From positions 1 through 32,035 of IMG/VR virus record IMGVR_UViG_3300043446_002476: 32,035 bases of DNA. One strand, written 5' to 3'. Within the stretch, counting starts at the first letter, position 1; each line of letters starts with the position of its first letter. This stretch comes from a virus. Made by a program: the position numbers and the translations under genes. The notes under the pieces were generated by a model. That model did no database searches, was not told where the DNA came from, and saw only the letters and a program-made list of their open reading frames with translations. This document shows positions 1 through 32,035 of the stretch, one piece after another.

Positions 1-1287
1 GTCAACGACACCGGTGTCAACGTGGCGGTATTGGTACTGTTGGCCACCGACAGTGAGGTGGCCGTCGCCACCGCGTTTACGGTACTGTTCCCGAGGAACA
101 CGGTCGTTGTATTTGCGACCGTTCCACCAATTGTCAATGAAATGGGCGTCAACGTGGCCGTATTCGTACTATTCGCCACGGATAACGATGTGGCGGTATG
201 GACCGAGTTGACCGTACTGTTACCAAAGAACACAGTCGTCGTGTTGGCGTACACGTTCGCGCCGGCGTAAAACCCAACCGTGTTGGCGACCTGTGTGCCG
301 ATGGTTAATGAAATGGGCGTCAACGTGGCGGTATTGGTACTGTTGGCCACCGACAGTGACGTGGCGGTATGTACCGAGTTGACGGTACTGTTGCCAAAGA
401 ATACCGTCGTGGTGTTCGCATAGACGTTCGCGCCGGCATAGAACCCAGTGGTATTGGCAATCTGTGTACCAATCGTCAGCGAGATAGGTGTCAAGGTGGC
501 GGTATTGGTACTGTTGGCCACGGACAGTGAGGTCGCGGTGTGACTAACATTCGCGGTGGAGTTTCCTACAAACACATTCGTTACGTTTGCGATAACGTTT
601 GCGCCAATCGACACTGACGTAATACCTGTATATGCACCAGAAATACGACCATCGGGTACGGTACCCGTCGATAACGCCGACGCATTAATACCCGTAGTGC
701 TCGATGTTGAAATCACTGTTGCGCCACCGACCACAATTGCAGATGTGTTCACTACTGTAGTGCCGATTGTGAGAGATATCGGCGTCAACGTGGCGGTATT
801 GGTACTATTGGCCACGGTGAGCGAAGTCGCAGTATGTACCGAGTTGACGGTCGAGTTCCCAAAGAACACGGTCGTCGTATTCGCATAGACGTTCGCACCG
901 GCGTAGAACCCGATGGTGTTGGCTATCTGTGTCCCAATGGTCAAGGAAATAGGCGTCAGGGTCGCGGTATTGGTACTGTTGGCCACTGCCACCGATGCGG
1001 CCGTATGGACGGAATTCACCGTACTGTTCCCGAGGAATACCGTTGTCGTGTTGGCGACCGTTCCACCAATCGTCAACGACACCGGTGTCAACGTGGCAGT
1101 ATTGGTACTATTCGCGACTGACAATGACGTAGCGGTGTGTATTGAATTGACCGTTGAGTTTCCAAAGAACACAGTCGTCGTATTCGCGTACACGTTGGCA
1201 CCCGCATAGAAGCCAAGCGTATTGGCCACCTGAGTACCAATCGTCAACGACACCGGTGTCAACGTGGCAGTATTGGTGCTATTGGCC
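1..1287 (-). repeat. Coding tandem repeats of two lengths (132 and 171 bp)
   Basis: A 45-bp core encoding VANSTNTATLTP plus the next residues starts at plus-strand positions 1, 133, 304, 475, 769, 940, 1072 and 1243. The spacings are 132, 171, 171, 294, 171, 132 and 171. The 171-bp unit is the 132-bp unit plus 39 bp encoding a 13-residue insert containing FYAGANVYAN. The 294-bp interval holds a unique segment with the GTVPDGRISG motif. All spacings are multiples of three, so the array stays in frame. These are protein repeats of a fibre and not an intergenic array. Confidence 0.9.
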
Positions 1288-1577
1288 ACTGCCACCGATG
1301 TGGCTGTATGACTGACATTAGCAGTACTGTTTCCAACAAACACGGTCGTGAGATTTGCCGTGACATTCGACCCAACCGATAACGCACCATTAGCCGTCAA
1401 GTTAACCACCGTAATGGTACCGTTAACGGAGGCGTTACCCGTACTGGTGGCAGGGGTCGCATTTTGCGCGACCAAAATATATTCGCTCGTGTTTCCAACC
1501 GCGATGATGATTTGGTTTGTGGTGTTAACCCACTGACCAAACGTATTGGACAGTTGAATTTGTGACGGTAATGGCAT
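1..1577 (-). CDS. Repeat-rich tail fibre protein, C-terminus cut by window edge
   Basis: The minus strand reads open from an ATG at 1577-1575 to the left edge, at least 525 codons with no stop, so the C-terminus is outside the window. The start is supported by an upstream GGAG about 6 bases before the ATG. The N-terminus (MPLPSQIQ...F..W...TN.II) closely matches the start of the fibre-like protein at 8457-9737, suggesting a shared virion-docking segment. From about residue 80 the protein is a Thr/Asn/Val-rich array in which VANSTNTATLTP followed by I/V-SLTIG recurs eight times. One spacer contains GTVPDGRISG, a motif I associate with phage tail fibres. It is likely a trimeric beta-structured fibre or fibre shaft. 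The fibre assignment rests on composition, repeats and context; the receptor-binding tip, if present, lies beyond the edge. It is the last gene of the leftward operon seen here, 49 bases after the glycosyltransferase-like gene. Confidence 0.85.
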   Translation of the reverse strand, partial: MPLPSQIQLSNTFGQWVNTTNQIIIAVGNTSEYILVAQNATPATSTGNASVNGTITVVNLTANGALSVGSNVTANLTTVFVGNSTANVSHTATSVAVANSTNTATLTPVSLTIGTQVANTLGFYAGANVYANTTTVFFGNSTVNSIHTATSLSVANSTNTATLTPVSLTIGGTVANTTTVFLGNSTVNSVHTAASVAVANSTNTATLTPISLTIGTQIANTIGFYAGANVYANTTTVFFGNSTVNSVHTATSLTVANSTNTATLTPISLTIGTTVVNTSAIVVGGATVISTSSTTGINASALSTGTVPDGRISGAYTGITSVSIGANVIANVTNVFVGNSTANVSHTATSLSVANSTNTATLTPISLTIGTQIANTTGFYAGANVYANTTTVFFGNSTVNSVHTATSLSVANSTNTATLTPISLTIGTQVANTVGFYAGANVYANTTTVFFGNSTVNSVHTATSLSVANSTNTATLTPISLTIGGTVANTTTVFLGNSTVNAVATATSLSVANSTNTATLTPVSL

Positions 1578-1626
1578 AATTTCTCCGTTTATACGTAGCC
1601 GAAGCCTCTAAATGAGTCTACATATC

Positions 1627-2739
1627 CTATTTAGAATTGCCAATACCCCAACACTCTCGAAGAATTCGTTTTACTACCTCTTTAGGGGATGCGACCGTTC
1701 TCATACGGTTCTGTGCATTTTTTGCCAATTTTATAGCAAATGCGTGGTCATCCCGCACCTCTCTATACCGACGTAATAATTCTTTGGCTGCGCGTTCTGG
1801 ATTATTTGGGCGTCCTACATTGTCTGTCCCACTCGGAGGTATTACTGCTGCGTAATCCACATTTGGGACAATAGGTTCCATTAATGGGTGTCTCGGGTAT
1901 TCAAACCCAATCGTCGCGCATCCTAGTGTCCAAAGTTCATGCTCACGATTACACCACGGGCCTCCAGCGAGAAACAAATTCCACCGATGCTGTGCGGCAA
2001 TTTTCCACCATGCATCGCGTGGAAGTTTTTCCGTGCGGTCCCATACAACAACTTCGTCGGGCGCCAAATCTTTCAAATACAATGCAACTTCCCGCCATGG
2101 ACGACGAATTCCATCCTCTCCCGCTCGTGAATACGAATAACTACCCGTGTCTCCTATTGTTCCCGCAAAAAATAATCGAAGATCTGTCGCCGTTTCTGCG
2201 GGTAATTGCCGATAGTAAGTGTCTGTAAATAACTCGGTATCATACGGATTCATCGTAAAATACAAAAACGGCTTATACTTGTGCGGTGCGGCAGTATTTT
2301 TTTGCACCCATTCGCGCTCGTACATGGTCATATAGACCGCAATACAATTATCACTTGCCGACCATTGACGACCAAACGTCGGGTAATCTTGCATATCAAT
2401 CATGCAAAATTCATTTGAATCTAATTCACGAATAACCACGACATCACAATTAAATACTCCTTGTGTCGTAATTCCATCGGCTATAAACGGTGAGACATAA
2501 TTTTCATCGCGACTGTCTGGACCAACGGATTCTCCAACTACTTCATGCCCGTGTTGACGTAACCATTTTGCGGCTTCCAACAATAAGACCGCATTATAAC
2601 GCGGCCCCCACGAATGAGGGCCCTCGTTCCAATTGCCAGAAGTTGTATACGTTGGTAATATACACGACTGATTGTTTCCAATATCAATTTGCGCCGATGG
2701 AACTCCCGCTACATCATATGAAGTAATTTGAAACCGCAT
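1627..2739 (-). CDS. Glycosyltransferase-like protein
   Basis: The protein is 370 residues, starting MRFQITSYDV at 2739. This start is chosen over an in-frame ATG at 2844 because AGGAGAG lies 3-10 bases before it and because the longer form would overlap the preceding gene by about 100 bases. The C-terminal half has features of a GT-B-like or exostosin-like glycosyltransferase: a FFAGTIG segment, then an RPWR helix, a segment ending in NLFLAGG, and an REHELWTLGCATIGFEYPRHP block resembling the sugar-nucleotide-binding end of such enzymes. A basic helical tail follows. I cannot assign a donor or acceptor. The position between the methyltransferase fusion and a tail fibre gene suggests it acts on a virion protein or on surface glycans, which is inference. 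No signal peptide or membrane segment is visible. Family assignment is by eye and moderate. Confidence 0.55.
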   Translation of the reverse strand: MRFQITSYDVAGVPSAQIDIGNNQSCILPTYTTSGNWNEGPHSWGPRYNAVLLLEAAKWLRQHGHEVVGESVGPDSRDENYVSPFIADGITTQGVFNCDVVVIRELDSNEFCMIDMQDYPTFGRQWSASDNCIAVYMTMYEREWVQKNTAAPHKYKPFLYFTMNPYDTELFTDTYYRQLPAETATDLRLFFAGTIGDTGSYSYSRAGEDGIRRPWREVALYLKDLAPDEVVVWDRTEKLPRDAWWKIAAQHRWNLFLAGGPWCNREHELWTLGCATIGFEYPRHPLMEPIVPNVDYAAVIPPSGTDNVGRPNNPERAAKELLRRYREVRDDHAFAIKLAKNAQNRMRTVASPKEVVKRILRECWGIGNSK

Positions 2740-2747
2740 GAACTCTC

Positions 2748-4115
2748 CTACGGAATGGTAATGACTCCTATTGCCGTTTCGCGAAATGATTCTGCGCAAG
2801 TAATAATTAACTGATCGACTGGATATCCCGCTAATGCAACCCAATCTTGTAATGGTCGTTTTACCAAGTTATCACCGTACACATATACAAGATGTGTCTT
2901 ATACGCAGATAATGCCTCGCGAGTTTTTTGCGCATCGTCCTCTGTCATTTCAGTAAGTCGCACAGGACAATACATCGCAATAGTTGTTTCTGGCGCGAAC
3001 CATCCGGTCCATTGCAACTCTTCAATTTTTGACGCATTCCACTTACCCACTAATCCAGATTGTACCGACCGAATAGCACTCTCATTGATATCGACTCCTC
3101 CAATAGAAATATCAGGACGACTCAATTTTGCCGTACGCAAGAGCCGCCCGTTGCCACACCCCAAATCAATAATTGCACCGTTGGTCGGCACAATATTTTT
3201 AATTTCCTCCACCAGTGGTGCATGGGATGCGAGCATTCCTGCAAAACTAGAAAATCCATTGTCCGTCCACAAATCTTCAGTGGGTTTTACATACCGTCCC
3301 TGGCGAGTAAACTGCCGACCATCGGTCGGTGGGGCCCAATCGGTGCGCGTAGACACTTTGATGGCGGGGCCGACAATCTCCGCGATACCGTTCACTCCAC
3401 TCCATCGCACAGGCCATGACAATACCGTATCGATGACCTTAACTTCTTCGGCGTATCCATACTTCTTCATCGCCTCGCGAGTCTTACGTCCAATTTCAAC
3501 CGTAGCATCGCATTGATAGGAACACGGAAGATGTGATACCCACCGAATCCCTAACCACCGCCATAACATATTCGCTTCAACAGGACCCGACGCATCTCCA
3601 TTAGACGCATACTGATCCCATGTGGTATCCACTTGTCCTGCACCCCATGTACGATGGAAGAATTCACGGCAACATGACGGATAGCCTAATACTTGGCCAA
3701 GCACTTCGTTGTTCTCCGCGATATTCTCCGTTTCTAAAATTAACGGTAGCACATTTTTATTAGCAATCAATACCCGATATTGCCATGGTTTAGTTGAATC
3801 AAATGCGGTAGGCGCGGACCCCGATGAATACGCATTATGTTCACGATTTGTTTGTGTAACAGGAATTACTACTAACCCATGTTTTGCCGCACGAGCATTT
3901 ACATGCAATAAATTTTGCGGCTCAACAAACGTATACATTGCTGGGCGAATTCCTTCAATGACCGTAATCCATTCAATTTCTTCACGGAGTGATGATACCC
4001 GTTCAATCAAAGGTTTCCAGTAGTCACGTTCAACCATTGACGCCCAGGCCCAGCGCGTCCATTCGGGAAGGGTCGGTCGATTTGGATCGAGAACTGAAGC
4101 GGTAATTGCTGCCAT
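2748..4115 (-). CDS. Cys-motif (DUF483-like) domain fused to SAM-dependent methyltransferase
   Basis: The protein is 455 residues with two parts. The C-terminal part is a class I SAM-dependent methyltransferase fold: DLGCGNGRLL at about residues 317-326 is the SAM-binding motif I, and GGVDIN at about 339-344 supplies the acidic residue that normally binds the SAM ribose. The N-terminal part holds LGYPSCCREFF (Cys148, Cys149) and HLPCSYQC (Cys198, Cys202). This pattern resembles the small cysteine family DUF483, although I am recalling that family and could not search. The four cysteines could bind a metal or iron-sulfur cluster. The gene starts 6 bases after the stop of a radical SAM gene, with AAGGA about 8 bases before the ATG, and the next gene's ribosome site overlaps its stop, so it is translationally coupled on both sides. 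A modification role on the same target as the radical SAM enzymes is inferred from context. The substrate is unknown. Confidence 0.7.
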   Translation of the reverse strand: MAAITASVLDPNRPTLPEWTRWAWASMVERDYWKPLIERVSSLREEIEWITVIEGIRPAMYTFVEPQNLLHVNARAAKHGLVVIPVTQTNREHNAYSSGSAPTAFDSTKPWQYRVLIANKNVLPLILETENIAENNEVLGQVLGYPSCCREFFHRTWGAGQVDTTWDQYASNGDASGPVEANMLWRWLGIRWVSHLPCSYQCDATVEIGRKTREAMKKYGYAEEVKVIDTVLSWPVRWSGVNGIAEIVGPAIKVSTRTDWAPPTDGRQFTRQGRYVKPTEDLWTDNGFSSFAGMLASHAPLVEEIKNIVPTNGAIIDLGCGNGRLLRTAKLSRPDISIGGVDINESAIRSVQSGLVGKWNASKIEELQWTGWFAPETTIAMYCPVRLTEMTEDDAQKTREALSAYKTHLVYVYGDNLVKRPLQDWVALAGYPVDQLIITCAESFRETAIGVITIP

Positions 4116-4121
4116 ACTATG

Positions 4122-5519
4122 TTATCCTTCTAATAAAGCGGCGTCTACATGATCGCCGTGGGGAATATTCACAATTGCGCTGTCGCTATGATCACCATGT
4201 TCGCTATGCGGAAGCCCCACATCCATATGATCGCCATGATGATCGCCATGCATATTTGTTGAACCATGATTAGTTGGCAATTCTCCTTTAGCGATAGCAA
4301 CCGCTGCATTCAAATGCATCTGCCGACCTTTTGACCATGCTTCAATAAGAATCTGTTCAATTTTTGGTCGAAGTGGAGATAGGGTAATCGGTTCTTCTCC
4401 AACTCCTCGCAATTTTCTTTCCATTTCAGTAAACTGTTCCTTCAATACCTCACAATGTGTCGAACGAAGCCGCCAATCTCCCTCACGTCCATCTTCAAAT
4501 TCTAATCCTGTGCCTGGACAATGACCCGTGCAGGTTATGAAAAATCGACAATCTTTACACCCCCCATGTTCTTGTGGGGTCACATAAAGTGACAATTGAC
4601 GCACATGTGCGCGAGTGCTCGGAAAATAATTACCGATTTGCCATGGGGCCGAATATCCAAACCCTTCACCTGGCAGCCAATCAATACCATCCTTTACCGC
4701 ACGAGTACAGTTTGCGGGACTCCCGTCATTTCCAATTCCTTGTACCGCAGCCGTGCTCCATCCATCACACGCAGCGAATACACACATTGCTTTACTTGCA
4801 TCACCGCGTAATAAGTCACGCGACTCATTGAAATTCAAAAATTTCATTTGGGTGAGTTCGTGTTCCAATGCGGATAATTCTCGCATGGCTTGTTTTAATT
4901 GGTCGTCAGGTAAAAACCATTTTCCCGCATTATAATCCATTTCTAAAAAATGAAAGTTAACAAATTGCACACCTTTACGATCTAACTCTCGAATCCATTC
5001 TTTGAATCGTGGGAATACCGCAGGGGCGCAATTTCCGGCATGAAGCGTGATAATTAGCGTTGGCCCGTGCCCCCACCACGCATTTGGTTCCTTAGATAAG
5101 GCGCATACCATATCAATAGCACGTAACGTTTTCTGTGTCGCCGTTCGTGTCGCCTCTAATGTACCCGCCCAGCGAGAATCGTTCAAATCATCAGGGCCAT
5201 CCAAACTAATGCCCACTTGCGTTTTATATTTCCGAAATAAATCAATATGCGCAGGAGTAATTAATGTCCCGTTTGTCTGGAGACCAGTTTGACCCCAATC
5301 CTCATATCCAACTTTTAATAACTCTTCCAGTTCTTCGAGCCGAATAAGCAGAGGTTCTCCACCAAATAATTGCCAAAATCCATTAGATTGTTTGGCGGCG
5401 GACAATACTTCTTTGCGATGATATCTAGCAGTAGGTGTGACTTTACGTCCTGCTTCTTCATAACAATATTCGCACCGAAGATTACATGTAACCCCTACGG
5501 GTAAAATTTCAATAGACAT
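4122..5519 (-). CDS. Radical SAM/SPASM protein with His-Xaa-Asp tail (copy A)
   Basis: The protein is 465 residues. CNLRCEYC (Cys12, 16, 19) is the CX3CX2C motif that binds the radical SAM [4Fe-4S] cluster, followed by GGEP at residues 53-56. The SPASM region is complete: Cys251-X14-Gly-X4-Cys271, then Cys321-X2-Cys324-X5-Cys330-X3-Cys334, and Cys356, the set that normally binds two auxiliary [4Fe-4S] clusters. SPASM enzymes usually modify peptides or proteins by thioether, C-C or C-O crosslinking. After about residue 417 the protein ends in a low-complexity tail with three HGDHxD units. It is a paralogue of the protein encoded immediately upstream (5526-7250) and shares GISLDGPDDLNDSRWAGTLEAT and LSLYVTPQEHGGC blocks. 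No clear ribosome-binding site precedes the ATG, which begins 6 bases after the upstream stop, so coupling is likely. The probable target is the His-Xaa-Asp protein at 7283-8452 or its own tail (inference). Confidence 0.93.
   Translation of the reverse strand: MSIEILPVGVTCNLRCEYCYEEAGRKVTPTARYHRKEVLSAAKQSNGFWQLFGGEPLLIRLEELEELLKVGYEDWGQTGLQTNGTLITPAHIDLFRKYKTQVGISLDGPDDLNDSRWAGTLEATRTATQKTLRAIDMVCALSKEPNAWWGHGPTLIITLHAGNCAPAVFPRFKEWIRELDRKGVQFVNFHFLEMDYNAGKWFLPDDQLKQAMRELSALEHELTQMKFLNFNESRDLLRGDASKAMCVFAACDGWSTAAVQGIGNDGSPANCTRAVKDGIDWLPGEGFGYSAPWQIGNYFPSTRAHVRQLSLYVTPQEHGGCKDCRFFITCTGHCPGTGLEFEDGREGDWRLRSTHCEVLKEQFTEMERKLRGVGEEPITLSPLRPKIEQILIEAWSKGRQMHLNAAVAIAKGELPTNHGSTNMHGDHHGDHMDVGLPHSEHGDHSDSAIVNIPHGDHVDAALLEG
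4143..4250 (-). repeat. HGDHxD tail of radical SAM copy A
   Basis: Residues 424-459 contain HGDHHGDHMD, HGDHSD and HGDHVD separated by short variable linkers. Each HGDHxD reads as two consecutive His-Xaa-Asp triplets, giving about seven triplets by hand count. The same triplet dominates the protein at 7283-8452. Confidence 0.9.
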
Positions 5520-5525
5520 GGCACG

Positions 5526-7250
5526 TTACCATAAAACAATACGTTTTCCATCGGTAGTAGTATGTTGTTCTCCACTAGTCCGTTTACGTGGTTGTGCTAG
5601 TGCGTAGTCCAGATGATCGGCATGATCATCACCGTGACCATCGCCGTGCGGAGAATATTGTTGTACCATAGATTCATCTACATGGTCACCATGAGGAGTA
5701 ATGTCTGTATGATCCCCATGTTCAATTGGGGGTGTAATTTCTGGCGCTTCATCCGTATGGTCACCGTGAGGAATAACATCCGTATGGTCGCCGTGTTGGT
5801 TATCCTCAACAGAAACCTCAAGCATAGGCGAACACGCATTATCTGTATGATCACCATGACGTTGGTCTACAATTGCCGCATCGGTATGATCACCGTGAGG
5901 CTGCTCAGGACGCCCACCCAGTAACGCAGCATCTGAATGATCACCGTGTCCATCCCCATGCGAGTTTGCTCTAGCCGGTGTTCCTAAAATCGTGGACAGG
6001 GAAAGTTTTCCTTCTGCAATGTCCTTGGCGGTTGACATCGGAATATTTTTTCCGTGTGTCCATCCCGTGTACATAATTTGTTCCATCGTTGCTAATACAG
6101 GAGACTGCGTTACCGGCATTTCGCCAATTTCTAATAATCGGCGCTCGCCTTCTTCAAACAAATCTTTCCATGTTTGACAATACGTAGTCCGCAGTCGCCA
6201 GTCCCCATACTGACCCGTGACGCTCTCTTCTCCAGTGCCAGGGCACTGACCCATACACATCACCCAGAATCGGCATCCCTGGCATCCTCCATGCTCCTGT
6301 GGAGTCACGTAAAGAGAAAGTTGCCGTTCGTGACTGCGATTCGTCATCGGGAAATTACCAATTTGCCATTTAGACGCTTCACCAAATCCTTCAGCCGGCA
6401 TCCAGTCAATACCGTCTTTATTGGTGCGCGTACAGTGTGACGGAGACCCATCACCCTCTAGTCCCTGTACTGCCGAGGTGTTCCACGGGTCGCAGGCGCG
6501 CCATACGCACATAACATTTCGATCATTGGCGCGGAGCAAGTCGATAATTTCCTTAAAATTAATAGCAGACGCATTGACCCATGTAGTTGATAACTCCCAT
6601 AAATCTAACATGACTTCCTTCATGCGGTCATGAGGAATATACCACTCACTATCTTTGGTCGCTTCCGCGTCTAATTCCATCACATGAAAATTAAACGAGC
6701 GAATGCCGCGCATGTCCATCTCAGAAAGCCATGCCTTCATTCTTGGCCAACCATCAAGGGTGGTATTTTTTCCGTGCAGCGTGATAATGAGACTGGGAAT
6801 TAGTCGTGTGTTGCCTGTTTCGTGTACGCGGGCGAGGAGCATATCAATCGCACGGAACGTTTTTTCGGTGGCTTTTCGAGTTGCCTCTAATGTGCCAGCC
6901 CAGCGAGAATCATTCAGATCGTCGGGGCCATCAAGGCTAATACCAACATGCGTATTGTATCGCTCAAACAGTTCGACATGCTTTGGAGTAATTAGGGTGC
7001 CGTTGGTTTGCACACCAGTGCTCTTCCACTTTTCATACCCGATGGCAAGCAATTCTTCTAGTTCGGGCAAACTAATCAGTAAGGCTTCCCCACCAAACAA
7101 CGACCATCGACTATCGGCGCTTTCAATCGCAGCCAACACCGCAGCACGATTGTATCGGAGAGTCGGGGTGCGAGAGCGGACAGGTTCTTCGTAACAATAG
7201 GCGCAGCGTAAATTACAGGTCACACCCACAGGTCTCACTTCAATACTCAT
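5526..7250 (-). CDS. Radical SAM/SPASM protein with long His-Xaa-Asp tail (copy B)
   Basis: The protein is 574 residues. CNLRCAYC (Cys12, 16, 19) is the radical SAM cluster motif. Residues 53-56 read GGEA in place of the usual GGEP, keeping the Glu. The SPASM set is complete: Cys253-X14-Gly-X4-Cys273, Cys323-X2-Cys326-X5-Cys332-X3-Cys336 and Cys358. It is paralogous to the downstream copy A along the whole catalytic region. From about residue 431 it carries an extra 140-residue tail with seven HGDHxD units plus HGDG and HADHLD variants, and ends in a basic stretch. Known SPASM maturases install crosslinks in peptide or protein substrates, and the tail may be a fused substrate or a recruitment element. 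GGAG lies about 9 bases before the ATG, and a CTAAATA box lies further upstream. It follows the His-Xaa-Asp protein gene by 32 bases, which supports an enzyme-substrate pair. Assignment to radical SAM/SPASM is firm; the reaction is not known. Confidence 0.93.
   Translation of the reverse strand: MSIEVRPVGVTCNLRCAYCYEEPVRSRTPTLRYNRAAVLAAIESADSRWSLFGGEALLISLPELEELLAIGYEKWKSTGVQTNGTLITPKHVELFERYNTHVGISLDGPDDLNDSRWAGTLEATRKATEKTFRAIDMLLARVHETGNTRLIPSLIITLHGKNTTLDGWPRMKAWLSEMDMRGIRSFNFHVMELDAEATKDSEWYIPHDRMKEVMLDLWELSTTWVNASAINFKEIIDLLRANDRNVMCVWRACDPWNTSAVQGLEGDGSPSHCTRTNKDGIDWMPAEGFGEASKWQIGNFPMTNRSHERQLSLYVTPQEHGGCQGCRFWVMCMGQCPGTGEESVTGQYGDWRLRTTYCQTWKDLFEEGERRLLEIGEMPVTQSPVLATMEQIMYTGWTHGKNIPMSTAKDIAEGKLSLSTILGTPARANSHGDGHGDHSDAALLGGRPEQPHGDHTDAAIVDQRHGDHTDNACSPMLEVSVEDNQHGDHTDVIPHGDHTDEAPEITPPIEHGDHTDITPHGDHVDESMVQQYSPHGDGHGDDHADHLDYALAQPRKRTSGEQHTTTDGKRIVLW
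5607..5960 (-). repeat. HGDHxD tail of radical SAM copy B
   Basis: Residues 431-548 contain HGDHSD (435), HGDHTD (452, 465, 486, 495, 511) and HGDHVD (520), plus HGDG, HAD and HLD variants at both ends. This is about 19 His-Xaa-Asp triplets by hand count. Linkers between units vary in length and sequence while His and Asp do not, so the triplet seems to be the conserved element. Confidence 0.9.
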
Positions 7251-7266
7251 TCAAATACTCCATAAC

Positions 7267-7274
7267 TATTTAGG
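7267..7274 (-). promoter_or_regulatory. Possible late-promoter-like box (CCTAAATA)
   Basis: On the minus strand CCTAAATA lies in the 32-base gap before radical SAM copy B, 16 bases before its ATG, with a GGAG ribosome site between them. It resembles the T4 late -10 octamer TATAAATA. A similar CTAAATA occurs at 1628-1634, overlapping the stop of the glycosyltransferase-like gene ahead of the fibre gene. Short AT-rich matches are expected by chance, so support is weak. Confidence 0.35.
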
Positions 7275-7282
7275 GACTGCGA

Positions 7283-8452
7283 TTACACGGATTCTGGTTG
7301 GTCTACATGGGTAATATCAGTGTGAAGAGAAACTTGTGCAACATCACTATGGCTATTCACAAACGACACGTCACTATGACTATTGACAAACGAAATATCA
7401 TTGTGCGTATTTACAAATGAAATGTCGTTATGAGTGCTCACACGGGATACGTCACTATGCGCAATACTGCGCGATACATCATTATGCGAATTTTGAAAAG
7501 ATATATCGGTATGCGCATCTGCATGTGAGTCGGAATGACTATCTACAAAATCTCCTGTAACATCGTGATGGTATTCAAGCAACCAACCATCGCTATGCAC
7601 GGGTGTTCGAGGTTCAAGCGGAAAATGCTGTGCATTGTTCGTATTGCCGCCAATGAAATTGGTGGGGCTATCATAATGATATCCATCATAATGAGGTTCA
7701 TCGGAGTAAGCATCAGAGTGCGAGTCAAAAAATTCCGCCGGTTGATCATAATGATTTTCTGGGTCATACCCACCATCACCATAAGGATAATAATTATCCG
7801 TATGCGTGTCGGTATGTGAATCGGAATGACTGTATCCCGCCTCGTCCGTATGATCATCATGTTGCTCGATTTCATCATCATGATAATAGGGTTCATCAGT
7901 GTACGCATCGGTGTGTGCGTCTGAATGCGCACTACTGAATGCAATATCGGTGTGCGCGTCGGTGTGGGCAATGTCCGTGTGCGCGTCCGAATGCGCAATG
8001 TCCGTATGGGCATCGGTATGTGCAATGTCCGTGTGGGCATCCGTGTGGGGAGTCACTGCGGTGGTATCGGTATGTGGAGTATCCGTATGTAAATCTGTGT
8101 GCGCTGTATCGGTATGAGAATTTACAAATGAGGTGTCATTATGTGCCCAGTGCTCATATTGCGATTCCCCAAGAAAATGTAACTGTCCGTTTGCACTAGA
8201 CGGCGCATACGAAGTCTCAATCCAGATAGAACCCGCTTTTCCCGTCTGCTGTTCTACTGCGGCTCCGTTTGCACGACGTTCAACCCCCAATGCGTCAATA
8301 TAATGAATATTATTCGCTTCAATCCACAGACTCCCCGATTTCGCACCAGCGGGTGTGGCGACCGTCGTACCTAAAAAACGGAAACGGGTGTTAGCCGCAT
8401 TTCGCCAATACAGATACGTTCCGTCAACCCACATCGAACCATTTGCTGCCAT
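7283..8452 (-). CDS. His-Xaa-Asp repeat virion-like protein, likely modification substrate
   Basis: The protein is 389 residues. Residues 5-100 hold three degenerate units of about 35 residues beginning GSMWVDG, GSLWIEA and GSIWIET, each with a hydrophobic beta-strand pattern (LHYID/LHFLG type) that I associate with phage appendage proteins. Residues 104-384 are dominated by His-Xaa-Asp: about 38 triplets by hand count, mostly HTD, HSD and HND, also HYD, HDD, HAD, HHD and HVD, with three Tyr-Xaa-Asp variants (YTD, YSD, YGD). No signal peptide, membrane segment or cysteine is seen. It starts 4 bases after the fibre-like gene stop, with GGAG about 11 bases before the ATG. It lies directly upstream of two radical SAM/SPASM genes whose tails share the triplet. 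A structural appendage that is crosslinked by these enzymes is my preferred reading. A metal-binding His/Asp fibre is the alternative. No family is recognised. Confidence 0.8.
   Translation of the reverse strand: MAANGSMWVDGTYLYWRNAANTRFRFLGTTVATPAGAKSGSLWIEANNIHYIDALGVERRANGAAVEQQTGKAGSIWIETSYAPSSANGQLHFLGESQYEHWAHNDTSFVNSHTDTAHTDLHTDTPHTDTTAVTPHTDAHTDIAHTDAHTDIAHSDAHTDIAHTDAHTDIAFSSAHSDAHTDAYTDEPYYHDDEIEQHDDHTDEAGYSHSDSHTDTHTDNYYPYGDGGYDPENHYDQPAEFFDSHSDAYSDEPHYDGYHYDSPTNFIGGNTNNAQHFPLEPRTPVHSDGWLLEYHHDVTGDFVDSHSDSHADAHTDISFQNSHNDVSRSIAHSDVSRVSTHNDISFVNTHNDISFVNSHSDVSFVNSHSDVAQVSLHTDITHVDQPESV
7301..8143 (-). repeat. His-Xaa-Asp triplet region with 9-residue periods
   Basis: Two stretches have a 9-residue period. 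The first, around residues 139-170, repeats AHTDAHTDI (27 bp at the DNA level). The second, around residues 342-370, repeats I/V-SFVN-T/S-H-x-D. The middle part is irregular and Tyr-rich. His and Asp of each triplet are kept while the residues around them drift. Confidence 0.9.
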
Positions 8453-8456
8453 GCTA

Positions 8457-9737
8457 TTACGTGCTCCACTTATCTGTGCCTACTGGGAGAACCAACCGAC
8501 CACTCGTCGAATTATTCAAATCCACGGTATTTGCGACTACCACGGTACCATTTACGGTCAACGTACTGGATGCCACAAGTGCTCCTGCGAACGTTTTGGT
8601 ACCAGCAAATGATTGTGCGGTAGTATTAACATATCCCGTAACACTTGTATTTGCATCAACGCCAATTGGGGCGCTAATTACTCGCCACCGAGCACCACTA
8701 CCGACACTGACATCATAGTATAGCATACAGGTTCCACCGCCAGGAATTTGGAAATCTGTACTACCGGGGCAAAGCACGCCATTGGCCCCTGCGGCGGTAT
8801 TCGCGTGTTGAAAAATCAACGTGACCGTGCCGGTATTAAACAACACCAATTGACGGTATTGCGTCGTATTGGCTTGTGCAATACCCGATACAAGTTTCCC
8901 GGTATACCCAGAGGACGGGTCGGTTGCGGTGACACGATGAATGACCGCATTCGCGTTGGCAGATAACGGTGCGGCGATACCGGTGCCACTTAAATTGGTA
9001 GACGTTTCAACAAAACTACTACTGAATGCAAGCGGGCCGCCAAGTAGTAGCGCACTATTAAATGTCACGTTACTGTTAAACGTCACATTGCCGTTAAACG
9101 TGCTAATATTATTAGTCGTCAGAGTACCGTTGGTGATCGTATTTGGACTTAACGTTAAATTTGTGCCCGTAAAGAAAATATTAGCAGCATTGGTAGTGTA
9201 TACCGTACTGTTTGTGACGATTTGCGATATTGTCGCATTTATGTTGTAACTTAATCCCGCCCCCACCGTCATCGTGTTGACTGACGAGTTTGTCGTAACA
9301 GTCAGTACCGTTGTGGCCAGCGCAACGTTCTTGGTCAGAGTCGCTACCGCGTTGATGGTCACCGCACCTTGAAACAGAGCGTTCGGGCCAAACGTTACGT
9401 CGGTGCCCGACCACACGGTGTTCGTCATCGTAATACTAAGATTTGTACCGTAGAGCGACGCAGTATTCACATTGCTTGCGCCCAGTTTCAAACTTAGCAA
9501 TGGGGTAGATGCTCCCAATGACGTACCACCTAACACCACGTTCGCATTAGCGACTAACGACGTGGTATGCACCGCTCCATTCACATACACATTACCCGTC
9601 GCCACTAAATTGGCGCTGGAGGTGTTCGTCACTAGCACATATGCGTTAGTATTAGCAATATGCGCAATAACGTTATTCGTAGCATCAAGCCACGTATTAA
9701 ATGTGTCGGTCGTTTGAATGGGTGATGGTAGAGGCAT
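8457..9737 (-). CDS. Tail fibre-like protein
   Basis: The protein is 426 residues. The N-terminus (MPLPSPIQTTDTFNTWLDATNNVI) is related to the start of the truncated fibre gene at 1-1577. The middle is Thr/Asn/Ser/Val-rich beta-repeat sequence typical of trimeric fibre shafts (TFNGNVTFNSNVTFNSALL and similar). Residues about 255-355 look like a small beta-sandwich (YRQLVLFNTGTVTLIFQHAN, then CPGSTDFQIPGGGTCMLYYD and ARWRVI) of a kind common in phage fibre tips and collars. The C-terminus returns to shaft-like repeats (FAGTKTFAGAL). The stop of the preceding small gene is 2 bases upstream. The ribosome site is weak (CGAG). Function as a fibre or adhesin is inferred from composition, position after the large DUF4815-like protein, and the paralogous fibre downstream. 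Confidence 0.75.
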   Translation of the reverse strand: MPLPSPIQTTDTFNTWLDATNNVIAHIANTNAYVLVTNTSSANLVATGNVYVNGAVHTTSLVANANVVLGGTSLGASTPLLSLKLGASNVNTASLYGTNLSITMTNTVWSGTDVTFGPNALFQGAVTINAVATLTKNVALATTVLTVTTNSSVNTMTVGAGLSYNINATISQIVTNSTVYTTNAANIFFTGTNLTLSPNTITNGTLTTNNISTFNGNVTFNSNVTFNSALLLGGPLAFSSSFVETSTNLSGTGIAAPLSANANAVIHRVTATDPSSGYTGKLVSGIAQANTTQYRQLVLFNTGTVTLIFQHANTAAGANGVLCPGSTDFQIPGGGTCMLYYDVSVGSGARWRVISAPIGVDANTSVTGYVNTTAQSFAGTKTFAGALVASSTLTVNGTVVVANTVDLNNSTSGRLVLPVGTDKWST

Positions 9738-9739
9738 AG

Positions 9740-10006
9740 TTAGTCTCGTTCAGAAAAGATTACTGGATATTTAGCGACCAGTGTAGAAACGTGTTGCACC
9801 AGTTCTTGTAATAATGCCTCACACCGATCGATGCGACCATTTAAGGCTTCAAATCGTTCGTCCACCGTGCGTTGTTGGGTGGTCACCTTTTTCAAGGTTG
9901 CTCGCATTCGACGATGCCGCGCCAATTCGTCCGCATTAGTTGCCAATAGCGCCTGCGTTTCTGTATCTCTTACGACGCGAGAATCTTTGGTCTGCACTAA
10001 AGCCAT
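9740..10006 (-). CDS. Small coiled-coil protein of unknown function
   Basis: The protein is 88 residues. Residues about 15-75 are strongly helical and charged with heptad-like spacing of hydrophobics (LLATNADELARHRRMRATL, then VDERFEALNGRIDRCEALL), consistent with a coiled coil, and the final third is VSTLVAKYPVIF. No domain is recognised. It lies between the huge baseplate-like gene and the first fibre gene, which would suit a linker, trimerisation or assembly-chaperone role, but this is only inference. The ATG is preceded by GATAAATA and exactly five bases. AAGGA is also present but about 12 bases away. Confidence 0.65.
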   Translation of the reverse strand: MALVQTKDSRVVRDTETQALLATNADELARHRRMRATLKKVTTQQRTVDERFEALNGRIDRCEALLQELVQHVSTLVAKYPVIFSERD

Positions 10007-10011
10007 ATAGA

Positions 10012-10019
10012 TATTTATC
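10012..10019 (-). promoter_or_regulatory. Late-promoter-like octamer GATAAATA, 5 bases before ATG
   Basis: On the minus strand GATAAATA is followed by TCTAT and the ATG of the coiled-coil gene. T4 late promoters use TATAAATA at about -13 to -6, so transcription from this box would start at or near the A of the ATG. The same arrangement occurs before gp25 and the gp5 OB gene. Confidence 0.45.
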
Positions 10020-10020
10020 C

Positions 10021-13000
10021 TTATTCATCCAACGCAATGATGCGCAGGTTGGAGATTAACGGCACATTAACTGTATCTACCTCATACGGACTATCCGTTT
10101 TTGACGACCGCAACACCACTTTAATCGCAAACGTATGGAATCGATCAAACGTGGTGCCATTAGAAACATACGACGCTTTATTATCTACTGTGCGATATTC
10201 GTATTCTCGACGAATTGCGCTTGATGTTGAGTAGAGTTCTTCTTGTCCTTCCTTTAACACCATCAACGTCCACGGTTTTTCTTCAAATTTTTGCGGGTCG
10301 CCGGTGGCTAAGATACGGTAATAGACATCAATGTTATGCTGTGGTGCTCGCACCGCAGACAGATACACCTTCAAGTCTCCCGCATCAAATCCATCGGCCA
10401 ACGTGATAGGCAGCGTCAGATACCGCGCCTTCTGTTCTCCATATACACGCGAGGTTCCGCTAGTTTCTCCAACATACGTAAAGGTGGGCTGACCAGTCGC
10501 CGTAAAATCAGTATTGGAAGCCATCGCGAGTGTCGGAGTTTCCGTATATCCGTATCCAGCATTAGCGACGTAAATACTCGTAACATATCCCGTCGTATTT
10601 GTATTCGCATACAATACCGCACCGGTACCATTGCCTCCACTCACGGTCAATGCGTATGAATTTCCGCTCGTAGAATAGTTGGCAGACGCAGACGTATTTG
10701 GAGTTGCTGCCGTAAACGCCACTCCATTGGCGTACAGCCGACCATTGTCTACCATGTTTTTAATTAACAGTGCGCTCAACCGCTCCACATCATACACCGG
10801 AGAGACATGCGAATTTGACGTGCGCAATGTTGCCGTTAATTGTAAGGACGATGCGTGACCTTCAACAATGCGCTTACGTTCCGACATTGCAACCGTCATA
10901 TTCGGCGTAAAGACCTGCGAACTTGCCACATCTGACGTGTTGACCGTCTTGAGCGTGTAGTGTGTATATTGTTGAGTTGCAGGGAAATCCAAATGATCGA
11001 CCCCCAGATACAACAAGTCGTAATCAATCTCGTCAATTAACGTGCTGTAATTGTTCGCTAATTGTAACGCGAGAGTGCCCTGAGACATACTAAACTCGGC
11101 CCGATGAATGACAAACGTTAAATCTTCCAATGGTTCGGGTACCCATGTCCGCGCATTTTGGGACTTGAAGAGCACACCGCCATGCGGTTGCTGTGTAATG
11201 ATATTACTCGACCCAATCAATTGTTTGCCAAGTTCACCCACAAACACTTCATATTCATTTGAGTTGGACAGCACCACAAAGGCATATTCAAAATTTGGCG
11301 CCAAGTATTGTGGTGTATCGAAAGTAAAGCGCGTATAGTGCGACGAATTCCCCGGTGACGGCGTGACACCCGTAGGAACTACCTTAATGTTCCCTGCGGT
11401 CACCGTCGCTTTGGCCAAGGTTGTATCCGCAGAAGGCACACCATTAACCGTGGTGCGAAGTTCTACGGTCACGTCCATATCAGTGACGCCTTTTTTACCA
11501 AAGAACAAATCGACCGCCGTAATGTATACTCCGTTTGGATATTCTTCTTTACTAATCAAGAATGTCTGGGCTAACGGATCGATATACCGAATAAATTCCC
11601 AATCCTCATCAACGTTAGTTGTTGTAGAACTCGATGACGTAATCTCACCCTGTGTCGTCCACGACTCCGTTTGGCGCGTACGCACAATTTCTTTTTGTTT
11701 GACCACGGTTGTGCCTTGCGCACTAAATTGACGACGCGCTGACGATTCTATCAAACTATTTGGTGTAATGTTTTCTAACCGGAATACGCGGGTGCCCGTA
11801 TTAAATTGTAAATCCGTGCTCATCACGCGCATGTTAGCATTGGCGCCGGCTCCTGTAGGTTGACGCATACCCGGCAGTCGGAACATTCCAAAAAACGAGC
11901 CGGGGCTGACCGCCGACGCGGTGGTATTACCCGTTCCGGTTGTTTGGAGGTCTCCGATGCTATACCGAATAGGATTATCCGTTGTATATGATGTAAACTG
12001 TTGCGCAAATGCCGCGCTTACGTCACCTGGCAATCCTTCGAGCACCACGTCACGAGTGCTTGGGTTGTAACTTGTAATTCTGGCCATATACCCCGCAACG
12101 CCTGATGTTGCGACGGTTGGTGTAGTATTGTCCAACAAGTTAACATATCGCAAATATCCACCATCGGTAAAATGAATAATTTTTCCGGTGTAGGGATCGC
12201 TAGTAGTTACCGCACCCGTACCCAGTCGAAGAGTCCACGGAGAATTACTTGTTACCTGCTGCGCTTGTCCGTGCCAATGGTCGTATCCAGTAATAGATAC
12301 ACCACTCACCGTAGTTTGCCCAACCAATGCGTCGGGATTTTGACGTGAGGTGATGGTCGCGCCCGCAAATGCCCCTCGCGCATCAGTCACATACAAATAG
12401 GCAGTTCCCGTTGAGGCGTTTGTCACTATCCCAACGATACGAGCCGTAGCGCCGCCATTTGTAGTGATAATATCTCCCACTTGAAATGTTGCGGCATTGG
12501 TATCGGTAATGGTAATACGATTGGCACGTTCCATGTAATTGGTGACATCAATTTCATCAAACGTGGCGCGAAGCGTTGCGCCGGGTAATAATCCACCTGA
12601 CATGATATCCACATCAATTCCACGCATCTTATGCGCGATGGATTGATCGATTACTCGTTCACCCAAATCCGTAGTAATAGTACTTACTTTAGTATGTGCA
12701 AATGTGGCCTGTGCGTAGTTGGTAGTCGTGGTGGGAGTAATAGTTTTAGTAACTAACCATTCCTGCTCACGCACACCCGCCGTGCCGCGCGCCCATTCTT
12801 GATCGGGATGGGGATTATTTGGATCGGTGGTTCCAGTTTTCCATCCAGTCCAATGTGACACTTCCGTAGTGGGCGATCCCGTAACGGACGTTTCCCAATA
12901 ATTCCACGACGTAGAAACCGTTTCACCATCCACAATGCCATCATTTTCATTAAATAGGGACACTACTAAATCTGGTTTTGTGATGGTATCTATCCACGTA

Positions 13001-16000
13001 TCACTACTTGGGAACATACGTATTGACCCAATCCACGAAAACACGTTAAATGGATTAATGTTAATAGATTTAGATGCTAGTCCTTGTGTTACCAACGGCA
13101 CTTGCGTATACGTTAACGATATCAGTTTTGACCCGCCCGTGCCCATTTCCTGTACGTTTGACGACCCCGTGGGATTGACGGTCAATGATTTTTGTCGAAC
13201 GACACCGCGTGGGCGCATCTGCTGATTTTCATGATCCAACGCAACGGTCATATCTCGATGCTTGAAATTTCCAACTTTATCAGTTGAGAAATTATCGGTG
13301 ACGATACCATTCTTAAACCGCTCGTTATCGTACTCGTCTAACTCAGGATTGTTGAGCGACTGTAAGTCCATTGTGGACAATGCCGCGTAGTATTCTAAAT
13401 TTTCAATACGCTTTTCCAGTGTGCGAATATCTTTCATCGTGTAACGGCGATATTCAAATGGATGCACCACGACGGTATTTGCGAACGGTGTATATGCGGG
13501 ATATGACATCACATACAACGTAATGCCATCAGGATCATCTCCCGGAACTTGTGGGTCAACTGCCGGTGTGCCCGTAATGACACGGAATCGCTTATCCTTC
13601 GTGAGTACTAATTTATCTACACGAGGCAAATAAAATTCATAATCTGCTCGATACGACGCCATAGGATACGGCAGTACGGTGGTATCAAACGTGACCGTTC
13701 CTGACGTATAGGGGTTTGTTGCGGTATTGGCTGATGCAAGATTCGTCGTGCGAACCGGGCGGAAATCTACATGCGTGGCCAACGGTTTTACGTCGCCATT
13801 TTTAGAATTAACAAAGACGGGTATCTCTTCAATGGCAACGCCACTGTAACTTGCTGGATTAAAATATCCAAGTCCTGCGGTTGCGGCGCTATGCGCCCAC
13901 CGATCGACTATGACTAACAATTGCGAGCAATTCGTGGTGTAATGAACTTTTCCGGCTTTCAATTCAATGGATGAAAAATCATAACACCAATCACGTTGCC
14001 CAGAATCAAACTGATAATTATCCGTAACATCAACTACCGCCGAAGTATTGGTGCTAATCGTGTTTGCGTCTTTGACCGCATAAATTTTCTTGATGGCGTT
14101 TACATCCGCAATACCTAAACTGACCACGCGATTCGACGAGGTATTAATACTATTAATTGCAATGTGGCCTTTGTTGTTATTCGTATTAGAAATAAGCATT
14201 CCTAATGAATTAACACCGACACTACTGAGTGAGGTATTGCCCACATACAGCGTCTTGGTGCGCGCCCCGTTAGAGTCAACCGCCATTCTTGCATACACGT
14301 CGATTGTCGTTGTACCGGGACTAGTAAATCCAGAGATTGCCGTGTTGGGTACGCCCATCCGAATAGTGTAATCGTCCACATCCGCAACGGCCGCATTCAA
14401 CGGAATGGGGCATCCGTTGCTACTCAAAGACGCGACAATGTAATGAAACACATCTTCGGACTGTGGATACGGAAATTCACCGGTGCCCAACGCCACGGTT
14501 AATGAGTTAATGGTAAAGACCACATTCCCTGTAGTCACTGAGTCATTACCTGATACCGAACCGAGGTAGCGCAGGACTTCATAGTTTTCGTCCGTAATTG
14601 TGTTAGGCTCAATCACTCCACCGCGATACCGAAACAAGAGCGGTGTGGCGTTTGTGTTCTGCATTACGGTATTTCCGTTGGCTGCGTAACCAACTTTACC
14701 AAAGATGCTTACTGAAGTGCCTTTGGTTTTAGTATTGGCATTATTAGTCATTGACCGAATGCACTTGTCACTAAACGTCACCTGTACATTTGCTGTAGTA
14801 TTAACCGTGCCAAGCACATCGTCGGAATCAAGCGTCAACGTATGCTGACGCAAAGTGGTCGTGTTGCTAGAGTCCACGGACGCCAATACCGGATAACTAA
14901 CCTCGTAGCCATCTACCGTATAGAGTTTAACGGTCGCGCCCACAAATGCGTGATTGCCAACGGGAAGAGCGCCGCCACTTGACGATGACGCATTTTGTGT
15001 CAGCGTAAGAGTTTTTGCACTCAGATTTTTTGCAACACCCGTAAGTTGAACGTTGGAGTTAGCGTCACCCGTTACCGTAAAAGTCTTGGTCTGGAACTCG
15101 GCACCAACCAAATACATCTTGTAGGTGGTGTTTGCGTCACCAATACCCGAATGATATAAAAACGATCGCACTCGTGCTGTACCAATCTTGCTAGACAGAT
15201 AGTTACCTGCGGTTGCGTTTACAAGATTGACATTCACATTAGAAAATGGCACACAATGTAAATCTACTTGTTCCATTGTGTTGATGTTAAACAAGCCAGT
15301 GTCTCGGGTCACAATGACATACGGGCCAAATCCTGTGCTCACCGTCCCATTGTCTACCGTTTGCGTTGTTCGCGCACGATCGACCGGAATTTTTGAAACC
15401 CCACGAGTCTCAATTTCGTACCCACGCACATACGCTTTGCCGGCTTCTAATTCTATGTTGAGTTTATCAGCAGACACTACCGTCGCAACAGTGTTTGTAA
15501 ACTCAATAGTAAATGCCGCATTAACAACTAACGCGGTATTACTGGTAATACTGACAACTTTTCGTCGTTCACCATTTACTACTAATACATCACCAACGAC
15601 AATTTCTGATTCGAACAACGTGGTAACATTACTTGTTGACCCATTAGCCAACGTAATAGTCGTAATGATATTGGCACCTTGAATGATTGGACTGGTCGCA
15701 TTCCCCGTTACAAACCCCGTAATATTGGGAATATTCAGTGGCGGATTATGGTCTTTGACCAACAACCGAAATGGCTTGACTACATAATCTCCCGACTCAT
15801 CATTAGTGCGACGAGCCAGCGTATTTTCAATAAAGGTTGATTGAAGACGATCAGGTTGTGGTTGAATGACACCTTCCACGATACGCGCAATTTCAATAAA
15901 ATCCGTATTGCTGTTTGTCGCGATTCGATCGTCTAAAATATCTTTAGCCGTTAAAATCGCAGAAATTTTCAAGCGGTCGGCACCAGGCCCTGCATAGTTA

Positions 16001-16701
16001 GTGGTGCCTAACGCAGGATCAAGAAGCGTCGCATCGTCGGCCGCGGTAACAATACTTTCAAGAATCGTGAATCCTACCCGCTTGCTTGGCGACTGGGATC
16101 CTGTATTCAAGATAATTGTTTGCTTGGGCACCTCGACTAGATGCCCACGCAAATAAAATACGCCTTTTTCTACTGAGAACGTGCTGGCAACGTTAGTAGC
16201 CGCAGTGCCAGGAGCCACGACCATTGTTGTGATCGCGTCACCCGTCGTGATATCCGAAAATTGCACACTTTCTTCTGGGTCAAATGAAGTGGCAGATAAA
16301 GGAGCAAACAAAATAGCCGCGTACGATGACGTAGGTTGTTTGGATACTTGAATTACAATCGCACGAGCACCGCTTGTCAACCCTTCGGCTAACGCACCGA
16401 CATTGGTTTCGGGATTAAAAAAGTTATTGATATCAACCGCATCATTGCGTACCACTTGCAACACAACACCGTTGGTATCAAGCGTCTGTTGCCCGCCGCT
16501 GACCGCTGCACCTTCACGATAGACACTGGATGTCACCTGCTCCACCTGATTTTGCAGGATAGACTGCACTTGATTCAGTTCTCGCGTCTGTACTGGTGTA
16601 CGTGGTTTAATTAGCACCCGATGAAACCGCTTGTCGCGGTCGTAATCATCCCAGTAAGGGCTGCTGCGAAGAATGTCCTGTGTCGTGTTTGATAGCGGCA
16701 T
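10021..16701 (-). CDS. Giant DUF4815-like baseplate or fibre-attachment protein
   Basis: The protein is 2226 residues. The N-terminus (YDRDKRFHRVLIKPRTPVQ, then RELNQVQSILQNQVE) fits the DUF4815 signature seen in structural proteins of aquatic T4-like phages, which are usually much shorter. A beta-barrel-like module (about 340-395; GDVLVVNGERRKVVSI) and a related one (about 1390-1455; FQVGDIITTNGGATARIVGI) are inserted. The region from about 1650 (LAQTFLISKEEYPNGVYITAVDLFFGKKGV) to 1870 is the conserved C-terminal part of such proteins. A Gly-rich GYGYTETPTL segment follows at about 2000-2067. AGGA lies about 8 bases before the ATG. It follows the gp8-like wedge gene and precedes the fibre genes, so a baseplate-periphery protein connecting wedges to fibres is likely. 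Its exact T4 counterpart (for example gp10-like) cannot be settled here. Confidence 0.8.
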   Translation of the reverse strand: MPLSNTTQDILRSSPYWDDYDRDKRFHRVLIKPRTPVQTRELNQVQSILQNQVEQVTSSVYREGAAVSGGQQTLDTNGVVLQVVRNDAVDINNFFNPETNVGALAEGLTSGARAIVIQVSKQPTSSYAAILFAPLSATSFDPEESVQFSDITTGDAITTMVVAPGTAATNVASTFSVEKGVFYLRGHLVEVPKQTIILNTGSQSPSKRVGFTILESIVTAADDATLLDPALGTTNYAGPGADRLKISAILTAKDILDDRIATNSNTDFIEIARIVEGVIQPQPDRLQSTFIENTLARRTNDESGDYVVKPFRLLVKDHNPPLNIPNITGFVTGNATSPIIQGANIITTITLANGSTSNVTTLFESEIVVGDVLVVNGERRKVVSITSNTALVVNAAFTIEFTNTVATVVSADKLNIELEAGKAYVRGYEIETRGVSKIPVDRARTTQTVDNGTVSTGFGPYVIVTRDTGLFNINTMEQVDLHCVPFSNVNVNLVNATAGNYLSSKIGTARVRSFLYHSGIGDANTTYKMYLVGAEFQTKTFTVTGDANSNVQLTGVAKNLSAKTLTLTQNASSSSGGALPVGNHAFVGATVKLYTVDGYEVSYPVLASVDSSNTTTLRQHTLTLDSDDVLGTVNTTANVQVTFSDKCIRSMTNNANTKTKGTSVSIFGKVGYAANGNTVMQNTNATPLLFRYRGGVIEPNTITDENYEVLRYLGSVSGNDSVTTGNVVFTINSLTVALGTGEFPYPQSEDVFHYIVASLSSNGCPIPLNAAVADVDDYTIRMGVPNTAISGFTSPGTTTIDVYARMAVDSNGARTKTLYVGNTSLSSVGVNSLGMLISNTNNNKGHIAINSINTSSNRVVSLGIADVNAIKKIYAVKDANTISTNTSAVVDVTDNYQFDSGQRDWCYDFSSIELKAGKVHYTTNCSQLLVIVDRWAHSAATAGLGYFNPASYSGVAIEEIPVFVNSKNGDVKPLATHVDFRPVRTTNLASANTATNPYTSGTVTFDTTVLPYPMASYRADYEFYLPRVDKLVLTKDKRFRVITGTPAVDPQVPGDDPDGITLYVMSYPAYTPFANTVVVHPFEYRRYTMKDIRTLEKRIENLEYYAALSTMDLQSLNNPELDEYDNERFKNGIVTDNFSTDKVGNFKHRDMTVALDHENQQMRPRGVVRQKSLTVNPTGSSNVQEMGTGGSKLISLTYTQVPLVTQGLASKSININPFNVFSWIGSIRMFPSSDTWIDTITKPDLVVSLFNENDGIVDGETVSTSWNYWETSVTGSPTTEVSHWTGWKTGTTDPNNPHPDQEWARGTAGVREQEWLVTKTITPTTTTNYAQATFAHTKVSTITTDLGERVIDQSIAHKMRGIDVDIMSGGLLPGATLRATFDEIDVTNYMERANRITITDTNAATFQVGDIITTNGGATARIVGIVTNASTGTAYLYVTDARGAFAGATITSRQNPDALVGQTTVSGVSITGYDHWHGQAQQVTSNSPWTLRLGTGAVTTSDPYTGKIIHFTDGGYLRYVNLLDNTTPTVATSGVAGYMARITSYNPSTRDVVLEGLPGDVSAAFAQQFTSYTTDNPIRYSIGDLQTTGTGNTTASAVSPGSFFGMFRLPGMRQPTGAGANANMRVMSTDLQFNTGTRVFRLENITPNSLIESSARRQFSAQGTTVVKQKEIVRTRQTESWTTQGEITSSSSTTTNVDEDWEFIRYIDPLAQTFLISKEEYPNGVYITAVDLFFGKKGVTDMDVTVELRTTVNGVPSADTTLAKATVTAGNIKVVPTGVTPSPGNSSHYTRFTFDTPQYLAPNFEYAFVVLSNSNEYEVFVGELGKQLIGSSNIITQQPHGGVLFKSQNARTWVPEPLEDLTFVIHRAEFSMSQGTLALQLANNYSTLIDEIDYDLLYLGVDHLDFPATQQYTHYTLKTVNTSDVASSQVFTPNMTVAMSERKRIVEGHASSLQLTATLRTSNSHVSPVYDVERLSALLIKNMVDNGRLYANGVAFTAATPNTSASANYSTSGNSYALTVSGGNGTGAVLYANTNTTGYVTSIYVANAGYGYTETPTLAMASNTDFTATGQPTFTYVGETSGTSRVYGEQKARYLTLPITLADGFDAGDLKVYLSAVRAPQHNIDVYYRILATGDPQKFEEKPWTLMVLKEGQEELYSTSSAIRREYEYRTVDNKASYVSNGTTFDRFHTFAIKVVLRSSKTDSPYEVDTVNVPLISNLRIIALDE

Positions 16702-16713
16702 ACTATGTTCCTA

Positions 16714-18465
16714 TTAAAAAGTCAGTATTGTACGAATGGCTTCTGATTGTGAATTAGCACGAATAACCGGCACGACATGATTCACATACAAAATTTCTCC
16801 GGTTTGAGGCAAAATATATGGGGGAGTTACGGCGGTTACAGTCGCCGTCGCGCCCGACGCCTCGACAATATTTGTAAACATCTCGGGGAGGGCAGAGGGC
16901 ACATGATTATCGGATGCTAGTAGCACGGCTTCGGTGTTGCCATTTCCAATACCAATAATGGTAGTATCTTCTACAGTTGTGGAAAATGGAATTCGTGAAA
17001 CATGTACTAACTTTAATGTACCTCCGGATTGTTCAACCACTACTCCATATGCACCCGTATCTGGCTGATACACAACTTCATCTTTAGCAAACGTATCGGC
17101 AGTTGAAATAATTAATGTTGTAGACAAATCATACGTATTAGCCGACGCAATTTCTCCATTAATTAGTAATGGGTTTTTTACAATACCAATACGGCGATAT
17201 TCATTTGCTGTTGTAATTAATCCTCCTTCCGCACCAGTCAGTTCTGCATACAGCATTACTTGATGCGCGTGAAGTTCGTGCCGAGGATTGATACCATGAT
17301 TTGATTTGTAGTAAGTGCCACTAGTATTACTAAATGCTGCGCGAGGAGAAATAATTGCAGTAGCCGCGGCTCCACTACCTGAGCTATGAGTTGTGATTGA
17401 CACAGTGGCAAAACTATAATTTTGCCCATAGGCTTCCATGTGAATGCCGGTCACCACATTGCCCGTCAGTCGGACTGAAGCAATTGCGCCAGTACCGTCT
17501 CCATCAATCGTCACACTCGGTGGATTATTTGGATTATAATCATGACCACCCGATTCAACTACAATTTGATAAATGGCCCCATTGCCTGAGTTACGCGCAG
17601 CATTAAAGACGGTATACGCGGCCGAGTTATCATCTTGCACATCGCCTGTGCCAGGATCAAGTGTATCACTTGAACAAAATACCGGCATATACTCAGCCGT
17701 CTTAAATTTTTGATCTGCTTCTTGGGATATGGAATACAAATACTTCCATGTATAGAATTTGTTATTGTCTGCTTGTGACGTTACCAAATCGCTAGGAGAC
17801 GCGACACCTGAAATTGTTGGTTCTTGAATGCTGATACCAATAGTTTCATCATCAGACGATGTACGACCATTAAAAATACATTTGAACACATCATTGGTGG
17901 ACGTAACCACATACGGATACCCTAATTCTGTATTGGCAAAATCCCCTGAAGTGCTACGATGGTCATACATCTGATAGATTGATCCGGTAGTCCACGTATA
18001 GCGCGGAACCACATATGCCACGTCGGTATCGCTTAATCGACGAAGTGCCAGTGCGTCTCGTAAGTAATCATATGACGCTTGTTCTGTATCTACCGGAATT
18101 TCGGGCGCGGCGTCCGATTCTGCCCACGGCGTAGACCGACCAATAAACAAGTAGTACGTATCATATTGGGCGAGTTGTTCGCGGGTCTTAAATAATTGAT
18201 CGCTGATCGCCGTAGAAAATGTGGCATTAACAGTGACGGAGGTGCCATTGGAGGCGATAGCCGTAATAAGTCGGGACTCGTTATTGATAATCAAAATGTC
18301 ACCGACACGCATTGTGCTGAACACATTGCTTGATATGGTTAATACCGTGCTGTTGGCATTTACCGTTGCGGTATTCGCACCGTATGTACGCAATCCTTCA
18401 GTCAAGGATTCCACAAACTGCTGGGCGCCATGAATGTGGTATTTTTCAGTGGTAATAACCGGCAT
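16714..18465 (-). CDS. Baseplate wedge protein, gp8-like
   Basis: The protein is 583 residues against about 334 in T4. YYLFIGRSTPWAES (about 104-117), the acidic DTEQASYDYLRDALALRRL stretch, VAYVVPRYTW, YVVTSTNDVFKCIFNG and FYTWKYLYSIS match the order and spacing of gp8 of T4, which forms part of the baseplate wedge. A module at about residues 33-97 (VLTISSNVFSTMRVGDILII, then NESRLITAI) splits the first helix from the core and is absent from T4 gp8. The C-terminal half adds Gly-rich GHDYNPNNPP and GQNYSF segments and a second beta-rich part. GAGGAG lies before the ATG with an exact TATAAATA upstream, so this gene may have its own late promoter. Confidence 0.85.
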   Translation of the reverse strand: MPVITTEKYHIHGAQQFVESLTEGLRTYGANTATVNANSTVLTISSNVFSTMRVGDILIINNESRLITAIASNGTSVTVNATFSTAISDQLFKTREQLAQYDTYYLFIGRSTPWAESDAAPEIPVDTEQASYDYLRDALALRRLSDTDVAYVVPRYTWTTGSIYQMYDHRSTSGDFANTELGYPYVVTSTNDVFKCIFNGRTSSDDETIGISIQEPTISGVASPSDLVTSQADNNKFYTWKYLYSISQEADQKFKTAEYMPVFCSSDTLDPGTGDVQDDNSAAYTVFNAARNSGNGAIYQIVVESGGHDYNPNNPPSVTIDGDGTGAIASVRLTGNVVTGIHMEAYGQNYSFATVSITTHSSGSGAAATAIISPRAAFSNTSGTYYKSNHGINPRHELHAHQVMLYAELTGAEGGLITTANEYRRIGIVKNPLLINGEIASANTYDLSTTLIISTADTFAKDEVVYQPDTGAYGVVVEQSGGTLKLVHVSRIPFSTTVEDTTIIGIGNGNTEAVLLASDNHVPSALPEMFTNIVEASGATATVTAVTPPYILPQTGEILYVNHVVPVIRANSQSEAIRTILTF

Positions 18466-18487
18466 TGTGTGCTTTTATCTCCTCGTC

Positions 18488-18495
18488 TATTTATA
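18488..18495 (-). promoter_or_regulatory. T4-type late promoter octamer TATAAATA
   Basis: An exact TATAAATA on the minus strand in the 41-base gap before the gp8-like gene, 22 bases before its ATG, with a GAGGAG ribosome site in between. This is the consensus -10 element of T4 late promoters recognised through the gp55 sigma-like factor. It is the best promoter candidate in the window. Confidence 0.6.
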
Positions 18496-18506
18496 CGGAG
18501 TCGCGA

Positions 18507-21317
18507 CTACCCACGGCTCGCCGTTGGGGCGCTCATAGTTAATACTAGTGCTTCTGGGTTGGAGACGGTCAATATCTGAGTTGTTTCATATGGGCTGATT
18601 GCTTGTATATTGTACATGTTAATGACGGTTTCCGTCGTTACGCTCAGTGTAATTTCAGTTGGCACGGTTATCTGAGGTACAATCCACGATAATGATACCG
18701 AAGCAACGGTCAACGTGACACTCTCAACTTGTGATTCTTCTTGGTTACTGACCGTAATCACCGCCGCCGGCATGACAATAGTTCTCAATAACGCACAGGT
18801 GACCGCAGGCGCCGTTAATGACACCGTTGTTGTAGATACCGGTATTTTCAGCAACTCAGTTTCTTCTTGATTAGTGACCGTTATTACCGCCGAATTAACA
18901 TATACACCTAACGCAGTAGTAACGGCTCCGGGGGTCATCGCAAGTGTAGCACTAGGACTTAGTGTAACTCCTCTACTAATGGCCGCAGATGGTGCAGATA
19001 CAGTAATAGTTTTACTGTTAGGCGGAACTTCTGAGTCGGAATTAATCGTCAACGTCAAATCAATTCCGCCAAATGTTACGATTGACGTTAAATCAATTTC
19101 GGTGGTAATTGTTTGCCGTGGAAGTAACAAACCACCGGCCGGATGTACCAATCGTTTTAATATCGTAGCATACCGAGACAAATCTTCTTCTACGGTCATG
19201 ACATACGCAAACGGTTGATATTTTGTGATGTCTTGAAAATACTGGTCTGCGGACGTAAAACTGCGCGTATTACGGAAATACGGTTCTCCATAACTCAACG
19301 CACCAAGCGTCATCGATAATTCCGCATCATGACCACTAGTAGTTGTTGACGTGCTGCTGTTGACGGTAAATGCTACATTACTGTATCCAGATCCACCTGT
19401 AATTACATCAACTTGACCAATTTGGCCCGTTTCTTTTTGTACAGACAGGAGCGCGGGATGAAATGCTTCACCAAAAATTTCTTCATAGGTAAGCGGTTCT
19501 GTTCCCGCCGCATCTGCCGTAGGTGCGACTGGCGTTTGAACCGCAACCGTTGGCAATGCTACAACATACCCCTGTCCAAAACTTTCAACCGTCACACTGA
19601 ATATTTCGCCCAATTCTGTGCGAATACCATTCACAAATACTGGATACGTGGAGAAGGTTGAAGTCAGCCCAACAATTGTCGTCTGAAGATTGGCACCATA
19701 AATTGCAGACGACGGATTGCTGCTCCATGATACTTGGTTTAGTGTTATCGCGGCTTCTGATAGCAATTGACGACCATCCTCGGTCTGCAAGTCACTTCCC
19801 GTATTGCCATCACCTTCAAGTAATAATCCTCCAAACAAATCGGACAACGACACACCGACTTCATAGTAGTCAATTTTTTCGCGACTGGCTTCATACTCCA
19901 ATCCATCGGCTTCGAAGGTAAATGTAAGAACGTCACCATTAGTTACACCATTTGCGTTTGGTGTATCGGCGTTAATTATTAAATTGCCAGGAGAAACCGC
20001 CGAAACGTATCCCGACAGACCATAACCGCCACCCGTACCAGTATTATCAACAATTAAAGGTAATCCTGTATAGTATCCTAATCCTGCGTCATCAATATTC
20101 AATTCGTTCAAATCTACGTCGGTAAATTTAGCAATGCGGCCTACACCACCAAATCCACCCGTGGCAACCACTCCATTGGCATATCGTGCGGGAGGATACA
20201 CTAATTCACCTTCATTGTATCCGGCACCCCGTTGATTAATGATAAACCCCGTGATTGATCCTAAGAGTTGCCCCGTAATAGCGTCGGGGTCATTGGTCGG
20301 TACCGTCGAGATAGTTTCTCCCGCCTGAAATGTGGTGGCGGTCACAAATTCTTGAATAAGATTATACGTATAAACGGTATCGGCTAACCCTTCGGGGGGT
20401 ACACCATATTTGGTCGCAACAAGAACCCCTGTCCCATCTTCTAATTGTATTCCACCCAATTCTTGCGTAATAACAGGATCGCTAATAAACAATCGTACTA
20501 CCCGACGATTACCTTCAAAGGCTTGCACGCCTTGCAACACTGTCGCGTGAGCATTACTAGATAATCCAACAATCTCTCGCGTTTCAATTAGCGCGACGTT
20601 ACCTGTTACTGAAGCGTCGGTATCATAGTCTAACCGAAGAATTGTTGGCTTGACCCATTCGTTGTCGGAAGTCGTAAAGACGGATTCGCGAGGATATGAA
20701 AATTCTACTTCTTTGCCATATAACGAGCGAAATAAAAATTGATACGAGGCTTCACTACCACGCGATTGATAAAAATCAAGAATACGTGGAATCAATACAC
20801 TAGTGTTTGTTAGTCCCTGTGGAATCTCCCGCAGGTACGTGTCACGAAAATATGTGACGAAATCGGCTAACGTGTGCTCCACATCATGCACCGTCAATAT
20901 TTGCCGAATGGCCCCCGAGGCTTGACGAATGGATTTATTCGTTTCAACCGTGTGGGTATTCGCAAAATACGAACGAATGGGCACCTCATACACAATTAAA
21001 TGGTCGTTATTGGCAATACTACGAATACGAAACTGGTCGCTTCCTACCCGAAATTGTACATTGTTGGCATAAATTTCAGTATTACTAAACTGAGTACCTC
21101 CGCCAATAATTGTCGAATTCCCAGACCGTACGGTGACAACCCCCGGCTGAAGCGTATACGTTGATGTGACAGGTTTATCGTCGTATTGTTCTAAAAACTC
21201 ATAGTATGCTTTGACAAATGAGACAAACGCCGGATATTCTGACTCTACAAAGTCAGGGATAATATCGCGAATACGTGTGCTCAGGCGATGATGAACATCG
21301 TTGGCAAAGTGTGCCAT
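18507..21317 (-). CDS. Baseplate wedge protein, gp7-like
   Basis: The protein is 936 residues (T4 gp7 is about 1032). The N-terminus, IRDIIPDFVESEYPAFVSFV then KAYYEFLEQY, followed after an insert by LADFVTYFRDTYLREIP and ILDFYQSRGSEASYQFLFRS, is the conserved helical block of a structural protein annotated as gp7-like wedge in aquatic T4-like phages. A beta module at about 55-122 (TIIGGGTQFSNTEI, then VGSDQFRIRSI) separates these helices. The middle has repeated Gly-Tyr units (GAGYNEG, GLGYYTG, GQGYVV, GSGYSN). The last 210 residues are a Thr/Val/Ser beta-rich extension containing two copies of VITVxNQEE about 42 residues apart. It lies between gp6 and gp8 as in T4 gene order 6-7-8. The gp7 name rests mostly on that order. 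Confidence 0.75.
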   Translation of the reverse strand: MAHFANDVHHRLSTRIRDIIPDFVESEYPAFVSFVKAYYEFLEQYDDKPVTSTYTLQPGVVTVRSGNSTIIGGGTQFSNTEIYANNVQFRVGSDQFRIRSIANNDHLIVYEVPIRSYFANTHTVETNKSIRQASGAIRQILTVHDVEHTLADFVTYFRDTYLREIPQGLTNTSVLIPRILDFYQSRGSEASYQFLFRSLYGKEVEFSYPRESVFTTSDNEWVKPTILRLDYDTDASVTGNVALIETREIVGLSSNAHATVLQGVQAFEGNRRVVRLFISDPVITQELGGIQLEDGTGVLVATKYGVPPEGLADTVYTYNLIQEFVTATTFQAGETISTVPTNDPDAITGQLLGSITGFIINQRGAGYNEGELVYPPARYANGVVATGGFGGVGRIAKFTDVDLNELNIDDAGLGYYTGLPLIVDNTGTGGGYGLSGYVSAVSPGNLIINADTPNANGVTNGDVLTFTFEADGLEYEASREKIDYYEVGVSLSDLFGGLLLEGDGNTGSDLQTEDGRQLLSEAAITLNQVSWSSNPSSAIYGANLQTTIVGLTSTFSTYPVFVNGIRTELGEIFSVTVESFGQGYVVALPTVAVQTPVAPTADAAGTEPLTYEEIFGEAFHPALLSVQKETGQIGQVDVITGGSGYSNVAFTVNSSTSTTTSGHDAELSMTLGALSYGEPYFRNTRSFTSADQYFQDITKYQPFAYVMTVEEDLSRYATILKRLVHPAGGLLLPRQTITTEIDLTSIVTFGGIDLTLTINSDSEVPPNSKTITVSAPSAAISRGVTLSPSATLAMTPGAVTTALGVYVNSAVITVTNQEETELLKIPVSTTTVSLTAPAVTCALLRTIVMPAAVITVSNQEESQVESVTLTVASVSLSWIVPQITVPTEITLSVTTETVINMYNIQAISPYETTQILTVSNPEALVLTMSAPTASRG

Positions 21318-21323
21318 AAGTAA

Positions 21324-23267
21324 CTATGCTCCGAATGACCCAAACCCTAATTGACCCACAAAGTTATTGCGGCCGGTGGTGGTATTCCGACGATTCAATA
21401 AATCTTCGACCATTGTTATTTTAATATTGTCTGCGGGCAATACAATAATTTGACTGCGATTGGGTGTTACATCTGAATTGAGCGGAATTGCACGAATTCG
21501 TAATTCATTAATAAGATTAGTCGTAATGGCGCGAGGAAAAAAGTTTGTAAAGGTTACTTTTCCTAACGCAAAGTCAACCACACCGACATTTGCCTTCACT
21601 GTAACAGTGGTATTGTTAGCGTCTGTTTTGTACACATGTAACGCGGTTCCTTCATTTTCAACCCAACAAAATTTTTGCACAAACCCAGATTCATCAATAT
21701 GCGAAAACGTTTGGGTACCAATCTTACTGCTGACCGACACGACCCCATTGGCACTTGTATATGCGCCAATTCCCGTCGTTGTGCTCGGGGCAAAAATTGG
21801 ATTGGCAAAATTAAGCGTATAATTAACTGCTCCAGTATCGACGCGAAGTTTCTTTTCCAATAAGACCGAAGACATATTACTTTGAATGCTAATTTCAGAG
21901 GTGTCAATAATACGAGACAATTGGGAATACCGAAAATACGAACCAAATTGCCCCAAGTATTGCGTCGCATAATTTTGAATAGCGGTGCTCACAGTCTGTT
22001 GTAGTTCCTGCACAGACAATGCCGTTGAAGCGGAAGTGTACCGAACTTCAGAATCCGTAACCAAATAAATGTAGTCTGGATCGACGGCCTCAAACGCTAA
22101 TGTAGGCGATGATTTTGGGCGCAGCACATTTTTAATAATTTGGGCTTTTTGTGTGGGGCCAAACCGTTCGGCGTTTACTGGTTTCAAACAGAGAAACATT
22201 TTTCCGTACGTTGGTGGGTCATTATCTTCGCCGCCCCATATCGTGAGCGAGTCAATTCCACTGACTTCCGACAAGAGAATTGCCCGAGCATCGTCTGGCG
22301 TTACAATGCGACCCTGTGTCTGGTAAATATTCGGCGCTAATCGTTTAATACTCTCAATACTCTCTCGGGGTGCGCCACCGTAAGACGGAATATTCACATT
22401 ACTTAGCACCACAGACACATTTGCCGTTTGACTAACTGTGCCTAGTACCGTTCCCGTATAGACAAACGTGTTCGCACCCGAACTTGCCGCCCCTCGCGAA
22501 TCCAAATATTTGATAACTACTTGCTGCCCAATATTCAAATTTCGGCCAAGACGACCATCACCAAACTGAATCTCGTAATCCCCCGTGTTGGTTTCAAACA
22601 AGAAATATACGTTAGACGTAGCATTGACGGTGACCGCCGATGTTGCGCGAGTATAGGTGTGGGAAGTAGTTGAGGTTGGAGGTGTTACGGTAACACTAAT
22701 GGTCGTGGTGTCTACGTTTTGATTGAATATGCGCAGCACCGTACCAGTATCAGAATAGTTAGTTTCGGTAATATCGTACGTTTGCGTCAGCAACGTGCCT
22801 TCGCGCAGTTGCACTCCCGTGAATGTTACGTTGGTATTGCCATTAGGATAGACGAGCGTGTCCTCTAGGACATAAAATGTGAACACCGTTCCTAATACAT
22901 TTGATTGAAACGAAGCGTATTTGGGCAACAATAACGTACCTTCACCCACGGCCACATCATTCACCGTAATATCCACTTCTGCGGTAGACCCCGTAACTGA
23001 CCGAGGAATGTAGCCCACCTGTTTGGCGGCCGCCACAACCGAGTTGCGAATTTGTGCGGTCTGGAGAAAGACTTCATTGACCGCAAAATTGGTGTACCAC
23101 CCGTGATAATACGCATCATACGACAAAATATCCAGCAGCAGCGACAGCGACGAGCCTTCGAAGTTATAGTCTTGAAACTCGGTCTGGGCTTGGAGATACC
23201 GCTTCAGGTCAGCCCGAATGGTATCAAAGTCAAGGGGGACAATCTGGATATTGGATGTAATGGCCAT
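21324..23267 (-). CDS. 6: Baseplate wedge protein gp6
   Basis: The protein is 647 residues (T4 gp6 is about 660). FNEGSSL-type sequence near the start (DYNFEGSSLSLLLDILSYDA), YYHGWYTNFAVNEVFLQTAQ and SVVAAAKQVGYIPRS are characteristic of the gp6/gpJ-like baseplate wedge family, and the segment around IESIKRLAPNIYQTQGRIVT followed by DDARAILLSEVSGIDSLTIW is the family's second conserved block. gp6 forms the inner ring connecting wedges in contractile baseplates. It starts 7 bases after gp25 stops, and the order 25-6-7-8 is conserved. No strong ribosome site is seen before the ATG, so coupling to gp25 is likely. Confidence 0.93.
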   Translation of the reverse strand: MAITSNIQIVPLDFDTIRADLKRYLQAQTEFQDYNFEGSSLSLLLDILSYDAYYHGWYTNFAVNEVFLQTAQIRNSVVAAAKQVGYIPRSVTGSTAEVDITVNDVAVGEGTLLLPKYASFQSNVLGTVFTFYVLEDTLVYPNGNTNVTFTGVQLREGTLLTQTYDITETNYSDTGTVLRIFNQNVDTTTISVTVTPPTSTTSHTYTRATSAVTVNATSNVYFLFETNTGDYEIQFGDGRLGRNLNIGQQVVIKYLDSRGAASSGANTFVYTGTVLGTVSQTANVSVVLSNVNIPSYGGAPRESIESIKRLAPNIYQTQGRIVTPDDARAILLSEVSGIDSLTIWGGEDNDPPTYGKMFLCLKPVNAERFGPTQKAQIIKNVLRPKSSPTLAFEAVDPDYIYLVTDSEVRYTSASTALSVQELQQTVSTAIQNYATQYLGQFGSYFRYSQLSRIIDTSEISIQSNMSSVLLEKKLRVDTGAVNYTLNFANPIFAPSTTTGIGAYTSANGVVSVSSKIGTQTFSHIDESGFVQKFCWVENEGTALHVYKTDANNTTVTVKANVGVVDFALGKVTFTNFFPRAITTNLINELRIRAIPLNSDVTPNRSQIIVLPADNIKITMVEDLLNRRNTTTGRNNFVGQLGFGSFGA

Positions 23268-23274
23268 ATATGCG

Positions 23275-23685
23275 TTACCGTAAGCGGCGTAGCAACACGC
23301 CCGTTGTAATAAGATTTGGCAAATTTAAGACCTTGACCGCAATTTCAATCCATAACGTGTTCGCATCAAGATACTCGCCTGTCGGTTTTTTATCAAAATA
23401 GACATCAATATGTTGCAATTCCACTCGACGTTCAAATTGACGAATCGTGTCTCCAATGTTCTTGACCAGCACAGTTGTGGTGACTTTATCCAATGGCTCA
23501 AATAACATGCGATTGACCGTGCCACCCAATCCAGGCTGAAATAGACGTTCACCTACCGATGTCAACACTAACAAACGCAATGATTGCTTAATCGATTCCT
23601 CATTTTCTACTTTCATCAAATCCGCAGTGATAGGATCCGGAAGAAACGAAATGTCAAAGTCGCTGTATAAAGTTTGAGTTGCCAT
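23275..23685 (-). CDS. 25: Baseplate wedge protein gp25
   Basis: The protein is 136 residues (T4 gp25 is about 132). IKQSLRLLVLTSVGERLFQP followed by GLGGTV is the hallmark of the gp25/gpW-like family, which bridges the inner baseplate and the first sheath ring. The ADL/VENEESIKQS helix and the C-terminal WIEIAVKV strand also fit. It lies between the M15 peptidase gene and gp6. ACTAAATA followed by five bases precedes the ATG, with no ribosome site visible, suggesting a leaderless late transcript. Confidence 0.93.
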   Translation of the reverse strand: MATQTLYSDFDISFLPDPITADLMKVENEESIKQSLRLLVLTSVGERLFQPGLGGTVNRMLFEPLDKVTTTVLVKNIGDTIRQFERRVELQHIDVYFDKKPTGEYLDANTLWIEIAVKVLNLPNLITTGVLLRRLR

Positions 23686-23690
23686 ATGCG

Positions 23691-23698
23691 TATTTAGT
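23691..23698 (-). promoter_or_regulatory. Late-promoter-like octamer ACTAAATA, 5 bases before gp25 ATG
   Basis: On the minus strand ACTAAATA-CGCAT-ATG lies in the 38-base gap after the M15 peptidase gene. Spacing to the ATG is the same as at 10012-10019 and 29469-29476, and no Shine-Dalgarno sequence is visible. Confidence 0.45.
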
Positions 23699-23723
23699 CA
23701 TGTGTCATTAAACTAATGCCGTC

Positions 23724-25433
23724 CTAACTGGGCGCACCTTTACCCCCACCACTTCCACCATTACACGGCCATTTACTCGTCCACTTGGGATCAATGACAT
23801 TTGCGGAACTACAACGACGAGGATCGGCAGAACCAGTTTCCGAGCATTTTGAATTATATGCGTTTTCAATACGCGCCAACCAATATCCTTGCCATCCAAT
23901 AACCCACCGACCGTCACTGAGTGTGTCGGGTTTTGATGAGTAGCCAACCCAACCATCCACACTAAACGGTTCGCCTGAGCATGATAATGCGGCACGACCT
24001 TCTTCGGTATCAATATCAATCGGTCTACCGTCAGGAAGCCGTAATGCGGCGTCGTTGTAAATATCATTACGAATTGCTTGACGTAGATATCCGGGGTCAA
24101 TACTAATTCCCGGAGGCAATTCCCAATAATACGGATTGGTAGGATCTGTGCCTGGTGCAGGGAAAACAACTCCTTCACACGCACCACCACCGCCACCATC
24201 ACTTGAACCTCCAGCACCCGCGCTCGCGCTCAAAATACTAACAGGTTGTTCCTGCGGAAGTTGAGTATCCAACCCCACTGGCTGTAACCGTTGTTGTCGT
24301 TCTGCCAACATATCCAAAAGTTTTGTGCCCGCTTCTATATTTCGCTGGGCTTGGGTATCCGTACCAGTTGAAGGTTGATAGATGTGCAGCCCATCTACAA
24401 AGGTGTCATTAAATGTTTTGGTTTGCACTTGGCGCCGGCGTGCGTCAATACTGAATGACACATGAATCCATGCTTGACCACCCCCCGAGATGTCATAGCA
24501 TAAAATTAGTTGGTCGTATAAGATATTATCTCGCATCCATCGGGCTAATTGATATAACGATGAGGCAGCGGCTAATGACCCATCCCCGACCGTAATGTCT
24601 ATGGCTTCACCTCGCTCGTGTTGAGACGTTCCCGTAGTTTCTGAGCGGAATCCTTCTAAAATATAAGGGACACCTAATCCTGAAGATTGGGCGTAATTTC
24701 GTGTTGGCGCATACACATTTTCGGCCAACAATGTTAACCGATACATAATCTCATCTTCCAACAAGCCAGATTGTGGGTATAGTCGTTCTTCTGGAGTACT
24801 AATTACCACATATTTAACCGCTTTTTCTGCGGTAGTTTTTTCTTTACTGTCTAATGTATATTTGGTGGCTTTTGGATTAAAAAATCTTGGAGAACTAACT
24901 AAAGCGGATGCAGTTTTGAATTCACGCGGTAGCGTTGGAATCCCCGCACCCAATGGAGCACCCGATACCAATGACTGCGCAACAGACCGAGCGACCGTTT
25001 CAGACAATGATTTTCCTGCCGCACTAGCAGACGCAGATAATCCCTCTTTCAACGGTCGCCGAATATTATCTGGATTTGATTCCTCAACAATCGACACACC
25101 AAGCGCGGCACTACTGGCGGCTTTTGTGGCAGTACCTATTCCACCCGTTAATTTTTTTCCACCAAATAATTTGAACTTCCCGAGAACTTTTCCCGCAATC
25201 GCTCCCCCGACTGGACCCAAGGCGGCTTTTAAGCCAATGGATATCGCCTGCGATTTTAACGATGCAGTAAGATTTCCCTTAAGTTTATTCGCAAGTTTAC
25301 CGAGTTTACTTGACGCAGGATTATTCTTCGAGAAACTTAACGATTTGGGCGGCCGACCAGACGCCAGTAACTCGGCGGTATCGCGCACGTCCCGAAACGC
25401 AAATTTTTTCTTTCCGCTTGTATCTACCGCCAT
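23724..25433 (-). CDS. Tail-associated M15-like peptidase
   Basis: The protein is 569 residues. Residues about 211-330 form an M15-type D,D-peptidase-like domain: GTSQHERGEAIDI gives His272 and Asp279, and AWIHVSF gives His324, the expected zinc ligands, with YDQLIL between them as in the family. Such enzymes cut peptide crosslinks of peptidoglycan. Residues 1-190 are basic then Gly/Ala-rich and probably an anchoring region (LGPVGGAIAGKVLGKFKLFGG). The C-terminal third, after a Gly-rich linker near 415, is uncharacterised and has five cysteines. Placement next to the spike gene suggests it replaces the lysozyme domain that T4 carries inside gp5, letting the tail breach the cell wall. No signal peptide is seen, as expected for a virion enzyme. 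The ribosome site TAGGTAGGAT is next to the ATG. Confidence 0.82.
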   Translation of the reverse strand: MAVDTSGKKKFAFRDVRDTAELLASGRPPKSLSFSKNNPASSKLGKLANKLKGNLTASLKSQAISIGLKAALGPVGGAIAGKVLGKFKLFGGKKLTGGIGTATKAASSAALGVSIVEESNPDNIRRPLKEGLSASASAAGKSLSETVARSVAQSLVSGAPLGAGIPTLPREFKTASALVSSPRFFNPKATKYTLDSKEKTTAEKAVKYVVISTPEERLYPQSGLLEDEIMYRLTLLAENVYAPTRNYAQSSGLGVPYILEGFRSETTGTSQHERGEAIDITVGDGSLAAASSLYQLARWMRDNILYDQLILCYDISGGGQAWIHVSFSIDARRRQVQTKTFNDTFVDGLHIYQPSTGTDTQAQRNIEAGTKLLDMLAERQQRLQPVGLDTQLPQEQPVSILSASAGAGGSSDGGGGGACEGVVFPAPGTDPTNPYYWELPPGISIDPGYLRQAIRNDIYNDAALRLPDGRPIDIDTEEGRAALSCSGEPFSVDGWVGYSSKPDTLSDGRWVIGWQGYWLARIENAYNSKCSETGSADPRRCSSANVIDPKWTSKWPCNGGSGGGKGAPS

Positions 25434-25436
25434 ATC

Positions 25437-28400
25437 CTACCTATACCAGTCTGACCCAGTGCCGGGCGCACACACAGGAAGCCATTGAATTTTAGCCTCA
25501 GGGCTTACGGCGCTGGAAATAATATCCACACCCTGCGCAATTTTTCCGTTATACAATGGTGTGGTACTCTTATACAAAATCGCGTCAACCGCATGACCAT
25601 TGTATTGGGTCTGCGCACCTGATTTTCTAATGTGCCCCCATTTATCAGGCAATGCGTTTACTACCGCTTCAACAAATACACCGCAGCCCGCGAGCGTTGA
25701 AAGATTGAAATTACCATTTCTGAATATCTCTTCAATTTTTGCAAATTCATTTGGTATAGTTGAATCAGGCGCACCGCAATCTCCATCTGCACCGCCTGCT
25801 CCGCCTACTCCACCCGAGCCACTTTTCAACATAGACGCATTAATTTGAGGCACTTCAACTACAGGACTGGTAAAGTTCACCATCATATCAGCAAGACGCA
25901 ATCCACTATACCCAAGTGACGCACTATCGCTATACTTAAATTTACCAAAAAATTCCTGCATTGGACGTACACGATATACCTGCAATGCCCCAGATTGAGT
26001 GCCAAATTTCCACGGTTCTGTTAAAACTAATGATGTATCCGATGCAATTGACTGAATGACGGCTTTATTGTCGCCAATTATAATTGTAAGACCTTCTTCC
26101 AAATCTTCCGTAAATTTAGTTCCGACTCCGGTAATAATATTATTGTTTGTAACACACCGAACAAATCCCCCAGATGGTAAATTAAACGCATAGGGCGGTG
26201 GGGGTTCTGGTAGTGGAGAGGTCGTGTCAGATTGCACAATTGTGCCAGGAGAAGTTTTTGCAGTAGCAGAATAATCTCCTAATTCCACACTAAGATTACT
26301 GTGAGTGCTATAACTTTCTCCATTAATATCCTCGGGGGTATCAAATGTGCGTCCTCGCAATTTTGCATATACAATAGGAGAAACGACCGCAGCACCGGTC
26401 GCGGCGGTCGCGGCTAATGTCGCCGCCGAACTATACAATTTAGGATTAGATAATGGCAGTTCCCCAGGCTGCTCCGTGAGTTTTGAAAATGCAGGCTCAC
26501 CAGTCGCATCCAACGCAGTATTTGCGAGAATTGATGCCATTTTTGCTTGTGCGACCGAGGGAGTAATTTTTCCATCTTTAACTTGCTTGGTCAAATCGCT
26601 CATACTTTTTTGACCTATTGCCGTCAATGGCATTTTTAACGTCGGAACAAATATAGGTGGAATTGAAGGCGCGGGATATGGTGCTATGTTGGTAGGAATC
26701 GACATTATAGGCATACCACCCGGTGACATCCCACCAATATCCACCTTTGGTGAATTTAGGAAAATGTTTTTCGAGGCTTTCATCTCAATATCATCTGCGG
26801 ATATTTTCAATTTGCCTTTAACATTAAATGCCGCACCATCTTTCGCATCAATAACCAATTCCCCTTTACGAACATGTAACGTATACCCACCCTCCACCAC
26901 AATATTCCAATCACCGGCGACATACACATCATGATCACCGATTGTGATATCTTGGCGTTTTTTTACTGTCTTATATTTGACTCCCCCATCAGGTCGCATT
27001 TCAATGTGTGACCCAGAGCGATGGTAAACATGCACCCGTTCTGCGCCGGGAGAATCATCTACTTCAATAAGATGACCCGATTCCGATTCCATTAATACTG
27101 TATTAAATGGATACTGTGGATTATAGGACGGAGCATCTTCTTCCATAGATGCTGACCCAGAACCAAACAACGTTGCCGCAATAGGACCGCCGGCCGCAAC
27201 AGCGGCCGATAATGATGACGTGGCGGTAGAGGTGGATTTAGCCGCCGCCATCAAAACTTTGGCTGTTGGAGGAATACTTTGGGGTTGTCGAAATACACGA
27301 GTATTCTTTTTTAATTCAGCGGGAGTAGTATCAGTTGAACTTTGAGCACCAGTGGTAAGTGGTGGTACCTCCACTGGTGGGAGCGATAGTCCCGGAGTTA
27401 AGCCAGTTTCAAGGTCAATTTGTCCTAATGGTAAAAATTCAGAAATCTTAAATGTACGATTTGAGGGCACTACGACAGGAAATGAATTTCCTGACAAATC
27501 GTATTCCAATGCCAATCGTGACTGTATTGGTGTGTAGCCATTCCACACTACATAGGCTTGCTGTCTCGCGCTGTTCCACGCAACTAGTCGATCGACACGG
27601 CACGTGGGTGACACATCTTGCCCAATTGTCCAATCCCCGCGTGTTGTTGCAAGTCCAATTTTGATATATCCATACCATTCATATCGATGCTCATCCGTGG
27701 GAATGGGTTCACCATATTCGTCAAGATCCAACATACCTTGAGAACCAAATGAAACAAAACCCGACGTGGTTATCGTATCAATTAATTGAAGATTTGTGTC
27801 TAGTCGAGCACGACGATATGCTTCACCAGGCGTACCGCCACCCCCCGCATATACCCACGTCACTTCCCAAACAGGATCGTTAATTGTGGTCAATGGATCT
27901 GGGCGAATGGCAACACAATGAATACCATGTGCGACTTCTCCCCCATCCCACGTATTCCCGAGTGAATCTTTAACAAAGACGTTACCTGAGCCGTTGTCGC
28001 CTACTTGTGCTACTACTGCGGTCACGCCGTATTGCCATGCACCGCGAATATAATTCCCACCACCATTTGGAAACCATTCTTTACTAGAAATAACTTTAGA
28101 AAATCCCTGACCTGAGCCATCTGGATTACGGCCAATCGTAATGACATCCGAACCAATGACGGGTGCGGAGGAATTTTGTAGCGCCGCCGCATCTTCTAGT
28201 GTATATCGTTCCCCTTCGTTCGAATACAAAAAATATTGAGTGCCCGATGTATTAATTGTATACCGCCGAATATGATTGAACGCTTCTCCTTCACTGTAAC
28301 TGGTAACAACATAAATTTTACCATCTGGTGTAACCCGAATATCACCATTAAAATCTCGGTCTCCAGTTACAACTTGGTATGCGTATAATTTTCCAAATTC

Positions 28401-29078
28401 AAATGCTACTAAATCAAGTCCATTTAGATGCCAACCAAGTATCCAATTTCCATCATTTTGCCCAAATAAAACAGGAACATTAGTTGAATCAAATCGGTCA
28501 TTTTCAATATCATACCGAGTAAGTAACCCATTAGCATTATATACAACAACACCGTTTCGAATACCAGCATTTCCTTGATCCAACGTATCTGTAGTAATTA
28601 AAACCACATCATCCGCGCTTGCTGCGGTTGGTGGTAAATATCCTAATCCATATCCATATTCGCGATTTAATACGACAAGCACAGTGCCATCATCATCTAC
28701 ACCCATTAGCCCATAATCAGGATGCGTTCGACCCAATGAGTCGTAATATCCCACATGGTCTAACCATGCCGCCCACACACCTCCACCCGCACGAGTGAAG
28801 TTTGCTCCTTGTGTTGAAACTCTATTGATAGCCCCAGTCCGAATATCATAGGTATATAAACTACACCCCGGCGTATAGTCCGGATTATCTGGAGTTTGGC
28901 ATGATTGAAATACCAGTGTCCACGGATTGACCCACGACGTATCTCCGCCAATAATTGGTTGCCCAATTAATTCGGGATACAACGGATGGGAAGTCCATGT
29001 GAGTAAATTCCCGTCGTAGGATATAGGTAATAACCCTATACCCATGGCAACTTTATATTGAGTGCTTAGTCGCGGCAT
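25437..29078 (-). CDS. Composite spike protein: propeller-like region, gp5-type beta-helix, C-terminal Cys/His domain
   Basis: The protein is 1213 residues. Residues 1 to about 570 have strand-turn repeats with Asp/Gly-rich loops (GDRDFNGDIRVTPDGKIYVV and similar) suggesting a beta-propeller; this is by eye only. A Ser/Ala linker follows. Residues about 650-790 (HVYHRSGSHIEMRPDGGVKY, then ITIGDHDVYVAGDWNIVVEG and LVIDAKDGAAFNVKGKLKI) match the gp5/VgrG-type beta-helix needle. A small beta module lies at about 971-1030. The last 100 residues hold GCGVFVEAVVNALPD (Cys about 1132), WGHIRKSG and QYNGHAVDAILY (His about 1164), a phage-borne domain that could be a cysteine peptidase but is unproven. 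It starts one base after the gp5 OB gene ends, so together they correspond to a split gp5. Confidence 0.75.
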   Translation of the reverse strand: MPRLSTQYKVAMGIGLLPISYDGNLLTWTSHPLYPELIGQPIIGGDTSWVNPWTLVFQSCQTPDNPDYTPGCSLYTYDIRTGAINRVSTQGANFTRAGGGVWAAWLDHVGYYDSLGRTHPDYGLMGVDDDGTVLVVLNREYGYGLGYLPPTAASADDVVLITTDTLDQGNAGIRNGVVVYNANGLLTRYDIENDRFDSTNVPVLFGQNDGNWILGWHLNGLDLVAFEFGKLYAYQVVTGDRDFNGDIRVTPDGKIYVVTSYSEGEAFNHIRRYTINTSGTQYFLYSNEGERYTLEDAAALQNSSAPVIGSDVITIGRNPDGSGQGFSKVISSKEWFPNGGGNYIRGAWQYGVTAVVAQVGDNGSGNVFVKDSLGNTWDGGEVAHGIHCVAIRPDPLTTINDPVWEVTWVYAGGGGTPGEAYRRARLDTNLQLIDTITTSGFVSFGSQGMLDLDEYGEPIPTDEHRYEWYGYIKIGLATTRGDWTIGQDVSPTCRVDRLVAWNSARQQAYVVWNGYTPIQSRLALEYDLSGNSFPVVVPSNRTFKISEFLPLGQIDLETGLTPGLSLPPVEVPPLTTGAQSSTDTTPAELKKNTRVFRQPQSIPPTAKVLMAAAKSTSTATSSLSAAVAAGGPIAATLFGSGSASMEEDAPSYNPQYPFNTVLMESESGHLIEVDDSPGAERVHVYHRSGSHIEMRPDGGVKYKTVKKRQDITIGDHDVYVAGDWNIVVEGGYTLHVRKGELVIDAKDGAAFNVKGKLKISADDIEMKASKNIFLNSPKVDIGGMSPGGMPIMSIPTNIAPYPAPSIPPIFVPTLKMPLTAIGQKSMSDLTKQVKDGKITPSVAQAKMASILANTALDATGEPAFSKLTEQPGELPLSNPKLYSSAATLAATAATGAAVVSPIVYAKLRGRTFDTPEDINGESYSTHSNLSVELGDYSATAKTSPGTIVQSDTTSPLPEPPPPYAFNLPSGGFVRCVTNNNIITGVGTKFTEDLEEGLTIIIGDNKAVIQSIASDTSLVLTEPWKFGTQSGALQVYRVRPMQEFFGKFKYSDSASLGYSGLRLADMMVNFTSPVVEVPQINASMLKSGSGGVGGAGGADGDCGAPDSTIPNEFAKIEEIFRNGNFNLSTLAGCGVFVEAVVNALPDKWGHIRKSGAQTQYNGHAVDAILYKSTTPLYNGKIAQGVDIISSAVSPEAKIQWLPVCAPGTGSDWYR

Positions 29079-29079
29079 A

Positions 29080-29463
29080 TTATACGTTCATCTCCGGAAA
29101 TTTAGAAAACTGCGGGACTTGAATCACTTCTTTGACACGAGCACCGGGTAATACACCAAGCATCACTGGTTGTTGGGCAATTTGTCCATCGAGAAAAAAC
29201 CCAAGCACCCATGACGACTCTTCGGGAGATTTGACTCCGTGGGGATTATTCAATGGCGCAAGAGGTAATGCCCACGGTAAATCTTCTTTGGGAAGCAAAG
29301 TCTGATCGGAGGTGTGGTAACCGAACACACGCACTCTTGCGCGGCCTAATTTCAGTGGATCATTGCGATCTTCAACGACCCCAATCCACCAAAAGAAACC
29401 ATTCTTCCCCATGTAGTCGTGGGCGCTGATAGTGCCCAGTCGAAGTGATTCATTGAGTTCCAT
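29080..29463 (-). CDS. 5: Stand-alone gp5 OB-fold domain of baseplate hub
   Basis: The protein is 127 residues. FFWWIGVVEDRNDPLKLGRA, RVRVFGYHT, LPKEDLPWALPLAP and SSWVLGFFLDGQIAQQPVML-GVLPG are the conserved N-terminal OB domain of T4-like gp5, which joins the gp27 hub to the central spike. T4 gp5 continues into a lysozyme and a beta-helix (575 residues in total), but here a stop ends the protein after the OB fold and the next gene begins one base later. I see no sign that a frameshift alone explains this, since the following gene opens with a different region. The ATG follows AATAAATA and five bases, with no ribosome site. Confidence 0.9.
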   Translation of the reverse strand: MELNESLRLGTISAHDYMGKNGFFWWIGVVEDRNDPLKLGRARVRVFGYHTSDQTLLPKEDLPWALPLAPLNNPHGVKSPEESSWVLGFFLDGQIAQQPVMLGVLPGARVKEVIQVPQFSKFPEMNV

Positions 29464-29468
29464 ATGAG

Positions 29469-29476
29469 TATTTATT
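29469..29476 (-). promoter_or_regulatory. Late-promoter-like octamer AATAAATA, 5 bases before gp5 OB ATG
   Basis: On the minus strand AATAAATA-CTCAT-ATG, overlapping the stop of the gp27-like gene. It is the third case of a TAAATA box exactly five bases before an ATG that lacks a Shine-Dalgarno sequence. Confidence 0.45.
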
Positions 29477-30848
29477 AGGACGCCGCAAACGAATCAGTCA
29501 CAGCTTCAAACGTCGTTTCATAGAAGAATCCACGGCGACCATCCGCAACAATACTATGTTTGGCATTAATGATAATGTATCGGCCTGATGCCAAATCCTT
29601 GAATGGTGTGCCTGTATTTTTGTTATTCAGTGGAGTCGGAAATTCCACATCAATAAAACTACCCGCATGTAATTCAGGAGCACCAGCAACGCGGCCGCGA
29701 ATACAGCGTGATTGTAATCCGAGCAACTCCCGATTGCGCCCGTCTAATGTTTGCGCAATAAAGTTATCCGTGATGGTAGAGTCTTTACTCGTCAGTTGGG
29801 TATTGGCCGCGCTGAATGCCGTAGTAGGCACCACAAATATACGAGCCGTCGGTGGTGTATTCAATCCTAATTCTTTAGGATAAATGTCGCGTCCATTCGG
29901 GTTGACGCGCAACCGACGATCATACGCACCATCCCATCCCGCACCAGAAATTTCTACACCACAGACACCTGATAGGACATCTGGAGCAATGGTTGTAGAT
30001 GCAAAATATCCTCGGGACATGGCATACAAAATATCAAACCCCGAAATAACTTGTAATTGTTCGGCTTTGATACGAGTGCGGGTATTACCAACTTCACGCT
30101 GACCCGCCAAATCCAAATATATGGTCGGAATTTTTGTATTACGCGCCGCAATCTGCAACAATCGACCAAACGACGTATAGTGATACCCTTCCAACGTTTC
30201 AAAAAACAAATAATTAGTTTCGTTTGTATCAGATTGTCCCTGTAACGTCAGCAATTGAATGACCTCTAACGGTCGCATGTATGGCACTACTAATTTAATC
30301 GGTCGCTTAGTTGTTTGCCGTTCAACAAAAGTTTTCTTACTAGACAATCCGTAGGGCTGCTCTACAATATCTTTAATAATGTCCTCGGGTTTTTTGTTGA
30401 CGTATGACCGTGAAATTTTTCGCACGGTTGACGCAATTAATTCAGGACTACAAATACCTAACGCAAATTCTTCACTGGCTTTATTGACAGGTGAACGATT
30501 AGATTGATTGTATATGGCAAATGGAAACGGCCCAAATTTACGTTGGTCTAGATTTTCTTTATCGCGCATACTAAACTGCAACCATAATTGGTCTAACCCG
30601 CGCATTAATGCCAAATTAGTCAAGGCTTGCGTGTCACGAAAATATACTTCGCCCGTCAATGCGGGCGAAAACATATTCTCAAAAATATCAATCCGATTAA
30701 CGTAGGTGCGTACATCATCCAGTATGTCTTTAATTTTTTGTTCGTCGCTATTTTTTGGATTGAGTAGATACGGCGACAGAATTTGAAGTCGATCAACGGA
30801 GACGGTTTTATCGGCTGCGGGAGACAGACTAACGGGTGGAGTTGACAT
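29475..30848 (-). CDS. Baseplate hub protein, gp27-like
   Basis: The protein is 457 residues (T4 gp27 is about 391). IDIFENMFSPALTGEVYFRD, the IKLVVPYMRPLEVIQLL segment, and NYLFFETLEGYHYTSFGRLL are typical of the gp27-type hub of T4-like phages, which forms the trimeric torus below the tail tube and carries gp5. The partner OB-domain gene follows directly. The start lies inside the end of gp53 (20-base overlap) with GGGGAG about 8 bases before it. The extra N-terminal 20 residues and a longer C-terminus account for the size difference. Confidence 0.85.
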   Translation of the reverse strand: MSTPPVSLSPAADKTVSVDRLQILSPYLLNPKNSDEQKIKDILDDVRTYVNRIDIFENMFSPALTGEVYFRDTQALTNLALMRGLDQLWLQFSMRDKENLDQRKFGPFPFAIYNQSNRSPVNKASEEFALGICSPELIASTVRKISRSYVNKKPEDIIKDIVEQPYGLSSKKTFVERQTTKRPIKLVVPYMRPLEVIQLLTLQGQSDTNETNYLFFETLEGYHYTSFGRLLQIAARNTKIPTIYLDLAGQREVGNTRTRIKAEQLQVISGFDILYAMSRGYFASTTIAPDVLSGVCGVEISGAGWDGAYDRRLRVNPNGRDIYPKELGLNTPPTARIFVVPTTAFSAANTQLTSKDSTITDNFIAQTLDGRNRELLGLQSRCIRGRVAGAPELHAGSFIDVEFPTPLNNKNTGTPFKDLASGRYIIINAKHSIVADGRRGFFYETTFEAVTDSFAAS

Positions 30849-31413
30849 TATTCAATCTCCCCATCAACTGTTCAAATTGCCGTAAAAACGATTGGAATGT
30901 ATCCGGCAATAATCGTTTAATGTCGCGTCGTTTATCGTTTAATCCATTTTCATAGTCGTATACCGATATTTCGCGGCGCTCATATAATGGTGTGGCACTG
31001 TACAACGTCTCATCAATTACTAACTCCTGACCTGTGTCGGGATTTTTCCACAGATATTGATACACGGTATCTTGACTTTGTTCCACGCCATCGTTAAGAC
31101 CAGGCACAGACTCATATTTTTTGGCCATATAATGATGAAATTCCAAGTTGTTCATAGGCCAGTCATAAAGATCTCGCATATTATTAGACAACATGACCAC
31201 CCACGAATATCGAGAATCCCCATACCACTGCGCCGCCAATAAGTCAGCACGGTCTCGGTCTTGTATTTTATACCACTCATACGCACCCAATTCGGTAATA
31301 GATTGCAACCGTACCGTCATATTAGGCACAGTACGAAGAATTTTTTGCGGCAATCCATTTTGAATTTCCGTGGTGCGATAGGTGAGCGTAGGAAAATATT
31401 GAAAGTATCGCAT
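30829..31413 (-). CDS. 53: Baseplate wedge protein gp53
   Basis: The protein is 194 residues against 196 in T4. MRYFQYFPTLTYRT, YEWYKIQDRDRADLLAAQWY and GDSRYSWVVMLSNNMRDLYD-WPM followed by FHHYMAKKY are characteristic of gp53, the wedge component that clamps neighbouring wedges together and contains a LysM-like segment (YKIQDRDRADLLAAQWY). It sits between the gp48/gp54-like gene and the hub gene. The start lacks a clear ribosome site. TTAATTAATTCAT before the ATG loosely resembles the TAAATA-N5-ATG pattern seen elsewhere. Confidence 0.93.
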   Translation of the reverse strand: MRYFQYFPTLTYRTTEIQNGLPQKILRTVPNMTVRLQSITELGAYEWYKIQDRDRADLLAAQWYGDSRYSWVVMLSNNMRDLYDWPMNNLEFHHYMAKKYESVPGLNDGVEQSQDTVYQYLWKNPDTGQELVIDETLYSATPLYERREISVYDYENGLNDKRRDIKRLLPDTFQSFLRQFEQLMGRLNNVNSTR

Positions 31414-31422
31414 ATGAATTAA

Positions 31423-32035
31423 TTAGAAACGGAATCTTAATTTATCACCAGTATCAGGATCTCCAAGAGAAGTTTCATTTGTTGAATTTACATCTTGCAA
31501 GATTCTGTTGCGAGTCAACAATACCATTTCTTTGAATCTCATTGAAATAGAAATTTTAGCCGGATATTGACCTCTCCCAGTGAGGTTAAATAATTTTGGT
31601 GTGTCTGCACCTCCACTATAATCCACATCAAATGACTCTAATACAGATGGCAATAATGTAAACGTCGTGCTTTGGATAGAATGTGTAATTTGAAATTCAT
31701 AGGGAAAATCAAAATATCCAAATTGTCCTGCAATAGACCCAGATCCGGGGCGTGGAAGCATTGCGAATTTGAATACCTGAATAATACGATCAATTTGCTC
31801 AGACTCCGCTTTATTTCGTGGCATGAACGTATAAGCAAAATCATGTGAGCGAAACTCTACGTTCTTGAATACGTTTTCTGCGTATGGGTTGTCGGCTTGC
31901 CCAATGGCCACATTCATTATTCCCGCACCACCACCCGCAGCCTCTAGTGCGGCTTGAATAACAGCGACACCTGCTTGTTTTGTGGCAGATGCCGCACCTT
32001 GACCTAAACTTTTAAGAGCACCAGTAGCAGTACCA
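31423..32035 (-). CDS. Tail-tube cap/initiator protein, gp48/gp54-like, N-terminus outside window
   Basis: The frame that contains an ATG at 31917 stays open to the right edge, 39 further codons, with an Ala/Gly-rich sequence (GQGAASATKQAGVAVIQAAL) and no stop. Family members are over 300 residues, so the gene is cut by the window and 31917 is probably not the start. The visible part has NPYAENVFKNVEFRSHDFAY, TFMPRNKAESEQIDRIIQVF, FGYFDFPYEFQITH and a LSMRFKEM-like end (KISISMRFKEMVLL), the conserved C-terminal region of gp48/gp54, which cap the baseplate and start tube polymerisation. I cannot separate gp48 from gp54 from this fragment. Confidence 0.83.
   Translation of the reverse strand, partial: GTATGALKSLGQGAASATKQAGVAVIQAALEAAGGGAGIMNVAIGQADNPYAENVFKNVEFRSHDFAYTFMPRNKAESEQIDRIIQVFKFAMLPRPGSGSIAGQFGYFDFPYEFQITHSIQSTTFTLLPSVLESFDVDYSGGADTPKLFNLTGRGQYPAKISISMRFKEMVLLTRNRILQDVNSTNETSLGDPDTGDKLRFRF

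Follow-up and report, generated by a model that had tools for sequence, protein, structure and literature searches.

Substrate-like His-Xaa-Asp tails on candidate cyclophane-type radical SAM maturases of phages and bacteria

The His-Xaa-Ser system joins a radical SAM enzyme (HxsB, TIGR03978) to a His-Xaa-residue repeat protein with i,i+2 spacing. Links at the same spacing are formed by the three-residue cyclophane enzymes, which produce Tyr-x-Asp, Phe-x-Asn and His-C2 linkages (PMC11002830). ChlB (PDB 9GM3, 9GMC) is described as a radical SAM multiple cyclophane synthase whose fused HExxH domain subsequently beta-hydroxylates Asp and His of the substrate; the available part of that description makes no mention of an HxD tail. 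In borosins of the OphMA type (PMC7878506, PMC8429565), the modifying enzyme carries its substrate peptide fused to the C-terminus. A 2024 report described an 'rSAM module' in the Thermus phages Cumys and phiMa and offered DNA modification as a guess at its role (PMC11437467); in its accessible text neither HxD repeats nor an enzyme tail is mentioned.

Here we analysed a 32-kb IMG/VR contig of 32,035 nucleotides (the window), which carries large structural-type genes, one of them matching phage families of unknown function across 1,400 residues. Its minus strand encodes, in order, an HxD protein, two radical SAM enzymes (copy B, then copy A) and a DUF483-like protein that also carries a methyltransferase part; 6 to 32 bases separate the genes. 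The features are as follows.

7283-8452, minus strand: HxD repeat protein, the predicted substrate (389 aa), with 38 HxD triplets against 5.4 expected; Cumys and phiMa have a homologue in the same gene order.
5526-7250, minus strand: candidate radical SAM/SPASM-type maturase, copy B (574 aa; Pfam Radical_SAM E 1e-14), with a conserved CxxxCxxC and further conserved Cys.
5607-5960, minus strand: C-terminal HxD tail of copy B, with 19 HxD triplets including seven exact HGDHxD units.
4122-5519, minus strand: candidate radical SAM/SPASM-type maturase, copy A (465 aa; Pfam Radical_SAM E 5e-15), with ChlB and anSMEcpe as top fold matches.
4143-4250, minus strand: C-terminal HxD tail of copy A, with 7 HxD triplets.
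2748-4115, minus strand: DUF483-like domain (about residues 1-300) joined to a methyltransferase fold of class I (residues 280-455), with weak Pfam matches to DUF483 (E 0.0036) and to methyltransferases.

A 405-aa protein (1627-2844, minus strand) overlaps the end of the DUF483-methyltransferase gene and matches no family convincingly in Pfam, NCBIfam or PHROGs. The DUF483 domain itself falls short of the PF04467 gathering score (17.7 bits versus 25), and the protein is named DUF483-like because it is homologous to the annotated Cumys protein. When its model was used for a fold search, the methyltransferase half was matched and no match was found for the DUF483 half.

Copies A and B are 56% identical and belong to the radical SAM superfamily. 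Both exceed the Pfam PF04055 (Radical_SAM) cut-off, the CxxxCxxC [4Fe-4S] motif is present, with C12, C16 and C19 invariant in 41 sequences, and the copy A model matches solved radical SAM enzymes. The best Foldseek match of copy A was ChlB (E 1.4e-12, TM 0.70 by target), with anSMEcpe also among the best. ChlB forms several cyclophanes; however, it shares only 18% identity with copy A, and no HExxH domain was identified in the window system. The triceptide maturases (XncB, OscB/GrrM, YxdB, HaaB, YhhB and AmcB) resemble the window family in being radical SAM enzymes with a conserved extra Cys. They also resemble it in having, encoded beside the enzyme gene, a substrate with an aromatic residue or His at i and a Cbeta residue, Asp or Asn, at i+2, and the substitution spectrum of the window family matches the links published for them. 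The window family differs from them in its DUF483 partner, the great length of its arrays in phage structural proteins and its substrate-like enzyme tail, and neither window enzyme reached the cut-off of any NCBIfam radical SAM family (at most 86 bits, compared with 310-450 for GrrM, XyeB, YhhB, FxsB and AmcB). The HxsB profile was outside the best matches of the window enzymes and weak for the relative at locus L014, and the arrays of the window family are depleted in HxS rather than built from it.

Relatives were collected with an alignment query, which recovered 25 viral and 54 genome loci (L numbers below); a viral scan with copy B as sole query gave no matches. The only annotated phages among them were the Thermus phages phiLo, Cumys and phiMa, whose enzymes are approximately 40% identical to those of the window (about 39% for Cumys and phiMa). 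A module of HxD-rich protein, radical SAM enzyme and DUF483 occurs in phages and in many bacterial phyla. At most of the family's loci, whether phage or chromosomal, the HxD-rich protein adjoins the enzyme, and a DUF483 relative, either separate or fused to the C-terminus of the enzyme, was detected at nearly all complete loci. Cumys and phiMa, which carry the same three genes with an enzyme and repeat protein homologous to those of the window, have them arranged as HxD protein, then radical SAM enzyme, then DUF483 protein; the module comes after the annotated baseplate and collar-fibre genes in Cumys. With tail and baseplate genes as neighbours, it is plausible that the enzyme acts on the fibre, as the first-pass annotation proposed. 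The GSxW(I/V)E...LxYxD-type module is repeated ahead of the HxD array in the N-terminal third of the window repeat protein (7283-8452) and in L004, L018, L027 and L078; it may serve as an anchor or as a leader-like region for recognition. In phiLo (L003 14807-19430) three HxD proteins are consecutive, one of them with 101 triplets in 782 residues.

The arrays define a target motif with a characteristic spectrum of substitutions. Across 50 nonredundant arrays HxD occurred 1269 times versus 245 in shuffles, and every array (50/50) was above expectation. Where an Asp lacked its His, Tyr stood at -2 in 108/328 cases (6.7-fold enriched), and where a His lacked its Asp, Asn stood at +2 in 54/149 (7.1-fold). 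Tyr-x-Asp exceeded expectation in 20 arrays and fell short of it in 9. FxN was 4.6-fold enriched overall, an excess that came mostly from related arrays (11 above expectation, 8 below). HxT was strongly avoided, and HxS was found 5 times against 134 expected (0.04). Two sister chromosomal loci (L067 4052-6670 and L069 2-1183) encode HxK arrays (PHIKIPLPHIK..., PHVKVPHVKHVK...) instead of HxD beside sister enzymes, which amounts to a natural exchange of Asp for Lys at unchanged spacing.

The spectrum agrees with an i,i+2 link from ring to Cbeta of the kind made by the triceptide enzymes, which is the predicted chemistry here, and not with metal chelation. The first-pass annotation had listed metal binding among the possible functions of the tails. 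Both His and Asp are common metal ligands and the tails are rich in them and predicted to be disordered, so tails and arrays could be imagined to bind metal for fibre stiffening or to store or deliver iron for Fe-S clusters. Yet HxH (0.07 of expectation), HxE (0.14) and ExD (0.11) are avoided, the tolerated replacements are Tyr and Asn, and the HxK arrays of L067 and L069 retain the spacing without a carboxylate. We therefore regard metal binding, which the substitution pattern disfavours, as improbable. With fair support, we infer that the array is crosslinked between His and Asp.

HxD is also found in small proteins. In four chromosomal clusters, RiPP-like peptides of 77 to 99 residues contain a single HID at the C-terminus or a few residues from it, at the following positions.

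L064 6660-6893, L071 4640-4897, L058 4713-4952 and L083 10670-10969: small HID-ending RiPP-like precursors.

The one neighbour tested, at L064, is a radical SAM protein like the YydG-type epimerase, as in RiPP clusters. HxD matches from Bradyrhizobium were rejected as substrates, as they overlap the enzyme gene in other frames. These neighbourhoods bear on the suggestion made for Cumys and phiMa that the module modifies DNA, in which case the tail would be incidental. Deazapurine genes are reported nearby in some cyanobacteria in the accessible text (PMC11437467), but the third gene of the module is the HxD array protein, and an array stands beside the enzyme across phyla, including in the form of RiPP-like small precursors. 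A role in DNA modification thus appears highly improbable.

Both window enzymes carry HGDHxD tails, and the triplet counts (19 in copy B, 7 in copy A) and coordinates given in the first-pass annotation proved exact. All 19 triplets of copy B lie inside 5607-5960, and an eighth HxD of copy A (HID) sits in the core, unrelated to the tail; composition alone predicts 2.3 and 1.2 HxD for copies B and A, respectively. That the enzymes end in the repeat does not hold for copy B, since a short HxD-free stretch follows it and terminates in GKRIVLW; close relatives of copy B terminate in GKKVVLW or ...KKLW. In the AlphaFold model of copy A, residues 421-465 have pLDDT under 50, so that the tail is predicted to be disordered, with no ordered part in the model.

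The tails consist almost entirely of the target motif. Of the 246 His and 260 Asp in 33 nonredundant tails, 94% and 89%, respectively, lie within the 231 HxD triplets. Five of 24 orphan Asp in tails have His replaced by Tyr in the second triplet (HGDYTD, HGDYSD), as in substrates. In copy B, His and Asp of the tail are under purifying selection, as judged by comparison with L006 and L007. Between the window and L006, changes at tail His/Asp positions were 18 synonymous versus 2 nonsynonymous (counts that ignore kinship, from an alignment that favours HGD-HGD pairing), compared with 34 versus 64 at other tail positions (likewise ignoring kinship). The number of tail triplets increases with the number of substrate triplets (Spearman 0.62, n=16; thinned 0.72, n=12; kinship ignored). 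The claim that the tails share a motif with the neighbouring target, and not by accident, is strongly supported.

The middle residue sets tails apart from substrates, more sharply than originally noted: Gly occupies it in 14/26 window tail triplets and in 0/38 of the repeat protein (Fisher p = 2e-7). Across the family the values are 141/242 tail triplets versus 193/1269 substrate triplets. Tests within single genomes are cleaner because the scan pattern used below itself favours HGD and HTD, and beside the window these gave p = 2e-11 for L007, 6e-9 for L009, 0.004 for L032, 0.002 for L010 and 0.07 for Cumys.

Tails of 2 to 25 triplets were found in dozens of phages and in some bacteria. Alignment of homologues gave a divided answer on whether the tail is general. 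Close homologues do not lack it: it is present in all complete members of the clade to which the window enzymes belong (L006 copy A, cut by the contig end, was tallied as unknown), as well as in phiLo, Cumys, phiMa, L017, L024 and the bacterial contigs L031, L032, L034, L041 and L082. Most chromosomal enzymes and the viral clade L014-L023 are tail-less, including the L018 enzyme, which adjoins an array of 62 HxD. As tail-less relatives stand beside equally long arrays, the reaction in general can do without the tail, which, being optional in the family, would tune the process rather than define the reaction. Parsimony on an enlarged enzyme tree gave six tail changes, of which the starred branches force only one. 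Independent gains of the tail were dropped as a conclusion, since the five or more forced changes of a smaller tree shrank to one when more enzymes were included.

A blind scan of 2.9 million viral contigs (IMG/VR) used only the HGDHTD DNA pattern, with no enzyme sequence. It relied on two narrow codon patterns, undersampled other codons and returned many single chance matches (60 ORFs without clustered HGD). HGDHTD clustered with more HGD in 34 ORFs, and 29/34 were these enzymes. The other five comprised a truncated tail, a tail next to an interrupted enzyme frame, two HxD-rich proteins and one unexplained ORF. Searching the PDB with an artificial HGDHTD repeat yielded no useful match, and no paper joining His-Xaa-Asp with radical SAM was found in the open-access literature, subscription papers lying outside the search. 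A substrate-like tail on such enzymes is apparently new to the literature.

Might the tail be a functionless, neutral carry-over, for instance from recombination with the repeat gene? Its absence from many relatives and its very variable length would suit such an origin. However, its middle residue is unlike that of the local repeat protein, His and Asp are under purifying selection, and the HGDHTD consensus is common to, and persists in, widely diverged enzymes. The HGDHxD copies in copy B differ synonymously at 41/105 compared codons and thus do not derive from a fresh DNA duplication. We consider neutral carry-over very improbable.

Taken together, these observations suggest a model, judged by us to be evenly balanced between right and wrong, in which HxD cyclophane-type maturases carry a selected, substrate-like tail that is modified by their own or the sister enzyme and keeps the maturase on the array. 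The maturases would join the side chains of His (i) and Asp (i+2) within HxD triplets, most likely giving a three-residue cyclophane, and the crosslinked target would be the repetitive phage structural protein from the adjacent gene. The disordered tail would most likely enter the active site of its own or the sister enzyme and be modified there. It could then act as a bound substrate or product mimic that holds the maturase on the HxD array, perhaps also on DUF483, and so help it to work through dozens of sites. Modification of the tail in cis or by the sister copy, and its use as a handle on the array, have less support than crosslinking of the array itself.

Because the Gly preference of the tail is unlike the local substrate, the tail may instead be bound without modification. 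As such a product-mimic or docking peptide it would keep the maturase, and possibly a separate DUF483 protein, on the HxD array. Its disorder in the model and the scaling of its length with that of the substrate would suit docking, and no tail-bearing enzyme is fused to DUF483, while many tail-less ones are. DUF483 is separate in many tail-less loci too, so tail and fusion do not simply replace each other. His and Asp are, moreover, as strictly kept in tails as in substrates, and the second tail triplet shows the substrate-like replacement of His by Tyr, both of which argue against docking alone. We consider an unmodified tail possible, though rather unlikely.

A more specific form of the modified-tail model can be proposed only tentatively: a self-modifying radical SAM enzyme whose HxD tail, once altered in cis, would grip at many points a virion protein that owes its hardening to dozens of His-Asp cyclophanes. 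If true, virions would have a new protein-hardening chemistry, and the borosin layout would gain a counterpart among radical SAM enzymes. Borosins are backbone alpha-N-methyltransferases, and the fused-tail layout alone is common to both; their fused peptide is the substrate, whereas the window family also has separate substrates and self-modification is here only predicted.

More generally, the module points to radical SAM crosslinking of phage structural proteins after translation; the target motif is concrete, and cells of many phyla have a counterpart. As phiLo, Cumys and phiMa grow on Thermus thermophilus HB8, laboratory phages are at hand for testing. The tail would also serve as the enzyme's own reporter, and mass spectrometry on a single purified protein could expose the chemistry. 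A tandem pair of paralogous radical SAM genes is present in the window, L007, L008 and L009; in L007 and L009 a second HxD protein lies downstream, and thus each enzyme may have its own substrate.
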